Assembly: GCF_963667775.1 (NCBI RefSeq)
Contig: NZ_OY764015.1
Location: 1,381,168-1,445,167 of the forward strand
Source of the DNA: an uncultured Trichococcus sp.
GTDB lineage: Bacteria; Bacillota; Bacilli; Lactobacillales; Aerococcaceae
DNA: 64,000 nucleotides
Direction: 5' to 3'
Below the pieces are notes generated by a model. That model was not told the origin of the DNA. It saw only the letters and a list, made by a program, of their open reading frames with translations, and made no database searches. Made by a program: the position numbers and the translations under genes. Positions 1 through 64,000 of this stretch are shown here, in pieces. Within the stretch, counting starts at the first letter, position 1. Each line of letters begins with the position of its first letter.

Positions 1-499
1 ACCGGCTCATGACGCGCATGACGTTTCCATCGACTGCCGGCTCCGGTATCTGGAAAGCGATGCTGGAGACGGCGCCTGCTGTATACGGTCCGATGCCCTT
101 CAGCTTAGCGATTTCCTGCGGATTCTTAGGGAAAACACCATTGTAATCGGCGACGATCTGTTGCGCCGCTTTCTGCATGTTCTTGACACGAGAATAATAA
201 CCCAGCCCTTCCCACGCCTTCAGGATCGCGTCTTCCGGCGCTGCCGCCAGCGCTGCGATGTCCGGGAATTTATCCAGGAAATTATGATAATACGGGATGA
301 CCGTATCCACCCGTGTCTGCTGCAGCATGATTTCCGAAACCCAGATGCTATAGGGATCGCTCGTCCGGCGCCAAGGCAGATCGCGTTTCTCTTTGTCGTA
401 CCAGTCCAACAGCGCTTTGCGGAAAGCCTGTATTTTCTCGGCCGGCCACATTTCGATGCCGGCTGCTTTGAATATTTTTGTATGTTCCGAATTTGTCAT
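1..499 (-). CDS. mutY: A/G-specific adenine glycosylase MutY (3' end outside window)
   Basis: MutY removes adenine mispaired with 8-oxoguanine or guanine in base-excision repair. The minus strand read from 499 encodes a typical MutY N-terminus: LPWR, then a segment containing DPYSIWVSEIMLQQTRV (helix of the HhH-GPD fold with the catalytic Glu), GLGYYSR, and the helix-hairpin-helix LKGIGPYTAG followed by VDGNVMRV, which carries the catalytic Asp. About 166 of roughly 350-390 residues are present, so the Fe-S cluster and 8-oxoG-recognition domains lie outside. The ATG at 499 overlaps the recX stop codon (TAATG), so the two genes are probably translationally coupled in one operon. Confidence 0.95.
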   Translation of the reverse strand, partial: MTNSEHTKIFKAAGIEMWPAEKIQAFRKALLDWYDKEKRDLPWRRTSDPYSIWVSEIMLQQTRVDTVIPYYHNFLDKFPDIAALAAAPEDAILKAWEGLGYYSRVKNMQKAAQQIVADYNGVFPKNPQEIAKLKGIGPYTAGAVSSIAFQIPEPAVDGNVMRVMSR

Positions 500-1335
500 T
501 ATTCTGCTTCCTGTTCCTTTTCTTCGATATAGGCGGAGATCATGTCTCCCTGGTAGCCTTTTTGGTAAAGGCCCGATCTCACTTTTTGCTGCAGCTCACG
601 GCCTTTCGCTTTGCGCTCATAACGGCGCCAAAGCTTGTCCCCTTGCAGACGCAATGCGGCCATTTCATCCTCTTCCTCTTTCTCCGTTTCGATCTCTCCC
701 ATAACTTCCAGGACGATGTCGGAAGGATAGCCTTTCTGATGCAGATGGAGACGGATTTTTGAAGCTGCTTCATGCGAAGAAACCCGGCTTTGTTTGCGCA
801 GTTGCTTCTCAGCAATCGTTTGGGCATTTTCCAACTGCAACTCATGCGGATATTGTTGCAGGGAAATGGCGATATCTTCTTCCGACAAGCCTTTTCCTTT
901 CAGTTCGTTGGCGATGAGTTGCGGTCCCTTCAAGTTCAGGTTAGCCGCCGTGCGCGTGTAGCTTTCGCCATAGATACGGTCATTGACGTAATTCTGTTCG
1001 ATCAGCCGCGTCAAAGCACGTTCGATTGCGTCCGGGCTGATTTCTTCGTCATACAGTTTTTTGCGGACTTCTTTCTCACTGCGCAGGCTGTAGGACAGAT
1101 AATTGACTGCTGTCGTATAAGCCATGTAATCGTAATTTTCCTTCTCGATTTCAGCGCTGCGCTCTTTCGTGAGCGTCATCCCTTTATGCAAGCCGACCTT
1201 GATCAGTACGGCTTCCGATATCGGAAAGGCGTACTCCCCGTCAATGAAGACGTTGAAACGGTCCTTGCGTTTTTTCTGGACAGTAATTTTTGTTACGACA
1301 GGCAATTTTTCAGCCTGTTCCTCGGTATGGTCCAT
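499..1335 (-). CDS. recX: Regulatory protein RecX
   Basis: RecX-family modulator that binds RecA filaments and limits recombinase activity in the cytoplasm. The 278-residue product has the tandem three-helix repeats of the family, including SYSLRSEKEVRKKL, ALTRLIEQNYVNDRIY and LKGPQLIANELKGKGLSEE. It is longer than enterobacterial RecX (about 165) but normal for Bacilli. I place the start at ATG 1335 (MDHTEEQ) rather than an upstream in-frame ATG because AAAGGATG lies just before it. Its stop overlaps the mutY start by one base, and a good sigma-A promoter lies upstream at 1368-1396. Confidence 0.92.
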   Translation of the reverse strand: MDHTEEQAEKLPVVTKITVQKKRKDRFNVFIDGEYAFPISEAVLIKVGLHKGMTLTKERSAEIEKENYDYMAYTTAVNYLSYSLRSEKEVRKKLYDEEISPDAIERALTRLIEQNYVNDRIYGESYTRTAANLNLKGPQLIANELKGKGLSEEDIAISLQQYPHELQLENAQTIAEKQLRKQSRVSSHEAASKIRLHLHQKGYPSDIVLEVMGEIETEKEEEDEMAALRLQGDKLWRRYERKAKGRELQQKVRSGLYQKGYQGDMISAYIEEKEQEAE

Positions 1336-1367
1336 TCTATACATCCTTTCGGCGAATCTCACTTGCT

Positions 1368-1396
1368 ATTATACACACAAAAACCGAAAGGAACAA
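1368..1396 (-). promoter_or_regulatory. Predicted sigma-A promoter of recX-mutY
   Basis: On the minus strand, TTGTTC (1391-1396), a 17-bp spacer and TATAAT (1368-1373) lie about 33 bp upstream of the recX start. The -10 is perfect; the -35 matches at 4 of 6. Confidence 0.6.
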
Positions 1397-1433
1397 AACG
1401 TATGTTCGAAATCGTTTCGGTACCTACCCAACT

Positions 1434-1474
1434 CAAAAAAAACACCAACAGCCACAATAGGGCCATTGGTGTTT
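1434..1474 (-). terminator. Intrinsic terminator of the stress-protein gene
   Basis: A 9-bp stem AAACACCAA/TTGGTGTTT (1440-1448 with 1466-1474) is followed on the minus strand by a run of Ts. It sits just downstream of the stress-protein stop codon. Confidence 0.75.
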
Positions 1475-1481
1475 CCATCAA

Positions 1482-2294
1482 TCACAGAGCCGGTTTCGGT
1501 TTGTTCGTCTTTTCATAATCAGGCTCGATATCATCCGCATCTTCGCCGGCTTCGGCAGCGACCGTATCGCCTCCGAACGGATCTTTGGAAAACTGTTCCT
1601 GCTTTTCCTCAAGTTCAGGCAAGGAATCCTCCACATCAAACTGCATCTCCGGCAAACGGTGACTGTCTTCCGCCATCGCAGGATCCGCCACAGTTTCCGC
1701 TTCGATCGGTTGGCCGGTGATGTCGTCGGTCGCATCGGCTGGCTGAGTCGGTGCCGCAGCTCCGGTTTCGCTGACTTCCAGTTTTTTCTCAGCTTCGAGG
1801 GAGTGAGCCGGTACATCACCGACTTCCTCGCTGTCGGCGGAGGTCCAATCCGGCTTCGTGGCAGTGACAGCCGCAACAGGGACGGCTTTTTCGTCAGGCA
1901 GAATGCCATCGCGGACAAGAAAATCGGCATGCTCATCGTTGATCGGAGCGGCATCGTCGATCAACAGCAGCAATTCGCCGTCATCCAAAGCATCCTCAAA
2001 CCGTTCGTACGTATCCTCATCGATACCGTAACGCTCGAAAATCGCTTCCTCCTCTTCCTCGTCCAAATCCACCGTAAAGAATTTCACTATCTTGTCCCAC
2101 AAGGAATCTTCCTCGCGGTCTTCGCCGGTTACGATGACCTGCACCGCCGTCTCCTCCGTGATGAAATTGCTTTTGCCGTTGCGGGTAATGACCAGCAGTT
2201 GCTCAGGCGCATAGCCCTCATGCTTGATCAGATGCGTGATTTCATCGATCAGCATTTCCTGATTGGCAAAGGTACCTTCGATTCTCTTGTCCAT
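1482..2294 (-). CDS. YflT-type general stress protein
   Basis: Product of 270 residues. The first ~105 residues match the general-stress-protein domain of YflT/GSP17M proteins: an N-terminal permuted beta-alpha core (FANQEMLIDEITHLIKHEGY, LLVITRN), then a W-D-K-I segment and a Y-G-I-D-E-DTYERFEDAL helix ending in LLLLIDD. The rest is a low-complexity acidic, Ala/Glu/Pro-rich tail without a recognisable fold. GGGAGG at 2301-2307 selects ATG 2294 over an earlier in-frame ATG at 2336. Monocistronic, with its own promoter and terminator. The molecular function of this family is unknown; the stress link comes from Bacillus relatives. Confidence 0.8.
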   Translation of the reverse strand: MDKRIEGTFANQEMLIDEITHLIKHEGYAPEQLLVITRNGKSNFITEETAVQVIVTGEDREEDSLWDKIVKFFTVDLDEEEEEAIFERYGIDEDTYERFEDALDDGELLLLIDDAAPINDEHADFLVRDGILPDEKAVPVAAVTATKPDWTSADSEEVGDVPAHSLEAEKKLEVSETGAAAPTQPADATDDITGQPIEAETVADPAMAEDSHRLPEMQFDVEDSLPELEEKQEQFSKDPFGGDTVAAEAGEDADDIEPDYEKTNKPKPAL

Positions 2295-2334
2295 TTCGAT
2301 TCCTCCCGTTACTGAAGATTTGTTCTTTGCATTC

Positions 2335-2363
2335 ATTTTAAGACACTTCCACGTTAATCACAA
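2335..2363 (-). promoter_or_regulatory. Predicted promoter of the stress-protein gene
   Basis: Minus strand TTGTGA (2358-2363), 17-bp spacer, TAAAAT (2335-2340). It resembles sigma-A; I see no sigma-B consensus. Confidence 0.5.
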
Positions 2364-2410
2364 ATGATAGCCTTTTCCGACACAGGCAAAACAGCAGCTT
2401 CTGCGATTAC

Positions 2411-3457
2411 TCAGCGCACTGCATTCCGCAGGTGCGGCAGATCAGCGTAGAGGTTTTCCCGCAGCAGATGCAACGCCTCGTCCGTCACCGGATTGTCACG
2501 CAACGAAGGATGGCGCAAAGCCGTTTCAGCCAAAGAAAACTGAACAATTTGGATATATTCATCCATCGGAATCGTCGAAAACCGAGCAGCATTTGCGTGT
2601 AAAGCGTTCCCCAGCAGATTGTACTCGCCCTCTTCTTTCATTCCATCAGTGTAATCGAAATTTGTCAGGACGCTGTGCAAAAGGTGATTTTGACGATGGA
2701 CAGTTTGGCTGGCTTGTTTGACTTTATCGGCGAAAAATTGCGGACGCACCGGCAAGTGGAAAACATGCTGATTCACGAAGTGGACTTCCACTCCCTTTTC
2801 CCCTTTTAAAGTCCGGGAATGCAGCACCTTTGAAAGGTTGATCCAAGAACTGTTTTTGCGGGTCGGACCGCTCAACGGCAAAAATCGGTACCTTCCAAAA
2901 ATATAGGGAACACAATGGGTATCCTTGCCGCTGACCCGCGTCGAAATCCCGCGAATGAAATCATAATCGAAACCGATCAGTTCAAACAAAGAGAACATCA
3001 CATTGTTGCTGTTTTCGCGCGTTTTGATGAGGCGACCGTCTTTGAAAAAAATGAGCGTGCGGAAGTCGGTCTGGTGCAGTTGAGGATCCAAGCTCATAAT
3101 GTACAGAAATGAGTCATCCAGCACAAACCGATCCAAAGCCCAAGCCCGATCCAAATAAGGCTGGGTGCTTTCCGGATCGAGCAAAACAAAGAAAGGCTCC
3201 TCCGTTTCTTTCTGGCTCTGGATCGATGCGGATTCCTGCAAAGATGTCCGCAGACCCGAAAGGATCGTTTCCCACAGTTCGATGTCAAAAGAGGGACCTG
3301 CATTTTGTTCATTTTTTGCTCCATTCGTGAATGCTTGCGCCAACAATTCTGCTGTTGATTTTCCGACATTATTTTTACCGCGTTGCTCCATCATCGGTTG
3401 CTCATTCGCTTGCCGTTTCTGATCATTCGAATAGTTTTTTCCCGTCTTCTTTCCCAT
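2411..3457 (-). CDS. ComK-like competence transcription factor with N- and C-terminal extensions
   Basis: Residues ~110-255 of this 348-residue protein resemble ComK, the DNA-binding master regulator of competence in Bacillus. Visible matches are an N-terminal strand-rich part (FVLDDSFLYIMSL, RTLIFFKDGR), the hallmark block RYRFLPLSGPTRKNSSWINL (compare FLFPTLSSTRPQCGWI in ComK), then VEVHFVNQHVFHLPVRP and a Gln/Lys-rich helix. ComK is about 190 residues, so about 105 residues at the N-terminus and 95 at the C-terminus are extra. The start lacks a normal ribosome site: a run of seven Gs (3462-3468) lies 4 nt before ATG 3457. It is divergent from a sigma-factor gene. The family call rests on motif recall; a profile search would settle it. 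Confidence 0.62.
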   Translation of the reverse strand: MGKKTGKNYSNDQKRQANEQPMMEQRGKNNVGKSTAELLAQAFTNGAKNEQNAGPSFDIELWETILSGLRTSLQESASIQSQKETEEPFFVLLDPESTQPYLDRAWALDRFVLDDSFLYIMSLDPQLHQTDFRTLIFFKDGRLIKTRENSNNVMFSLFELIGFDYDFIRGISTRVSGKDTHCVPYIFGRYRFLPLSGPTRKNSSWINLSKVLHSRTLKGEKGVEVHFVNQHVFHLPVRPQFFADKVKQASQTVHRQNHLLHSVLTNFDYTDGMKEEGEYNLLGNALHANAARFSTIPMDEYIQIVQFSLAETALRHPSLRDNPVTDEALHLLRENLYADLPHLRNAVR

Positions 3458-3661
3458 AAAACCCCCCCAAATTTAATGTTTAATAAAAATATATACTACT
3501 TTCAGCCCAAATGATATAGAAGCGCTTACATTTATGGCGTATCCAATAAATTTGTCTGCAAATAGATGACCAGTGCCGCATTTTTCTTCTTTTTTACCGC
3601 ATTTGCAGTTTTGACCTTGCCGACTCCGGACCGATAATATAGGCATCAGCAAGCTTGCCGA

Positions 3662-3703
3662 GGCCGTGATGAGCATGCACAGGGCTCTCCCCTGCATCAC
3701 GCC
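3662..3703 (+). promoter_or_regulatory. Hairpin in the leader of the sigma-factor gene
   Basis: GGC-c-GTGATG (3662-3671) can pair with CATCAC-GCC (3695-3703). Inside it, CAGGG (3680-3684) pairs with CCCTG (3690-3694). The structure ends 13 bp before the GGAGG of the sigma-factor gene and has no T-run, so it is more likely an RNA leader or operator than a terminator. Confidence 0.45.
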
Positions 3704-3728
3704 ATCCACTACATACGGAGGCAACGCC

Positions 3729-4268
3729 ATGAATATGAAAAAAAGAATCTGCACCGATGAAGCCGCCACAAAATTAAGCGAGCTGTACGCGGGTGTCATC
3801 CACCATTGTCTGAAAAAAATCAACCGGTATCCGGACCACAACGACTACGACGACTTCTACCAATTAGGGCTGATCACCCTTTTCGACACTTACGAAACTT
3901 GCCTGAAGGACGCGCTCGCAACCGAGAACAGCTTTCTGTTCGTCAGCTATGCCAAACAAAAAATCCACTGGACTTTCCTGGACCAAATCCGTAAGGACCG
4001 CAAAAAAGAAAACCGCGAAGCCTACCTTTCCGAAGAGGAGCTGGAGGAAATCGCCAATGCAGCCTCATTTGAAGACCAACTGGAGGAAGAAGATCTGCTG
4101 CAACGCCTTTGCGCCTGTCTGACCGTCGAGGAGAATGCCTATCTGCGGGACGCGCTGGAAGGACTGAACATCACCGAAATCGCCAAAAAACAAAAGATTT
4201 CGCGCAAAACGATCTACAAAAGACGGCAGCAGATCCAAACCAAAGCCAGCCATTTTCTGAACCGCTGA
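3729..4268 (+). CDS. Sigma-70-family RNA polymerase sigma factor (small, ComX/ECF-like)
   Basis: The 179-residue protein has a region-2-like N-terminus (YDDFYQLGLITLFDTYE, then FVSYAKQKIHWTFLDQIRK) and a C-terminal region-4 helix-turn-helix (LNITEIAKKQKISRKTIYKR), joined by an acidic linker. Length and layout fit small alternative sigma factors such as ComX/SigH-type competence factors or YvrI-type factors. ATG 3729 is preferred over an upstream ATG at 3666 because GGAGG (3717-3721) is 7 nt before it. It is divergent from the ComK-like gene and co-directional with the DUF1659, DUF2922 and amidase genes. Its target promoters cannot be read from this window. Confidence 0.8.
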   Translation: MNMKKRICTDEAATKLSELYAGVIHHCLKKINRYPDHNDYDDFYQLGLITLFDTYETCLKDALATENSFLFVSYAKQKIHWTFLDQIRKDRKKENREAYLSEEELEEIANAASFEDQLEEEDLLQRLCACLTVEENAYLRDALEGLNITEIAKKQKISRKTIYKRRQQIQTKASHFLNR

Positions 4269-4359
4269 AAGACGAGGTTACACATTGCCTATCCCCTTTC
4301 GTCGTTATAGGTGTAAGCAGTCATGACACTTACCAGAAAAGAAAATGGAGGAATGCCAA

Positions 4360-4566
4360 ATGGTGAAACAATACGAAGAAGGAAACATCGAGCTTTATTT
4401 CAATGATTTTGCAAACGAGAAGGAAGTCAAACAGTCATTCGCGAACCTGAAACCAGGTGTCACAGCTGAACAAGTACAATCCTTCCAATCAGCCGTATCC
4501 GGTCTTGTCGACCTGCCCGCTGCTTACGCAGTCGTCGTCGAAAAGAACCGCTACTCCATCGCTTAA
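4360..4566 (+). CDS. DUF1659-family small protein
   Basis: A 68-residue protein with the DUF1659 pattern: an N-terminal beta segment (GNIELYFND), a K-x-SFANLKPGVTAEQVQSF block and a helix with a short C-terminal strand. The start is ATG 4360, preceded by GGAGG. It is the first gene of a pair with DUF2922, an association seen in many Bacilli. No function is established for the family. No signal peptide or transmembrane segment is visible, so the product should be cytoplasmic. Confidence 0.75.
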   Translation: MVKQYEEGNIELYFNDFANEKEVKQSFANLKPGVTAEQVQSFQSAVSGLVDLPAAYAVVVEKNRYSIA

Positions 4567-4619
4567 GCCAACCGAAACAGAACGATAAGCACCCATCAGA
4601 CATCTAGGAGGAAATGAAC

Positions 4620-4853
4620 ATGACGACAACAGTAACCTTGGAATTGAAATTTTTGACGGCCGACGGGAAAACCCGCAACTTGAGTGTCAAGAACCCGAAA
4701 AGTGGGTTGACAGCGGCTGAACTGCAACCAGCAATGGACGCCATCATCGGCCTGAACGCGTTCGAAGTGAAAGGCATCAACCCCTTCACCGCAGTCAACA
4801 GCGCCCGCTACGTGGAACGCACCATCACCGACCTGATCGCCGAAGCCGAATAA
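4620..4853 (+). CDS. DUF2922-family small protein
   Basis: The 77-residue product fits DUF2922: TVTLELKFLTADGKTR, then NPKSGLTAAELQPAMDAII and a C-terminal SARYVERTITDLI. AGGAGG (4606-4611) is 8 nt from ATG 4620 and only 2 nt from the earlier ATG 4614, so 4620 is the likely start. It lies 53 bp after the DUF1659 gene and before a strong terminator at 4918-4951. Function is unknown; pairing with DUF1659 suggests the two products act together. Confidence 0.78.
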   Translation: MTTTVTLELKFLTADGKTRNLSVKNPKSGLTAAELQPAMDAIIGLNAFEVKGINPFTAVNSARYVERTITDLIAEAE

Positions 4854-4917
4854 AAATAAGAAAAGCAGTACAAGCCGCTTGGACTGCTGGACAACTTAAG
4901 TTTTCATCAACAACAGA

Positions 4918-4951
4918 CAGCCGCCCGGATGCGATTCCGGGCGGCTGTTTT
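4918..4951 (+). terminator. Strong intrinsic terminator after the DUF1659/DUF2922 pair
   Basis: A 12-bp perfect stem CAGCCGCCCGGA/TCCGGGCGGCTG with a 6-nt loop is followed by TTTT. It lies 22 bp upstream of the amidase start, so amidase expression needs read-through or a promoter within the short gap. Confidence 0.85.
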
Positions 4952-4972
4952 ACAAATTAGAGGAGGAATAGT

Positions 4973-5683
4973 ATGAACTACACGATCGAAAAACGCATCT
5001 TTTCCATCTACCAGAATCCACTCACCGCAAGCAACCTGATCATCGCCCACGAGTCCGGCAATCCGAACAACGTCGGCAAAAATAGCCTCGAGAACGAAGT
5101 CAGTTACATGCTGCGCAACTGGCAAAACGCCTTTGTTTCCCATTGGGTCGGCGGAGGCGGGAAAATAATCCAGATCGCCAACGTCGGCAAAGTCCAATGG
5201 GGTGTCGGCCCGAAAGCGAACGGTTATGCCTATGCCCAAGTCGAGCTGGCGCGGACGAACAATCGCTCCATTTTTGAACAGGACTACAAAGCCTACGTTT
5301 GGCTGCTGCAGAAATTGGCGCTGGAAGCAGGCATCCCCTGCACGCTGAACTGCGGAGCGAGCGTACATGACAAAGGCATCAAAACCCATTCCTGGGTTTC
5401 CAAAAATGTCGGCGGGACCGATCATACCGATCCGGACGGCTACCTCGCGAGTTGGGGTATATCGCAGGCCCGCTTTCGTCAGGATATCGAGGCCGGCCTC
5501 TCCGCGCTGCCTCCCCTTGCCAGCGCACCCGGCACGTTCCTGCTGCACCGTGTCGTGAAAGGCGACACGCTCTGGGGCTTGTCGCGCAAATATGGAACGA
5601 CCCCAGCTACGCTAAAGCAGCTGAACCAGCTGTCGGGCAATCTGATCTTGATTGGACAGCAATTGAAGGTGCGCCAGTACTGA
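4973..5683 (+). CDS. N-acetylmuramoyl-L-alanine amidase (Amidase_2) with C-terminal LysM, no signal peptide
   Basis: The 236-residue enzyme cleaves the bond between MurNAc and the stem peptide of peptidoglycan. Residues 1-175 form an Amidase_2 domain with the first zinc His in LIIAHESGNPNN, the conserved VSHWVGGGGKIIQI strand, a second His near KTHSWVS, and the DHTDPDGYL motif. Residues ~190-236 are one LysM module (VVKGDTLWGLSRKYGTTPAT). There is no signal peptide, as in phage endolysins or lysins released by cell lysis. AGAGGAGGA precedes ATG 4973. It follows the sigma/DUF1659/DUF2922 genes and converges on a strong bidirectional terminator. Confidence 0.9.
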   Translation: MNYTIEKRIFSIYQNPLTASNLIIAHESGNPNNVGKNSLENEVSYMLRNWQNAFVSHWVGGGGKIIQIANVGKVQWGVGPKANGYAYAQVELARTNNRSIFEQDYKAYVWLLQKLALEAGIPCTLNCGASVHDKGIKTHSWVSKNVGGTDHTDPDGYLASWGISQARFRQDIEAGLSALPPLASAPGTFLLHRVVKGDTLWGLSRKYGTTPATLKQLNQLSGNLILIGQQLKVRQY

Positions 5684-5705
5684 GCCTGACTACCGCCGGA
5701 AATGG

Positions 5706-5840
5706 TCTGCTCCGGGGAACGTAGGCTTCGCCGCAGTTCAGTCCACATTTTTGATTCCTGCTCCGATGAGGCAGGCTTCGTCGAAGATGAAGCCCATCAT
5801 TACCGGTGACCTCCGGCGATCCGACCCCTCGCCGGAGCTG
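5706..5840. repeat. Three-hairpin intergenic element, copy A
   Basis: Three imperfect dyads of the type CTCCGGCGA-N8-TTCGCCGGAG begin at 5710, 5761 and 5811 (spacing 51 and 50). The third is the best preserved. It lies between the convergent amidase gene and the small gene at 5917-6171. The same architecture recurs at five other sites in this window. Confidence 0.75.
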
Positions 5841-5860
5841 AGGGCGCCAATTCCGGCGCC

Positions 5861-5906
5861 AAAAAGAAGGCCAGCCCCGAATCATTCCGGGGCTGGCCTT
5901 CTTTTT
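5861..5906. terminator. Bidirectional intrinsic terminator
   Basis: GAAGGCCAGCCCCG pairs with CGGGGCTGGCCTTC, with an A-run on the left and a T-run on the right. It can terminate both the amidase gene (+) and the small gene at 5917-6171 (-). Confidence 0.9.
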
Positions 5907-5916
5907 CTTATGTTTA

Positions 5917-6171
5917 TCAATAATAAGCGCGTTCGTAGTTGAATTTTCCGATGTCCAGATCCAAAAACTCTCTGATGAGGGCATATTGGACCTCTAGCGG
6001 TTCCTCTTTGACCTCCTCGCACAAGTTTTGGCAGCTTCTGAAAAACGCGGCTGCCTCATCGGTTGTTTCGAACAGATACTCCTCCGCTAATGTGTCGTCT
6101 TCGACAAAATGAATGACGACCCCTTTCTTATCCTCCAAGAAATCCATTCCCAATACCGGTGTCATGAACAT
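5917..6171 (-). CDS. Small acidic hypothetical protein
   Basis: An 84-residue product, acidic and probably cytoplasmic, with no family I recognise (MFMTPVLGMDFLEDKKGVVI at the N-terminus, an FFRSCQNLCEEVKEE helix, C-terminal NYERAYY). AAAGGGG lies 11 nt before ATG 6171; an in-frame TTG at 6177 is 5 nt from the same site and could also be used. It is monocistronic, ends at a strong bidirectional terminator and lies downstream of rloB on the same strand. Confidence 0.6.
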   Translation of the reverse strand: MFMTPVLGMDFLEDKKGVVIHFVEDDTLAEEYLFETTDEAAAFFRSCQNLCEEVKEEPLEVQYALIREFLDLDIGKFNYERAYY

Positions 6172-6285
6172 ATGCAATCAATCCCCTTTTGTCTTTTTAA
6201 GTGGCCTTAGCTGCTTGATAAGACCTACACTGGTATTATTCGCAAAAAATCGTTCCAGCTTTTTTTATTTTTGAACTTTTTTAAA

Positions 6286-6900
6286 TTATTTCCTCAGATG
6301 CTTGTTCAGCTCCTCGACCAGCATGAAAACAGTCGTGGATGGATTGTCGCGGGCAGGCGACGGCGAGCGCTGACTGTAGAGTTTCTTGGCGTTCTGGATG
6401 GCTGCCGGCTGCCTTGATAATAGTACGTTATACATATGCGGATGATTTTTTTTGTAGAAAAATCCCAGTCGTTTCGACAGCATATCAGGATAATGGAAAC
6501 GTGAAATCGATTTTTTGATCAGCTCAAAATGCAGCAGATACCAGATTTCGAAAGCTTCGTTGCTGTAGGCGGCACGGAAGCCTTGCCGGTAATGCGTTTC
6601 ACAGAAAAAGACGGCTTCATTGAAGATATCCCGGTCAAATGAATCCTTATCGAATACCAGCCAAATTTCATCATATTCGTCCGGTCGACCCTTGACGACC
6701 TCTCGCGCATGGTTGACTAAAGACATCGTATTCATCGCTGTACCAACGATTTCGACCTGCGCCGAGATGACGTGAAAACTGCGGAAGTAGTTCGGTTCGG
6801 TTTTAGTGCCTTCGCAAAGAATCAGGAAAGTTTTTTCCGGCCTTTTCGTTCCGACCGGCCGTTCAAATTTTTTCTTGTGTTCTCTTCTTCTATTTTCCAT
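6286..6900 (-). CDS. rloB: RloB-like Toprim nuclease, effector of an RloA-RloB defence pair
   Basis: The 204-residue protein has the RloB signatures: a basic N-terminus, FLILCEGTKTEPNYF (conserved Glu of the Toprim fold, residues ~25-39), IWLVFDKDSFD (DxD metal ligands, ~79-89) and a C-terminal NEAFEIWYLLHF. RloB-type proteins pair with AAA ATPases and resemble the effectors of AbiL and PARIS anti-phage systems. ATG 6900 (GGTGGG just upstream) lies inside the last codons of rloA, an 11-bp overlap typical of a toxin/sensor pair that must be made together. Nuclease activity is inferred from the family. Confidence 0.82.
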   Translation of the reverse strand: MENRRREHKKKFERPVGTKRPEKTFLILCEGTKTEPNYFRSFHVISAQVEIVGTAMNTMSLVNHAREVVKGRPDEYDEIWLVFDKDSFDRDIFNEAVFFCETHYRQGFRAAYSNEAFEIWYLLHFELIKKSISRFHYPDMLSKRLGFFYKKNHPHMYNVLLSRQPAAIQNAKKLYSQRSPSPARDNPSTTVFMLVEELNKHLRK

Positions 6901-8119
6901 TGTCGACCCACCAATCCAACGGCCGAGGAAATGGGATTGCCCCATATTTGCCGTTCAGGTAGTTGCGGTAAAATTCAAAACTATTCTTCCTTTCCTCGTC
7001 ATCAAAACGATATTCAACCAAGGAAGTCAGGTGGCTGGCGCTGTACGTGTCCTTTTCCACGAACCAGACTTGATCCCTGCGGAAAAGGTTGCTGGAAAGG
7101 TTCGTGATATCGTGCGTCGAGTATATCATCTGCGCACCCTTATCGTTGACGTCGCCGGAAAAAAGTTCCAGCACGTAGCGCGTCATCAAAGTGTGGAATT
7201 GCGTATCCATTTCATCGACCATCAACAGTCCACCTTTTTCGAGCGCCTCGATGATCGGACCGGCCAAAGCCAAAAGCTTGACCGTACCTGCCGATTCGGT
7301 ATCCTGGAAACGGAAATTTTCGCAATGGAGCTCCGATTCCCCGGCTTCATTGCGCCGTGTCTTGACGACAAAAAAGGCAAGTTCCGGCCTCCCATTGCGC
7401 GAATTTTCCAATTCGTGAACAACAATATCCTGAATGGACGGATCGGCCACCTGAATCAAGGCCAAGAGATTATGCTTGTATTTTGACAGGTGCATCTTCG
7501 CCATCGAAATCGACAATCCGATTTTCGAAGTGTCGAGGATGATGCGCATCTCCGTGAACCATTCTATGAACAGTTTCAGTTCCGGATGTTCAGCTGATTC
7601 AGGAGCGGAAAGCAACGAAGACAAGGCCAAACGCGTATCGTCCAAAATGATGTCGCGGAACATTTCAGCCCATTCCCCACCGGCGATCTGTCCGGTCGCA
7701 TTCCGGAAAAACAGATCCTTCTGCTCGTCGCCTTCCAAGTAAAGGAATTCTTCGGTAACCCGTTTGCGGTTGACGAAAAAACCATAGCGATAAAGCTTCC
7801 CGTCCAACAGAAAACTTACTTCCAACATCGTATCCTTTTTCTCGGTGCGCGCATCCAGATGGAACGGTTCGATATGGTCGAGCCATTCACTGGATGAGCA
7901 CTTCTGCAACAGAAGGCCTTCCTGGATCATCTTCATGGCCTTCAGAAGATTGCTTTTCCCGCTGGCATTCGCCCCATAGATCGTCGCCAATTTTGTCACA
8001 GCGATATTGTTTTTGCCATAGACGGACTCCGGGTGTTCACCGATCGGGCTGGCGACCATCGAAAAGGTAGCCTCATCTTTAAAGGAAAAAAAATTCTCCA
8101 CCACTATTTCTACAAGCAT
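6890..8119 (-). CDS. rloA: RloA-like AAA ATPase, sensor of an RloA-RloB defence pair
   Basis: A 409-residue SMC/OLD-like ATPase. Walker A is GANASGKSN at residues 49-57, Walker B is LLMVDEMD near 295, and a switch STHD lies near 335. The N-terminus VENFFSFKDEATFSM is typical of AAA_15/AAA_21 family proteins. In related abortive-infection systems the ATPase senses phage and controls a Toprim effector; here the effector would be RloB, whose gene overlaps the 3' end by 11 bp. AGGAGGTG precedes ATG 8119, and an extended -10 promoter lies just upstream. Phage specificity cannot be inferred. Confidence 0.85.
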   Translation of the reverse strand: MLVEIVVENFFSFKDEATFSMVASPIGEHPESVYGKNNIAVTKLATIYGANASGKSNLLKAMKMIQEGLLLQKCSSSEWLDHIEPFHLDARTEKKDTMLEVSFLLDGKLYRYGFFVNRKRVTEEFLYLEGDEQKDLFFRNATGQIAGGEWAEMFRDIILDDTRLALSSLLSAPESAEHPELKLFIEWFTEMRIILDTSKIGLSISMAKMHLSKYKHNLLALIQVADPSIQDIVVHELENSRNGRPELAFFVVKTRRNEAGESELHCENFRFQDTESAGTVKLLALAGPIIEALEKGGLLMVDEMDTQFHTLMTRYVLELFSGDVNDKGAQMIYSTHDITNLSSNLFRRDQVWFVEKDTYSASHLTSLVEYRFDDEERKNSFEFYRNYLNGKYGAIPFPRPLDWWVDNGK

Positions 8120-8141
8120 CTCGACACCTCCTATACCAAAA

Positions 8142-8150
8142 AGTATAGCA
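8142..8150 (-). promoter_or_regulatory. Extended -10 promoter of rloAB
   Basis: The minus strand reads TGCTATACT (TG-N-TATACT), 22 bp from the rloA ATG, leaving a very short leader with the AGGAGGTG site. No good -35 hexamer is visible. Confidence 0.5.
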
Positions 8151-8301
8151 CCCTGGCGGCTTTTCTTCTAAGAATAACCGTCAAGAATGCAAAAGCGGAT
8201 AACATTATTGCAAACGGATACAAAAGCGCGGATTTGTAGGGAATTTGTGGATCTTTGCATCATCAGCGAAGACCACACTGCGGCGAACAAATCCGGGCTC
8301 T

Positions 8302-8438
8302 CCAGCTCCGGGGAACGTTTGCCTCGCCGGAGGAAACAACTATGATTATGCGTTGTTCTCCGCTCAAGCCTTCCTCGCCGGAATTGAGCTGGTGAATCCA
8401 CACCCAATCTCCGGCGAGCCACCATCTTACCGGAAATC
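8302..8438. repeat. Three-hairpin intergenic element, copy B
   Basis: Dyads begin at 8306, 8358 and 8409 (spacing 52 and 51). The first (CTCCGGGG...CCTCGCCGGAG) is well paired; the second and third are degenerate. It lies between the 3' end of the YdcF-like gene and the rloA promoter, both on the minus strand. Confidence 0.7.
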
Positions 8439-8474
8439 AGGTACCCCGAACCATAAAAAAAGACGCACTCCCCA

Positions 8475-9125
8475 TTAAGAGCCGCCTTCGCCGATATCGA
8501 TGAAATGATACAAACCTAGCCAATAACCGATTGTTTTAAAGATTTCATGCTGCGCTAGACGTCTCCCGAGCTGGGTTTCGATCCATGGCAAGCCGTACGG
8601 ACCGCCAGCTGACACATAGATGAATGTCAAATCCTTTCCTTTTGCAGCTTTTTCGAAGCTGTACTTGACCCGGTTCATGTGATAATCGCTCGACACAACA
8701 ATCGCTGTGTCGAAACCATTTTCTTCCATCAACGCGATACTGTATATGGCATTAGTCCATGTACTGGTCGCTTGGTGATCCGCCAGTATATCATCATCCA
8801 TCATCCCAAGTTCGCCGTAGGGCTGCAGATGCAATAGTTCGGCATCCACAAGCAGCGGAGAAACGATGATCTTGCCGGATTCGGAATAACCTGCTTCCAA
8901 CAGTTCTGAGGCCTTGACTCCTCGTTCCGGCGCGCCTTCAGGTACGATGATGATGTCGGAAACGACCGGTTCCTCATTGATTTCCAGATTGGCGAGGATG
9001 TAGAAGCTGATTGTCAAAGATACGGCAGTCACGATCAGAAATACATTCAGCAGCAACATCGTTATTCTGGTCGATTCGTCCGTCTTCAGGAGGCTGCGCT
9101 CCTTGTCGAATGGATAATTTGCCAT
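8475..9125 (-). CDS. YdcF/SanA-like DUF218 membrane protein
   Basis: The 216-residue protein has one N-terminal transmembrane helix (about residues 22-45) and then a DUF218 domain: DIIIVPEGAPERGVKASELL, a Ser/Thr-Asn segment (STWTNAIYSIALM) and IVVSSDYHMNRVKYSFEKA, the conserved Asp-x-H-x-x-R motif. Family members (YdcF, SanA, ElyC) act near the membrane in envelope maintenance, with unknown chemistry. GGAG 8 nt upstream supports ATG 9125 over an in-frame ATG at 9152. The IS element lies immediately upstream. Confidence 0.78.
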   Translation of the reverse strand: MANYPFDKERSLLKTDESTRITMLLLNVFLIVTAVSLTISFYILANLEINEEPVVSDIIIVPEGAPERGVKASELLEAGYSESGKIIVSPLLVDAELLHLQPYGELGMMDDDILADHQATSTWTNAIYSIALMEENGFDTAIVVSSDYHMNRVKYSFEKAAKGKDLTFIYVSAGGPYGLPWIETQLGRRLAQHEIFKTIGYWLGLYHFIDIGEGGS

Positions 9126-9212
9126 CTTCTGCTCTCCACACCCTTTCCTCACCTTATTATCACTCTATTTTATCTGAAATGTGGAAATATGCCATCGCTT
9201 TTTATATTTTTT

Positions 9213-10837
9213 ACTCAACTTTCGCACACCGAAAAAGACCCTAAAGGCTTGATATATCAATAATTCTAGCTATAATGTTATGCCGCTAAAACGCTTGGGA
9301 ACTGCTTTTCAGGTTGATGAAATGCTCGTTTTAAGAAAGCAGGAAAGTTGTCGAAAACTCTGTCCAGAACAGACTGCACCATTTCTTCAGACAAGATAGG
9401 TTCTTCCGTGAGAGACGCCTTCAGACAGTCCAATACCAATAGAATTGCTTCTGCAAATCGGATGTCTTCCAATTCATCACAACACAAAAAGAACAGCTGA
9501 CCGATGGTCCTTGGATCTTGCGCTTCGCGCGTCCGAAGTGCAAGCATGATGTAACGTGTGAAGACAATCGTCGTGTGGGCTACCATCGCATCGTAACTGC
9601 GGCACTGAAACTCTTTTCCTAGCGCCAGATGTGATTTTGCCACCTTGAAGAAACACTCAATATCCCAGCGTTTGCCGTAGAGACGCACAACTTCTTCTTC
9701 AGGCAGGTTTGTATCTGTGGACAAAATTGCAAGCCAATTTTTGGAGCGGTTTCGGTCACGCACGAAGACAATACGGGCTTGGATCTCTTTTTCATTATCG
9801 TCCAATCCCAAGCTGACGACAACAGATGCGAGAATCTTGGCACGACCACGTTTTTTGCGCACAACCTGATACAACTGGGTCAAAGTATACTTTTGCCCTT
9901 CATACGTGTAGTACACGCGGTGCATCCGTTTTAGCATACAGATCACCTCGAGTGGATACTCTGAAACTACGCGCTTGATCACTTTTGGAAATGCAAACCA
10001 ACTATCGAAAAGTAACGTCTGAGCGCAGAGTTGGAGCGGATTTATATCATCAAGCAAGTCGAACAGCGCTTCCGTCGACTTTTTGACGGCTTCCTTTCGA
10101 CGCTTGTAACCCACGGTGCGCTTATCTATGGCGGGATTGATTTCTTGGAAACGGTTCGATTGTTTCTCTGAGCTCAACAAAGAGAACGCAAGCGGCAGGA
10201 AAGTGTTCCCATCTGACCACCCCAAAGTCAGCATGCGAAAGCCACGGACGAACTTCTTGGTAGTATGGTCATGAACGAGCGCAAGCATTTCGACTGATTT
10301 ACTACGGGCACGGCTGTATAAGGAATCATCCAAAATCAGGACGCGTTCGCGGTTTTCCGAGACAAGCGGGAGCAATTTCTGGGTAATGACATTCTGGCTC
10401 AGTAACAACAGAAACTTGCGCCAATTATAGGTTGCGTTGTTGAGCAGACGATAAACCGCATCCTTGGCAGGAGCCTCTGGCTCCCGTCCGGATTCCAATG
10501 TCCGATACAAATTTTTCTTTTGAAGGACCAATGAAAAGATGAATTGGACCAGTAGTACCGGTGAGATGCCTGCTTCTTTTCGGATATTGGATTGATTGAG
10601 TAACGTCCCCAGTTTCTGTTCGCGAAAAAATTGATGAACAGAAGAATTAAGTTCCTGATTGATTTGATTTTCTGGTAAAATAGTAGCCATAAGACATCTC
10701 TCCTTGGTTGTGTTAGTGTGGTAACTACATTTTACCAAAGAGAGGTGTCTTTTTGCGCACATTTTTTGATATTAAAGTCTTTAAAAACATTGATATATCA
10801 AAGGGTTAAATAGGTTTTTCAAGTGCGAAAGTTGAGT
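9213..10837 (-). mobile_element. IS4-family insertion sequence (1625 bp)
   Basis: The outer terminal inverted repeats are identical over 15 bp: ACTCAACTTTCGCAC at 9213-9227 and its complement at 10823-10837. A second, internal pair contains the self-palindromic TTGATATATCAA near 9250 and 10790. A single intact transposase ORF fills the element. Flanks are A/T-rich (TATATTTTTT versus TTTTTATTTT) and show no clear target duplication. It lies upstream of the YdcF-like gene and 47 bp from the SDR promoter, and interrupts no recognisable ORF. Confidence 0.88.
9278..10690 (-). CDS. IS4-family DDE transposase
   Basis: 470 residues, intact. It has an N-terminal helical domain and a DDE catalytic core: RVLILDDSLYSRARSK (first Asp), LLFDSWFAFPKVI (second Asp) and YGKRWDIECFFKVAKS, the Y-(2)-R-(3)-E-(6)-K motif specific to the IS4 family. 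AGGAGAGATGTCTT places the start at ATG 10690 rather than the more upstream ATG at 10762. The protein catalyses cut-and-paste movement of its own element. No frameshift or stop suggests decay, so it may be active. Confidence 0.93.
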   Translation of the reverse strand: MATILPENQINQELNSSVHQFFREQKLGTLLNQSNIRKEAGISPVLLVQFIFSLVLQKKNLYRTLESGREPEAPAKDAVYRLLNNATYNWRKFLLLLSQNVITQKLLPLVSENRERVLILDDSLYSRARSKSVEMLALVHDHTTKKFVRGFRMLTLGWSDGNTFLPLAFSLLSSEKQSNRFQEINPAIDKRTVGYKRRKEAVKKSTEALFDLLDDINPLQLCAQTLLFDSWFAFPKVIKRVVSEYPLEVICMLKRMHRVYYTYEGQKYTLTQLYQVVRKKRGRAKILASVVVSLGLDDNEKEIQARIVFVRDRNRSKNWLAILSTDTNLPEEEVVRLYGKRWDIECFFKVAKSHLALGKEFQCRSYDAMVAHTTIVFTRYIMLALRTREAQDPRTIGQLFFLCCDELEDIRFAEAILLVLDCLKASLTEEPILSEEMVQSVLDRVFDNFPAFLKRAFHQPEKQFPSVLAA

Positions 10838-10883
10838 TTTTTATTTTGAGTGGATCGTCACCTCAAACTTGTAAGCGTTGTCG

Positions 10884-10892
10884 TGATATAAT
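10884..10892 (+). promoter_or_regulatory. Extended -10 promoter of the SDR gene
   Basis: TGATATAAT (TG-N-TATAAT) lies 47 bp to the right of the IS end and 17 bp upstream of AAGGAGG. No convincing -35 is present. Confidence 0.55.
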
Positions 10893-10932
10893 TAGACCAG
10901 CAAGGCATAAGGAGGAGAACGACATAAAACTG

Positions 10933-11685
10933 ATGAACAAAGTCGCTGTTGTAACTGGAGGCGCTTCGGGTATGGGCGAAGCCATCTGTCGCCTGTTTGC
11001 TAAAGAAGGCGCAAAAGTGGTCGTTGCCGATTATAACTTCGAAGGTGCCGAAAAAGTCGCAAGTGAAATCAACACGCAAACCCCTGACGCTGCAACTGCC
11101 ATCAAAACCGATGTCTCCATCGAAACCGACATAAATGCCATGATTGACACTGCAATCACTTTCTTCGGTAAAGTGGATATCCTCATCAATAATGCCGGCA
11201 TCATGGACGGCTTCGAACCGGTCGGAGAAGTCACAAATGCGCGGTGGGACCGTGTCTTCGCCGTCAATGTCAACGGCCCGATGTATGCAAGCCGTAAAGC
11301 CATCCAATATTTCCTGGAACAAGGCCATGGTAATATCATCAATATCGCCTCAATCGGCGGTCTTCAGGGAGGTCGTGCCGGTGCGGCTTATGCCGCTTCC
11401 AAACATGCTGTCATAGGACTGACCAAAAACACGGCCTTCATGTACGCAAAAAAAGGTATCCGCTGCAACGCAATCGCCCCAGGAGCTGTCGCCACCAATA
11501 TCGCCCAGTCAATGGGCAACATCAGCACATTTGGCCAGGAAACAACCGGCGTCGGCATGGCCATTAATCCGGCCTTCGGAATGCCCGAGCAGATCGCTTC
11601 CGTTGCGCTCTTTCTGGCTTCTGACGATGCCAGTTTCGTCAATGGATCTGTCGTGACCGTTGACGGCGGCTGGACCAGCTACTGA
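10933..11685 (+). CDS. Short-chain dehydrogenase/reductase (SDR)
   Basis: NAD(P)-dependent classical SDR of about 250 residues. It has the cofactor motif TGGASGMGEA, NNAG, the catalytic Ser (NIASIGG) and YAASK with catalytic Tyr and Lys, and ends with VNGSVVTVDGGWTSY, typical of 3-ketoacyl/alcohol SDRs. The substrate cannot be told. The first ATG is at 10933, but the strong AAGGAGG (10909-10915) is 17 nt away; it is ideally placed (8 nt) for the in-frame ATA at 10924, which would add Met-Lys-Leu in the usual SDR style. A bidirectional terminator follows. Confidence 0.88.
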   Translation: MNKVAVVTGGASGMGEAICRLFAKEGAKVVVADYNFEGAEKVASEINTQTPDAATAIKTDVSIETDINAMIDTAITFFGKVDILINNAGIMDGFEPVGEVTNARWDRVFAVNVNGPMYASRKAIQYFLEQGHGNIINIASIGGLQGGRAGAAYAASKHAVIGLTKNTAFMYAKKGIRCNAIAPGAVATNIAQSMGNISTFGQETTGVGMAINPAFGMPEQIASVALFLASDDASFVNGSVVTVDGGWTSY

Positions 11686-11702
11686 TTTTTGGTTACTCTC
11701 AC

Positions 11703-11756
11703 AAAAAAACGAATGCGACTGCCTCCTTTGTGAGGAACAGCCGTATTCGTTTTTTC
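11703..11756. terminator. Intrinsic terminator after the SDR gene
   Basis: AAAACGAAT...CTGCCTC pairs with GAGGaaCAG...ATTCGTTTT, flanked by an A-run and a T-run. It can act in both directions. Confidence 0.8.
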
Positions 11757-11789
11757 TTATGTCTGTGTTGCCCGCTTGATAATTGGAAC

Positions 11790-11925
11790 CGTAGCTCCGG
11801 CGAAGGAGGTCTTCGCCGGAGCTGGCAACGCGTTTCTGATTCCAACTACGACGAAAACCGGCCTACCGGAGCTGGCGTTCGCAGGGTACCTCCAGCTCCG
11901 GCCAACCATGGTGTCGCCGGAGTTC
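11790..11925. repeat. Three-hairpin intergenic element, copy C
   Basis: Dyads begin at 11795 (perfect TCCGGCGAAG/CTTCGCCGGA stem), 11846 (degenerate) and 11896; spacing 51 and 50. It lies between the convergent SDR and gtrA genes. Confidence 0.78.
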
Positions 11926-11947
11926 CGGTCCCAAACCACGCTTTTCT

Positions 11948-12346
11948 TCATCCTGCATTCTTATCCTCCAGCCAAATCTTCCGCGAAATGAAATTCCAGG
12001 CCATCACGAACACAGTAGCGGCAATCTTGGCCACCAGGTAATGCAACGCCACTTGATCAACGAACACCCACATCAGCACTTGGTTCAAGCCCAGGCCGAT
12101 GACACTTAGAGTGAAGAAGAGCAGCAATTCCTGACGCTTCTCAGCTTCGCCAAAGCGGCTCGTGAACACGTAGCGCATGCTCGCCGCGTAATTGAACAAC
12201 GTCGCCGCAACAAACGCCAACGCAGCGGCCGTCAAGTAATGCAGGCCGATGAAGTCGGCCAGAACAAACAAAATCAGAAAATCCAGTACCGTCGCCACGA
12301 CACCGACGAGTCCGAATTTTGCCACTTGAGCCAACACTTTAGTCAT
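11948..12346 (-). CDS. GtrA-like membrane protein (putative bactoprenol-sugar flippase)
   Basis: The 132-residue protein has four transmembrane helices in the GtrA pattern (VAKFGLVGVVATVLDFLILF, then ALAFVAATLFNYAASMRYVF, LFFTLSVIGLGLNQVLMWVF and a last helix ending in WNFISRKIWLF-like WNFISRKIWL). GtrA proteins are proposed to move undecaprenyl-phosphate sugars across the membrane for cell-wall or teichoic-acid glycosylation. ATG 12346 lies inside the end of the gtrB-type gene (8-bp overlap ATGACTAA), so the two are translationally coupled. Confidence 0.85.
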   Translation of the reverse strand: MTKVLAQVAKFGLVGVVATVLDFLILFVLADFIGLHYLTAAALAFVAATLFNYAASMRYVFTSRFGEAEKRQELLLFFTLSVIGLGLNQVLMWVFVDQVALHYLVAKIAATVFVMAWNFISRKIWLEDKNAG

Positions 12347-13313
12347 CGTTCTGCTCCTCCTTGCGACCAGTCGGCAAGGCACCGTCCGTCTCCTTCAATA
12401 TATAGAGCGGACGCCGCTTCGTCTCCATGAAGGTTTTCCCCAGATATTTTCCGAGGATCCCCAGACAGAGCAATTGCAAGCCGCCCATCCCTAAGATGAT
12501 AACGATGAGCGAAGTCCAGCCGGAAGTTGCGTTGCCGAAAACCAGCGTCCGCACTGTCAGGATCAAGGCTGCCAAAATCGCAACGGCGAACGACAGGAAA
12601 CCGGTGAAGGCCGCGATCGCCAACGGTGCCTCGGAAAAGGCCACAATTCCGTCCAGCGAATATTTGAACAGGCTCCAGAACGACCAAGTCGTCTTGCCGG
12701 CGACGCGTTCCTGATTTTCGTACGACAGGTACTTCGTCTCGAAGCCGACCCAGCTGAAGATCCCTTTCGAAAACCTGTTGTATTCAGTCATATCAAGCAC
12801 CGCATCGACCATCTGGCGGGTCATCAGCCGGAAATCCCGGGCGCCGTCGACGATCTCGGTATCGGAGATGCGGTTGATCAACTGATAGAACTGCCTCGCG
12901 AAAAAGGATCGGATCGGCGGTTCGCCTTTGCGGTCAAGGCGTTTCGTCCCGATGCAATCATATTCGCCTGTGCGGATCAGGGCAACCATCTCCACCAGCA
13001 TAGCCGGCGGGTCCTGGAGATCGGCATCCATCACGGCAACGTAATTACCGGTCGCGTGGCGCAGGCCCGCAACCATCGCCGCTTCTTTGCCGAAGTTGCG
13101 CGAAAAGGAAAGGTAGTGCACGCGTTCATCCAAAGAAGCCAATCGCTTCAATTCAGCCAGAGTGGCATCCTTCGAGCCGTCGTTCACGAAAACCAGTTCA
13201 AATACGGCATCCGGCAACTGGTCGCTGACCGCTGTTATTTCTTTATGAAAAATCGGTACCATCTCTTCCTCGTTGTGGCAAGGAACGACGATGGAAATGA
13301 TATCTTTTGACAT
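12339..13313 (-). CDS. GtrB/CsbB-like bactoprenol glycosyltransferase (GT2)
   Basis: 324 residues. A GT2 catalytic domain (SIVVPCHNEEEMVPIF, FVNDGSKDAT, metal-binding MDADLQDPP, FSRNFGKEAAM) is followed by two C-terminal transmembrane helices (about residues 230-295), the layout of GtrB/CsbB/YkcC enzymes. These transfer a sugar from a nucleotide donor to undecaprenyl phosphate at the inner face of the membrane. The overlapping GtrA-like gene would supply the flippase, and the next upstream gene is an acyltransferase, so a role in decorating wall polymers is likely. The sugar is unknown. Confidence 0.88.
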   Translation of the reverse strand: MSKDIISIVVPCHNEEEMVPIFHKEITAVSDQLPDAVFELVFVNDGSKDATLAELKRLASLDERVHYLSFSRNFGKEAAMVAGLRHATGNYVAVMDADLQDPPAMLVEMVALIRTGEYDCIGTKRLDRKGEPPIRSFFARQFYQLINRISDTEIVDGARDFRLMTRQMVDAVLDMTEYNRFSKGIFSWVGFETKYLSYENQERVAGKTTWSFWSLFKYSLDGIVAFSEAPLAIAAFTGFLSFAVAILAALILTVRTLVFGNATSGWTSLIVIILGMGGLQLLCLGILGKYLGKTFMETKRRPLYILKETDGALPTGRKEEQNDD

Positions 13314-13387
13314 GTGTCCACCCCTGCATGTTCTTTCAGAATTCTGAGCTTTCCTTTATCGTATCATACTTAGCGCAGGTTGACCGT

Positions 13388-14545
13388 CTATTTCTTGAAA
13401 TGATTCAGCAAATCGAGGCACCATGTTTCGACATGCTTCTGCCATAAGTACGCCACAGGCAAAGCGAACAGCGGCGACAGCAACAGCGCAATTTCCGGCG
13501 GGATGATCTGGCCGAGTAACGTCACAAAGAGGACGATCGACGTCGTGTGCGTCAGGTACAGGCTGAAGGACAGCTTTCCCAAAAGCAGCAGCGGTTTCGA
13601 TTTGAAGAAGGCCGTCAAACGCGGCGATTCCATGCACAATAACAGAAACAAAATGATCCCCACACCAGTCAGCAACAGCGCATGCCGCACCCGGAACGAT
13701 AAACCGAGCGCCGCCAAGATCCACTGGCTAGGAATCAAGAACGGAATCGCCCAGGCCGACAGGATCCGGAAAAGACGGTGCTGCTGCACAAATGTCCGGA
13801 TCGCCGGCAGATGCTTCGCCAAAACAGCTCCCATAACAAAAAAGATTGCATAATAATTCGTCCGGTTGAGCGATTCAGACAGCTGCGCCAACCAAGCTGT
13901 GTCGCTGCGCATCCCCCAATCCGTCAGCTTCTCGATCGCGAATTGCATGACGGCATAGCCGCCTAACACTTTCCCCGTCGCGTAGCGATGCAATGCCACC
14001 GCGATAAAAGGCAGAATGAAGGACAGGCGCCATTCCTGGACCATGCTCCAGAAAGCCCCACTCAAAATATTCAGATTGTAGTCATAACCGACAAAGTACA
14101 GCAGCATTTCCAGCGCGTTAGGCACTCTTTTCCATTTCACATTGAACGAACCACTCAAGTCGATCGTGTCATGTTTCCAAGCTCCGAATAGGGCAATCAG
14201 CATGACCGTTACCGTGATGATCAGCACATACGGGAGCATCAAGCGGATCCAGCGTTTGATGATGAAAGGCTTGAAATCCAGCTTGCGCCCACTCAGGTAA
14301 GGCCGCGCCAGCACGAAACCACCGATGATGTAGAAGACCAGCACCGCCTCATTGCCGCCCCAGATCAGTTTCAAGGGTGTCTGTGTCGCCACCCGCCAAA
14401 ATGAGTTGGCAAAAATTTTGTATTCATTGGCACTGTAACCATAAACTGTCCAGACCGCCATGTGGAAAATCATGACAATGACCGAGGCCAATCCCCGCAT
14501 GCCGTCAAAGATTTCGATCCGTTGGCTTTGGACGGATTTTTGCAT
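13388..14545 (-). CDS. OafA-type acyltransferase 3 (membrane O-acyltransferase)
   Basis: 385 residues with about ten transmembrane helices and the acyltransferase-3 signature at the N-terminus: RIEIFDGMRGLASVIVMIFH (Arg-Gly-[LI]-A block and catalytic-type His). Such enzymes O-acetylate cell-surface polysaccharides or peptidoglycan. GGGAG lies 9 nt before ATG 14545, which is preferred to ATG 14551. It lies upstream of the GtrB/GtrA pair on the same strand with a 74-bp gap, so it may belong to the same wall-modification group. The acceptor is unknown. Confidence 0.87.
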   Translation of the reverse strand: MQKSVQSQRIEIFDGMRGLASVIVMIFHMAVWTVYGYSANEYKIFANSFWRVATQTPLKLIWGGNEAVLVFYIIGGFVLARPYLSGRKLDFKPFIIKRWIRLMLPYVLIITVTVMLIALFGAWKHDTIDLSGSFNVKWKRVPNALEMLLYFVGYDYNLNILSGAFWSMVQEWRLSFILPFIAVALHRYATGKVLGGYAVMQFAIEKLTDWGMRSDTAWLAQLSESLNRTNYYAIFFVMGAVLAKHLPAIRTFVQQHRLFRILSAWAIPFLIPSQWILAALGLSFRVRHALLLTGVGIILFLLLCMESPRLTAFFKSKPLLLLGKLSFSLYLTHTTSIVLFVTLLGQIIPPEIALLLSPLFALPVAYLWQKHVETWCLDLLNHFKK

Positions 14546-14741
14546 AACCATTCACTCCCGTTGTTTCGAAACTATCGAAATATTCCTTCCTATGGTAGTG
14601 CAAATGTTACGAAAATTCTAATTGTTTTTCATTATTGAGCATCCGACTAGATATTTCGAAGCCGAGATGTTATATTATACTTACATGCGGTAAGTGATTA
14701 CGCAAAATCGCATCAAATATACAATAAGTGGAGGAACACAC

Positions 14742-15368
14742 ATGAACGTTTTAGTAGTAAAAGGAAACAACAGACCAGCAGAGGAAGCCATTTCTTCAAA
14801 AATGTATGAAACTTTTTTGGCTGCAGCCAAAGAAAATGAAAAATTGAACATCACAACTTATAACGTCTTTTCAGAAGACATGCCATACTTAGGCCAAGAT
14901 CTTTTCGGCGCTTACGGCAAAATGGCAGTCGGCGAAGAATTGACTGATATCGAAACACGCCTTTTGGCAGCAAAACAAAAAGCAATGGATGCAGTGACTG
15001 CTGCTGACGTAATCGTATTCGCCTTCCCATTGTGGAACTTGACGATCCCAGCTAAATTGCAAACATTCATCGACTACATCTTTGCAGCTGGCTTTGCTTT
15101 CAAATATGATGAAACAGGCACAATGGTTGCTTTGATGCCTGAAAAGAAAGTTATCCTATTGAACGCTCGTGGAGGCTACTACTCCGCTCCTGAAATGGCC
15201 CCAATGGATATGGGCGTCAACTACATGCGCAACGTATTCGGCGGCGTATTCGGAATGGAAATCATCGGCGAAGTTGTCATCGAAGGACATGCAGCAGTTC
15301 CCGATCAAGCAGCAACCATCATCGCAGAAGGCTTGGCGAAAGTCGAAGCATTGGCTAAATCACTTTAA
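14742..15368 (+). CDS. azoR: FMN-dependent NADH-azoreductase / NAD(P)H quinone reductase family
   Basis: The 208-residue flavodoxin-fold protein shows the AzoR pattern: NVLVVKGNNRP at the N-terminus (FMN phosphate loop), FAFPLWNLTIPAKLQTFIDY (conserved P-x-W-N segment) and LLNARGGYYS. Homologues reduce quinones and azo compounds with FMN and NADH in the cytoplasm. GTGGAGGA precedes ATG 14742; an earlier in-frame ATG at 14694 has no ribosome site. No terminator separates it from the structured RNA starting 12 bp after its stop, so that RNA could be a 3' extension of this mRNA. Confidence 0.85.
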   Translation: MNVLVVKGNNRPAEEAISSKMYETFLAAAKENEKLNITTYNVFSEDMPYLGQDLFGAYGKMAVGEELTDIETRLLAAKQKAMDAVTAADVIVFAFPLWNLTIPAKLQTFIDYIFAAGFAFKYDETGTMVALMPEKKVILLNARGGYYSAPEMAPMDMGVNYMRNVFGGVFGMEIIGEVVIEGHAAVPDQAATIIAEGLAKVEALAKSL

Positions 15369-15380
15369 AATTAGAAAATC

Positions 15381-15755
15381 GGAACGGGTTCGTTCAGCCC
15401 TGAGTAAGGAAACACTGTGACCTAATCGGTCAAGTGTATCATGCCTCTAAGCGATTGAAATCGCAAGAGTCATGACAATTTAGGAAATCTGGCCTCGCAA
15501 CGTTCCCTACGGTCACCTTGTACTGGGAGTCTAAGGAATGAATCCCTAAGACTCCCATGCAAATGAGCATCGCAGAGCGCAATTGCTGAGAGACTTTCTG
15601 GTTTAGAGGAATCAACGTGACCGTACCGGTCAGTTGTATCATGTTTCTAAGCCATCAAAGATGGCAAGAACCATGACAAGTCGAACAGTATGTCTTGTCT
15701 CGCAGAGACAAGAGGTTCCTTATTCTTTTTTCCGAAGGGCTAACCCGTGAAGCTA
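15381..15755 (+). ncRNA. Putative structured RNA, long form
   Basis: The region is closed by a long-range helix: ACGGGTT (15384-15390) and AGCCCT (15396-15401) pair with AGGGCT (15736-15741) and AACCCGT (15742-15748). Inside are two homologous arms exactly 200 bp apart (15417-15478 and 15617-15679), each with a GACC-N5-GGTC hairpin and a long hairpin with an AA/A internal loop. The arms differ by three compensatory base-pair changes. A further hairpin TGGGAGTC/GACTCCCA lies at 15524-15557. Core blocks recur in a shorter copy at 26290-26465. A strong terminator follows at 15782. Strand is inferred from that terminator. I cannot assign an RNA family. Confidence 0.65.
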
Positions 15756-15781
15756 GCCATCAATTTAAACAGAGCAATACG

Positions 15782-15819
15782 GACGCGCCCAGTAATCGGA
15801 CTGGTGCGCGTCTTTTTTT
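15782..15819 (+). terminator. Strong intrinsic terminator after the long structured RNA
   Basis: GACGCGCCCAGT pairs with ACTGGtGCGCGTC (one bulge), loop AATCGG, then seven Ts. It ends the azoR/structured-RNA transcript ahead of zinT. Confidence 0.88.
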
Positions 15820-15881
15820 GCGTTTTGCGCCTTCTCAATCGCAATCCTGACTTTAGATTAGCAAAATCATTTCATTAATTA

Positions 15882-15911
15882 TTGACAGTCTCCTGACAAC
15901 TATGCAATAAT
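15882..15911 (+). promoter_or_regulatory. zinT promoter
   Basis: A perfect TTGACA (15882-15887), an 18-bp spacer and AATAAT (15906-15911) preceded by TG-N (extended -10). Confidence 0.7.
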
Positions 15912-15915
15912 ACAA

Positions 15916-15932
15916 AACGTAATCATTTCGTT
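15916..15932 (+). promoter_or_regulatory. Predicted Zur operator at zinT
   Basis: CGTAATCATTTCG matches the Gram-positive Zur-box core CGTAATNATTACG with one mismatch. It starts 4 bp after the -10, covering the transcription start, as expected for repression when zinc is plentiful. Confidence 0.65.
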
Positions 15933-15963
15933 TTACAAATAATTTATTTTTCAGGAGGATAAA

Positions 15964-16665
15964 ATGAAGAAAAAACATAGAACAATCCGCTGGATGATCG
16001 GCAGCCTGCTCGCATTGAGTTTGGCGGCTTGCCAGCCCGATCCGGAAACCGAGGAGACCACAGAATCCAGTACCACTGCCGCAGAGATCACGATCGAGCC
16101 CGTCAACCTGCAGGACCAAGCGACCATCGATGCCGCCAACGGTATCTTTGAGGACAGCCAAGTTGCCGACCGCCCATTGAGCGATTGGGAAGGCGAATGG
16201 CAATCCGTCTACCCTTACCTGCTTGATGGCACACTCGATAGCGTCTTCACGGATAAAGCGGAAGACACCGGCGAAAAGACCGCCGAAGAATACAAAGAAT
16301 ACTACACCATCGGCTACGAATCGGCCTTTACCGGCCTGACGATCACCGCCGATTCGATCACGTTCTACGAAGGTGATACCGCACGCACCGGAACTTACGC
16401 GTACAGCGGTTACCAGATTTTGACCTACGAATCCGGAAAAAAAGGCGTCCGCTACCTGTTTGAACGGACGGATGATGCCGAAGCTGCACCGAAGTACGTC
16501 CAGTTCAGCGATCACATCATCGAACCGACCGCATCCGCGCACTTCCACATTTATCTGGGAGACGATAGCCACGCAGCGCTTTTGGAGGAGATGGACAACT
16601 GGCCGACTTTCTACCCGGCCGGGATGGATGGGGACGAAATCGTCGAGGAGATGTTGCACCACTGA
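15964..16665 (+). CDS. zinT: ZinT/YodA-domain zinc-binding lipoprotein
   Basis: 233-residue secreted lipoprotein. The signal peptide ends in the lipobox LAAC (Cys23), followed by a Glu/Thr-rich linker and a ZinT domain from about residue 50: FEDSQVADRPLSDWEGEW, YKEYYTIGYESAFTGL and the C-terminal HFHIYLGDDSHAALLEEM, whose His residues bind zinc, with a terminal LHH. ZinT proteins capture extracellular zinc and pass it to ABC importers. Many Gram-positive ZinT domains are fused to AdcA; here it is free-standing. CAGGAGGA precedes the start. The Zur-like box upstream supports zinc-dependent control. Confidence 0.93.
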   Translation: MKKKHRTIRWMIGSLLALSLAACQPDPETEETTESSTTAAEITIEPVNLQDQATIDAANGIFEDSQVADRPLSDWEGEWQSVYPYLLDGTLDSVFTDKAEDTGEKTAEEYKEYYTIGYESAFTGLTITADSITFYEGDTARTGTYAYSGYQILTYESGKKGVRYLFERTDDAEAAPKYVQFSDHIIEPTASAHFHIYLGDDSHAALLEEMDNWPTFYPAGMDGDEIVEEMLHH

Positions 16666-16732
16666 ACGGATAGTCGTTCTGCACCGAGAGCTGACTGCCG
16701 ACAAGATCACGGACAAGAGATTGATTGCGAAG

Positions 16733-17070
16733 CTCTCGACTATTTTGTTACCGGAAACCTCTCAACACACGACAGTTCGCTCTTCTGTCGGGCTTCAGAC
16801 CAGGACGGTATCCGATTTACCCGAGAGTTAACCAGGCTGTCGACTGTTCGGTTACCGGAAACCTCTCAACACACGACAGTTCGTCCTTTTGTCGGGCATC
16901 AGACCAGGACGGTATCCGATTTACCCGAGAGTTAACCAGTCTCTCGACTGTTTTGTTACCGGAAACCTCTCAACACACGACAGTTCGCTCTTCTGTCGGG
17001 CATCAGACCAGGACGGTATCGCCTTTACCCGAGAGCACGCCAGGCTGTCGACTGATCAGGTAACGATTTC
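16733..17070. repeat. 104-bp tandem repeat, three full copies plus a partial
   Basis: Units begin at 16733, 16837 and 16941, with a truncated fourth at 17045: an exact 104-bp period. Each runs from CTCTCGACT or CTGTCGACT through GTTACCGGAAACCTCTCAAC, a CGACAG...CTGTCG hairpin, and GACCAGGACGGTATC to TTTACCCGAGAG. 104 is not a multiple of three, so ORFs across it are not conserved in frame and the DNA is probably non-coding. A related single copy is at 44290-44392. Confidence 0.85.
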
Positions 17071-17128
17071 TTCGTTTCCCTCCAATCAGCGGCCCCTTAC
17101 CGGAGCTGGCGCTCTGTCACAAAAATAT

Positions 17129-17172
17129 GCAAAAAAACTCCGGCAAGCGCCCGCCTACCGGAGTTTTTTTGC
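17129..17172. terminator. Bidirectional terminator after the GW glucosaminidase
   Basis: ACTCCGG pairs with CCGGAGT across a 14-nt loop, with seven As before and seven Ts after. It lies just downstream of the minus-strand stop at 17182. Confidence 0.8.
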
Positions 17173-17181
17173 ATTACAGGA

Positions 17182-20067
17182 TCAGAAACACCGCTTGTCG
17201 ACCCAGCCTAAAGTTTTCCCGTTCAGCATCACTAGCGCGTAATGGCCGTCCGCCGATTCCTGGATGACCTGAACAGTGATATTCAAGTAGGAACTGGTCA
17301 GGCCGAGCATCGTGAATCCCGATGTACCCCATGGTAAACTATCGATCGAATAGCCGACCGAGCCGATCGTGGCGGCGTAATTCACCGCTTTCGTATTCAA
17401 AACCGCCAACGCGCGGTAATCGACCCAGCCTAAGTTCTGGCCATCCAACTGGATCAACTTGTAATTCCCATCAATGGATTCCGCAACAACCTTCACGAGG
17501 CTGCCCAAATAATTGTTCGTGCTATTTAGATACTGGTATCCGGCAGTACCCCAAGGCAAACTGTCGATCGAATAGTTCTGGCCGGAAACGCCGGCATAAT
17601 AGGAAACCTGGCGCGCATTGCTGAAAGCCCGTTTGTCGATCCAGCCGACCCGTTGGCCGTCGATGGCGATTTCTGCGTAGGCACCGTTCGTGCTTTCCCG
17701 CAGCACAGTGGCTAATTTCCCGAAATAAGCCGCTGCATCGGCAATCTTGGTATAACCCGGCTCACCCCACGGCAAGCTATCGATTGAATAAATCCCGTTC
17801 ATGATCGGGAGATTATAATTGACGGCAACAGTCGAAAAGTTCTGCAGGCCCCTGCTGTCGATCCATCCCAATGGCTTTCCGTCAAGCGAAATGTACGCGT
17901 AGGCCCCATTCGACGTTTTGCGCGTCACCACGACTTCTTTCCCGTAATAATTCGCGGATGAATCCAGGTACACGTATCCCGCTTCGCCCCAAGGTTGGCT
18001 GTCGATCGAATAATTCGTGCCGGAAACGATAGCCGTATAATGAGCAGCCGTTGCATCGAAACTCTCGAAGGCGCGGTAATCGACCCACCCCAGCGGCAAA
18101 CCATTGTAAGCCAAACATAGATAGACGCCGTCCGCAGATTTGCCGATCACAGTGACGTTTTTGCCGACATAAGAGCTGCTCCAGTCAAGCGTCCGGTAGC
18201 CGGCACTCCCCCATGGCAGACTGTCGATCGAGTAGCTCCCCTTGCGGATGACCGCGTTGTAGCTCGGAAATGCCGCGTTAAAGGTCCGCTTATCGACCCA
18301 GCCCAATTTGATTCCGTCTACCGAAATTTCGGCATAGATTCCGTTGGCCGTTTCCCGGATGACCGTCGCCATTTTCCCATAGTACGCCGCCGTATCGCCG
18401 ACATGAACAAAGCCCGGCTCGCCCCACGGCAAGGAATCGATCGAGTACCCGCTGTTCATGATCGGCAACGTATAACTTGCCGGAACGGTGGATAAGGTCT
18501 TCAGCGCATCCCTATCGATCCAGCCGACTTCCTTCCCGGCGTAGGAAATAAGCGCGTACTGTCCGTCAAGCGTCTGCTTCGTGACCGTGACTTCCTTGCC
18601 GTAATAGTTGGAACAAGGCTCCAAATATTTATAGCCGATCGTACCCCAAGGCAGGCTGTCGATCGAAAAATTGGTGCTCGATACGATTGCGTTGAAATTT
18701 ACGGCCACTGTCTTCGGTCCATCGAATTTGGTCAGATCGTAGGCGCTGATGATGGCGTTCAGCTTGGTATAATAGGACGAATCCGTCGCATAACGACCCG
18801 TCAAATACAGCGTGGCATCCTGATAACTGGTCGTATTTTCCTTCCAGGTGCCTTTGTAGTAGTTCGGATCCCAACTGACGCCGTTGCGCAGTTTTTCCGC
18901 ATAATCGATCATTGATTCGTAATAGGAAGGGTACAATCTGAAAAAGGCATCGATCCAGATGATCGACCCGTCGCTTTCTTCCTCCCATGTGCGCATCACA
19001 ATCGAATTGCCGGCGTATGAACCTTTGATTCCGAAGAGATTGTTGCCGACGGTGCTGAGCTTGCTGGTACCATAAGCGGTCTCCAGCGAAGCTTGGGCGA
19101 CCATGACCGAAGCGTAGAGATTGTAGTCGTTGCCGATTTCGGTGGCGTACTGCCCGAGATAGTTCACGAATTCCGCTGTTGTGGCGAATGTCCGCGTTTC
19201 CTCGTCGATCTCGGCATAGGCATTCGTACCGTTGACGCTCAGCAGCTGGCCGATGTTGATGAGTGTACTCGTCAAACGGTTCCACCGCATCAGACTGGTT
19301 ACGTCTGTGTTGTAGTGCGTGGCTATTTTTTGCAGCGTGTCACCGGACTGGACATAATAATACCAAGTCCCTTTCGCTTCCTCCACGACCGGAGCGGTTG
19401 AAGCGACAGTTGTTTCAATCAGCAGAGGCGCCTGAACCGTTTCCTCGTTTTGTTCGGTATCCGTGTATTCCGGATTGCTCTCTTCAGTCTGTTCGGTATT
19501 ACTATCATCATTTGTCACTTCCGGCTGCGTCTCCTGCCCAGCCGATGAAGACGGTTCGGTTGGGATTGTTTGCTGGTCTTCTGCCTCTTCACCAGGCACC
19601 ACTTCTGTAACTTCAGCCACAGGCACCAACCACTCTGTTTGCGCCAACAAAAAAGTTTGGGTAGCATCCTTATAGACTTTCACCTGCAAAGTAGCGGTGC
19701 CATCCGGAAGCGCCCCCAAAGGAACAGCAAAACATCCGACTTCATCGGCGGTCTGCTCGCCGACTTTGCTCTCTTCTGCACAAACAACTACGTACGCGTT
19801 CGGTTGCGTCATGCCGGTCAGTTGATCCGCACCGTAACCGCCAGCATCCAGAATGGTTTCGACAGGCATCGGCATTGCAGCTTCTGTTTCTTCTTCCGTT
19901 GATGATTCTGTTGCTTGCATCGGATCTGTTGATTCGATCGGCGCCGATTCCCCAACGGTGCCATCCCCTTCTTCGGCAAAAGCAACCTTGTTGCCGACAA
20001 GCAAGCTTGCGGCAATGCTTGATAAAGCGATATAAGTTCGTAGGTATTTTTTGTGACCAATCTTCAT
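17182..20067 (-). CDS. Secreted GW-module N-acetylglucosaminidase (autolysin, GH73)
   Basis: 961 residues, extracellular. Order: signal peptide (cleavage near AFA, residue ~31); acidic Ser/Thr/Glu linker with a beta-sandwich-like stretch (~68-150); one LysM (~236-279, YYVQSGDTLQKIATHYNT); a GH73 glucosaminidase domain (~295-450) with catalytic Glu in ASLETAYG and NNLFGIKGSY; and seven GW modules (~455-961), each marked by YSIDSLPWG and GW[IV]D. GH73 cuts the GlcNAc-MurNAc glycan bond; GW modules bind lipoteichoic acid and hold the enzyme on the cell surface. GGAGG precedes ATG 20067. It probably acts in daughter-cell separation. Confidence 0.93.
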   Translation of the reverse strand: MKIGHKKYLRTYIALSSIAASLLVGNKVAFAEEGDGTVGESAPIESTDPMQATESSTEEETEAAMPMPVETILDAGGYGADQLTGMTQPNAYVVVCAEESKVGEQTADEVGCFAVPLGALPDGTATLQVKVYKDATQTFLLAQTEWLVPVAEVTEVVPGEEAEDQQTIPTEPSSSAGQETQPEVTNDDSNTEQTEESNPEYTDTEQNEETVQAPLLIETTVASTAPVVEEAKGTWYYYVQSGDTLQKIATHYNTDVTSLMRWNRLTSTLINIGQLLSVNGTNAYAEIDEETRTFATTAEFVNYLGQYATEIGNDYNLYASVMVAQASLETAYGTSKLSTVGNNLFGIKGSYAGNSIVMRTWEEESDGSIIWIDAFFRLYPSYYESMIDYAEKLRNGVSWDPNYYKGTWKENTTSYQDATLYLTGRYATDSSYYTKLNAIISAYDLTKFDGPKTVAVNFNAIVSSTNFSIDSLPWGTIGYKYLEPCSNYYGKEVTVTKQTLDGQYALISYAGKEVGWIDRDALKTLSTVPASYTLPIMNSGYSIDSLPWGEPGFVHVGDTAAYYGKMATVIRETANGIYAEISVDGIKLGWVDKRTFNAAFPSYNAVIRKGSYSIDSLPWGSAGYRTLDWSSSYVGKNVTVIGKSADGVYLCLAYNGLPLGWVDYRAFESFDATAAHYTAIVSGTNYSIDSQPWGEAGYVYLDSSANYYGKEVVVTRKTSNGAYAYISLDGKPLGWIDSRGLQNFSTVAVNYNLPIMNGIYSIDSLPWGEPGYTKIADAAAYFGKLATVLRESTNGAYAEIAIDGQRVGWIDKRAFSNARQVSYYAGVSGQNYSIDSLPWGTAGYQYLNSTNNYLGSLVKVVAESIDGNYKLIQLDGQNLGWVDYRALAVLNTKAVNYAATIGSVGYSIDSLPWGTSGFTMLGLTSSYLNITVQVIQESADGHYALVMLNGKTLGWVDKRCF

Positions 20068-20128
20068 AGTATCCCTCCTCCATATCTGTCGACGGATTTC
20101 TTAAAATGTATTTAAATTAGATAGTTTC

Positions 20129-20137
20129 ATTATATCA
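20129..20137 (-). promoter_or_regulatory. Extended -10 promoter of the GW glucosaminidase
   Basis: The minus strand reads TGATATAAT about 60 bp upstream of the start. Immediately upstream is an inverted repeat TGCGT-N5-ACGCA (20141-20155), a possible regulator site. Confidence 0.45.
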
Positions 20138-20247
20138 CTCTGCGTCATTAACGCATCATTACTTTTCCGTTACAAGCGTTTTCACAATTAAGGCGCTGCC
20201 GCCTCACTGATCCGTGGTTTCGCCTGAGCTGACTGATTATACGAACG

Positions 20248-20382
20248 TTTACCTCCGGCGAGCAATCCTCGGCCGGAGGTAAACGCTGTTTTTAGTTGTC
20301 TCCTCCGGTGGGCTTCCGCTCGCCGGAGGAGGGATCGAATTTCGAGGCTTTCCTCCGGCGAGTCGCGGCTTCGCCGGAACTG
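20248..20382. repeat. Three-hairpin intergenic element, copy D
   Basis: Dyads begin at 20253, 20303 and 20353, exactly 50 bp apart, each of the form CTCCGGYGAG...CGCCGGAG. It lies between divergent genes, about 180 bp upstream of the glucosaminidase start and 200 bp from the lacR-like promoter. Confidence 0.82.
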
Positions 20383-20510
20383 GACCATCTTCACCAAATC
20401 CCCCACCCATGTTCATTAATGATTGTTTGTGTTTCTTTCATCCTCTATGGAAAACGTATCCAAACGATTAATAAGCAATTGATTTCACCGCCACGGCATT
20501 AAAAAACACA

Positions 20511-20566
20511 TTTTTGTTCGAAAACCCATCAAATCGTTGCGTTTTTGTTTATTTTTGTTCGTTTTA
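20511..20566 (+). promoter_or_regulatory. Putative DeoR/LacR operator repeats
   Basis: Repeated TTTTTGTTCG (20511-20520) and TTTTTGTTTA-TTTTTGTTCG (20542-20561) lie directly upstream of the lacR-like -35 box. The same TTTTTGTTCG motif occurs upstream of lacFEG at 26208-26262, which suggests autoregulation and control of the lac operon by the same protein. Confidence 0.5.
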
Positions 20567-20568
20567 TG

Positions 20569-20597
20569 TTGACCAGACCGTGAAATTGTGCTAAATT
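20569..20597 (+). promoter_or_regulatory. Promoter of the lacR-like operon
   Basis: TTGACC (20569-20574), 17-bp spacer, TAAATT (20592-20597), 28 bp before ATG 20625. Confidence 0.65.
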
Positions 20598-20624
20598 ATG
20601 GTTAATATAAAGAGGTGAATGAAA

Positions 20625-21404
20625 ATGTTAAAAAAAGAACGCCTGCTGATACTCACTGAAATCGTCAACCAGGAAGGCATCATCACCGTAGCCGACATCG
20701 TCAAGCAATTGAATGTTTCCGACATGACCGTGCGCAGGGATCTGGACGAACTCGATAAGGCCGGAAAAATCCTGCGCATCCACGGCGGAGCACAAAGCAT
20801 CAGCTACGCATTGGATCAGGAGCTCTCGCATACGGAAAAACAAGAAGTCCAAAAAGAAGAAAAGAAAGCGATTGCCAAATTGGCGGCAAGCTACGTCGAG
20901 GATGGCGACACCATTTTCCTCGGGCCGGGCACGACGATCGAAATACTGGCGAGCTATCTCGGCGGCAAAAAAATCCGCATCATCACAAACAGCTATCCGG
21001 TTTTCGAAAATCTGCGCCAATACGACACCGCGGATATCATTATGATTGGCGGCGATTACCGGAAAAATACGGGTGCTTTCTTCGGCCCGATCGCGAACGA
21101 CAACCTGAAAAAATTGAAGTTCTCCAAATGCTTCATCAGCGCCAACGGCATCCACAATGAAGCGATCTCTACCTATAGCATGGCGGAAGGCGAAACCCAG
21201 AACATCGCCCTGAACAACTCCCGCACAAAATACTTGCTGGCGGACAACAAGAAATTCAACCGGGACGACTTCTACAATTTCTACAACCTGCACGACATCG
21301 ATCACCTGGTCACCGATGACCATATCAGCGCTGATCTGGTCACGCATTACTCGCAATACGTCACCCTGACCCAAGCCCAAACAGAAGAAGGAGCTAACTT
21401 ATGA
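20625..21404 (+). CDS. lacR: DeoR-family repressor, LacR-like
   Basis: The 259-residue regulator has a DeoR N-terminal winged helix (residues ~1-55: NVSDMTVRRDLDELDKAGKI, then IHGGAQS) and a DeoRC sugar-phosphate sensor domain with FLGPGTTIEILASYL, RIITNSYPVF and a KYLLADNKKF segment, all close to streptococcal/lactococcal LacR. LacR responds to tagatose-6-phosphate in lactococci. GAGGTGA favours ATG 20625 over 20619. It overlaps the HAD gene by 4 bp (ATGA). The lacFEG operon ends 1.1 kb away on the opposite strand and carries matching operator motifs, so that operon is the likely target. Confidence 0.82.
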   Translation: MLKKERLLILTEIVNQEGIITVADIVKQLNVSDMTVRRDLDELDKAGKILRIHGGAQSISYALDQELSHTEKQEVQKEEKKAIAKLAASYVEDGDTIFLGPGTTIEILASYLGGKKIRIITNSYPVFENLRQYDTADIIMIGGDYRKNTGAFFGPIANDNLKKLKFSKCFISANGIHNEAISTYSMAEGETQNIALNNSRTKYLLADNKKFNRDDFYNFYNLHDIDHLVTDDHISADLVTHYSQYVTLTQAQTEEGANL

Positions 21405-22093
21405 AACTGAACGGCATCATTTTTGATTTCAACGGCACAATGTTCCAGGATTCGCATCTGCACGAACAGGCCTGGATCGACATGATCCAAAAGTACAGTC
21501 CAGGCAACGGGCTCACAGAAACAGAGATTCTGACAAACGTACACGGCCGCACGAACGACAAAATCCTGCGTCATTTTGTATCCCCTGACCTGACGGACGA
21601 GGAAGTGCAGAAACTTTCTTTGGAGAAGGAAGAACATTACCGCAGGCTCTGCCTGAACAAACCGGAGCAACTCGTGTTGACGGACGGCTTGATTGAAGTG
21701 CTGGACGATCTGAAGGAACGCAATTTGCCGCTGACGATCGCCACCGCGACCATCAAAGAAAATGTCGACTTCTATTTCGACACCTTCGCGCTTGATCGTT
21801 GGTTCGATCCGGACAAAGTCGTCTTCGATGACGGTTCCTTCCCCGGCAAACCGGAGCCGGACATCTTCCTGCATGCCGCCAGAAAACTCGGGGTCCCCCC
21901 CGAAGAATGTCTGGTCATTGAGGACGCCTACTCCGGGCTCCGCGCGGCCAACAGCGCGAACATCGGTATGATCATCGCAATCGACCCGTTCTTCAAGAAC
22001 CGGGAAACCTTCCAAAAGGAAAACCTCTGCAAGGACGGTGTCATCACGGACTTCCACGGCTTCACCCAGCGCCTTTTCGCAGAGCAAGCATAA
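21401..22093 (+). CDS. HAD-superfamily hydrolase (beta-phosphoglucomutase-like) with DFNGT motif
   Basis: 230 residues, HAD subfamily I with a cap domain. Motif I is IIFDFNGTMFQDS, motif II is TIATAT, and motifs III/IV are GKPEPDIF and CLVIEDAYSGLRAA. The second Asp of the usual DxDGT, which acts as general acid/base in phosphatases and mutases, is Asn here. Such DFNGT proteins form a subgroup in Lactobacillales; activity may be altered. It is cotranscribed with the LacR-like regulator (ATGA overlap), so a sugar-phosphate substrate linked to lactose use is plausible but unproven. Confidence 0.82.
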   Translation: MKLNGIIFDFNGTMFQDSHLHEQAWIDMIQKYSPGNGLTETEILTNVHGRTNDKILRHFVSPDLTDEEVQKLSLEKEEHYRRLCLNKPEQLVLTDGLIEVLDDLKERNLPLTIATATIKENVDFYFDTFALDRWFDPDKVVFDDGSFPGKPEPDIFLHAARKLGVPPEECLVIEDAYSGLRAANSANIGMIIAIDPFFKNRETFQKENLCKDGVITDFHGFTQRLFAEQA

Positions 22094-22098
22094 AAATT

Positions 22099-22142
22099 AA
22101 AGAGAACGCACCATCGGCCGGGCCGATGGTGCGTTCTCTTTG
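22099..22142 (+). terminator. Very strong intrinsic terminator after the HAD gene
   Basis: About 20 bp of perfect stem (AAGAGAACGCACCATCGGCC with its complement) with a short loop. Both flanks carry A or T, so it may work in both directions. Confidence 0.85.
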
Positions 22143-22185
22143 TGTAAAGTACGGTGTTGCCAAAAGTTACCGGATCACCGGGAGC

Positions 22186-22322
22186 TGTGCTCCGGTGAAC
22201 GACGGCTTCGCCGTAGTTGACTGCTGGGTTTCGCTGTCCTGCTCCGGCGAGGGGGGCTTCGCCGGCGTTGCCCCTGTTCGTGGATCGGTTCCACCGGCGA
22301 GCAGTCCCTTCGCCGGAGCTGG
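22186..22322. repeat. Three-hairpin intergenic element, copy E
   Basis: Dyads begin at 22190, 22242 and 22292 (spacing 52 and 50): CTCCGGTGA...TTCGCCGTAG, CTCCGGCGA...TTCGCCGGCG, CACCGGCGA...TTCGCCGGAG. It lies between the convergent HAD gene and lacG. Confidence 0.78.
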
Positions 22323-22336
22323 CTCTCAATTCCCCG

Positions 22337-22370
22337 AAAAAACAGCATCGGGGAAAATTTCCCGATGCTG
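22337..22370 (-). terminator. Terminator of the lacFEG operon
   Basis: CAGCATCGGG/CCCGATGCTG stem followed on the minus strand by TTTTTT, about 55 bp past the lacG stop. Confidence 0.82.
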
Positions 22371-22423
22371 GTTTGTGTAGTTGTATTATTTTTTACTTTC
22401 CTACTCTATAAGAATAAACCGTG

Positions 22424-23842
<1,419 letters not shown>

Positions 23843-25561
23843 CTAGTCTTCGAATTGTTCTTGAACAAATGCAAGAGCTCCTTGGCCATCACGGGTCAAT
23901 TTAATGTATTGACCTCCTTGCGTTTTAGCAAGTTTAACGCCCAATCTATCAGTATCCTGTTTGATATCTTCGTAATTCGAAGCCACTTGAGGTGCCAGGA
24001 TGACTAAATCATAGTCTTTCATGATATCCATGTGCGCCCCATAGCTACCTGCTGCTGCTTTTACAGGAGCCCCATATTCAGCCGCAGCTTTATTTAAAGC
24101 ATTAGCAAGAAGGCCACTTGTTCCACCGCCGGCACAAAGGACAAGAACATTTTTAGCTTCTATTATTTTATTTTCAAAAACTTTCGGATCATTCTCGTTC
24201 GCATCAACACTTGCAAGGACCGCTTTGGCTTTTTTAGTATCAAAGCTGCCTTCAACTTTTTCTTTCAAACTATCCGTAGATGATACTCCAGCTTTTTCTT
24301 CTTCAAGAATTTGTGCATCGTAGACTTTAAAGAATGGGTAGTAAATCACTACGTCCACTACAATCAATGTAAGAGCAAGAACAAGTGACATCAGCCCGAA
24401 TCCTGTTCCGATAACGATCCCTAAAGGACCTGGTGTTGTCCAAGGCAAATTCACGCTAAAGCTGTTCATCCCAAGAACATCAACGAAGAATTTGAAAATC
24501 CAGACGTTGGCAATCGGTGCAAAAATAAAAGGCACAAAAAATACTGGATTTAAAACGATAGGTGCTCCAAATAAGATGGGTTCATTAACCCCAAAGAAAG
24601 TTGGTACAACTGACGCTCTGCCGATCGCCTTATTCCGTTTTGATTTTGATAACCACATGAACATGAATGGAACAACTAAAGTTGCACCTGTACCACCCAT
24701 TGTAACGATAAACATCTGCGTTCCGGATGTCAGAATCTTATCTGCATGCTGTCCAGCCTGTAAAAGTTGGAAATTTGTTTCAATATTCGCATACGTAATC
24801 GCTGCAATAGCAGGTTCAACGATAGATGGCCCATGTATACCAACAAACCAGAACAGTGCATATGCACCAAATATGATTGTAATGCCCAAGTAACCATCAG
24901 CCGCTGTGAACAGTGGCTCGAATAACTTAATAACAGACTCCGCCACATTCGTGCCCATAATGTTCCTAGTCACTATATCCAAACCATAAAGAACGACTAT
25001 CACTAAGGTAAAAGGAATGATATCTTTAAATACTTGTGAAATGTTTGGTGGTACTTCTTCCGGCATCCGGATTGTCACATTATTTTTCACAGTGATGTTA
25101 TAGATATTCACAGTAATGAACGCTGCAAGAAACGCTGTCAATAGTCCTTTTGTCCCTAAGAATCCGTTTGCAAATCCACCGCCCTCAACTGCATCCGCAG
25201 CAAGGAGTAAGAAACCAGATATGGAAGCCAACATAGTAGAAAGAAAGTTAATTTGATTTGTGTTTTCCAGCTTTCTGTTAAAGGAATCTGTTAAAGATTT
25301 TGCGGTTGTGCCAGCAACCAAAACTCCTAAAATCCCCATTGTATATCCGTATGGTTTCATAATCAAAGCTTCAGTCGATGCACTCCATGAAAAACCGAAG
25401 ATATTAGGAACATAGGCAATCAATAAGAAAATACTTGAAAACAGAACAACAGGCATCGCTGAGATAAAGCCATCACGTATTGCGCGTAGATAGATATTAC
25501 GCGATACTTTCTCAAAAAAAGGTTTGGCTTTTTCAATTTGCGCAATCAATGCATTCATCAT
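23843..25561 (-). CDS. lacE: Lactose-specific PTS EIICB component LacE
   Basis: A 572-residue fused EIIC-EIIB permease. The EIIC domain (residues ~1-450) spans the membrane about eight to ten times and has the lactose/cellobiose PTS signatures [19 protein letters not shown] and [16 protein letters not shown] linker leads to an EIIB domain (~470-572) with the phosphorylated Cys in [18 protein letters not shown]. It imports lactose as lactose-6-phosphate using phosphate from LacF. Length and sequence match LacE of staphylococci and lactococci. It sits between lacF (3-bp gap) and lacG. Confidence 0.95.
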
Positions 25562-25563
25562 AA

Positions 25564-25881
25564 TTAGTTGCTCCCTCTTTTATACAATTCAATCATATGT
25601 TTCATCAAATCCCTAAGCAGCAATGTTGTCATCAAGTGATCCTGTCCATGCATCATCGTAACGCTGTACGCAATATCATCACCTGAAGCTTCCATAGTAA
25701 GCAAACTTGTCTGAGCTTTATGCGCCTCTTTGATGCTGGTATTCGCTTCTTCACATAATGCTTCGGCTTTATCGTAATCACCTTTTTCCGCTGCCTTTAA
25801 AGCATCCAGAAGGTACGATCGCGCTTCACCTGCATAGGCAACAATTTCAAACCCTAATAAAGTAGCTTCTTCCCTGTTCAT
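25564..25881 (-). CDS. lacF: Lactose-specific PTS EIIA component LacF
   Basis: A 105-residue trimeric EIIA of the lactose family, cytoplasmic. It has [20 protein letters not shown] at the N-terminus and the phosphorylated His in [13 protein letters not shown], followed by LYKRGSN. ATG 25881 has GGAGG 8 nt upstream. First intact gene of the operon; directly upstream lies a fragment of the lacD 3' end, the gene order (lacD-lacF) known from complete lacABCDFEG operons. Confidence 0.95.
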
Positions 25882-25901
25882 TTCATTTTCCTCCAATTTG
25901 T

Positions 25902-26015
25902 TCAGATTTTTTCTTTCCAGGATGTTGCTGTCGTTCCAAGAACTTTGCTTAGTGTATCGCTAGTATTAAAGCCAGTCTTACGCCACCATGTACGTGCAGC
26001 TTGCTCACCCTCTTT
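25902..26015 (-). pseudogene. lacD: lacD remnant (last ~37 codons of tagatose-1,6-bisphosphate aldolase)
   Basis: The minus strand from 26015 reads [20 protein letters not shown] and then [16 protein letters not shown] before TGA at 25904-25902. This looks like the C-terminus of LacD (E-G-E-x-A-A-R-x-W-L-x-T-x-G-F, then L-N-K-V-L-x-x-TA-x-SW in family members). It has no start and is joined to a lacA-like fragment out of frame. It ends 20 bp before the lacF ATG with the lacF ribosome site between, as in intact operons. Identification rests on recall of LacD sequences. Confidence 0.72.
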
Positions 26016-26016
26016 G

Positions 26017-26076
26017 ATTTGTAATGATTGATTTCAATTTCTTACCCGCTAAATCCATCCCCAGTACAATAGCCCT
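26017..26076 (-). pseudogene. lacA: lacA remnant (first ~20 codons of galactose-6-phosphate isomerase subunit)
   Basis: After AAGGAG, the minus strand reads AGG (26076-26074, where a start codon would be) and then AIVLGMDLAGKKLKSIITNQ, close to the LacA N-terminus (MAIVLGxDxxGxxLK). The expected start codon is AGG, a one-base change from ATG. Reading continues into the lacD fragment out of frame and stops at TGA 26007-26005. Together with the lacD tail, this marks an internal deletion of lacA'BC'lacD. Confidence 0.65.
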
Positions 26077-26148
26077 ATTCCTTTCTCCTTACTAAAAATA
26101 TTTTAATGACCTTACGAAGATAGTCTGGAAAATCACAACTCATTTTCC

Positions 26149-26162
26149 CGGAAGCGTTTTTA
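26149..26162 (-). promoter_or_regulatory. Weak candidate cre (CcpA) site in the lac leader
   Basis: The minus strand TAAAAACGCTTCCG matches the cre consensus TGNAANCGNWNNCA at its central CG and most specified positions but has about three mismatches. It lies just downstream of the lac -10 box. Confidence 0.3.
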
Positions 26163-26177
26163 TTTCCTTATGCCCTC

Positions 26178-26206
26178 ATTATAAACAGAACCAAACATAA
26201 AATCAA
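26178..26206 (-). promoter_or_regulatory. lac operon promoter
   Basis: Minus strand TTGATT (26201-26206), 17-bp spacer, TATAAT (26178-26183). It is followed by the lacA/lacD scar, which now forms a ~290-nt leader before lacF. Confidence 0.78.
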
Positions 26207-26207
26207 T

Positions 26208-26262
26208 CTTTTTGTTCGTTTTTTTGTTTTATTTTTTGTTTTTGTTCATTAAATGTTTTTTT
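26208..26262. promoter_or_regulatory. Putative LacR operator repeats upstream of the lac promoter
   Basis: The + strand holds TTTTTGTTCG, TTTTTGTTTTA and TTTTTGTTCA in tandem, directly upstream of the lac -35. These match the motif in front of the lacR-like gene (20511-20566). Confidence 0.5.
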
Positions 26263-26289
26263 TTGTTTTTTAATTATGTAAGAAAAGCT

Positions 26290-26465
26290 GAACGGGTTCG
26301 TTCAGCCCTGAAAGAAATTTAGGAAATCTGGCCCTGAATGAGCATCGTAGAGCGCAATTGCTGAGAGACTTTCTGCGTCAGCAGATTAGTCGAACAGTAT
26401 GTCTTGGCTCGCAGAGACAAGAGGTCCCTTTACCCCTTTTCCGAAGGGCTAACCCGTGAAGCTGG
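26290..26465 (+). ncRNA. Putative structured RNA, short form
   Basis: Shares the core blocks of the 15381-15755 RNA: GAACGGGTTCGTTCAGCCCT, TTAGGAAATCTGGCC, GAGCGCAATTGCTGAGAGAC, GTCGAACAGTATGTCTT and AAGGGCTAACCCGTGAAGCT. The closing helix is preserved (26292-26298 and 26304-26309 with 26445-26457). Both duplicated arms and the TGGGAGTC hairpin of the long form are missing, and a TGCTGA...TCAGCA hairpin occupies the place of the second arm. No terminator of its own is visible before 26562. Strand is taken from the long form. Confidence 0.6.
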
Positions 26466-26561
26466 ACATGATTTTAGATGCATGAAACATGTTGCAATCT
26501 TGTGAAACACCTACGGTGATGCACTTTTCACTCTGGAAAATTTTATAAATTCCTGTATGTT

Positions 26562-26606
26562 AAAAAAACGGGAGAACCTTCTAAGTGAAGTTTCTCCCGT
26601 TTTTTC
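26562..26606. terminator. Bidirectional terminator after the GW amidase
   Basis: AAAAAAACGGGAGAA pairs with TTCTCCCGTTTTTT over a 15-nt loop. It lies 3 bp past the amidase stop on the minus strand and can also end + strand transcripts through the short structured RNA. Confidence 0.88.
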
Positions 26607-26608
26607 AG

Positions 26609-29074
26609 TTATTCGAAATAGGCCACAATCCCTGCCGTGATGGCTTTCGCCAAAGTCGTCTGATAGCTGGCCGTAGTCAGTTTCGCTAATTCGGTTGGCG
26701 AGCTCATGTATCCCAATTCCAGCAATACAGCCGGAATTGCCGTTTCGCGTAGAACAGCAAAAGTATTCCGACGCACACCACGATCGATCGCACCGGTATT
26801 TTCAACCAAGGAACCCTGGATTGCCGATGCTAAATCTGCACTTTCCAGAATCCGTGTCGGGTCATTATGCATGTCCTCATTGATGATCGGTGGATAGTCG
26901 GAGTCGTATTCATAGTAATATGTCTCAATTCCCGTGACGGTTGCATTCGCAGGCATCGCATTGTGGTGGATGCTGACGAAAATATCCGCTCCCGAAGCAT
27001 TTGCTTCTTTCGAACGCTCCAACAAACCAACATATGTATCGGTTGTGCGCGACATGATGACCGTGAATCCCAAAGCTTCCAGATTCGCTTTCACCTTGTT
27101 CGAAACGGCTAGATTGATCGTTTTTTCCATCACATTGCTGTAGGTCGCGCCCGCTTCCCAGCCGCCATGTCCAGGATCAAGGAACACAGTATGATTCAGA
27201 TCCGCAACCGTCAAGGCATCCTTGGCGATCCAACCCAATACTTTTCCGTTCAGGGAAGCCAATGCCCAGAGGACTCCATCCGCAGTCAACTTTTCTTGGC
27301 TGACCGTTACGCTGCTGCCGAGGTAACTCGCTGTGTAACCGATTGTTTGGTAGCCTTCCGTCCCCCACGGCAAGGTGTTGATGCCGTCCGTACCGCGTAT
27401 GATTGTCGCCTTATAGAATGTGTCGGTCGTTGAGATGACCTTATTGAAAAGTGCGTCCTTGGCGATCCAACCGATTTCCTTTCCATTGATGGAAATCAGA
27501 GCCCACGTCACGCCATTATCCGTTACTTGCTCTTTCGTGACAGTCACTTTTTGCCCCAGATACGTATAACTGTAGCCGATTGTTTTGTACCCTTTTGTAC
27601 CCCATGGAGAGGTGTTGATGCCATCCGTTGCCCGCAAAACAGTCGCTTGGTAGAAAACAGACTTCGAAGAGACAACTTGAACATACGTTGGTTCCGTTAA
27701 AGCGGCTTTTGCGATCCAGCCAAGCTGTTTCCCATCTATCGAGATCAAGGCCCAGGTCACGCCATTGTCCGCCACTTTTTCTTGAACGACGGTCACTTGC
27801 TTACCGAGATAGTCGGAGCTTGTGCCGATGGTTTGATACCCTCTCGTTCCCCAAGGCTGCGTATTGATGCCATCCCCACTGCGCGTGACTGTAGCCGGAT
27901 AATCCACGTCGATCGTCGACAAAATTTCAACATAGATAACCTTTCTCAATGCATCCTTGGCGATCCAACCCAATTGTCTGCCGTTTTGGGTGATCAAGGC
28001 CCAAGTAACGCCATTATCAGCCACTTTTTCTTGCGTGACAAGTACTTGCTGATTCATATAGGACGTACTGTTCGCAATTGTTTTGTAGCCTCTGGTCCCC
28101 CAAGGTTGCGTGTTGATGGCATCGCCTGCGCGGACAATTGTGGCATCGTAATCAACGGTTGTCGTCGACACAATCTGCACATAAGTCGGTTCAGTCAAAG
28201 CTCCTGTGGCGATCCAGCCCAATTGTTTGCCATCCACTGTGATCAACGTCCAGGTTACGCCGTTTTCAAGCAACTTCTCTTGCGTCACCGTGGCGGTCTT
28301 GCCCAGGTAAGCAGAGCTGAGAGCCACGGTCTTGAAGCCGCGCATGCCCCATGGGACAGTGTTGATCGCATCTGTGCCGCGCGTGATGGTGGCGGTGTAC
28401 TCGATATCGGTCGTCTCCAACACTTCCAGATAATCCGGTTCGGTCAAAGCGTCCTTGGCGATCCAGCCGAGTTGGGTGCCGTCCACTGAAATCAACGCCC
28501 AGGTAACACCATTTTCAACTACTTTTTCTTCGCTGATTGTGACTGTTTCACCAAGATAGTCGGCACTGTAGGCTAGTATCTTGAACCCCCGCGTCCCCCA
28601 TGGTGCTGCGTTGATGGCATCCGTGCCACGGGTAATCGTTGCCGTGTACTCGACTGCGGTCGTCGACACGACCTCAAGGTAATCCGGCTCGACCGGCGCG
28701 GATAAGGCGGTTTTCGCAATCCAGCCAATAGCCGTTCCGTCCACTGAGATATATGCCCACGTTACGCCATTATCGGCCAGTTTTTCTTGCGTCACCGCGA
28801 CCGTCTTGCCTGTGTAGTCAGCACTCCAGCCAATCGTTTCGAATCCTGGCGTTCCCCAAGGCTGCGTATTGATCGCATCCGTTGCCGACAGCACGCGCGC
28901 CTCATAATCAACAACCGTAGTCGACAGGATCTGCACACTGGCTTGCGTCACAATGGTGGTTATTTCGTTCAGCTCTTCGGCAAAAGTCGCAGGTGCACTT
29001 GCCAGACCTAAAGTCAGCAGGACTGCACTTGCCAGCGCGACTCTGCGCCCATGCCCTCTATTTCCATGAAACAT
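26609..29074 (-). CDS. Secreted GW-module N-acetylmuramoyl-L-alanine amidase (Amidase_3)
   Basis: 821 residues, extracellular. A signal peptide (cleavage after ATFA) is followed by seven GW modules (each ~80 residues with DAIN or DGIN, PWGT and GWIAK) and a C-terminal zinc Amidase_3 domain (~last 190 residues): VFLDPGHGGWEAGA (zinc His), MEKTINL (zinc Glu), VSIHHNAMP (zinc His) and LLELGYMSS (catalytic Glu). It cleaves the MurNAc-L-Ala bond. GAAGGAGG supports ATG 29074; the TTG at 29095 lacks a site. It has the same number of GW modules as the GH73 autolysin at 17182-20067 but a different module subtype and opposite domain order. Confidence 0.93.
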   Translation of the reverse strand: MFHGNRGHGRRVALASAVLLTLGLASAPATFAEELNEITTIVTQASVQILSTTVVDYEARVLSATDAINTQPWGTPGFETIGWSADYTGKTVAVTQEKLADNGVTWAYISVDGTAIGWIAKTALSAPVEPDYLEVVSTTAVEYTATITRGTDAINAAPWGTRGFKILAYSADYLGETVTISEEKVVENGVTWALISVDGTQLGWIAKDALTEPDYLEVLETTDIEYTATITRGTDAINTVPWGMRGFKTVALSSAYLGKTATVTQEKLLENGVTWTLITVDGKQLGWIATGALTEPTYVQIVSTTTVDYDATIVRAGDAINTQPWGTRGYKTIANSTSYMNQQVLVTQEKVADNGVTWALITQNGRQLGWIAKDALRKVIYVEILSTIDVDYPATVTRSGDGINTQPWGTRGYQTIGTSSDYLGKQVTVVQEKVADNGVTWALISIDGKQLGWIAKAALTEPTYVQVVSSKSVFYQATVLRATDGINTSPWGTKGYKTIGYSYTYLGQKVTVTKEQVTDNGVTWALISINGKEIGWIAKDALFNKVISTTDTFYKATIIRGTDGINTLPWGTEGYQTIGYTASYLGSSVTVSQEKLTADGVLWALASLNGKVLGWIAKDALTVADLNHTVFLDPGHGGWEAGATYSNVMEKTINLAVSNKVKANLEALGFTVIMSRTTDTYVGLLERSKEANASGADIFVSIHHNAMPANATVTGIETYYYEYDSDYPPIINEDMHNDPTRILESADLASAIQGSLVENTGAIDRGVRRNTFAVLRETAIPAVLLELGYMSSPTELAKLTTASYQTTLAKAITAGIVAYFE

Positions 29075-29202
29075 CCTTTTAAATTCCTCCTTCAAACAAT
29101 CCTTGCATCAAAAAACATAAAATTTGTGAATGCATTTTCATCTTACCACTTTTCAACCCGAATCGCATCCGCATTTTTGGGACTGTCAAAATATCAGCCT
29201 GC

Positions 29203-29250
29203 AAAAAAACCTCTGGCCTATCCGTAAAATCTACAGATCAGCCAGAGGTT
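29203..29250 (-). terminator. Terminator after the EpsG-like gene
   Basis: AACCTCTGGC/GCCAGAGGTT stem followed on the minus strand by seven Ts. Confidence 0.85.
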
Positions 29251-29260
29251 GCTACATATT

Positions 29261-30313
29261 CTATTTCAAAAGCGTGTCGTAAGGGATAAAGTAGGCGTAA
29301 TCCCCTGACAAGATGAAGATCAGCAGGAAGATGACGACCGTGAATCCCAGGCAGAAAATCAGATTGACCATTTTGTTCTTCGTAAAATTCAGGATGAAAT
29401 ACGGCGCCACAAACATCTCATAGGTCGCGAACGGTGAACTCAAACGTCCCCCTACCGTCGCCAGATTTCCGAAAGCGATCAGGATCAACGAAGCCAGGAA
29501 GTAGAGGTTGTGGTACGTGCGGTATTTTTCATCTTTGCGGATATTCGTGAACAGCAAGGTGCCGAAGAAAATCAACAATTGCATCAGCAAGACCGGATTC
29601 AGCAGCCATTGCCCACCAGTGTAGGCCGGATTCGTGAAGTACGGAGCGTAGCGATCCGGCACCGCCCACAGATATAACTGAGGCATTTGCACGACAATTC
29701 CCGCAGCGACCGCCAGTCCGAACAGCACCATCACCTGCAGCCAGCTGCCGTTATGGAGATAGTTTTCATAGACGTAGCCGACGATGAAAATGAGCGCTGT
29801 GATGTGGAATAGCGAGGCAATCCCGACCACCAACAGAAAGCGGAACAGCTGTTTCTGTTGCATGTATTTCACCGAATAGAGCAGGATGATGCTCGCGATC
29901 GAACCACGGATCTGTCCCATATCCCTCGCCAAAAAGAAACGCGAAAAATAGTAGAACAGGACCAAGGATGGGTACGGATTATTTTTGTAAAGATAATTGA
30001 CCAACAACCCCATGCTCAGGAATGCGAAAAAGAGAATGAACGCATAGTAATTCAAACCTAGCTTAAGGAACAAATAATTCAAGAACAGGTAGCCGGGCTC
30101 GGCATCGATGCTGCCGTTGAAGACATCGGACAACCCGGTCAAGTCGTAGAAAAAGTAATAATAAGAAACGAAATCGTATCCCGAATAATAGCGCAACCCG
30201 GCCAAAATAGCCAGGAGGCCACCACCGATCAGAACGATTTTTTTGTTGTCATAGAACACTTCAGCAATGCTGAGCAGCAACAGGGTGATGAATGTAAAGA
30301 CATAGAGAGCCAT
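29261..30313 (-). CDS. epsG: EpsG-family polysaccharide polymerase (Wzy-like)
   Basis: A 350-residue integral membrane protein with about ten transmembrane helices and the EpsG pattern: an N-terminal membrane pair, LAGLRYYSGYDFVSYYYFF (the conserved R-x-x-x-G-x-D-x-x-x-Y region of EpsG/Wzy proteins), SRFFLARDMGQIRGSIASII, and a central FHITALIFIVGY. Such proteins polymerise lipid-linked repeat units on the outer face of the membrane. Last gene of an operon with a Wzz-like protein, a GT4 and a GT2. Confidence 0.85.
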   Translation of the reverse strand: MALYVFTFITLLLLSIAEVFYDNKKIVLIGGGLLAILAGLRYYSGYDFVSYYYFFYDLTGLSDVFNGSIDAEPGYLFLNYLFLKLGLNYYAFILFFAFLSMGLLVNYLYKNNPYPSLVLFYYFSRFFLARDMGQIRGSIASIILLYSVKYMQQKQLFRFLLVVGIASLFHITALIFIVGYVYENYLHNGSWLQVMVLFGLAVAAGIVVQMPQLYLWAVPDRYAPYFTNPAYTGGQWLLNPVLLMQLLIFFGTLLFTNIRKDEKYRTYHNLYFLASLILIAFGNLATVGGRLSSPFATYEMFVAPYFILNFTKNKMVNLIFCLGFTVVIFLLIFILSGDYAYFIPYDTLLK

Positions 30314-30333
30314 CCATTATTCCTCCTCCAATG

Positions 30334-31404
30334 CTAGATTAAGATGATTTTGATTGGAGTCGCATAATTTTCCAATAGCGTGCGTTGGTTCTTGTACCAA
30401 TCCTTTGTTGTGCCGTTCTTACGGGAAACGAGGATAACTTCATCGAAATGCAATAAGGGATCTGCCGCGAGTACGGATTGCGCGAACACGTACGGCGCGC
30501 CTGCTATCTGCTCCAAGCGTTTTTGCACAGCTGGCGCCAAAGGTTCCTCGGACAGGATCAGTTTACGTGCCGCAGCCGGATGCTGGATGCCGTGCGCCAA
30601 AGCCGTTTCCTGCTCAGCGGCAGTCGTATGCGACAAGTCCAATACAGTATCGTCATCGCTCATGCGATAGTTGAACACGTCTGTGATTTCCTTTTTGAAG
30701 AAGAGACGGAAGAAGGCTAACAACATGCCGAGAAGCAAGCCGCCGATGAACAATCCAGCTCCCATGATGAGATACAGTGGCAAGCTGGCACTTCCGGTTT
30801 CATCCGTTGGCTCAGGCCCTTTCTCAAGTTGGACCACGTGCGGTTCAGACAGCAAGTAGACGCTCTTGTTTGCAAAGAACGGTAGTGTCTCATCCTGGAT
30901 GGCTTGATAGAGCAACGTAGCGATAGCTGTGTTTTTCGCTTCATCACCGGTCCCTACCGTAATATGCAATTCGCTAGTATCATAATCCGTATCCACATCG
31001 ATCATGTAGTTCGCAGGGATATCACCTTCCTCCATGGCCTCGATAGCATCAGATGCAACAATAGGCTCGACTGAATGGATCATCTCATACACTTCCGGAG
31101 ACAACAGTACAGCTTCCAAAAGGTTGAAGTTCGTAAAGGCATAGCCTTCCGTATTCTCTACATAAAAATCAAACCGTACGGCATCTTCCAGTAAAGCTTT
31201 GTACTCAGCATCCGTGATCAACTGCAGCTCCAAGCCGGTAGCTGGATTGATTTCCTTGATTTCTTCGACTTTATCATCGCTGAACAGCGTATAAGCGATC
31301 GCCAGAGCGTACAGGACGACAATGGCTAAAGCTGTCCCGATGATCGTTTTTTTGTTGTCCTGCATAAATGCCTTCGTTTCCTTCATGGTCGGTAAGTTTT
31401 TCAT
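30334..31404 (-). CDS. Wzz-like chain-length protein with degenerate C-terminal domain
   Basis: 356 residues. It has two transmembrane helices (about 19-42 and 212-235) around an extracytoplasmic region that begins with an acidic stretch, the topology of polysaccharide co-polymerases. The cytoplasmic tail (~240-356) has segments such as VLDLSHTTAAEQETALAHGI and DEVILVSRKNGTTKDWYK that recall the nucleotide-binding fold of BY-kinases, but there is no Walker A or Walker B, so it cannot be a kinase. Its ATG overlaps the 3' end of the GT4 gene (ATGA). A role in setting chain length with the adjacent EpsG polymerase is likely. Confidence 0.6.
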   Translation of the reverse strand: MKNLPTMKETKAFMQDNKKTIIGTALAIVVLYALAIAYTLFSDDKVEEIKEINPATGLELQLITDAEYKALLEDAVRFDFYVENTEGYAFTNFNLLEAVLLSPEVYEMIHSVEPIVASDAIEAMEEGDIPANYMIDVDTDYDTSELHITVGTGDEAKNTAIATLLYQAIQDETLPFFANKSVYLLSEPHVVQLEKGPEPTDETGSASLPLYLIMGAGLFIGGLLLGMLLAFFRLFFKKEITDVFNYRMSDDDTVLDLSHTTAAEQETALAHGIQHPAAARKLILSEEPLAPAVQKRLEQIAGAPYVFAQSVLAADPLLHFDEVILVSRKNGTTKDWYKNQRTLLENYATPIKIILI

Positions 31405-32507
31405 GCCGTACCCTCCGTTGCATCGTAGATTTTTTCCAGCGCTTTTGCGGTCTTCAGCATATCAAAAGCTTCCATTTCCGGTTTCGGACGGTTGCCTTGC
31501 GGATCGCCCATGATTTCGGCTTCCCAACGGTCCAGCTCCGCATCCAACGGCACAAAACGGACATTTTCGGACAACACAGTGTCTTTTGACACTTCCGTCG
31601 ACAGCACCAATTTGACGTTGGCAGCCTGAGCCTCCACCGCCACGATCGGCAAGCCTTCATACAAAGAAGGTAACAGGAAGACGTCCATCGCTTTCAGCAG
31701 TTCGGCGATATCTTCGCGTTCGCCCAGGAAGAGCACATGGTCTTCGATTTTCAGTTCCTTGGCCAAGCCGTGGATCTCTGCTTCGAGACTGCCGGCTCCG
31801 ACCGACAACAGGTACGTGTTCGGGTGTTGCTTCAGGATGTGCTGGAAAATCTTCAGCAACAGCCGGTGATTTTTTTGTTCCTCGAAACGGCCGATGTGAC
31901 CGATCACGAAGGCATCTGCCGGAATGCCCAACTGCGCATGCATTTCTGTTTTCGTCACCGGTACGTTGCGGTAACGGTCGAGATCGATGCCGTTCGGAAG
32001 CATGACGAAAGGCTGTTCCTTGCCGAAAAGGCCGATGCCGGCTTCATCCGAGCAGCCAATGAAATCAGTCGCATATTTCATCATCAGATTGTTGAAAATC
32101 GGCCGCACGACGCTGTACGGGAATCGGTTGCCTTTGCCGTCGGAAGTCGCATGGCTATGGGCGATGCGTTTTTTGACGCCGGCTTTGGCAGCCAGCCACA
32201 GGTTCAGGCCGCCGCCGAAGAAGATTTCATTGTGGACGATATCGACCTGATTCTCCTTCAAAAGTTTGCTGACGGTTTTGATGTAGCGCAGCGGGTGCTT
32301 GTTCGGGTTCGGCACGACGAAAACCTTGCCCCCCAATGCGGCGATTTCATCATGGTAGGGACGCACATCGGCAAATTCTTCATAGATGACGAAATCGAAT
32401 TGGTACTTGGAGCGGTCGATGTTGCGGTAGGCGTTCATCATGAAGGTCTCCGCCCCGCCCTTTCCCATTCTGCCCTGGAAATGCAGGACACGTTTTGGTT
32501 GAGTCAT
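31401..32507 (-). CDS. Glycosyltransferase family 4 (EpsF-like)
   Basis: A 368-residue cytoplasmic GT-B enzyme. The N-domain has MGKGGAETFMMNAYRNID; the C-domain has FVIGHIGRFEEQKNHRLLLK, FLGEREDIAELLKAMDVFLL and PSLYEGLPIVAVEAQAA, the E-x7-E donor-binding motif of GT4. It is closest in style to EpsF-type enzymes of exopolysaccharide operons. It would add one sugar of the repeat unit; donor and linkage cannot be told. Operon: GT2 (32529), this gene, the Wzz-like protein, EpsG. Confidence 0.9.
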   Translation of the reverse strand: MTQPKRVLHFQGRMGKGGAETFMMNAYRNIDRSKYQFDFVIYEEFADVRPYHDEIAALGGKVFVVPNPNKHPLRYIKTVSKLLKENQVDIVHNEIFFGGGLNLWLAAKAGVKKRIAHSHATSDGKGNRFPYSVVRPIFNNLMMKYATDFIGCSDEAGIGLFGKEQPFVMLPNGIDLDRYRNVPVTKTEMHAQLGIPADAFVIGHIGRFEEQKNHRLLLKIFQHILKQHPNTYLLSVGAGSLEAEIHGLAKELKIEDHVLFLGEREDIAELLKAMDVFLLPSLYEGLPIVAVEAQAANVKLVLSTEVSKDTVLSENVRFVPLDAELDRWEAEIMGDPQGNRPKPEMEAFDMLKTAKALEKIYDATEGTA

Positions 32508-32528
32508 TAGTGTAGTTCTCCCATCTGT

Positions 32529-33572
32529 CTAGAAATTTCCTTTGAGTTTTTCGATCAGTTTCGGCGATGCATTGCTCAAAAGATGCATCATGCCGGAAGC
32601 GATGTAATTCAGGTGGATCGATTTCGATCGGAATAATAGTTTCATGATTTTCCGGATCGGCGTATCTGTCAGGCTGTGAGCCGTTGCGTACTGGACACGC
32701 GGATGCTGCAGAATCTTTTCGATGTAGGTCTTTTTACCTGCCCAATCCAACGGGCAACTTATCCCGTGCAACGGGATGATGCAGGACATCGTACCCTTCA
32801 GGAACAGCGCGCTGAAGCCGCCCAGATCCTTGTCGGTCAGGTCCAGCAATTCATTGTAGAATTCCAGGAACGTCTCGAATTTGTTGTCGAAATACTTGTT
32901 CGTCAAGCTGCTCTTGCCTTCGAAAGCGTATTGGTAAAGCACTTCGCTGGTCGTCACGACTTTTTGGGCATGACGGTAGTAGGCGATGTTGAACAAACGA
33001 TCCTCGCAGCTGCTGTAGCTCGGAAAGGCGATTTGGTGCTCCCTGATGATGTCCAGACGGTAAATTTTGTTCCAGATGACATACATCAGTTGCTTGTTCA
33101 TCAAAGGATAAAGATTGTCCAGGAACGCCGCATTCGAAGCGTAGACATGATTTTCAGCGATGACTTGCTTTTCCGAAACGATTTCCTGGTTGTCCAGCAC
33201 CCGCAGATTGTAGGAAGCCACAATCAGGTCCGGGGCCTCGTTGTTGAGGATCGTTTGGTAGCGTTCCAGAGTATGGCGCTCGATTTCGTCGTCCGCATCC
33301 ATCAAAAATAGATACTGCCCTTGTGCGCGGGCGATGCCTTGGTTGCGGGCATTCCCCGGTCCGTTGTTCGGGATGGTGATGAAAGCGAAGCGGCTGTCAA
33401 CGGCTGTAAAAGCCTGCAGCGCGTCAGCAGTAGCATCCTTCGATCCGTCGTTCACGATGATGACTTCAAAATCGCTGACCGTCTGGGCGGCGATGCTTTC
33501 CAAAGTGGCACGGATGGTCCCGGCGCAGTTGTAGGCCGGGATCACGATGCTGAAAAAAGGTTTGTTTTCCAT
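32529..33572 (-). CDS. Glycosyltransferase family 2 (EpsJ/CpsI-like)
   Basis: 347 residues. The GT-A domain (residues ~1-110) has FFSIVIPAYNCAGTIRATLE, VIIVNDGSKDATADAL, NARNQGIARAQGQYL and the metal-binding LMDADDEI. The C-terminal half is helical and contains SSCEDRLFNIAYY, the conserved E-D segment of this GT2 group. AGGAAGG 7 nt upstream supports ATG 33572. It is the first gene of the group ending with EpsG and follows galU by 90 bp. Sugar specificity is unknown. Confidence 0.88.
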   Translation of the reverse strand: MENKPFFSIVIPAYNCAGTIRATLESIAAQTVSDFEVIIVNDGSKDATADALQAFTAVDSRFAFITIPNNGPGNARNQGIARAQGQYLFLMDADDEIERHTLERYQTILNNEAPDLIVASYNLRVLDNQEIVSEKQVIAENHVYASNAAFLDNLYPLMNKQLMYVIWNKIYRLDIIREHQIAFPSYSSCEDRLFNIAYYRHAQKVVTTSEVLYQYAFEGKSSLTNKYFDNKFETFLEFYNELLDLTDKDLGGFSALFLKGTMSCIIPLHGISCPLDWAGKKTYIEKILQHPRVQYATAHSLTDTPIRKIMKLLFRSKSIHLNYIASGMMHLLSNASPKLIEKLKGNF

Positions 33573-33662
33573 TAGTTTTCCTTCCTGACGTTGGGCATGA
33601 CGGAGCACCCGGACCAGCTGAGGCCGGGCTATGGAAACATCTGCTCCTGTCCATGCAACGCG

Positions 33663-34547
33663 TTATGCTTTGTTCTTTAATTCCTTCGCCAAGTCTTTCA
33701 GATACGGGCGCATTTTGTCGGCTGTGTCCTTGTTCTCCAGACCGAATTCAATGTTCGCGATCAACAGACCGTATTTGTCTCCCACGTCGTAGCGCTTGCC
33801 GGTATATTCGTACGCCACCAGCGGATGGATCGCGTTCAATGATTCAATCGCATCAGTCAACTGGATTTCATTCCCGGCATCCGGCGCTTGGTTGCGCAAA
33901 ATGTCGAATATTTCCGGCGTCAACAGGTACCTGCCGATGATGGCCAGGTTGCTCGGCGCTTCTTCCGGGGCCGGCTTCTCGATGAAGTGGTTGACGCTGT
34001 AGATGTGTTCGCCGACCTTCTCCTTGATGTCGATGATGCCGTAGCGGTTCGTCATGTTTTCAGGGATGCGCATCGTCGCAACGACGCCGCCCTTCGTTTC
34101 ATCGTAGGTATCCATCAAAGCTTTAGCCAATGGGACTTCGCTCGGCATGATATCATCACCCAACAACACGACAAACGGTTCGTTTCCGATGAAAGCTTCG
34201 GCCTGCAGAATCGCATCGCCGAGTCCATGCGGGTAGGCTTGGCGCACATAATGGATATGCGGAATGTTCGTCTTCTGAACCAATTCCAGCATCGCCGTCT
34301 TGCCTTTTTCTTTCAAGTTTTCTTCCAACGCGATATTTACGTCAAAATGGTCTTCGATCGGACTCTTGCCTTTCCCGGAGATGATGATGATCTCTTCGAT
34401 GCCGGCAGCCATAGCTTCTTCCACCACATATTGGATACTCGGTGTATCCACGATCGGCATCATCTCTTTAGCCATCGCTTTTGTTGCTGGTAAAAAACGT
34501 GTTCCCAAACCTGCTGCAGGTATTACAGCTTTCCGTACTTTCGTCAT
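33663..34547 (-). CDS. galU: UTP-glucose-1-phosphate uridylyltransferase GalU
   Basis: The 294-residue nucleotidyltransferase makes UDP-glucose from UTP and glucose-1-phosphate. Signatures: KAVIPAAGLGTRFLPATKAM (nucleotide-binding loop), KEMMPIVDTPSIQYVVEEA, VVLLGDDIM, FIEKPAPEEAPSNLAIIGRY and YDVGDKYGLL. ATG 34547 follows GAGGGAGACAC; the long upstream extension of the ORF is spurious. UDP-glucose feeds GalE and the glycosyltransferases of this locus, as well as glycolipids and teichoic acids. Confidence 0.96.
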   Translation of the reverse strand: MTKVRKAVIPAAGLGTRFLPATKAMAKEMMPIVDTPSIQYVVEEAMAAGIEEIIIISGKGKSPIEDHFDVNIALEENLKEKGKTAMLELVQKTNIPHIHYVRQAYPHGLGDAILQAEAFIGNEPFVVLLGDDIMPSEVPLAKALMDTYDETKGGVVATMRIPENMTNRYGIIDIKEKVGEHIYSVNHFIEKPAPEEAPSNLAIIGRYLLTPEIFDILRNQAPDAGNEIQLTDAIESLNAIHPLVAYEYTGKRYDVGDKYGLLIANIEFGLENKDTADKMRPYLKDLAKELKNKA

Positions 34548-34578
34548 GTGTCTCCCTCTTTCATGAATAGTCTGTTCC

Positions 34579-34587
34579 ATTATACCA
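34579..34587 (-). promoter_or_regulatory. Extended -10 promoter of galU
   Basis: The minus strand reads TGGTATAAT (TG-N-TATAAT) 32 bp upstream of the galU ATG; the -35 region is a T-tract from the neighbouring terminator. Confidence 0.55.
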
Positions 34588-34598
34588 AATATAACGAT

Positions 34599-34638
34599 AA
34601 AAAAAAACGCACCGACAGGAAAGTTCCCTTCGGTGCGC
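34599..34638 (-). terminator. Intrinsic terminator downstream of the glucosaminidase remnant
   Basis: CGCACCGA/TCGGTGCG stem with an internal AGGGAACTTTCCT stretch, followed on the minus strand by nine Ts. Confidence 0.8.
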
Positions 34639-34695
34639 GCTTGTTCAGAATAACTTAACCGTTTTTCCGGACATTCTCTCAGTCGGCAGTTCTTC

Positions 34696-35010
34696 TCACT
34701 GATCTGATGCTGGACACTCACCCTTGGGCGTATCAAACTGGCACAACTGATACTTTTCAATGTACGTATCCAGTCTCTCCGCATAATTTGGGTCTGTCGC
34801 ATACTTGCCTTGAAGGGCTGCAGTGGCATCTTTATAGGAAGTGGTGTTTTCCATCCAGACCGGGGCATAATGATTTTTATCATGATTTACCCCGTTCAAT
34901 AGTAAATCCACGTAGTCCTGCGCTGACTCATAAAGACTTGAGTAAGCCCGGAAACCCGCTGTGATCGTAATCAGTTCGCCATTGATCACTTCATTTACCG
35001 CTTTGAATGT
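34696..35010 (-). pseudogene. GH73 glucosaminidase remnant (C-terminal half only)
   Basis: The reading frame resembles the second half of the GH73 domain of the autolysin at 17182-20067: INGELITITAGFRAYSSLYE, SAQDYVDLLLNG and WMENTTSYKDATAALQGKYA match the autolysin's corresponding RLYPSYYESMIDYAEKLRNG and WKENTTSYQDATLYLTGRYA. The catalytic Glu half, signal peptide and binding modules are missing, and no ATG with a ribosome site precedes it; GTG 34989 is the only plausible start. It retains a terminator. Most likely a decayed gene, with a short cytoplasmic protein as the less likely alternative. Confidence 0.65.
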
Positions 35011-35154
35011 TGTAATATTAACAATAACATTAAATGCAAATAAAACATATATTATACTTCAATATTATTACCTTTCATTCCTATTACAGTACATTGCTGA
35101 AAAATCCACAAAGAAAGATGATTATGTGGTTTGAGGTTCGCATTCGTGGCGGAA

Positions 35155-35293
35155 TTCCCCGCCAAAATGGGTTTTGGTGGGGAATCTCGCGTTGTCCGCG
35201 GACACTTTTCCCCGCCAAGGTGGTTTCGGCGGGTTTTCTGGCCGTGATTTGAACTGAAATAGCCCGCCAAAATGCTTTTGGCGGGCTATTTCT
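35155..35293. repeat. Triple CCCGCCAAAA hairpin cluster
   Basis: Three related dyads: 35155-35184 (TTCCCCGCCAAAA/TTTTGGTGGGGAA), about 35210-35233 (CCCGCC/GGCGGG) and 35256-35293 (GAAATAGCCCGCCAAAA with its exact 17-nt complement, loop 3 nt). The sequence family is distinct from the CTCCGGCGA element. It lies in the 375-bp gap between the glucosaminidase remnant and galE; no gene is visible there. Confidence 0.7.
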
Positions 35294-35325
35294 CAGCATA
35301 AATTCGATTTTCGTATAAAATCAAC

Positions 35326-35374
35326 AGGGCCATATCAAAACTAGAAGATACTATCCTAGTTTTGATATGGCCCT
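35326..35374 (-). terminator. Long perfect hairpin after galE
   Basis: AGGGCCATATCAAAACTAG (35326-35344) pairs perfectly with 35356-35374 across an 11-nt loop, 12 bp past the galE stop. The T-run is poor (TGTTGATTTT), so termination is likely but not certain. Confidence 0.55.
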
Positions 35375-35385
35375 TGTGCATCTAT

Positions 35386-36402
35386 TTAACCAACTTCATA
35401 TCCATTCGGATTATTCTTTTGCCAATTCCAGGAATCGCGGCACATATCCGCCAATGTCTTCTGAGCTGTCCAGCCCAGTTCTTCCTTGGCTTTGGTCGCA
35501 TCCGCGTAACAAGTCGCGACATCTCCGGGGCGTCTGTCGATGATCGTGTACGGAATCTCGACGCCGGTAGCTTTCTGGAAGTTGTATGTCAAATCCAGCA
35601 CGCTGTAGCCGACTCCGGTGCCCAAGTTGTAGATGCCTACCCCATTTGTGTCCTTGATTTTGTCCAAGGCTTTGATGTGGCCCAACGCCAAATCGACGAC
35701 GTGAATGTAGTCCCGCACACCTGTGCCGTCCGGTGTGTCGTAATCGTCACCGAAGACGCTCAAGCGCGGCAATTTGCCGACCGCCACTTGCGTGATGTAC
35801 GGCATCAGGTTATTCGGGATGCCGGTCGGGTCTTCGCCGATCAGGCCGGATTCATGCGCGCCGATCGGGTTGAAATAGCGCAGCAAGGCGATGCTCCACT
35901 CGGAATCGGCGAATGCCACGTCCTGCAGGATCTGTTCGATCATCACTTTTGTGTAGCCGTAAGGATTCGTTGCGCTCGTCGGCATATCCTCCGTCAACGG
36001 CGACACATTGTTCATGCCGTAGACCGTCGCAGATGAGCTAAAGACGATATTCTTCACGCCATGATTGCGCATCACATCGCACAAAATCAATGAGCTGGTG
36101 ATGTTGTTGTGGTAATATTCGATCGGTTTCGCTACGGATTCTCCTACTGCTTTGTAGCCGGCGAAATGGATGACCGAGTCGATATCCTCTTTTGCGAAAA
36201 CGGCATCCAAGGCTTCGCGGTCCAGCACGTCCACTTCATAGAAAGTCGGTGCTTTGCCGGTGATTGTTTCGATCCGGTTCAACACTTCCGGTTTGCTGTT
36301 CGAATAGTTGTCGACGATAACGACTTCCTGGCCTGCGTTCAATAATTCCACTACGGTGTGGCTGCCGATATAACCGGCTCCGCCTGTTACTAAGACTGAC
36401 AT
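35386..36402 (-). CDS. galE: UDP-glucose 4-epimerase GalE
   Basis: A 338-residue extended SDR that interconverts UDP-glucose and UDP-galactose (or the GlcNAc forms). It has VLVTGGAGYIGSHTVVELL (NAD-binding), FAGYKAVGESV, catalytic Ser in SSSATVYG, YGYTK with Tyr and Lys, and RYFNPIGAHESGLIGEDP. Full length. It follows an LCP-family gene on the same strand with a 71-bp gap. In this context it supplies UDP-galactose for exopolysaccharide synthesis, although Leloir-pathway galactose use is also possible. Confidence 0.95.
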   Translation of the reverse strand: MSVLVTGGAGYIGSHTVVELLNAGQEVVIVDNYSNSKPEVLNRIETITGKAPTFYEVDVLDREALDAVFAKEDIDSVIHFAGYKAVGESVAKPIEYYHNNITSSLILCDVMRNHGVKNIVFSSSATVYGMNNVSPLTEDMPTSATNPYGYTKVMIEQILQDVAFADSEWSIALLRYFNPIGAHESGLIGEDPTGIPNNLMPYITQVAVGKLPRLSVFGDDYDTPDGTGVRDYIHVVDLALGHIKALDKIKDTNGVGIYNLGTGVGYSVLDLTYNFQKATGVEIPYTIIDRRPGDVATCYADATKAKEELGWTAQKTLADMCRDSWNWQKNNPNGYEVG

Positions 36403-36473
36403 AATATCCCTCTTTCCAAATGGTTGTTGTTGTTTATTTTCTTTTTCATTGTTGCTGCTGGCGAATGGTTTGC

Positions 36474-37559
36474 TTATTCTTCCGTTTCGCTGACGCTGCC
36501 AAAATCAGTTGTGCTCGTGTTCAGGATGGCGCTGCTCATCTGGCCATAGCCGAAGGACGCATCCGCATCCGACAGATTCATGTCGCTGAATTGCACTTCA
36601 TCGATCTCCAATTCATCACGCAGTGTGTTGGCGATGCGCAAGCGCTCTTCAGGATCCACATAATAATAGTAGATTTCGTCATAATACAGCTCTTCTCCGG
36701 CAATCGAAAGTTGGGTGAAGGTATCGAGTGCATCCACATAGCCTGACTTGATGTCGAGCAGATCCTCAAAGGAAAGGTTAGTTTGGATGTTCACTTCCAC
36801 CGCACTGAGGATCTTTTTGTAATTCGTGACGCTGTCGATGCTGATCAACTTATCCAAAATCGCTTTGATGACCATCCGTTGCCGATTCTGGCGGCCCAAG
36901 TCACCTTCCGGATCCTCTTTACGCATCCGCGCAAATGCCAGGGCATCCCATCCGTCCGCCAGTTTGGTTTCACCTTCCACAAAGGAAGAACCCTCAAACT
37001 CGAACGTCAGCGGACTCGTCAATTCGATGCCGCCGATTGCTTCGACGATATCATGCAACCCCTGCATATTGATTTCGACAAAATAGTCGATCGGTACATT
37101 CAGGAATTCCTGGATGGAGTTGATCGCCATCTGGGTACTGCCGAATGCGTAGGCATGTGTGATCTTGTCGTTGTACTCCGGATAGAGATTCGTTTCATAA
37201 CCGACCATCTCGGCATAACTGTCGCGCGGCACACTGACGATCGTTGTCGTTTTGGTGTTCGGATTGACCGTCGCAACGATGATCGTATCCGATCGACCGC
37301 CGCCTTCCGCGATGCCGTCCCCGTACATATCGATCCCCAACAGTGCAAACGAAATGGGGTGGGTCGCATCGACCGATACTTCCTCTTCCCGCATATTCTC
37401 CGTTTCGACATCCTCGAAAACAGTCTTCAGCGTGCTCTCCACATCGTCATAGACAATCCAGAAAAGCGCAAAAACGACGAGGACAACGCTCACCAATGAC
37501 AGCATAATGATACGATTTCGTTTTTTCTTCTTAAAATAATTGCTTCTTGTGTCATTCAT
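36474..37559 (-). CDS. LytR-CpsA-Psr (LCP) family cell-wall ligase 1
   Basis: 361 residues: a short basic cytoplasmic N-terminus, one transmembrane helix (~17-38) and an extracellular LCP domain with FALLGIDMYG, GRSDTIIVATVNPNTKTTTI, VSVPRDSYAEM, ITHAYAFGSTQMAINSIQEF and LAFARMRKEDPEGDLGRQNR (the Asp and Arg residues that bind the lipid pyrophosphate). LCP enzymes attach capsule, teichoic acid or exopolysaccharide from undecaprenyl carriers to peptidoglycan. The start at ATG 37559 follows AGAGG. It is one of three LCP genes in the window and is divergent from the giant NodB protein. Confidence 0.92.
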   Translation of the reverse strand: MNDTRSNYFKKKKRNRIIMLSLVSVVLVVFALFWIVYDDVESTLKTVFEDVETENMREEEVSVDATHPISFALLGIDMYGDGIAEGGGRSDTIIVATVNPNTKTTTIVSVPRDSYAEMVGYETNLYPEYNDKITHAYAFGSTQMAINSIQEFLNVPIDYFVEINMQGLHDIVEAIGGIELTSPLTFEFEGSSFVEGETKLADGWDALAFARMRKEDPEGDLGRQNRQRMVIKAILDKLISIDSVTNYKKILSAVEVNIQTNLSFEDLLDIKSGYVDALDTFTQLSIAGEELYYDEIYYYYVDPEERLRIANTLRDELEIDEVQFSDMNLSDADASFGYGQMSSAILNTSTTDFGSVSETEE

Positions 37560-37780
37560 CGATTCGAGCCTCTTTCTGCGCAACGTGGCTGGATGACAGC
37601 CCATCGCCCTACTTAATATCGCTTCATCAAGTATAGAACAATTCCGGCGAATGAAAAAGGCCTATTAAAAAACTTAACAAAAAAGCAAACCTATCGTAAA
37701 GTAATACTACTCAATTTTCACATAGTCCAACAAACCTTTTCATAGATGCTTTTCTGGGTTTAACGCGGATCACCCAACGC

Positions 37781-37809
37781 TTTTAAAACGCTTTCATTTG
37801 CGTTATAAT
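37781..37809 (+). promoter_or_regulatory. Candidate promoter with cre site for the seven-NodB gene
   Basis: TATAAT (37804-37809) lies 17 bp after a weak TTTTAA. Overlapping the -35 is a near-consensus cre site (minus strand TGAAAGCGTTTTAA, 37783-37796; one mismatch to TGNAANCGNWNNCA), which suggests CcpA repression. Confidence 0.5.
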
Positions 37810-37819
37810 AATGTAAAGT

Positions 37820-37860
37820 GGTTAAGTTAATCAGACAAATAAACCTATGCCGACTTAACC
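37820..37860 (+). promoter_or_regulatory. Inverted repeat at the 5' end of the seven-NodB mRNA
   Basis: GGTTAAGT (37820-37827) and ACTTAACC (37853-37860) are perfect inverted repeats 25 bp apart, starting about 10 bp downstream of the -10 box. It could be a regulator site or an mRNA-stabilising hairpin. The remaining ~150 bp of leader shows no convincing gene. Confidence 0.45.
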
Positions 37861-38012
37861 TCTTGCACTGTTTCCGCCACATTTCATTTTTAATAATACG
37901 AGTTAGGAGATGATCCCGATGGTTACGTAGTATATACACAAAAGTAAAGGAGAAGACGCACTGAACCGAATAGGTTTGTTTTCAAATTTAGCGTTTGAAG
38001 GAGGGCTGAATT

Positions 38013-41000
38013 ATGAAAAAGAGATTTATGATACTGCCTCCTTTCTTAGTCATATTTATGATGTACGGCGCGCTGCCGGATATATATGCAGCAACAGAAG
38101 GGACAACAGAGTCAATTGAAACGACACTCGAAGAGCCCACTCTCTATGAACCGCCACCAGGTATCCAACTGCCGGAAACAGTGATTGAAACCGACGACGC
38201 AAGCGAACCCGCTACAACAACTACGGAATCCCCACCCACAGAGATGACCGAAGCAGAAGATCAGCTATCGGAAACCGATGCACTTCCAACAGAAGAAGCA
38301 CTGCCGGAAACGGAAGATCCGCAACCAACCACCACAGAAACAACCACACCGGCGACCACGCCTACTGAGGACGCGACCATACCGGAAGCAACCGACCAGA
38401 CCACATCTACCACGGAAACACCAGAACCCGAAACGACTATTCCAACCGAACAACCAGCAGAACAACCAACACCGGAAACAGAAAGCCCGATTGTGACGGA
38501 AGTACCGGGTGAGAGCCCTGCCCCTACCGTTCCGACAGAGCCAGAGCCTCCCGAAATCTCAGAATCCACAACAGCAAATGAACCGATGGAAGAACCGGAA
38601 GTTGCGGAAGAACCGGAAGCCGAAATCACTTATGAAGAACCCATGCAGATGACTGCCGCCGCTTCCACAAACGACTACTCGGGCCCTTCTCAGATCATCA
38701 ATTCGGTGGATATCTCGGATAACGTGATTGCCTTGACTTTCGATGACGGCCATTCATACGGGAATCTTTACGACATCCTCTATAATTTAAAATATCTGGG
38801 CGTAAAGGCCACTTTCTTCATGAATGGTGATGCGGACGCATCCTTGTTGCAACAGATTGTTGCGGATGGGCATCAATTGGCGAATCACACCTATTCACAT
38901 GGTGATTCCACGACATTGTCGTCATCTGCCTTGGCCAATGACATCAACTTGATGGAAGACTACATCCAGGAAACGACCGGCACTTCATCCTTGCCGTTTT
39001 TCCGACTCCCTTACGGTTCCTACAACAGTTCCGTTTTGGACACGGTCGGAAGTCTTGGCTACCAATATACGATCGGTTGGGATGTCGACACGCTCGATTG
39101 GACCGGCATTTCCGAAACTGCCATCAGCAGTGCGGTCGTCAACAACGTCAGACCCGGCTCCATCGTTCTGATGCATGCCAGCGTCGGTGCAGCCAATACG
39201 CCTGAATCTTTGTGGTATTCCATTGCTGCGTTGAAAGAATCCGGCTACAGCTTCTCCACAGTCAGCAATCTCTTGGCATTGGGCGGATACTTCGCAATCG
39301 ATGAAGAAGAACCAATCGAAGAAGATTATTCGGATGCTATCCTATCGGAAGTCATCAACCAAGTGGAAACCGGTGAGAAGACCATTTCCTTGACCATCAG
39401 CGATGCATCCGATGCCGAAAATGTCCGCGAGATTCTGGCGAACCTGGCCACAATGGATGTGAAGGCCACCTTCTTCCTGAATGGCCTGACCGATGCTACC
39501 GTGATCAACGAAATCGTCCAACAAGGTCATGAAATCGGTAACCACACCTACACACACGATGCTGCCACCGAGATGACCGTGGACGAAATCGTCTGGGAAC
39601 TCAACACATTGGAAACATTGGTGCAGGACAGTACAGGCGGCGCAACCACACGCCCTTACTTCCGCGCTCCGATGGGTGAAACAAATGATCGCGTTCTGGC
39701 GACTGTCGCAAGTATGGGTTATCAGTACACCATCGGCTGGACCGTCGATACCCGCGATTGGAGCGGTACATTGACTTCAGCCCAAGTCAGCTCTGCAGTC
39801 GTGAATAATTTGGCACCAGGGGCCATCTTCCTGTTGCACGGAAATTCTTCCGCCAACACAACACCTGCAGCCTTATTGCAGATGATCACAGCCATCCGTC
39901 AACTCGGCTACAACTTCGCTACCATCAGCGGCTTGCTCGCTTTGGAAGGCTCCTATCCGACAACACCCGGGGAAGAACCTGGTGAAACAACCCCTGATCC
40001 AGATCCGAATCCGCCGAGCACCACTTCACCCGCCGAAATCGTGAACCAAGTCAACACCGATGTGCCGGTCATTTCCTTGACCATCAGTGACGCATCCGGA
40101 ACCGAGAACGTGCGGCAGATCCTCAACAACCTCGCACTGCTGGGAATCAAAGCTACCTTCTTCCTGAATGGTATGACCGATCCGAGCCTGATTGATGACA
40201 TCATCGCCCAAGGCCACGAAATCGGCAACCACACCTACAGTCATGAAGATGCCACGCTGATGACCGAAGCAGAATTGACGGCAGACCTCAATAACCTTGA
40301 ACAACTCGTCCAAGATGCAACCGGAACAAGCACAACACCTTACTTCCGTGCACCTATGGGGGAAACCAATACGACCGTTTTGGCGACCGCCGGCAGTCTC
40401 GGCTATGAATACGCCATCGGCTGGACAATCGAAACGCGCGATTGGAGCGGAACACAAACCGCAGCCCAAATCAGTTCCTCAATCGTCAACAGTGTAGCGC
40501 CTGGTTCTATCCTGCTCTTGCACGGCAGCGCCGATGCAGTTGCGACACCTGCCGCAATCCTGCAGATGGTGGCAGCTGTCCAAGCACTTGGTTATCGCTT
40601 CGAGACCATAACCGGTCTGTTGGCTTATCAAGGCATCTATACCAACACGCCTCCGGTAGTGGTTGATCCGGATGACGGGGATGATGGTGAGATCGACTAC
40701 GGAACCGGACCATCACGTTTTGTAAACCATGTCGACACTGGCAGGAACGTTATCGCCCTCACCTTCGATGATGGGGACGATTACACGAACTTGCATGACA
40801 TCATCTGGAACCTCAACTACCTGGGCGCGAAAGCCACCTTCTTCCTGAACGGTACGACCGATCCGGGATTGATGGCCGAACTCGTCGCATCCGGACACCA
40901 ATTAGCGAACCACACTTACTCGCACAATGACGATTCCACCTCTCTTTCAGCAGATGAATTGGCTTACGATCTGGCGCTGATGGAGGAATACATCCTGGAA

Positions 41001-44000
41001 ACGACGGGCGTATCTTCCAAACCTTATTTCCGAGCACCGGCTGGTGTCTACAATGATGCGGTCCTCGAAACGGTCGGCAGCCTCGGCTATGCCTACACCA
41101 TCGGCTGGACGCAGGACACACGCGACTGGGAAGGCTTTTCGGACACCGCGATCGCAGCCAGCGTCACCGATTATCTGGATGCCGGTTCCATCTACTTGTT
41201 GCATGCCAATCCTACTTCCGTGGGCACTCCTGAATCGTTATGGTACATCGTTGCGGAAGCCCGCAGACAAGGCTTCGAATTCGTCACGATCGAAGAATTG
41301 ATGGCGCTGGAAGGTGTCTATGATGACGGCGGAGATGATGGAGACGACAGCACTTACGAAGGTGTCTCCCAATTCATCGAACAGATCGACACGAACCAAA
41401 AAGTAGTCTCCTTGACATTCGATGATCTCGGCGACAGCCAAGTGCTCCAAGAGATTTTGGATGTGCTGTATGAAATGGATGTCAAAGCCACTTTCTTCCC
41501 GGACGGAACAGTCGATCCGGATATGCTCTATCAAGTCGTTTCCCAAGGACATGAAGTCGGCAATCACACCTATTCACACGAATTTTCGACTTATCTGACA
41601 ATCGAAGAATTGACCGCGGAAATGAATGCCTTGGAAAACAAAGTCCAAAATGCGACAGGCACGAGCACCAAACCGCTCTTCCGTCCGCCTTACGGTGACT
41701 TTGACCAATCCGTGTTGGAAACGGCAGGCAGTCTCGGCTACAAATACACGGTCGGCTGGTCTGTAGACAGCTTGGACTATCTGGGGACACTCTCTCCTGG
41801 AGATATCGCCTTCAATGTGCTGGATCAATTGGCTCCGGGCTATATCTACTTGATGCATGCCGTCCCTGAATCCAGCAGCACACCCGGCTCCCTGTACGAA
41901 ATCATCGCAACGGCCCGCGAATTGGGTTACTCTTTCGCTACCATCACCGATCTGATCGCACTGGATGGTGTGTATGAAGCCGATCCCGGCGACCCGAGCG
42001 ATCCAGACGATCCTATTGAAACCACGCTTTCCCAAGTGATCGAACAAGTAACGACCGGCGAAAAAGTCGTTTCGCTTACCATCAGCGATGCTTCCGATGC
42101 TGCAAACGTAAGGCAGATACTGGCGAACTTGGCGACACTGAACGTCAAAGCCACCTTCTTCCTGAACGGCCTGACCGATCCGACCTTGATCGACGACATC
42201 ATCGCCCAAGGCCACGAAATCGGCAACCATACCTACAGTCACGAAGATGCCACCCAAATGACGGAAGCCCAATTGACAACCGATCTCAACAACCTTGAGC
42301 AGCTCGTCCAAAACGCCTCCGGCACAAGCACAAAACCTTATTTCCGCGCTCCGATGGGGGCAACGAACACCACTGTGCTCACGACCGCCGGCACGCTCGG
42401 ATACGCCTACACAATCGGCTGGACGGTCGACACCCGTGACTGGTCCGGAACATTGACTGCAGCTCAAGTCAGCTCCGCGGTCGTGAACAACCTGACGCCT
42501 GGATCCATCTTCCTGCTGCACGGCAACAGTTCTGCAGCCACTACACCGGCCGCTTTGCTGGAAATGGTCGCAGCCGCACGCGCACTCGGGTATGAATTCA
42601 GCACCATCACAGGGTTGTTGGCGCTCCAAGGCATCTATCCTGATCCGGTTGACCCGGTCGATCCGGTTGATCCCGTCGACCCTGATCCACCGGTCATCAC
42701 AACACCTTCGCAACTGGTCAACCAAGTCAATACCAACCAACAAGTCATTTCCTTGACCATCAGCGATGTATCCAGTGCCGAAAATCTCCGCCAAATATTG
42801 ACGAATTTGGCCCTATTGGATGTGAAGGCGACCTTCTTCCTGAACGGGCTCACCGATCCGACTCTGATCGATGATATCCTTGCCCAAGGCCACGAAATCG
42901 GCAACCATACTTTCAGCCATGACGATGCCACCCAAATGACGACCGCCGAATTGACGGACGATCTGAATCAATTGGAGCAACTGGTGAAGACAGCGACCGG
43001 CGAAAGCACAACCCCTTACTTCCGCGCTCCGATGGGGGCAACGAACGCAACCGTATTGGCAACAGCCGGCAGCCTCGGCTACAGCTACACGATCGGTTGG
43101 ACAGTCGACACCCGCGATTGGTCCGGAACACTTTCCGCCAGCCAAGTCAGTGCGGCTGTCCTGAACAACCTTTCCGCTGGTGCCATCTATCTGTTGCACG
43201 GCAACAGTTCAGCCAGTACAACCCCTACAGCGCTGTTGGAAATGATCACAGCCGCCCGCGCCCTTGGTTATCAATTCACGACTATCAGCGGGTTGCTTGC
43301 CTTTGAGGGCGACTACAGTTATGAAGAGCCTGAACCGGAATTCGTTATCCCAGTGCTGGATGAATTCGGGAACATCACCAACCCGGTCATCACCCGGAAC
43401 GATGTCACCGATGTCTACAATCCATTAGGGACAGCAGATCCGTTCATCATCCTCGTCGACGGCGTCTACCACATGTTCTTCGAAGTTTTGAGGGACTATA
43501 ACGTCGCAACCCAAAGCTTCACTGACAGTGTCGCGCATGCCTACAGTAGCGACCTCGCCAATTGGACCTACACCCAAGTGGTTCTTGGTCCGGAAACGGA
43601 TGGCGTCCGCGCTGCCTATCCGAACGTCTTCGAGTACAACGACAGCTATTACATGGTTCCTGATCAAGCCGGCAATGTCGAAGCGTTCTTTGCTACTTCC
43701 TTCCCGCTCGGTTGGGACTATCACTCCACTTTATTGGAAGGGAACTTCGTTGACACGAACGTCTTCGAAGTCGGTGGCACATGGTACTTGACGACATCCG
43801 AACAACCGTACAACAGCATCTCTTTGTACTACAATACATCTGGCGACTGGCGCAATGACCAATGGCAACTGCATCCTGCCGGTCTGATCATCGAAGAGGA
43901 CTGGTCGGAAAAAGGTTACCGCGGTGCCGGCAACCCATTCGTGTTTGAGGATTATGTCGTGATGCCGGTACAGGTGACCCCTGTCGCAACCAATATCTAC

Positions 44001-44240
44001 GGCGAATACACCAGCTGGTACAAACTTTCCGACCTGTCAACGACAACCGTAACCGTCGAATACCTCGGCGAAGCTGTCGGTGCACAGAATAATGGACTAT
44101 GGAACGATTTGGCCATGCACCATATCGCGCATGCCCCTTACGGTGACGGCTACGTCTATGTCGTCGATGGGCTTGCCTATTACGCAGAAGGTACCGGCCA
44201 AGCCGAATATACAATCGGACTTTACACGCAAACGGCTTAA
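38013..44240 (+). CDS. Giant secreted protein: seven NodB deacetylase domains plus C-terminal beta-propeller
   Basis: 2075 residues. It has a signal peptide (cleavage near IYA, ~27), a Thr/Pro/Glu-rich stalk (~30-215), seven NodB domains starting near residues 218, 444, 672, 897, 1117, 1339 and 1564, and a C-terminal five-bladed-propeller-like domain (~1775-2075: GTADPFIILVDGVYHMFFEV, AYPNVFEYNDSYYMVPD), resembling the GH43-like domain of bacterial sugar-modifying proteins. Domains 1 and 4 keep the metal/catalytic LTFDDG motif, domain 5 has LTFDDL, and domains 2, 3, 6 and 7 have LTISDAS or LTISDVS. All keep the NHTYSH/NHTYTH/NHTFSH metal-binding motif. NodB enzymes remove N-acetyl (or O-acetyl) groups from polysaccharides. 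No sortase signal or transmembrane anchor is visible at the C-terminus. GGAGG precedes the start. Confidence 0.9.
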   Translation: MKKRFMILPPFLVIFMMYGALPDIYAATEGTTESIETTLEEPTLYEPPPGIQLPETVIETDDASEPATTTTESPPTEMTEAEDQLSETDALPTEEALPETEDPQPTTTETTTPATTPTEDATIPEATDQTTSTTETPEPETTIPTEQPAEQPTPETESPIVTEVPGESPAPTVPTEPEPPEISESTTANEPMEEPEVAEEPEAEITYEEPMQMTAAASTNDYSGPSQIINSVDISDNVIALTFDDGHSYGNLYDILYNLKYLGVKATFFMNGDADASLLQQIVADGHQLANHTYSHGDSTTLSSSALANDINLMEDYIQETTGTSSLPFFRLPYGSYNSSVLDTVGSLGYQYTIGWDVDTLDWTGISETAISSAVVNNVRPGSIVLMHASVGAANTPESLWYSIAALKESGYSFSTVSNLLALGGYFAIDEEEPIEEDYSDAILSEVINQVETGEKTISLTISDASDAENVREILANLATMDVKATFFLNGLTDATVINEIVQQGHEIGNHTYTHDAATEMTVDEIVWELNTLETLVQDSTGGATTRPYFRAPMGETNDRVLATVASMGYQYTIGWTVDTRDWSGTLTSAQVSSAVVNNLAPGAIFLLHGNSSANTTPAALLQMITAIRQLGYNFATISGLLALEGSYPTTPGEEPGETTPDPDPNPPSTTSPAEIVNQVNTDVPVISLTISDASGTENVRQILNNLALLGIKATFFLNGMTDPSLIDDIIAQGHEIGNHTYSHEDATLMTEAELTADLNNLEQLVQDATGTSTTPYFRAPMGETNTTVLATAGSLGYEYAIGWTIETRDWSGTQTAAQISSSIVNSVAPGSILLLHGSADAVATPAAILQMVAAVQALGYRFETITGLLAYQGIYTNTPPVVVDPDDGDDGEIDYGTGPSRFVNHVDTGRNVIALTFDDGDDYTNLHDIIWNLNYLGAKATFFLNGTTDPGLMAELVASGHQLANHTYSHNDDSTSLSADELAYDLALMEEYILETTGVSSKPYFRAPAGVYNDAVLETVGSLGYAYTIGWTQDTRDWEGFSDTAIAASVTDYLDAGSIYLLHANPTSVGTPESLWYIVAEARRQGFEFVTIEELMALEGVYDDGGDDGDDSTYEGVSQFIEQIDTNQKVVSLTFDDLGDSQVLQEILDVLYEMDVKATFFPDGTVDPDMLYQVVSQGHEVGNHTYSHEFSTYLTIEELTAEMNALENKVQNATGTSTKPLFRPPYGDFDQSVLETAGSLGYKYTVGWSVDSLDYLGTLSPGDIAFNVLDQLAPGYIYLMHAVPESSSTPGSLYEIIATARELGYSFATITDLIALDGVYEADPGDPSDPDDPIETTLSQVIEQVTTGEKVVSLTISDASDAANVRQILANLATLNVKATFFLNGLTDPTLIDDIIAQGHEIGNHTYSHEDATQMTEAQLTTDLNNLEQLVQNASGTSTKPYFRAPMGATNTTVLTTAGTLGYAYTIGWTVDTRDWSGTLTAAQVSSAVVNNLTPGSIFLLHGNSSAATTPAALLEMVAAARALGYEFSTITGLLALQGIYPDPVDPVDPVDPVDPDPPVITTPSQLVNQVNTNQQVISLTISDVSSAENLRQILTNLALLDVKATFFLNGLTDPTLIDDILAQGHEIGNHTFSHDDATQMTTAELTDDLNQLEQLVKTATGESTTPYFRAPMGATNATVLATAGSLGYSYTIGWTVDTRDWSGTLSASQVSAAVLNNLSAGAIYLLHGNSSASTTPTALLEMITAARALGYQFTTISGLLAFEGDYSYEEPEPEFVIPVLDEFGNITNPVITRNDVTDVYNPLGTADPFIILVDGVYHMFFEVLRDYNVATQSFTDSVAHAYSSDLANWTYTQVVLGPETDGVRAAYPNVFEYNDSYYMVPDQAGNVEAFFATSFPLGWDYHSTLLEGNFVDTNVFEVGGTWYLTTSEQPYNSISLYYNTSGDWRNDQWQLHPAGLIIEEDWSEKGYRGAGNPFVFEDYVVMPVQVTPVATNIYGEYTSWYKLSDLSTTTVTVEYLGEAVGAQNNGLWNDLAMHHIAHAPYGDGYVYVVDGLAYYAEGTGQAEYTIGLYTQTA

Positions 44241-44263
44241 GGCAAAAGTGAATAGTTAAGGTA

Positions 44264-44292
44264 GGGGCCATCTCATTTCGGGATGGCCCCTT
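44264..44292 (+). terminator. Hairpin after the seven-NodB gene
   Basis: GGGGCCATC pairs with GATGGCCCC over an 8-nt loop, followed only by TT. Probable but weak terminator. Confidence 0.45.
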
Positions 44293-44392
44293 CTGTCGGG
44301 CTTCTGCCCAGGACGGTATCTCATTTACCCGAGAGTTCACCAATCTGTCGACTATTCGTGGCACCAACAACACTGAACACCCGACACACGTA
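44290..44392. repeat. Solitary copy related to the 104-bp repeat of 16.7 kb
   Basis: Contains CTTCTGTCGGGCTTC, CAGGACGGTATC, TTTACCCGAGAGTT and CTGTCGACTATTCG in the same order and spacing as the tandem units at 16733-17070, then diverges. It lies between two convergent genes. Confidence 0.75.
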
Positions 44393-44395
44393 CAA

Positions 44396-44422
44396 AGAGG
44401 CTGGGACATAGCCCCAGCCTCT
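44396..44422 (-). terminator. Hairpin downstream of the GT32 gene
   Basis: AGAGGCTGGG/CCCAGCCTCT stem with a 7-nt loop, followed on the minus strand by TTTGT. Possible terminator about 100 bp past the GT32 stop. Confidence 0.4.
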
Positions 44423-44524
44423 CTCCGTATCCGAATATAAGTGTACATAAACGTGTGCTATGACACTCTCTTCATTTCTATTTTTCATCCTGCCCAAAAT
44501 GGAGCATATGATACAAGAAGAAAA

Positions 44525-45322
44525 CTAATTTTTTCTGAATTTTCCGAGTCCCTTCTTGATCAGGCCTCCGATATCGTTCCTTTTCAGGATGTCCGGCAGC
44601 GACAGCACGTAATGCATTCCGGTACCGACCGTTTTGCCGTAACGTTCGATCAGACGCAGCTTGCGTTCGTAATTTTTCTTTTCTTTGTCGGAAAGCCAGG
44701 ATGCATTGTAGTGATGGATCGTATAGGAATTTTCGGTCAGGCTCATCGCGCCGGTGTAGTAATCACGCGGGCAGAAATAAGCCTTCGGATAGATGCTGAT
44801 GCCCTCGATCAACTGATGCGTATCGTTTTGCTTCAGGCCCTTCTCCAGCAAATAATCGGTCGTGTAATGCGGACTCGGCAACGTGTTGAAGCTGCCGTCC
44901 GGATTGACGAAGGAGACGCCTTCGTAGACGTCGCGCATGGCTTTGATGTGCGGATTGCCTTTTGCGGCCCCGAACCCCAACCCCAACGCGACAAACTTGC
45001 CGTCCTCGAAGCCCATGAAAGCTTCATCCTCCAACAACGGATCCATATTGCGGATGATTTCCACATCCGTGTCGAGGTAGATGCCGCCTTGCGTGTAGAC
45101 GATGTCCAGACGGGCATAATCCGGCACGAAACCCCACTTCTTCACGTCGTAGGCTTCCTTCATGTAGCGGTTTTTGGCTATGTCATAATTGCTTTCGTTC
45201 CATTCGATGATTTCGTAATCCGGGCAGAACTTCCGCCAGCTTTCGATGCAGGCTTTGTCTTTTTCCGGAATCGGCGCGCCGCCGAACCAACAGTAATGGA
45301 TGATTTTCGGTATCTTCGTCAT
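44525..45322 (-). CDS. Glycosyltransferase family 32 (capsular sugar transferase)
   Basis: The 265-residue enzyme has the GT32/DXD signatures: PKIIHYCWFGGAPIPE at the N-terminus, FVPDYARLDIVYTQGGIYLD and the metal-binding LDTDVEI. Homologues add sugars during capsule or exopolysaccharide assembly in the cytoplasm. It follows the flippase gene by 22 bp and is the last gene of that group. Sugar donor unknown. Confidence 0.9.
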   Translation of the reverse strand: MTKIPKIIHYCWFGGAPIPEKDKACIESWRKFCPDYEIIEWNESNYDIAKNRYMKEAYDVKKWGFVPDYARLDIVYTQGGIYLDTDVEIIRNMDPLLEDEAFMGFEDGKFVALGLGFGAAKGNPHIKAMRDVYEGVSFVNPDGSFNTLPSPHYTTDYLLEKGLKQNDTHQLIEGISIYPKAYFCPRDYYTGAMSLTENSYTIHHYNASWLSDKEKKNYERKLRLIERYGKTVGTGMHYVLSLPDILKRNDIGGLIKKGLGKFRKN

Positions 45323-45344
45323 GAGTTTCCCCTTCCGTTCTCTT

Positions 45345-46868
45345 TTATTTGCGCAGCACTTTTTTGACTACAGCCTTGCGTTCCTCGGGATTCAACAACA
45401 CGATGAAGTTGAAGGCGATCGCGAAGATGCTCGTCAGGATGCCGGCAAAAATCAGCATCAGCCAGCCGTCGATCGGTAAATAGTTCCGCACCAACAGGGA
45501 GAAAATCGAAGCCACGACGACCGACAAAGTATTCTTCAGGATGGACGGATAAAAGGCTGTCCATTTGATGTTCAGGCAGTGCGCCCCGTAAATCGGCAGG
45601 AAGAACAGGGAACGGATCACCGCGAAGGCTGTGCTTGTCCCGGCAATGATGTACAATTTCAAAGTGTCATCATTTGTGAACTGCAACGCCACCAAGACGA
45701 TGACAATGGTCACAATCGAGTTGGCGAACATGTAGATCGATGTCTGCTTGACCTTATTCGTGGCCGTAAAGAGGTTCCATAGACCTTCCAACGGCAAGAC
45801 GAACATGAACTCGATGCACGACAAGATCGTCAACATGTACAACAGATGCGCATCCTGGGTCGGCACCCACAGCTTGTAAAAGATCTCCCCGTAAGCGAAC
45901 AAAGCGGCTACCGGGATGCAGGCGAACAAGCCAAGGAACTTGATCGACGCCATCAACTGGTTCTTCATTTCCGTGTAGTCCTTCTGCGCATAGCTGATCG
46001 TCAGTTGCGGCGCATACACGCTCGCTAAGGTCCCGAACAGAGTCAGGATCGCACTCGGCACCGTCTTGGCGACCGAGAGCACGCCCATCGCGGCCGAACT
46101 CACATACAGGTTCGTCACCAGCAGATCGAGTCCGGTCGACAGGATCGAACTCAACCGCGTAAAGCTGTTCCAGATGCCGGATGACAGCAGCACTTTGATG
46201 ACTTTCACATCGAAATACCGCTTCCTCACCTTGATGTCGGGAGTCAGTTTGCGGGTGTAATAGACGTTCCAGAAATAGACATAGATCGTCGCTACGAATG
46301 CAGCCAAGCCGACATACCAGACGGAAGGTACGAAAAAGCTGAAAGCCGCAATCAGCACCGCCACCCGCAGGATGTTTGAGATGATCCCCTGCAACGATGA
46401 CAAGTACAGCTTATTGCGGACGAACGTCGCCACGCTGTACGTCGACGAGATGATGCTGACCAGGAAATTCAGGAAGATGAATGCCCACAGCCATTGGACA
46501 TCGATCAGGATCGCCTCGGATACATTCACGATCTTGTTCAGATTCAGGATGATGAGGGCCGATGGAACGCTCAATACCAGGGCAGTCACGATATTGGCGA
46601 TGACGACCGAAGTGAAATAGCGGTTCGATCCTTCCACATCATTTTCGGTGATCTTGATCGTGATGAAACGGCTGGCCATCGAATTCAGAGCGACGGTGAT
46701 GACCTGCGCGTAGCTGACGAAGTTGTTGGCTAAGCCGACAAACCCATAGGCTTCGCTGCCGACATGCTCGACGATGAATGGGGTCAACAGGAAGCTGATG
46801 CCCATCATCACAACGAAACCGACCACCTGCGCGATCATATTGATGGCGAATTGTTTATTTTTATCCAC
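45345..46868 (-). CDS. Polysaccharide flippase 1 (Wzx/MATE-like)
   Basis: A 507-residue integral membrane protein with about 12-14 helices, of the oligosaccharide-flippase superfamily: QFAINMIAQVVGFVVMMGIS, FLLTPFIVEHVGSEAYGFVG, and the repeated amphipathic middle region YAQKDYTEMKNQLMASIKFL. It would move lipid-linked repeat units to the outer face. A terminator-like hairpin lies between it and the upstream GT2 genes, so its expression may be partly uncoupled from them. A second, different flippase is at 62734. Confidence 0.88.
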   Translation of the reverse strand: MDKNKQFAINMIAQVVGFVVMMGISFLLTPFIVEHVGSEAYGFVGLANNFVSYAQVITVALNSMASRFITIKITENDVEGSNRYFTSVVIANIVTALVLSVPSALIILNLNKIVNVSEAILIDVQWLWAFIFLNFLVSIISSTYSVATFVRNKLYLSSLQGIISNILRVAVLIAAFSFFVPSVWYVGLAAFVATIYVYFWNVYYTRKLTPDIKVRKRYFDVKVIKVLLSSGIWNSFTRLSSILSTGLDLLVTNLYVSSAAMGVLSVAKTVPSAILTLFGTLASVYAPQLTISYAQKDYTEMKNQLMASIKFLGLFACIPVAALFAYGEIFYKLWVPTQDAHLLYMLTILSCIEFMFVLPLEGLWNLFTATNKVKQTSIYMFANSIVTIVIVLVALQFTNDDTLKLYIIAGTSTAFAVIRSLFFLPIYGAHCLNIKWTAFYPSILKNTLSVVVASIFSLLVRNYLPIDGWLMLIFAGILTSIFAIAFNFIVLLNPEERKAVVKKVLRK

Positions 46869-46890
46869 GTTAACCCTCTTTTCGTTCAGG

Positions 46891-46938
46891 AAAAAAGGCT
46901 GCGGCAGCCCCGGAATAATCGGGAGCTGCCGCAGCCTC
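46891..46938 (-). terminator. Intra-cluster terminator or attenuator
   Basis: GGCTGCGGCAGC/GCTGCCGCAGCC stem with a partly paired loop (CCCCGG/TCCCGA region), followed on the minus strand by six Ts. It lies between the GT2 gene at 46945 and the flippase gene, which has no obvious promoter of its own in the remaining 23 bp. Confidence 0.75.
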
Positions 46939-46944
46939 CCCTGA

Positions 46945-47919
46945 TCATTTCAATTTTTTATAAGTGCGGTAAGCCCAGGCGATCGGTCGTTCATACGACA
47001 GGTAGGTATTATACAAGAAGGCCAATTTCGAACGGCCTGTCCGTTTCAAAGCATTGCGTGCCTGTTTGAGGATGCCCCTGACTGCTTTTTTCGGCTCGCT
47101 CTCTTTGCGCGCATCCAATTGCAGATTGACCGACAGCGCCTCGGAGAACAACGATTTGTAAGTGCGGTCGCTCAACTCCGGCCTGCCGACCTCGTGGAAA
47201 AAGGCTGCCCGTTCGGCCAACGCCTCCATATAATCGAGTTTGTTCTGGAGTCGGAAACCGGCTTCCCCCATGATGCTGTCCTCACGCTGCCAATAATAAT
47301 AGAGCGGCTTTTTCGAAATCACCGTCTGCGGCGCAAAATGGAACAGTTTGTAGGTCGTGAACTCGTCTTCATGCAGCCTGCCGACCGGAAAACGGATCGT
47401 TTCGAATAAACTGGCTTCGAAGAGTTTTCCGCAGGCCATGACCAACTGCGGATGGAAGTCATCGCCCAAGTCGATGTATTTCGCCAGGATCGCATCATTC
47501 TTCATGACCGTCACCATTTCCGGCTCGGTCACCTGCGGCACGTCTTCTGTCGTCGTCTTCAGGAAATTGCAGAGCGAGATGGCGCTGCCGGTTTCCTTCA
47601 ACAGATCGTACAGATAGGCGATGTACTCGGCCGGAACCCAATCGTCGCTGTCCAGGAAAGTCAGGTAGGCCCCCTTCGCAATGGCGATGCCGGCGTTGCG
47701 GGCATCCGACAAGCCACCGTTTTCTTGATGGATGACCGTGATCCGATCATCCTGTTCGGCATAGGCATCGCAGATTTTGCCGCTGTTGTCCGGCGAACCG
47801 TCATCGACTAGGATGATGTCCAGATTTTTGTATGTCTGTGCCAGTATCGAGTCCACGCAGCGGGGCAAATAAGCCTCGACTTTGTAGACCGGCACGATGA
47901 TGCTGATCAGTTCGTTCAT
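46945..47919 (-). CDS. Glycosyltransferase family 2
   Basis: 324 residues. The GT-A fold has SIIVPVYKVEAYLPRCVDSI, IILVDDGSPDNSGKICDAYA, SDARNAGIAIAKGAYLTFLD and the metal-binding LDSDDW. The C-terminus contains RLHEDEFTTYKLFHFA, the conserved H-E-D-E segment of capsular GT2 enzymes. It lies 34 bp after another GT2 gene on the same strand. Sugar specificity unknown. Confidence 0.9.
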   Translation of the reverse strand: MNELISIIVPVYKVEAYLPRCVDSILAQTYKNLDIILVDDGSPDNSGKICDAYAEQDDRITVIHQENGGLSDARNAGIAIAKGAYLTFLDSDDWVPAEYIAYLYDLLKETGSAISLCNFLKTTTEDVPQVTEPEMVTVMKNDAILAKYIDLGDDFHPQLVMACGKLFEASLFETIRFPVGRLHEDEFTTYKLFHFAPQTVISKKPLYYYWQREDSIMGEAGFRLQNKLDYMEALAERAAFFHEVGRPELSDRTYKSLFSEALSVNLQLDARKESEPKKAVRGILKQARNALKRTGRSKLAFLYNTYLSYERPIAWAYRTYKKLK

Positions 47920-47953
47920 CTCAATACCCTTTCTTGTGGCATCGGGTAGCTTG

Positions 47954-49006
47954 TCAGCCTTTACCCAATGCGGCCTTTATTTTGTTGAATACGCTGTAGT
48001 AGAGATACAGAATCAAGCTCGCTTTTTTCTTCATCAAATTCAGTTCCAGCTTTTTGCGCGGCTCCACATCATCCAGCTCGATTTTTTCAAGTATGGCGGC
48101 CAATTCCCCATCAGCCACTATCTTATCGATATTGCGGATTTTTTCACGGAACGGCATCGGATTGTACTTGTGCGCTTCATTCGCCAGTGCCAGCAAAGCG
48201 ATGATGATGTAGCGGTTGGCCATGCGCGTCGCCAGTGGGTCCGCTTTACCCTCACGCACCAACAGCTCCAGCAGCTTCGCAAAGGCTTGTTTCTGCCGTT
48301 GATAAAATTGTGGTTTATAGGCCATCACGGTCGAGCTTTCATGGACGCGGTAATGGTAGTAGGCACCGGCATCGATGGCGATGCGTTCGCATTTCAGGAA
48401 GGTCTCGACGCAGACAAGCAGGTCTTCCATGAACGCCACGTCCTTGTCGAACCAGATGTTCTCCCTTTCAAGCAGCTCACGGCTGATCAGCAGCCGGCAG
48501 ACGCTGCCCATGATGTCGGTTTCGCCGCTCCGAAAGCTCGGTTTGGCGATAACGTTCGCGACGATTTCGTCGAGGATGGCTTCCTTTTCGATGGTCCCCC
48601 CGGATTGTTTCATCAAAACGGGAACGGTGCCTTCCTTCGTCTCTTTGACATAATTGCATATACAGATTCCCGCCTGCGCTGCCGTCAGCGTCGCAAGCAT
48701 GCGCTCGTACATGTCCGTATCCACCCAATCATCCGGATCGACGAAGCCCACATATGCCCCCGTCGCTGCGCGCAGGCCGTCGTTTCGTGCTTCCGACACG
48801 CCGCCGTTCGATTTGTCGATCAGACGGATCCTGTCGTCGGTGGCAGCGAGTCCCACACAGACAGCCAGGCTGTCATCGGTAGAACCGTCGTTTATCAGAA
48901 TGATTTCGATTTCCTTCAGCGTCTGATTGATCAGACTGCTGACACATTGATTTAAGTAAGGTGCCGCGTTGTAGACCGGCACGATGATGCTGACCCTTGG
49001 TTTCAC
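47954..49006 (-). CDS. Glycosyltransferase family 2 (GTG start)
   Basis: 350 residues: VSIIVPVYNAAPYLNQCVSS, IILINDGSTDDSLAVC, EARNDGLRAATGAYVGFVD and DPDDWV, followed by the C-terminal VAFMEDLLVCVETFL block. GGGAGGAGG lies 7 nt before GTG 49006 and right before the conserved core (VKPRVSIIVPVYN), so I choose it over ATG 49084, which would add 26 unconserved residues. First gene of the GT2-GT2 group. It probably elongates the repeat unit. Confidence 0.88.
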   Translation of the reverse strand: MKPRVSIIVPVYNAAPYLNQCVSSLINQTLKEIEIILINDGSTDDSLAVCVGLAATDDRIRLIDKSNGGVSEARNDGLRAATGAYVGFVDPDDWVDTDMYERMLATLTAAQAGICICNYVKETKEGTVPVLMKQSGGTIEKEAILDEIVANVIAKPSFRSGETDIMGSVCRLLISRELLERENIWFDKDVAFMEDLLVCVETFLKCERIAIDAGAYYHYRVHESSTVMAYKPQFYQRQKQAFAKLLELLVREGKADPLATRMANRYIIIALLALANEAHKYNPMPFREKIRNIDKIVADGELAAILEKIELDDVEPRKKLELNLMKKKASLILYLYYSVFNKIKAALGKG

Positions 49007-49206
49007 CCCAGGTCCTCCTCCCGATCCTGCTGTGCAGGATGTATTGACAGCCGATGCCGCGAAATATCCGCGCATCTTGCCCATTACCCTCTAGTATAAG
49101 TCAATTAACTGGAATGAAAAAGGAAAAATAACAATCTTAAAGAAATTGTAAAAGCAAGTTGCCGAATCTTGGGGCCTGATACCTTAAAGAGTGAATCTTG
49201 ACGCAA

Positions 49207-49237
49207 CAAAAAAGACGAGACAGCTGGTCTCGTCTTT
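49207..49237 (-). terminator. Terminator after LCP 2
   Basis: GACGAGAC/GTCTCGTC stem with a 5-nt loop and a T-run on the minus strand, 12 bp past the LCP 2 stop. Confidence 0.85.
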
Positions 49238-49249
49238 CCTGTTCTTCGC

Positions 49250-50191
49250 TTACTGCAATTCCAGTTCCGTTTTGAGTACCGATTGAACCCGGTTCAGTTC
49301 GGCTCCGTCCACGAAGCTGTAATAGATTTCATTGCGCAGACCGCCTACGCCGCCCAAATGGTCTTGTTTCATGTTCGACACAGCAGATACGTATCCGTTT
49401 TGCTGCAGCGCCAGATAGTCGCTCATCTGCAGACTTGTTTCGACATTAGCCGACAAGGAGTACAAAATTTCTTGATAACTCAACAACATGTCCGTCTGAA
49501 TGAGGTTATGGATGATCGCTTCGATGACCAACCGTTGGCGGTCTTGTCGGCCTGTGTCTTGCGTCGGGTCTTCTTCCCGCATGCGGGAAAAGGCCAAAGC
49601 AGCTTCACCGTCCATTGGATTCGGACCTTCCACGAAAGTATAGCCTCTTGACGTAAAGGCCAGCGGACTGTTGACCGTGATGCCGCCTACTGCATCAACC
49701 ATCTGTTTCAAGCCTTCCATATTGATGGAGGCGTAGTAATCGATCGGTATTCCCAATAATTTCTGGACCGTGTTGATCGCCATTTCCGCACCGCCAAACC
49801 AGTAGGCGTGATTGATTTTATCATAGCTGTCATTGCCGACAATCTCCGAAAAAGTATCTCTTGGAATGCTGACCATTGTTGTTGTTTGCGTTTTGGGATT
49901 GATCGTCACCACAATCATCGAGTCTGATCTTCCGGCTTCCGTTCTTCCCTCGGTACCATTGTCGATTCCCATCAACAAAATCGAAATCGGCGTCTGCTGC
50001 GTCAGATCGACCCCAGCCTCCCGGACCGATTGTGTTTCTACCGGCGTGTAAATCGTGTCGGTTGTTTTGTTCAGATTCTTGTAGACGGAATAAACATAGC
50101 CCCCTGCAGTCAAAACCAATACAGCCAGCAGACTGAAGAAGATTCTTAATCCCCATCTTTTTTTGCGCTTACGGTTTCTTTTTCCAGACAT
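49250..50191 (-). CDS. LytR-CpsA-Psr (LCP) family cell-wall ligase 2
   Basis: 313 residues: a basic N-terminus (RNRKRKKRW), one transmembrane helix (~14-35) and an LCP domain with ILLMGIDNGTEGRTEAGRSD, VSIPRDTFSEIVG, INHAYWFGGAEMAINTVQKL and LAFSRMREEDPTQDTGRQDR. Active-site Asp and Arg residues are present. It ends right after the LCP core and has no tail, unlike LCP 3 upstream. It lies 71 bp after LCP 3 and probably shares its transcript, at the end of the cpsCDB group. Confidence 0.92.
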   Translation of the reverse strand: MSGKRNRKRKKRWGLRIFFSLLAVLVLTAGGYVYSVYKNLNKTTDTIYTPVETQSVREAGVDLTQQTPISILLMGIDNGTEGRTEAGRSDSMIVVTINPKTQTTTMVSIPRDTFSEIVGNDSYDKINHAYWFGGAEMAINTVQKLLGIPIDYYASINMEGLKQMVDAVGGITVNSPLAFTSRGYTFVEGPNPMDGEAALAFSRMREEDPTQDTGRQDRQRLVIEAIIHNLIQTDMLLSYQEILYSLSANVETSLQMSDYLALQQNGYVSAVSNMKQDHLGGVGGLRNEIYYSFVDGAELNRVQSVLKTELELQ

Positions 50192-50262
50192 TTCCGTTCC
50201 CCTTCTCTTTCCTCACAAGAAAACACAGTCTCTAATGAAACTGTGTTCGCTGATTTTAGTGA

Positions 50263-51486
50263 TCAATAACTTGAGTCATATGTTGAGTCATAAAGATCTT
50301 CTTCGTAATAAGGATCCGTTTCCTCATAATCATAATCTTCGGTATAGGTTTCTTCAAAGTACGGATCGGAATAGTTCGGCGTATAAACATCACTTTGGCC
50401 GTACGTGGACGAATCGTATGTCGTATCCGTGTAGGAAGAATCCGTTCCGTAGTAGGATTGTGTATCATAATAGGGTTCGTTTCCCGATGTCGAAATATCT
50501 GCGATTGTCGCTGCCGGCAACTCCAACTCCGTCCGCAGGATATTCGACAGACGCAAACGTTCTTCCGGATTTACGTAGTAATAATAAATTTCATCGATAT
50601 AGACCTCTTGGCCTGCGACATAGAACTGCTGGAAGTTCTCCATAGACTTTCGGTAACCGCTGGCGATCGAAATGATTTCGTCCAAGGTTATGTTCAATTG
50701 GACATTGTCCTCCAAAGTCGCCAGGATGTTTTTGTAGTTCACGACTGTTCCCATCGTCAAAACTTTGTCCAATATGGCTTTGATGACCATCTGTTGTCTT
50801 CTTTGTCTCCCAAGATCGCCATCCGGATCTTGCTTGCGCATGCGCGCAAACTGAAGGGCTTCGAATCCTGTCAGAATCCGTGTTTCACCTTCGATAAACT
50901 GCGGCCCATAGAAGTCAAAAGTCAACGGGCTCGTGATTTCGATTCCCCCGACTGCATCGACAATGTCCACCAAGCCATCAAAATTCACTTCGACGTAATA
51001 ATCGATCGGTATATTCAGGAATTCTTGAACCGTATTGATGGACATTTCCGTGCCTCCGAAAGCATAGGCATGGTTCATTTTGTCATAGTAGTCACCGTAG
51101 TAGTCGTATAGATTGCTGTAACCCATAATTTCCGAATAGGTATCACGCGGGATACTCAACAATGTCGTCGTGCGCGTATTCGGATTCACCGTACAGACAA
51201 TGATTGTGTCGCTCCGTCCTGTTTCGGTGCGTTCCTCTTCAGCGGTACCGGTGTCAACCCCCAATAACACGAAGGAAATCGGTTGCGTTGCCGTCTCGAC
51301 TTCAATCGATTCTTCGCGCATTTCGACAACACTCACTTCGGTATAGATCGATTCCGCAGTGCTGCCGATATCGGAATACGCCTTGAACATGTAGGCGATA
51401 ACACCGACCATCGCAATCATCAGGATGGACAAGACGGTTCTCAAGATTCGTTTTTTCCCCTGTCTGCTTTTTCTGGTTTCATTCAT
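50263..51486 (-). CDS. LytR-CpsA-Psr (LCP) family cell-wall ligase 3 with Tyr/Asp-rich tail
   Basis: 407 residues: a basic N-terminus, a transmembrane helix (~13-35) and an LCP domain (FVLLGVDTGTAEEERTETGR, LLSIPRDTYSEIMG, MNHAYAFGGTEMSINTVQEF, LQFARMRKQDPDGDLGRQRR). The last ~75 residues form a low-complexity tail made almost only of Tyr, Asp, Glu, Ser, Thr and Pro, predicted extracellular. LCP 1 and LCP 2 have no such long tail. ATG 51486 follows GAGG; the 54-codon upstream extension of the frame is not supported. It lies downstream of cpsB. Confidence 0.9.
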   Translation of the reverse strand: MNETRKSRQGKKRILRTVLSILMIAMVGVIAYMFKAYSDIGSTAESIYTEVSVVEMREESIEVETATQPISFVLLGVDTGTAEEERTETGRSDTIIVCTVNPNTRTTTLLSIPRDTYSEIMGYSNLYDYYGDYYDKMNHAYAFGGTEMSINTVQEFLNIPIDYYVEVNFDGLVDIVDAVGGIEITSPLTFDFYGPQFIEGETRILTGFEALQFARMRKQDPDGDLGRQRRQQMVIKAILDKVLTMGTVVNYKNILATLEDNVQLNITLDEIISIASGYRKSMENFQQFYVAGQEVYIDEIYYYYVNPEERLRLSNILRTELELPAATIADISTSGNEPYYDTQSYYGTDSSYTDTTYDSSTYGQSDVYTPNYSDPYFEETYTEDYDYEETDPYYEEDLYDSTYDSSY

Positions 51487-51780
51487 CTGTTTCGTTCCTC
51501 TTTCTCTTGAAAGAAAATGCGTGCCACAACAACCGTCCATCGGAAAACTCCCTGATGCATCCTGGACTTGCCAGCCATAGTCTTTCATTAAGTATTTTAT
51601 TGAACATAACAATATAAACTGTCTCTTTCCATGCAAAAAGAAGCCCAACTATCTATCACGAGGGCACTTGTCATAGAATCTTAATAATATTATCAATAAA
51701 CTGCAGAACATTCAAGATGATAGGCTAATTAGTAATATAACAGAAATATTTCATTTATATTGACTGTTGCAGTGCTTCTG

Positions 51781-51824
51781 AAAAAGAAAAAGTCCGGAGA
51801 ACAAATTTCTTTGTTCCCGAACTT
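51781..51824 (-). terminator. Terminator after cpsB
   Basis: AAGTTCGGGAACAAA pairs with TTTGTTCTCCGGACTT (two mismatches), followed on the minus strand by TTTTTCTTTTT. It separates cpsB from the LCP genes. Confidence 0.75.
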
Positions 51825-51839
51825 AGGCTTCATACATAT

Positions 51840-52616
51840 TCATCTGCTGAAAAGTCGGCATCTTTTTTTCTTTTGAATCACTTCAGTCGGTGCCTCTGTA
51901 AGAACAACATCCCCATTAAAAATATTTTTTGCGTTTTGTCTGAAGTAGGCAACTTTCTCAGAACCGAATTCGGCTTCAAGCTTTGCAAAAGCTTTCTGGA
52001 AATGAAACCCTCTTCCGCGGGTATTATGCGCATCAGATGCTAGGATATGCACGAGGTTGGCTTCAATCAGTTGGCTGCTGAGCTTCGCGATATCTTTACC
52101 GAATGCCCCTGCATAGCTGCTTGCAGTAACTTGTGCCAAGGCGCCCCTTTCAATGAAAGGAAGCAATATATTTGGATCATCAATAACGGCCTGGTTCCGT
52201 TCGGGATGAACGATGACCGGCGTGATGCCTTTTTGTCGTAGTTTAAAAAATAATGATTCTGTGTAATGTGGGATCGACAATGTGGGAAACTCAATCAACA
52301 AATAATGTTCTTCTTCATCAACGAACAATATCTCCCCATTCTCGATATCTTCCAGTAATTCTCCGTTGATACGGATTTCTTGTCCAGGATAAAGTGTCAG
52401 ACCGATTCCCCGGTCATCCAATTCAGTTTGCAGAGCCTCCGTAGCTTCCTGCACGGCCTCTTTTGGGTTCAAATATTTACCATTTTTATGATGCGGCGTC
52501 ACTAGGATATGGGAGATCCCTTCGGCGACGGCTTGCTGCGCCATCGCCAATGAATCCTCCAGTGTTCGAGCTCCGTCATCGACGCCAGGCAACAGATGAC
52601 AATGCAGATCGATCAC
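51840..52616 (-). CDS. cpsB: CpsB/CapC-type PHP tyrosine-protein phosphatase
   Basis: The 258-residue metal-dependent phosphatase dephosphorylates BY-kinase tails. PHP motifs: MIDLHCHLLPGVDDGA, ILVTPHHKNG, PGQEIRI, VIVHPERN and LASDAHN. The start is GTG 52616, which overlaps the kinase stop (TAGTG), so translation is coupled to cpsD copy 1. It is the only phosphatase for three kinase genes in this window. The C-terminus ends in a basic QKKKRCRLFSR. Confidence 0.93.
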   Translation of the reverse strand: MIDLHCHLLPGVDDGARTLEDSLAMAQQAVAEGISHILVTPHHKNGKYLNPKEAVQEATEALQTELDDRGIGLTLYPGQEIRINGELLEDIENGEILFVDEEEHYLLIEFPTLSIPHYTESLFFKLRQKGITPVIVHPERNQAVIDDPNILLPFIERGALAQVTASSYAGAFGKDIAKLSSQLIEANLVHILASDAHNTRGRGFHFQKAFAKLEAEFGSEKVAYFRQNAKNIFNGDVVLTEAPTEVIQKKKRCRLFSR

Positions 52617-53350
52617 TAAGCTTCCACCTCATTCGTATAGCCATAGCCATAGTAAGATTGCGCGGATTTCTTCTCAACGCCATTGAACACAACGCCCAAA
52701 ATATTGGCATTGACCATTTCCAACAGTTCTTTCGCATTCAGTACGGAATCTTTATGTGAAACGCCGTGACGGATCACGAATACAACACCGTCCGCTTTTG
52801 CTGCCATGATCTGCGCATCCGTTACGGATGTCACCGGCGGCATATCATAAATGATGATGTCGAACATGTCCTCAAATCGCTTCATCAGTATGTTCATCCG
52901 ATTCGAGTTCAATAATTCCGATGGATTCGGCGGAATCGGTCCGCTTGTCAAAACATACAAGTCTGTTCCGGTCACCTGTTGGATAACCTCAGTAAGTTCT
53001 TGTTCCGGTGAGCTCAACAGCGTCGTCAAGCCCACGATATTGCTCAGCCCGAACGTGCGTTGCACAGTCGGTTTGCGCAGGTCGGCATCCACCAACAGAA
53101 CCCGTTTGCCCTGGTCGGTAAAAACCGATGCCAAGTTTGCGGCTGTAGTTGATTTCCCTTCCCATGGACCGGATGATGTCATGACGATGGATTTCACATC
53201 GCGGTCGATCATTGAAAATTGTATATTTGTACGGATGGTCCGATATTGCTCAGCGATAACGGATTTCGGCCGCAATTTTGAGATTAGACTTAGACCTTTA
53301 CGTTGTTGGCTGTCCAACTTCATGATCTTCTTTCTGCTTGATCCAAACAT
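52616..53350 (-). CDS. cpsD: BY-kinase CpsD, copy 1
   Basis: 244-residue autophosphorylating tyrosine kinase: AEQYRTIRTNIQFSMID, Walker A in SSGPWEGKSTTAANLA, Walker A' in VLLVDADLRKP, Walker B in IIIYDMPP, and a short Tyr-containing tail (SYYGYGYTNEVEA) as phosphorylation target. It pairs with the transmembrane activator CpsC encoded 13 bp upstream and is followed by cpsB. The CpsB/C/D phosphorylation cycle controls capsule chain length and export. Confidence 0.94.
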   Translation of the reverse strand: MFGSSRKKIMKLDSQQRKGLSLISKLRPKSVIAEQYRTIRTNIQFSMIDRDVKSIVMTSSGPWEGKSTTAANLASVFTDQGKRVLLVDADLRKPTVQRTFGLSNIVGLTTLLSSPEQELTEVIQQVTGTDLYVLTSGPIPPNPSELLNSNRMNILMKRFEDMFDIIIYDMPPVTSVTDAQIMAAKADGVVFVIRHGVSHKDSVLNAKELLEMVNANILGVVFNGVEKKSAQSYYGYGYTNEVEA

Positions 53351-53363
53351 ATCTTATCGTCTC

Positions 53364-54104
53364 CTATATGCGTCTTTTAGCTTTGCGCGATTTTACATCA
53401 GATGTTGCTTGTACAAAACGGGTAGCCGTCAACTCTTCTTCGGACATCTGCAAAACGGACCCTAAATTCGACCAGCCCAATTGCTCGATGAATTTTTCGT
53501 CCTTTACGGTTTTATCCATGAACTCGGACAAGAAGGCCAAACCAACACCAATCATCATGCCGACCAGCAGCCCCAACACCAAATTCATAGGTGTATTCGG
53601 TGAAACGGCATTCGTATTTACGACCGCTTGGGACAAGATCGTAACGCTGTTCACGTCCAGGATGCTGCCGATTTTTTGCTCGAATGAACTGGCAGTCGCA
53701 TTTGCCAACTCTGCGGCCGTATAAGGATTTTCATCGGTCACGGTCACACCGAAAACAAGCGAATCAGCTTCTGTTTGAACCGATATTTTATTGCGCAACT
53801 GTTCCAAGGATAAATCAGAACCAGTACTTACGAGGACATCCTGTAAAATGATCGGTTCCTTAATGATGCCCTGATACGTATTGATCAGGCTCAAGTTCGT
53901 CTGAATGTCCGTATTCGTGATCGCCTGTTCCGCATTCTGTGTCTGATTCACCACGATTTTGGAAGTTGATTGGTAAGTAGGCGTGACTAAAAAGAATGTA
54001 TACAGACCCGCAAGCAGTAACCCCAGCAAGCTCCAAATGATGATTCTGCCGACCCGTTGTCTTAATATTGCACATATTTCATATAAAGATATTTCTTCCT
54101 CCAT
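53364..54104 (-). CDS. cpsC: CpsC/Wzz-type chain-length regulator, copy 1
   Basis: The 246-residue membrane protein has an N-terminal helix (~21-42, IIIWSLLGLLLAGLYTFFLV), an extracellular Wzz region, and a second helix (~177-197) preceded by the Pro-rich ANTNAVSPNTPMNLVLGLLV motif. A short cytoplasmic tail follows that activates the partner BY-kinase. It directly precedes cpsD copy 1. Its leader contains a hairpin terminator (54154-54184), suggesting attenuation. Confidence 0.93.
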   Translation of the reverse strand: MEEEISLYEICAILRQRVGRIIIWSLLGLLLAGLYTFFLVTPTYQSTSKIVVNQTQNAEQAITNTDIQTNLSLINTYQGIIKEPIILQDVLVSTGSDLSLEQLRNKISVQTEADSLVFGVTVTDENPYTAAELANATASSFEQKIGSILDVNSVTILSQAVVNTNAVSPNTPMNLVLGLLVGMMIGVGLAFLSEFMDKTVKDEKFIEQLGWSNLGSVLQMSEEELTATRFVQATSDVKSRKAKRRI

Positions 54105-54153
54105 GATTAACCCCCCGCAATTTATTTCGAATATATTTAATTGTCGTATGGTG

Positions 54154-54184
54154 ACAAAAAGCCTAGATACGACATCCTAGGCTC
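54154..54184 (-). terminator. Hairpin terminator or attenuator upstream of cpsC copy 1
   Basis: AGCCTAG/CTAGGCT stem with a 10-nt loop and TTTTTG on the minus strand, 50 bp before the cpsC copy 1 start and 197 bp after the cpsD copy 2 stop. Confidence 0.65.
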
Positions 54185-54301
54185 GTCAACTTCTTTAATT
54201 GTACAATATCATACTTAAAATAACTATAAATAAATAAAAAAGTATTTTTCAACCATTTTTATTTGATTCGTGGCTTCAATTCCCCTGAATAATGCGCCAC
54301 A

Positions 54302-54325
54302 ATTGACAGATTGACAGATTGACAG
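54302..54325. repeat. Three tandem ATTGACAG octamers
   Basis: ATTGACAG is repeated exactly three times without spacers in the gap between cpsD copy 2 and cpsC copy 1. It could be a regulator-binding array; nothing else is recognised in the rest of this A/T-rich gap apart from the hairpin at 54154. Confidence 0.6.
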
Positions 54326-54380
54326 AATATCCAATCTCGTTGTTATTATCTAACCATTTCCATTTTGTTTGGATATTGGA

Positions 54381-55100
54381 TTAACTTTTGTTTTGATAAT
54401 AATTTTGATAATAATGGTGACGGTTTGCATCTTCCGCATTGACCGGTACGCGGTTGTAGACTGCGCCCAAGACATTAGCATTCACCCGATTTAAAGCTTC
54501 AGAGGCCTTCTCCGTATCCGCCTTGGTCGAAACCCCATGTTGAACAACAAAGATGGTACCCTCCGCACGCCCAGCCACAATCTGCGCATCCGCAAACCCT
54601 AAAAGAGGCGGCGTATCATAAATGATAAGGTCGAATTGCTCCTCAAATTCCTTCTCCAAATGGAGCATCCGTCTGCTGGAAAGCAATTCTGCCGGATTTG
54701 GCGGCGTAGGACCGCCTGTTAAGACCGACAAGTCGGCCAATCTAGTGGCTTGCACATAATCCTGAACAACGCCTGTCGGATTGTTCAATAAGTCCGTCAG
54801 CCCATGCACATTAGGAAGAGCGAAATGTTCATGGATGGTCGGTCGCCTGAAATCACAGTCGGCCAACAAGACACGTTTTCCTTGTTGGGCGATTGTGATT
54901 GCCAAGTTGATGGCGACAGTTGACTTGCCGACATTATTGCTTGCCGAAGTAATCGCAAGCGAACGGAGACAAGTGTCCACCATGGAGAAACGGATGTTCG
55001 TCCGAAGCACACGGAACTGCTCAGAGATGGCAGCAGACGGCAACGCCATGGTGATGGCAGCGCTTTGCTGCAATGGTTGACTTTTTTTTCTTCTGAACAT
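54381..55100 (-). CDS. cpsD: BY-kinase CpsD, copy 2
   Basis: 239 residues: SEQFRVLRTNIRFSMVD, a variant Walker A (SASNNVGKSTVAINLA, with Asn-Asn-Val where other copies have a Gly/Ala-containing loop; the essential GKST is kept), Walker A' VLLADCDFRRP, Walker B LIIYDTPP and a His/Tyr/Asn tail (HHYYQNYYQNKS). It starts 3 bp after cpsC copy 2; its GGAGG overlaps the end of that gene. Probable partner of cpsC copy 2. Confidence 0.92.
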   Translation of the reverse strand: MFRRKKSQPLQQSAAITMALPSAAISEQFRVLRTNIRFSMVDTCLRSLAITSASNNVGKSTVAINLAITIAQQGKRVLLADCDFRRPTIHEHFALPNVHGLTDLLNNPTGVVQDYVQATRLADLSVLTGGPTPPNPAELLSSRRMLHLEKEFEEQFDLIIYDTPPLLGFADAQIVAGRAEGTIFVVQHGVSTKADTEKASEALNRVNANVLGAVYNRVPVNAEDANRHHYYQNYYQNKS

Positions 55101-55103
55101 GAC

Positions 55104-55838
55104 TTAGCCTCCGATTCGATCTTTTGCCGTTTCCAACTCATTAAACTGGGTTATTGCTGTGAATTCTTCCTTTTTTATCTCTGATACGACGCCGAGGTCC
55201 AGCCAGCCGATCTTCTGCGAAATGAATTGGCTGTCTTTCAACGTATTGTCCATGAAAGTTTGCAAGAAGGCGATGCCTACACCAAGCATGCCCCCTACCA
55301 ACAACCCTAGCACCAGATTCATTGGCACGTTCGGCGAGATTGGATTGGAATTGACGGTGGCTTCCGAAATAACCGTGACGTTTTCGACGTTCATGATTTT
55401 TCCGATGCTTGTTTGGAAGGTAGCTGCAATCTCATTTGCGATGGTTGCTGCTTCAGTCGGACTCTTCGTGGTGACTGTCAAAGAAAATACCTGTGAATCT
55501 GTGTTCGAGCTGATGGATACCATATTGGCTAATTCTCCAACGCTGTAGTTGGGCTCCAATTTTTCTTGGACTTCTTCCAATATCACTGGCCCTTTGATGA
55601 TGTCTTTGTATGTACTGATCATCTGCACATTCGTATTGATGTCCTCAAGTCGAATTTCACTGAGTGTATCAGACTTATGATTCACCAACATTTGGGTTAT
55701 TGCGCTATAAGTCGGGGTCACCGCATAAAAAGTGTACAAAGCTGAAACCGAAAGCCCCAAAAATGCCAAAATAGTAATTAAAAAAATACGCTGTTTCAGG
55801 ATTGCGAATATCTCGCCTAATGAAATTTCTTCTTCCAT
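55104..55838 (-). CDS. cpsC: CpsC/Wzz-type chain-length regulator, copy 2
   Basis: The 244-residue protein has an N-terminal helix (~18-38), a Wzz extracellular region and a second helix after the conserved TVNSNPISPNVPMNLVLGLL motif. It shares the general sequence of copies 1 and 3 but is clearly diverged from both. GGAGG lies before ATG 55838. It has its own extended -10 promoter (55881-55889) and forms a two-gene unit with cpsD copy 2. Confidence 0.92.
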   Translation of the reverse strand: MEEEISLGEIFAILKQRIFLITILAFLGLSVSALYTFYAVTPTYSAITQMLVNHKSDTLSEIRLEDINTNVQMISTYKDIIKGPVILEEVQEKLEPNYSVGELANMVSISSNTDSQVFSLTVTTKSPTEAATIANEIAATFQTSIGKIMNVENVTVISEATVNSNPISPNVPMNLVLGLLVGGMLGVGIAFLQTFMDNTLKDSQFISQKIGWLDLGVVSEIKKEEFTAITQFNELETAKDRIGG

Positions 55839-55880
55839 AAATGTCCCTCCAGTAAATGTGAGATGGGCTAGAAAAGATGC

Positions 55881-55889
55881 AGTATACCA
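55881..55889 (-). promoter_or_regulatory. Extended -10 promoter of cpsC/cpsD copy 2
   Basis: The minus strand reads TGGTATACT (TG-N-TATACT) 43 bp before the cpsC copy 2 start. Confidence 0.5.
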
Positions 55890-55905
55890 GTTGTCCCTGT
55901 GTTGA

Positions 55906-56655
55906 TTATTTTTGTTGCGTCAATATTTTCGCGCCTTCTTTGGTGATGGCGATCGTATGCTCGAATTGGCAGCTCAAACCGCCGTCTTTTGTACGGGCAG
56001 TCCAGCCATTGTCGTCCATTTTTGACTTCCAAGCTCCTGTGTTGACCATCGGCTCGATCGTGATGGTCATACCTTCCTTCAGGCGCAGACCTTTACCGGC
56101 TTCTCCGTAATGCGGAATGGACGGACTTTCGTGCATCGTGGGTCCGATGCCATGACCGATGAACTCGCGGACGACAGAGAAACCTTCGCCTTCTACATAC
56201 GTTTGGATCGCATGGCCGATGTCACCGACACGGTTGCCTGCTCTCGCCTGCTCGATCCCTAGGTACAGTGCTTTTTCAGTCACTTCCATCAGACGTTTGA
56301 CTTCCGGTGTAGCCTCGCCGACCACATAGCTCCAGCATGAATCGGACATGGCACCTTTGTAGTTCACGACCGTATCGACCTTGATCAAATCACCATCCTT
56401 CAATACATACTTGCCCGGGAAGCCGTGGCAAATTTCGTCGTTGACGCTCGTACAAGTCGCAAATTCGTACCCTTCGAAACCGATTTGCTCACAGATGGCG
56501 CCCGCCGCTTCGATGCGTGATTGCACAAAGTTATTGATCTCCATCGTAGTCAAGCCCGGCTTGATGAAACCGCGCAATTCCTCATGGACACCCGCCAAAA
56601 TCGCTCCAGACTCTTCCATAGCTTGAATTTCGCGTTCAGATTTTAAAGTTATCAT
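55906..56655 (-). CDS. map: Type I methionine aminopeptidase
   Basis: The 249-residue cytoplasmic metalloprotease removes the initiator Met. Metal ligands are visible: DTVVNYKGAMSDSCWSYVVG (two Asp), GHGIGPTMHESPSIPHYG (His), TIEPM (Glu) and CQFEHTIAI (Glu), plus ATCTSVNDEICHGFP. Full length for the type Ia class. It is an essential housekeeping function set between cpsC/cpsD pairs 2 and 3, with its own -10 (TATAAT, 56693-56698) and no operon-like spacing to its neighbours; a second map gene elsewhere would not be surprising. Confidence 0.94.
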   Translation of the reverse strand: MITLKSEREIQAMEESGAILAGVHEELRGFIKPGLTTMEINNFVQSRIEAAGAICEQIGFEGYEFATCTSVNDEICHGFPGKYVLKDGDLIKVDTVVNYKGAMSDSCWSYVVGEATPEVKRLMEVTEKALYLGIEQARAGNRVGDIGHAIQTYVEGEGFSVVREFIGHGIGPTMHESPSIPHYGEAGKGLRLKEGMTITIEPMVNTGAWKSKMDDNGWTARTKDGGLSCQFEHTIAITKEGAKILTQQK

Positions 56656-56790
56656 ATTTATTCTGTCCTCTTCCTATAAAGTATTCTTTTTCATTATACA
56701 TTAAATGAGGGGGATGGCTAAATATTTTTTTCAGTGATGAACTTCCTGCCAGCCCGGAAGTTTGGCCGGAGCTGCGGTATGCGGGGACCG

Positions 56791-56925
56791 GCACCGCCGG
56801 TCAGCGACGGCTTCGCCGGAGGTGCGGTGCTGTCCGGCGGCTCTCCTCCGGCGAGGGACGCCTCATCGGAGATGCAGCTTTTCGGGGGATGCGAACTCCG
56901 GGGAGCACCCCTCTCCACGGAGCTG
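56791..56925. repeat. Three-hairpin intergenic element, copy F
   Basis: Dyads begin at 56795, 56846 and 56896 (spacing 51 and 50). The first has the well-conserved CTTCGCCGGAG right arm. It lies in the 382-bp gap between map and cpsD copy 3, both on the minus strand. Confidence 0.78.
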
Positions 56926-56965
56926 AGGCAGCCGAACAACAAAATGGAAAATAACGATTGTTCCG

Positions 56966-56994
56966 CAAAAAAGACGACCTCATCCGAGACCGTC
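56966..56994 (-). terminator. Terminator after cpsD copy 3
   Basis: The minus strand GACGGTCTC/GAGGTCGTC stem (two G-U pairs), 4-nt loop, then TTTTTT. Confidence 0.7.
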
Positions 56995-57037
56995 CTGTTC
57001 TGTCTTTAACGCATACATCCGCATACATATACTTAAA

Positions 57038-57769
57038 TCATTCTTCATCTTGGTAGCCATAATAATAGCTGTGCTCTTTTTGGCCGCCTGGAGCACGGTT
57101 GTAGACGACGCCCAGCACGTTGGCATTGACCATCTGCAACGAATCCGCGGCCTTCAAGACATCCTCTTTCATGTCCTCACCAAAGTGCACGACGAAGATG
57201 GTACCGTCAACCCGGCCGGACAAGATTTGTCCATCGGTGAAACCCAACAATGGCGGTGTATCATAGATCACCAGATCAAACCGTTCCGCTACATCCATTT
57301 CCAGTTGCTTCATCCGATTGCTGGACAATAATTCTGCCGGATTCGGCGGCACCGGTCCGCCAGTCAGGATGGACAGTCCCGGAACTTCAGAGGTATGCAG
57401 ATAATCATCAATACCCTTGCCGACATGATTGGCCAACAAATTCGTCAGGCCTTCGTTGTTGAGTATTCCGAATTCACGGTGAACAGATGGCCTACGTAAA
57501 TCGCATTCCACCAACAGAACTTGGTTTCCTTGCAAAGCAAAAGTCACCGCCAAGTTCGCGGCCACAGTTGACTTGCCGGCCGCCGGCGTAGCTGAGAGGA
57601 CAGCCAACGACTTCAGCTTTTTATCAATCATCGAAAATTGGATGTTGGTTCTGAGCGTCCGGAACTGTTCCGAGACTGGGGAGTTCGGCATGGCCAAGGT
57701 GATGAGGCCATGCGTGCGACTCGTCTTTTTCGTTTTTTTGGTTTTCTTTTTTGTTGCCTCCACCATCAT
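57038..57769 (-). CDS. cpsD: BY-kinase CpsD, copy 3
   Basis: 243 residues with a Lys-rich N-terminus, SEQFRTLRTNIQFSMID, Walker A in SATPAAGKSTVAANLA, Walker A' VLLVECDLRRP (Glu replaces the usual first Asp), Walker B LVIYDTPP and a Tyr-rich tail (HSYYYGYQDEE). Its ATG overlaps the end of cpsC copy 3 (ATGA), so the two are translationally coupled and form the third activator/kinase pair. Confidence 0.93.
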   Translation of the reverse strand: MMVEATKKKTKKTKKTSRTHGLITLAMPNSPVSEQFRTLRTNIQFSMIDKKLKSLAVLSATPAAGKSTVAANLAVTFALQGNQVLLVECDLRRPSVHREFGILNNEGLTNLLANHVGKGIDDYLHTSEVPGLSILTGGPVPPNPAELLSSNRMKQLEMDVAERFDLVIYDTPPLLGFTDGQILSGRVDGTIFVVHFGEDMKEDVLKAADSLQMVNANVLGVVYNRAPGGQKEHSYYYGYQDEE

Positions 57770-58815
57770 CGCTTCCCCCTTTTGTTGCCGACATCCATGG
57801 TCTGGCTGACGTCACTATTCTGAAGGATGACGTCGATTTTTTCTTTGGTCATGTCCGCTACGGTCACAAGCCGCTCACGGCTCGTACTTGCATGTGCAGA
57901 AGACTGTTGTTTTGGCTTTATCTTAGGTACGTCATTTTTTCCCGGTATCGCTGCGATGACAGAATGCACTTGCTCTTCTGCTGGTACTTGTTCGGATATG
58001 AAAGATGGTTTTTCATCAGGTATCCGTTTCATCTTTGTCATTGTTGCAGCTTCGGAAGATTCGGAAACGATCGGCAGCTCCGCTTCATTGAGCGCTTTCG
58101 CTGCTGCCGCTTTTTGTTTCTGCATGTTCGCGATTGCCGTTTTTTCTTCTTTGCTGAGTTCGGAAATGGCTCCTAGATTCGGCCAACCGATTGTTTGAAT
58201 AATATACTTCTGATCATCAATGGTCTTCGCCATCGCATAACGCATCATCGCTGCTCCAAAACCGGCCAAAAGCCCGACACCCAAACCAATCAAGAGATTG
58301 TTCAGGATGTTAGGGGATATCGGTTCGCTGTCCGCTACTGCCACGGAGATGATTTTCACGTTTTCGATGTTCATGATCTCTAAGACATTAATCTGAAATG
58401 TGGCCGCGATTTCGTTGGCTATCGAGGCAGCTTCCTCCGGATCGGGGGAAGTGACCGCCAAGGAGAAAACCTGTGAATCTTCATTGGCGCTGATGAAAAC
58501 CATGTCGGCCAATTCTTCATCAGTATACTTGAGTTCCAAACGGTCTTTGACGTTGCCCAGAATTACAGGACCCTTGATGATGTCTTTGTAGGTGTTGATC
58601 ATCTGCACATTCGAATCGATGTCATTCAGCACCAGGCCATCCATGGCATCCGCACGATTAACCAATAGTTGCGTCCTCGCTTCGTACAAAGGCGTCACCA
58701 CCAAAAAAGTGTAAGTTGCCGCAAGCAACAGACCCACGATACCGATGCTGATGATCATCCCCAATCTCTGTCTGATTAATGCTGTTAGGTCCCTCAAAGA
58801 AACTTCTTCTTTCAT
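57766..58815 (-). CDS. cpsC: CpsC/Wzz-type chain-length regulator, copy 3, with long cytoplasmic tail
   Basis: 349 residues. The first ~235 match copies 1 and 2 (helix ~18-38, Wzz region, second helix after SEPISPNILNNLLIGLGVGL). Unlike them it has about 110 extra cytoplasmic residues, rich in Lys, Glu, Ser and Ala and without a recognisable fold. Part of the tail could be a kinase-activation or protein-binding platform. GGAGGGG precedes ATG 58815. It overlaps cpsD copy 3 by 4 bp. Confidence 0.92.
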   Translation of the reverse strand: MKEEVSLRDLTALIRQRLGMIISIGIVGLLLAATYTFLVVTPLYEARTQLLVNRADAMDGLVLNDIDSNVQMINTYKDIIKGPVILGNVKDRLELKYTDEELADMVFISANEDSQVFSLAVTSPDPEEAASIANEIAATFQINVLEIMNIENVKIISVAVADSEPISPNILNNLLIGLGVGLLAGFGAAMMRYAMAKTIDDQKYIIQTIGWPNLGAISELSKEEKTAIANMQKQKAAAAKALNEAELPIVSESSEAATMTKMKRIPDEKPSFISEQVPAEEQVHSVIAAIPGKNDVPKIKPKQQSSAHASTSRERLVTVADMTKEKIDVILQNSDVSQTMDVGNKRGKR

Positions 58816-58897
58816 GTTTTCCCCTCCGCATGTTTGGCTTGAAAACCACTCCTACTAAGAATCAGCTACATGTAAAACACACCCTGTATACGGTTAC

Positions 58898-58906
58898 ATT
58901 ATATCA
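58898..58906 (-). promoter_or_regulatory. Extended -10 promoter of cpsC/cpsD copy 3
   Basis: The minus strand reads TGATATAAT about 83 bp upstream of the start. A poor -35 is compensated by the TG-N extension. Confidence 0.5.
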
Positions 58907-58937
58907 CAGAATATTATTTAAGAAAAAATTAATTTGT

Positions 58938-60092
58938 TCAATAACGCGATGATGCCGATCCGAAGAACCAATTGATACGCGTCACGATCCGATCCAGATC
59001 GGCATCCGTCATCTTCGTGTCCGACGGCAGGCAAAAGCCGCGCGAAAAGATATCCTCCGAAACACTCGGTTCTTCAGGGTTGTGGTTGAAAAACGGTAAA
59101 CCTTTAAATACTGGTTGCAGATGCATCGGCTTCCAGATTGCCCTGCCTTCGATGTTCTTCGCCGCGAGATAATCGAGCAAAGCCTTCGGACGCAACTCGC
59201 ATTCTGGATTGATGGTCGCGCAGCTGAGCCAATAGTTTGGATCACCGTAAGGCGCAATCGGCATCATCTCCAACTCATCTAAATCGCGGAAAGCTTCTTT
59301 GTAGTATTCAAAAATATATTTCTTTTTGGCGATGCGCTGATCGATCACCTTCAGTTGGCCACGGCCGATGCCTGCCACGACATTGCTCATCCGATAATTA
59401 TAGCCGATTTCCTTGTGCTGATAATAAGGGGCGTTTTCCTTCGCCTGTGTCGCCCAGAACGTCACCTTGTCGATGACGCACTTTTCGTTCGCCACCAGCA
59501 TCCCCCCGCCGGACGTCGTGATGATTTTGTTACCGTTGAAGGAGTAGATGCCGATAGCGCCGATTGTGCCGGTCTGCTTGCCTTTGTAGGTAGCGCCTAA
59601 ACTTTCGGCTGCATCCTCCAGAATCGGAACGCCGTGCGCATCCGCGATGGCCTTGATTCGATCGAAATCAGCGGATTGGCCATACAGATTCACGACAACA
59701 ATCGCTTTGGGATGAGGATACTTGTCAAAAGCCTTCTCCAACGCTTGCGGGGACATGTTCCAGGATTCGCGCTCCGAATCGATGAAGACCGGTGTGGCAC
59801 CCTGATAGATGATCGGATTGGCGGATGCAGAGAAAGTCAAGGAGGGGCAGAAGACAACGTCACCTTTCCCGACGCCCAAATACATCAAGCCCATATGGAT
59901 GGCGGCCGTTCCGGAAGACAGTGCATCCGCATAACGCGCACCAGTATAAGCGCAGATTTCCTGCTCAAAACCGGTGACATTCGGCCCCAGCGGTGCGATC
60001 CAGTTAGTGTCAAATGCCTCTTCGATGTATGCCATTTCCAATCCGGACATATGAGGTGTTGCCAAAAGTATTTTTTTGTCGTTCTTATTCAA
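58938..60092 (-). CDS. DegT/DnrJ/EryC1-type sugar aminotransferase (EpsN/PglE-like)
   Basis: 384-residue PLP enzyme that aminates nucleotide-linked 4-keto-6-deoxy sugars. It has LSSGTAAIHMGL, FSASANPIIYQGATPVFID, ILEDAAESLGATYKG (PLP-binding Asp) and the Schiff-base Lys in SFNGNKIITTSGGGML. The C-terminus contains RAIWKPMHLQP, typical of PglE/EpsN-like members. With the CapD/PglF-like dehydratase at 60801 it would make a bacillosamine-type UDP-4-amino sugar; no acetyltransferase (PglD) or initiating transferase (PglC) is in the window. Confidence 0.92.
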   Translation of the reverse strand: MNKNDKKILLATPHMSGLEMAYIEEAFDTNWIAPLGPNVTGFEQEICAYTGARYADALSSGTAAIHMGLMYLGVGKGDVVFCPSLTFSASANPIIYQGATPVFIDSERESWNMSPQALEKAFDKYPHPKAIVVVNLYGQSADFDRIKAIADAHGVPILEDAAESLGATYKGKQTGTIGAIGIYSFNGNKIITTSGGGMLVANEKCVIDKVTFWATQAKENAPYYQHKEIGYNYRMSNVVAGIGRGQLKVIDQRIAKKKYIFEYYKEAFRDLDELEMMPIAPYGDPNYWLSCATINPECELRPKALLDYLAAKNIEGRAIWKPMHLQPVFKGLPFFNHNPEEPSVSEDIFSRGFCLPSDTKMTDADLDRIVTRINWFFGSASSRY

Positions 60093-60134
60093 CCTATTCC
60101 TCTCCTTTCAAGCAGGGCGGAAAACATTCGCAAC

Positions 60135-60767
60135 TCATCGGCCAAGTCGAGTCTTTTTTTCAATGTACCCTATTTCTTCCATCAACTGAATGGTTTTCCG
60201 CAACGCATATCTCCCCTTCTCAAGTTCGTCGGGATTCAAGTAGTTCAGACGCATTCGCCTGCTCCGGTTGCGGGAACGTGCGATCAATTCCTCATCGCTT
60301 GCATCAGTGAAATAAACCCTACCCGGCAACAGCTTGTTTTCGAACAATTTGATGGCATCGAATTCCTTGGAGCCGCAAAAATAGATGGACCATACCGCTT
60401 GAAATAGTCCTTGATCCCATATATGAAGGTGATCCGCATCATTCTTCAAAGAATACAGGTGCACATTCAAATGCCAGTTGGACAAAACCGAATACAGATC
60501 CTTTGCATTTTTTTGACCAGACGAGAGAATGATTTTTGTATCCCGCAAAAAAGCACGCGGGGATCGCATAAACACCTGCAACATATAAAAAAGCTTTATG
60601 GCTTGTCTGCCGAGCTTGATCTTGGGCAGTCTTGCATTTACATCGATCGATTCCGGATCACTTTTTTTCAGATTTGCGACTAAAGTCGTTTTACCGGAGG
60701 AAGGCATCCCCAGCGCTTCGGCATAATTGCTTTTGCTGGCATATTTTTGCGACTTCAAAACATACAT
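60135..60767 (-). CDS. P-loop protein of the polysaccharide cluster, function unknown
   Basis: The 210-residue cytoplasmic protein has a clear Walker A near the N-terminus (ALGMPSSGKTTLVANL) and a later FTDASDEELIARSRNRSRRM, an Arg-rich lid-like segment as in nucleoside or sugar kinases. No other family mark is recognised. ATG 60767 follows AAAGGGG; the 11-codon upstream extension is not supported. It lies between the dehydratase and aminotransferase genes on the same strand (33 and 42 bp gaps). A kinase acting on a sugar or lipid carrier is possible but unproven. Confidence 0.6.
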   Translation of the reverse strand: MYVLKSQKYASKSNYAEALGMPSSGKTTLVANLKKSDPESIDVNARLPKIKLGRQAIKLFYMLQVFMRSPRAFLRDTKIILSSGQKNAKDLYSVLSNWHLNVHLYSLKNDADHLHIWDQGLFQAVWSIYFCGSKEFDAIKLFENKLLPGRVYFTDASDEELIARSRNRSRRMRLNYLNPDELEKGRYALRKTIQLMEEIGYIEKKTRLGR

Positions 60768-60800
60768 GTCCAAGTCCCCTTTCCCATCGAATAAATGCAC

Positions 60801-62621
60801 CTATTGGTGTCTGCAGGCATAGTTGATCAGGGTGTCCTTGACTTCTTCCGCAGGCAGATTCTCAAGATTGGCCGCGAAAGCGACCGTTTCCTCCAGAGGA
60901 TAGCGGGATGCCTTGCCGACAAAGATCTTGTCGTATACTTTCCGTTCAAGCGCGCTCCGGTCGGCCAGCAGTTCTTCGTATATTTTTTCGCCCGGACGGA
61001 TTCCCGTCTCGATGATTGGGATTTCCTCTTCCGTGTAGCCTGAAAGTTTGATCATCTTTTTGGCCAAATCGTGTATCTTGACGGGCTCGCCCATATCCAG
61101 AATGAAAATCTCCCCGCCACGGGCCAGCACCCCGGCTTGGATGACCAGACGGCTGGCTTCCGGGATGGTCATGAAGTAGCGGATCATTCGGAAATCGGTC
61201 ACCGTGACCGGCCCGCCCTTCGCAATCTGATCCTTGAACAGCGGGATGACGCTGCCGCGGCTTCCCAGCACATTGCCGAAGCGGACGGCCGCAAAATTGG
61301 TCTGGCCCGGCTCATTCAGTGCGGTCACAATCATCTCTGCCAAACGTTTCGTCGAACCCATAACATTTGTCGGACGCACTGCCTTGTCCGTCGAAATCAT
61401 GATGAAGCTCCCCACCCCGGCTGCTTTGGCGGCTTCCGCCATGTTCTTGCTGCCGAAGACGTTGTTCTTCACCGCTTCGAGCGGATTCCACTCCATCAAA
61501 GGGACATGTTTATGCGCAGCAGCATGGAATACGTAGTCGGGACGGTATTTTCCCATGACATGAAAAATCCTTTTCCGGTCCTGTACATCCGCGATGACCG
61601 GCACAATGGCGATGGCGTTGCCGTAGCGGCCCGATAACTCCTTGTGGATCAAGTAAATGGAGTTTTCCCCATGCCCCAAAAGAATGATGCTTTTCGGCTC
61701 GAACCGCGCCACTTGGCGACAGATTTCCGACCCTATTGAACCGCCGGCCCCGCTGATGAGGACCGTCTTCCCTTTGATTTTGTCGCAAATCAGTTCGTTA
61801 TCCAGTGTTACCTCATCCCTACCCAGAAGGTCACAGACGTCGAGGTCTCGGAAGCGATTCACAGACAGTTTCCCCATCATGACGTCCTCTATCTTCGGCA
61901 TCTGATTGACTTTCACTCCTGCTTGGTTGCAGATGTCGAGTATGCGCTCCATATCGTTTGCCTTCAAAGAGGGGATGGCGATCGTCACCTGGTCGATGTG
62001 CAGTTCATTCACGAGGTCCGGAATATCCTCTTCCTTGCCCAAAATAGGGATGTCCATCAGACGTGAGCACTGCTTGCTCTCATCCTGGTCGACGATGCCG
62101 ACAATCTCAATTGCATTCGGACGGCGCATCAGACTGGAAATGAAGATGCTCCCTCCTTCGCCTGCACCGACAACCAGGGTCCGGATTTTCCCCTTATCTT
62201 CGGTGCGCATTCGTTGAGTAACCCCCTCATGGTATTCGTGGATGCCGCGCCAAATGATCCGGATTCCAGGAATGAACGTCATGGAAAAAAAGTACATCAA
62301 CAGAATGTAACGCATGCTCACCAGACGGATCAAACCGGTGGATATGATCGCAGACAGCAGGAAAGCTATGCTCAGTGTCCGGACGGTACTGACGATTTCA
62401 TTGACGCCGGTGTAGTCGGGGATATTCGCAAACAGATGCCGACTCCCCCCCACCAAAAGGTAAATGCCGGCCGTGATTCCGATCATCGTAATATAAAAGA
62501 CAGTCGGTTGGCTGATGTAGTTCTCCAACAACCAATATGCCAACACTGCCGCAAGCACAATGCAGGCGGTGTCCGCCAACATAAGCAAGATAGCCTTCCT
62601 CCTACGAGAGAACGCTTTCAT
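60801..62621 (-). CDS. CapD/PglF-like nucleotide-sugar 4,6-dehydratase
   Basis: 606 residues. Four N-terminal transmembrane helices (~10-120) are followed by a CoA-binding-like fold (RTLVVGAGEGGSIFISSLM) and the catalytic extended-SDR domain (~275-600): TVLISGAGGSIGSEICRQV, HAAAHKHVPLME, STDKAVRPTNVMGSTKR (Met replaces the usual Tyr, as in PglF/FlaA1-type dehydratases) and VRFGNVLGSRGSVIPLF. It converts UDP-GlcNAc to a UDP-4-keto-6-deoxy sugar. GGTGA points to ATG 62621. The DegT aminotransferase downstream is the expected next enzyme. Confidence 0.92.
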   Translation of the reverse strand: MKAFSRRRKAILLMLADTACIVLAAVLAYWLLENYISQPTVFYITMIGITAGIYLLVGGSRHLFANIPDYTGVNEIVSTVRTLSIAFLLSAIISTGLIRLVSMRYILLMYFFSMTFIPGIRIIWRGIHEYHEGVTQRMRTEDKGKIRTLVVGAGEGGSIFISSLMRRPNAIEIVGIVDQDESKQCSRLMDIPILGKEEDIPDLVNELHIDQVTIAIPSLKANDMERILDICNQAGVKVNQMPKIEDVMMGKLSVNRFRDLDVCDLLGRDEVTLDNELICDKIKGKTVLISGAGGSIGSEICRQVARFEPKSIILLGHGENSIYLIHKELSGRYGNAIAIVPVIADVQDRKRIFHVMGKYRPDYVFHAAAHKHVPLMEWNPLEAVKNNVFGSKNMAEAAKAAGVGSFIMISTDKAVRPTNVMGSTKRLAEMIVTALNEPGQTNFAAVRFGNVLGSRGSVIPLFKDQIAKGGPVTVTDFRMIRYFMTIPEASRLVIQAGVLARGGEIFILDMGEPVKIHDLAKKMIKLSGYTEEEIPIIETGIRPGEKIYEELLADRSALERKVYDKIFVGKASRYPLEETVAFAANLENLPAEEVKDTLINYACRHQ

Positions 62622-62733
62622 TTCGTTCACCATCCATTCAAAAATAGATTTCGTTTATCAGCCGAACAACCTAACGGACCCGCTCAACCATGAGGCAAAA
62701 ATCCGCCTCATTCCTTATCCATATCGTGTATCC

Positions 62734-64000
62734 TCAGTCATTGTCTTTGTGTATCTTTTCCACAGCCGGAGCCTTTCCCCGCTTTTTTATCAAGCCACTC
62801 AGAAGCGAAACAAACGGTTCGTATCCTTTCGTGACCCATAAATAGGCACCATACAGAACCATTGTCAAAAACAACTTGAAGCCAAACGACAAGAGCACAC
62901 TTGCGATGGGTACGTAGGGCGTCACTAGTTCCAGGATGGCCACCATGATTACTATAGCCAGCAGATCCTTTGAAAAATGTGCCAAGAACCCAATCGGTGA
63001 TTTATGGAATCCCTTCATCATCAGCATCGTTATTGTAGTCAACATATTGCCCCAATTCGCTACTGCCACAAGCAGCGCGATCGTTTCGATGTCCCCACTC
63101 ATCACTCCCAGGATGATGAATACACCGGTAAAAACGGCATTGATGCACCCGGCTTTAAACAATGTCTTTGTGTCGCCGAGGCTTTGGAAGATGGCTTTAC
63201 TGGTTGATACAAAAAGGATGGGGTAAATGGCGGTCGATAAATATTGGAAAGGTTTGACTGCCTGCAGCCACTGATTCCCATAGAGCAAGGCAATGATTTC
63301 ATATCCAGCCGAAAAACAGAACGGGATGCAGAAGGTCGCAACTTTTGAGATCAGTTCCTGAATCTTCATGTACTTGACGTAAATGATCTCTTTCGCGTGT
63401 TGATATTCGGACAGGATGGGGTGCAGAACCGGCGCGATGATGCCGCCGGTAAAGTTGACAGGGTATTTCGTTATTTTGTATGCCATGTCGTAAAAAGCCA
63501 ATGGTTTGCTTCCTAAAACAATACCGATCAACAAATTGTCCAAGTTCTGTTCGAAATAATTCATCAGATTCGAGGCAAATTGAAACAAGCTGAACGCCGC
63601 CACCCCTTTGATTGCCGCAAAGTTGATTCTGGCTGTGACCTTTACTTTTGAAGTCCGTTTATTCCAGATGAATTTCATGAACGCGGAAGCGATCGATTGC
63701 CAGATGAGCGCGTAATACTTGAAGCCGAGCAGAGCCAAAAGAATGGCCAAACCAAAACCAGCAACATCAACGACAATGACCCGGATGCCGATGAGGGCAA
63801 ATCTTTTTTCCTTCATCAATACCGCTTTCGGAACCATGTTGATCGTATTGAAAAATACGGACAGAGAGAGGATGATGCAGATCATGATATACACGTCGCT
63901 GTTGTAGATGCGGGCTATGGGATATCCCGCTAACATGAACAGCCCCGCCAACAGGAACCCGAGAAACAGGGTAAAAGTAAAGATGGAATCGATATCCACC
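62734..64000 (-). CDS. Polysaccharide flippase 2 (WzxC/RfbX-like), 5' end outside window
   Basis: At least 421 residues with about 10-12 transmembrane helices, of the lipopolysaccharide-exporter group of the flippase superfamily (VFFNTINMVPKAVLMKEKRF, FSLFQFASNLMNYFEQNLDN, LIGIVLGSKPLAFYDMAYKI, and the loop GGIIAPVLHPILSEYQ). The reading frame is open to the window edge, so the N-terminus is missing. It is a different subfamily from the flippase at 45345. Upstream member of the dehydratase/aminotransferase group. Confidence 0.88.
   Translation of the reverse strand, partial: VDIDSIFTFTLFLGFLLAGLFMLAGYPIARIYNSDVYIMICIILSLSVFFNTINMVPKAVLMKEKRFALIGIRVIVVDVAGFGLAILLALLGFKYYALIWQSIASAFMKFIWNKRTSKVKVTARINFAAIKGVAAFSLFQFASNLMNYFEQNLDNLLIGIVLGSKPLAFYDMAYKITKYPVNFTGGIIAPVLHPILSEYQHAKEIIYVKYMKIQELISKVATFCIPFCFSAGYEIIALLYGNQWLQAVKPFQYLSTAIYPILFVSTSKAIFQSLGDTKTLFKAGCINAVFTGVFIILGVMSGDIETIALLVAVANWGNMLTTITMLMMKGFHKSPIGFLAHFSKDLLAIVIMVAILELVTPYVPIASVLLSFGFKLFLTMVLYGAYLWVTKGYEPFVSLLSGLIKKRGKAPAVEKIHKDND

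Follow-up and report, generated by a model that had tools for sequence, protein, structure and literature searches.

A long copy of a dispersed, modular hairpin-forming repeat lies downstream of azoR in an uncultured Trichococcus

We found that the DNA located downstream of azoR in an uncultured Trichococcus sp. is one long copy of a dispersed hairpin-forming repeat and not a lone RNA gene. The window referred to below is the whole analysed stretch of 64,000 nucleotides (contig NZ_OY764015.1, positions 1,381,168 to 1,445,167 of the forward strand). A preliminary description had interpreted the locus as an unassigned structured RNA with two duplicated arms; the pairing behind this interpretation proved to be real and conserved, whereas the discrete RNA gene turned out to be a modular repeat present in many copies, at sites that are unoccupied in close relatives. 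The repeat is probably a non-autonomous, MITE-like modular hairpin DNA element of the BOX kind that is often located beside terminators.

The gene called azoR, whose protein matches Pfam Flavodoxin_2, ends at position 15368, and the repeat copy occupies positions 15373..15766 of the plus strand, on which all the features of this locus are given (about 390 bp; 382 nt from AAAA to CTAG). An intrinsic terminator stands beside the insertion at about 15780..15818; it is host sequence that the empty sites have too, and the location between azoR and a terminator was as originally described. Direct reading of the sequence also bore out the 13-bp long-range closing helix, in which positions 15384-15390 and 15396-15401 pair with 15736-15748. 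Its 5' half (15384..15401) consists of ACGGGTT and AGCCCT with the bulge CGTTC between them and its 3' half (15736..15748) of AGGGCT and AACCCGT, and both halves covary across copies. Between them lies arm 1 (15404..15480, bounds approximate), composed of two hairpins with the hairpin part starting at 15413; base copies have no arm at this place. It is followed by the scaffold strand TTTAGGAAATCTGG of a conserved inner helix (15480..15493), which was defined by the alignment of base forms, and by the hairpin arm of optional module B (15494..15563, bounds approximate), a block that is either present or absent among copies. The core ATGAGCATCGCAGAGCGCAAT (15563..15583) is common to the Trichococcus base forms and to most of the long forms printed. 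Comparison of copies delimited the 5' part of optional module C (15584..15601, bounds approximate), and its 3' part (15680..15731) contains the hairpin CTTGTCTC/GAGACAAG. Arm 2 (15602..15680, bounds approximate), the second copy of the arm repeat, is situated between the two parts of module C. The folding z-score of the azoR-site stretch was -6.67 for the plus strand and -8.08 for the minus strand, and on either strand none of 100 shuffles was equally stable.

The hairpins of the two arms could be read directly from the sequence as they had been reported. A GACC-N5-GGTC hairpin is present in both arms (GACC-TAATC-GGTC at 15419-15431 in arm 1, GACC-GTACC-GGTC in arm 2), and the long hairpin carries GCGATT/AATCGC in one arm and GCCATC/GATGGC in the other; an AA/A internal loop and a pyrimidine mismatch are present in both. 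The compensatory changes between the arms are likewise evident, and the short hairpin was found to covary beyond GACC/GGTC as well (CACT/AGTG in arm 1, CAAC/GTTG in arm 2). The arms are indeed related, but their description as a duplication within one RNA did not hold, as each is a diverged copy of a second dispersed repeat, which is also found on its own at other places. The covariation between the arms is real but no proof of an RNA gene. The proposal that the stretch might belong to an ornate large RNA class was not supported either. No family was matched at the gathering score when the window was scanned against Rfam 15, and the four weak matches of the stretch in an E-value scan (best E 0.35) included none to HEARO, ROOL, GOLLD, OLE or raiA; in addition, the pairing has little strand bias. 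Among 18 loci containing relatives of the repeat, the Rfam scan at the gathering score matched only tRNAs and one tRNA-Sec.

The query of 391 bases matched the genome of the window and 12 of the 12 other genomes of the genus searched, and overall 17 of 60 genomes belonging to 5 of 38 genera. In the window's own Trichococcus genome this query gave 97 matching pieces at a loose limit, and a pattern that left out truncated and odd copies recognised at least 35 distinct copies in which both ends are present. Five of the 50 stretches retrieved are apparently not the element: L070 and L077 align over 20 and 17 bases, respectively, and no alignment was obtained for L073, L083 and L101. The window contains one further copy at 26282..~26565 (plus strand), which carries the 3' tail and has no arms. 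The base form has a core of 119-121 nt, often followed by a 3' tail of about 100 nt, which the long copy at azoR does not have, and it folds into a closing helix, an A+T-rich inner helix interrupted by a conserved bulge and internal loop, and a variable tip in the form of a long imperfect hairpin. Copies vary by whole hairpin blocks at fixed places (the 3' tail, module B, module C and the arms), and a further block is nested inside arm 1 in at least three copies (L052, L053, L057). A few copies have a different closing helix, GGTACAAGC.../...GCTTGGACC, in which pairing is kept. Immediately 3' of the copies there is an A-run, which often belongs to an intrinsic terminator. In a folding-based scan, 20 of the 35 copies had a terminator-like hairpin no more than 80 nt away on their 3' side and 5 had one on their 5' side, compared to 23 of 300 random window stretches, which as mostly coding DNA represent a soft control. 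The corresponding numbers in a strict terminator scan were 7 and 3 of 35 copies, with 22 hits among 1000 random stretches; the folding-based scan was preferred because the strict one misses interrupted stems, including that of the window's own terminator.

Comparison of orthologous sites demonstrated that the element is present in some genomes and absent from others. In a joined-flank search with 12 element sites, that at azoR among them, in 13 genomes of the genus, a match crossing the junction was obtained in another genome for all 12 sites, and the alignment of the azoR site and 11 other sites showed that the host sequences on either side of the element are contiguous in relatives. The azoR site is empty, with adjoining flanks, in G002, G005, G010 and G012, and the series of sizes at this site runs from no element through the 119-nt base core (G004, G011) and a 317-nt form (G003), in which arm 1 is present and arm 2 absent, to the 382 nt of the window. 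In G008 there is no element at azoR, but the downstream sequence is different. A target duplication of about 12 bp (TATATAAGAAAA) was recognised at one site; a clean duplication is thus visible in 1 of 11 aligned sites, with A-runs hiding the rest. We infer that most of the presence and absence reflects insertion. At the L125 site an end-like remnant (AAAAGCGGAACG) is kept in L141, L150 and L161, and at the L118 site tail-like sequence is kept in L140 and L148. These short element-like remnants at two sites imply that losses occur too and that an empty site is not always one that was never occupied. The remnants hint at excision or deletion.

The arm repeat constitutes a second dispersed family. 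The covariance model of the arm matched arm 1 at G000:C1:1396581-1396644 and arm 2 at G000:C1:1396781-1396845. The rows of the arm alignment comprised 23 of 33 arms found by pattern, four arms from G036 and the two arms of the window. Both hairpins are common to the 28 distinct arms from the genome of the window and from others; both sides change in 12 of 22 pairs, 97.9% of the cells pair, and the covariation score of 0.349 was reached by none of 500 shuffles. The count of further pair types in these 28 arms was not above that of shuffles, 485 of 500 of which reached it. Under strict filters the arm model matched 35 of 246 genomes of the order, representing 13 of 64 genera. Sixteen matches were found in the window's own genome at E <= 0.01, the last two of them weak; by coordinates, 6 fall within base elements and 10 elsewhere, and five of these 10 were read directly as free-standing arms (L054, L056, L109, L113, L122). 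Some free arm copies in this genome adjoin tRNA genes (L055, L122), and in G023 the free copy L016 is apparently located beside a 5S rRNA gene, as read from its sequence. A search of viral contigs with one exact arm pattern gave no matches. The long copy at the azoR site appears to have picked up two copies of this smaller second repeat.

Pairing in the base form is conserved among homologues. In 12 base forms 92.1% of the cells pair and both sides change at 18 of 35 pairs. In a larger set of 106 rows, which were the distinct sequences among the best 150 of 164 base-model matches in 99 loci, 93.1% of the cells pair, double changes occur at 31 of 31 pairs and the covariation score was reached by none of 500 shuffles; the alignment of this set was fitted to the structure, which flatters the pairing figures. 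When the partner strands were slid against each other, pairing fell to 38-61%. Watson-Crick pairs account for 2760 of 2895 cells, and the mismatches look nearly strand-symmetric.

Where a pair has to form in a single RNA strand, G-U is acceptable and A-C is not; where it has to form in either strand of DNA, the two are equivalent. Across all 31 pairs of the base form we counted 56 G-U and 42 A-C, and across the 28 pairs that are left when three poorly paired positions are removed, 45 and 34, respectively; in the arms the counts were 4 and 5. By comparison, 50 tRNAs from the same loci had 62 G-U and 3 A-C, a control in which the offsets were picked for best pairing and the A-C count is lowered as a result, and in ARAGORN tRNAs, where only standard pairs are bracketed, G-U accounted for 83 of 1093. 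The difference between the base form and the tRNA control (Fisher P = 7e-8) serves as a guide only, since the G-U and A-C cells are not independent events. Strand-specific pairing with G-U kept and A-C lost, which would be expected of a functional RNA, was not observed in these counts of non-independent cells. As G-U hardly outnumbers A-C, the pairing seems to be maintained at the level of DNA and not of a single RNA strand. Effects in RNA may ride on the DNA-level pairing. The covariation of stems in distant genera might also point to an RNA under selection that demands strict pairing.

The covariance model of the base form was built from 12 sequences (six from Trichococcus, five from G059 and one from G058), and these training rows and their genomes match it by construction. 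At E <= 0.001 it matched 161 of the 395 Lactobacillales genomes searched, and these matches spread over 25 of 80 genera. At E <= 1e-5, 62 of 398 genomes of the class matched, in 19 of 146 genera, and 32 of these 62 lie outside the order. Of 299 genomes of the phylum, 4 matched; all four are Bacilli, the window's own genome being among them. The large searches with the base and arm models used strict filters that left 9 to 21 candidates to be scored per genome, and the copy numbers they give are lower bounds; ten genomes scored more deeply with the base model had 9 to 100 matches each. In G059 the base form makes up near-identical tandem arrays of 121 bp (L017, L186, L201, L206), and a match spacing of 121-122 bases suggests that G131 and G352 also have tandem arrays. 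A plasmid search with one f3/g38 copy and its flanks (L209) gave no match.

The repeat has several features of a MITE: it is short, occurs in high copy number, is present or absent at orthologous sites, and has terminal inverted repeats in the form of the covarying closing helix near its ends. If the repeat is such an element, its DNA would have to fold, as a single strand or a cruciform, to be acted on by a trans-acting transposase or recombinase, and the pairing would be kept for this reason; alternatively, hairpin copying errors might keep perfecting the stems. The element could grow as other hairpin repeats land in its arms or replace them, and when transcribed within a 3' UTR it might, as a side effect, alter mRNA ends or stability. 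An autonomous partner with matching ends was not found among the four Y1 genes of the genome, the gene type examined. One of these four lies beside a repeat copy, in an IS200-like element situated directly at the 5' end of that copy (L130, 1200-1340). A Y1 (IS200-type) transposase was rejected as the mobiliser, as a near-identical IS copy (L131) has no repeat; given this sister copy, the IS and the repeat at L130 are merely neighbours.

We consider it unlikely that the repeat is instead a functional structured RNA, either with its own gene or as a 3' UTR element, that spread to many loci by copying and was retained because of its RNA fold, e.g., for the protection of mRNA 3' ends or for protein binding. 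Strong covariation, the conserved bulge and internal loop, and frequent placement between a gene and its terminator would all suit such an RNA, and in the available text on the bcr1-bcr18 repeats of Bacillus cereus, transcription is given for 84 of 165 and 62 of 155 copies (PMC3446304). However, the same sites are empty in close relatives, G-U is hardly preferred over A-C, both strands fold well and there is no Rfam match. Orientation relative to the 5' gene also shows no preference (18 versus 17), while on the 3' side 22 of the neighbouring genes face the element and 13 point away, both counts being based on a crude ORF picker. Improbable, too, is the idea that the pairing is a mutational by-product, with hairpin-templated repair (quasi-palindrome correction) perfecting the arms and recombination spreading the copies without a dedicated enzyme. 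The dominance of Watson-Crick pairs, the near symmetry of the mismatches and the near-identical tandem units in G059 are compatible with this process, yet it leaves unexplained both the occurrence of the repeat at many unrelated A-run sites and the conservation of unpaired motifs across genera.

It is very improbable that the repeat is a composite repeat of the BOX type in the strict sense, i.e., a member of the same family as the pneumococcal boxA-boxB-boxC. The design is the same, as far as the available text on BOX describes it (modular and intergenic, with paired ends and optional inner modules), this text reports BOX-type relatives in Streptococcus suis (PMC3049150), and the base model matches many genomes of g24 (evidently Streptococcus). 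The BOXA1R primer sequence was present in 18 of 247 genomes of g24, but the 20 BOXA1R loci gave no significant match to the base model: three matches were obtained at E <= 1, the best of which (14.3 bits, E 0.12) lies outside BOX, and a weak one (12.1 bits, E 0.54) falls in boxA of L284 and covers 21 nt of the terminal stem only. Moreover, the inner modules are not tandem copies of boxB; tandem boxB units were not found in the window copy, whose arms stand about 200 bp apart in different modules.

The reading of the repeat as a MITE-like DNA element can be extended, tentatively and with some doubt, to one ancient superfamily of folding DNA elements throughout the class Bacilli, in which the fold would be selected in DNA and not in RNA. 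Such elements might grow by capturing hairpin repeats, and a host or trans-acting enzyme reading the conserved bulge and internal loop might insert copies next to terminators; the S. suis BOX-type repeats, Efa-1 and perhaps bcr would then be local branches. As a rule, small interspersed repeats are described for one species at a time, whereas one structural model here links copies across many genera of Bacilli. The strand-symmetry count suggests that stems can truly covary although they have no role as RNA, which is a pitfall for pipelines that search for new RNAs, and the conserved folded DNA together with its position beside terminators offers a concrete target for finding the mobilising enzyme.

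Other repeats were noted in the same window. Three tandem units of about 104 bp that are 90% alike lie at 16733-17065, and a fourth (62%) is found 27 kb away, at 44241-44365. Inverted repeats of the CTCCGGCGA type are located at 8301-8336, 20223-20308 and 20349-20384, and similar CCGG-rich hairpins downstream of azoR in L163 and L164 perhaps represent a third dispersed family. Positions 17182-20067 (minus strand) encode a protein of 961 aa that matches the Pfam glucosaminidase and LysM families and has seven GW-domain stretches, i.e., a cell-wall hydrolase, and repeats of about 249 bp at 27211-28537 may encode units like those of this GW-domain protein. At 38796-43297 seven copies of about 110 nt, spaced about 660 bp apart, are accompanied by longer blocks related to them, a pattern like that of a large repetitive protein.

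Hairpin-based short mobile repeats are known from REP/RAYT and from the palindromic repeats derived from IS200/IS605; unlike these, the present repeat was found with no associated Y1 transposase. In the available text of Croucher et al. (2011, PMC3049150), BOX is portrayed as composite, structured and probably parasitic, and as nearly absent from other streptococci except for S. mitis and the BOX-type families of S. suis. The azoR-type repeat resembles BOX of Streptococcus pneumoniae and the S. suis families, as characterised there, in being composite, intergenic, of high copy number and presumably parasitic and non-autonomous, with end modules that pair and optional inner ones. It differs in that two of its inner modules belong, as copies, to a separate repeat family and in that its base form occurs in many genera. 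The bcr1-bcr18 repeats of the B. cereus group are likewise small, interspersed and MITE-like and often lie in UTRs, according to the available text (PMC3446304); a title cited there calls bcr1 specific to this group, whereas the repeat described here, when set beside that description, spans many genera of Bacilli. Efa-1 of Enterococcus faecalis, listed with 65(18) copies in the available text of Cozzuto et al. (2008, PMC2267715), is an intergenic double hairpin of 163 bp; it is likewise a structured intergenic repeat and, from this description, may be a species-level member of the present family. We found no description of this family in the open-licence literature on repeats of Trichococcus, Bacillus, Enterococcus, Streptococcus and Firmicutes. 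The repeat is thus of a known kind, a MITE-like composite repeat, in an unusual form, as it nests copies of one repeat family within another and is connected across Bacilli by a common structure.
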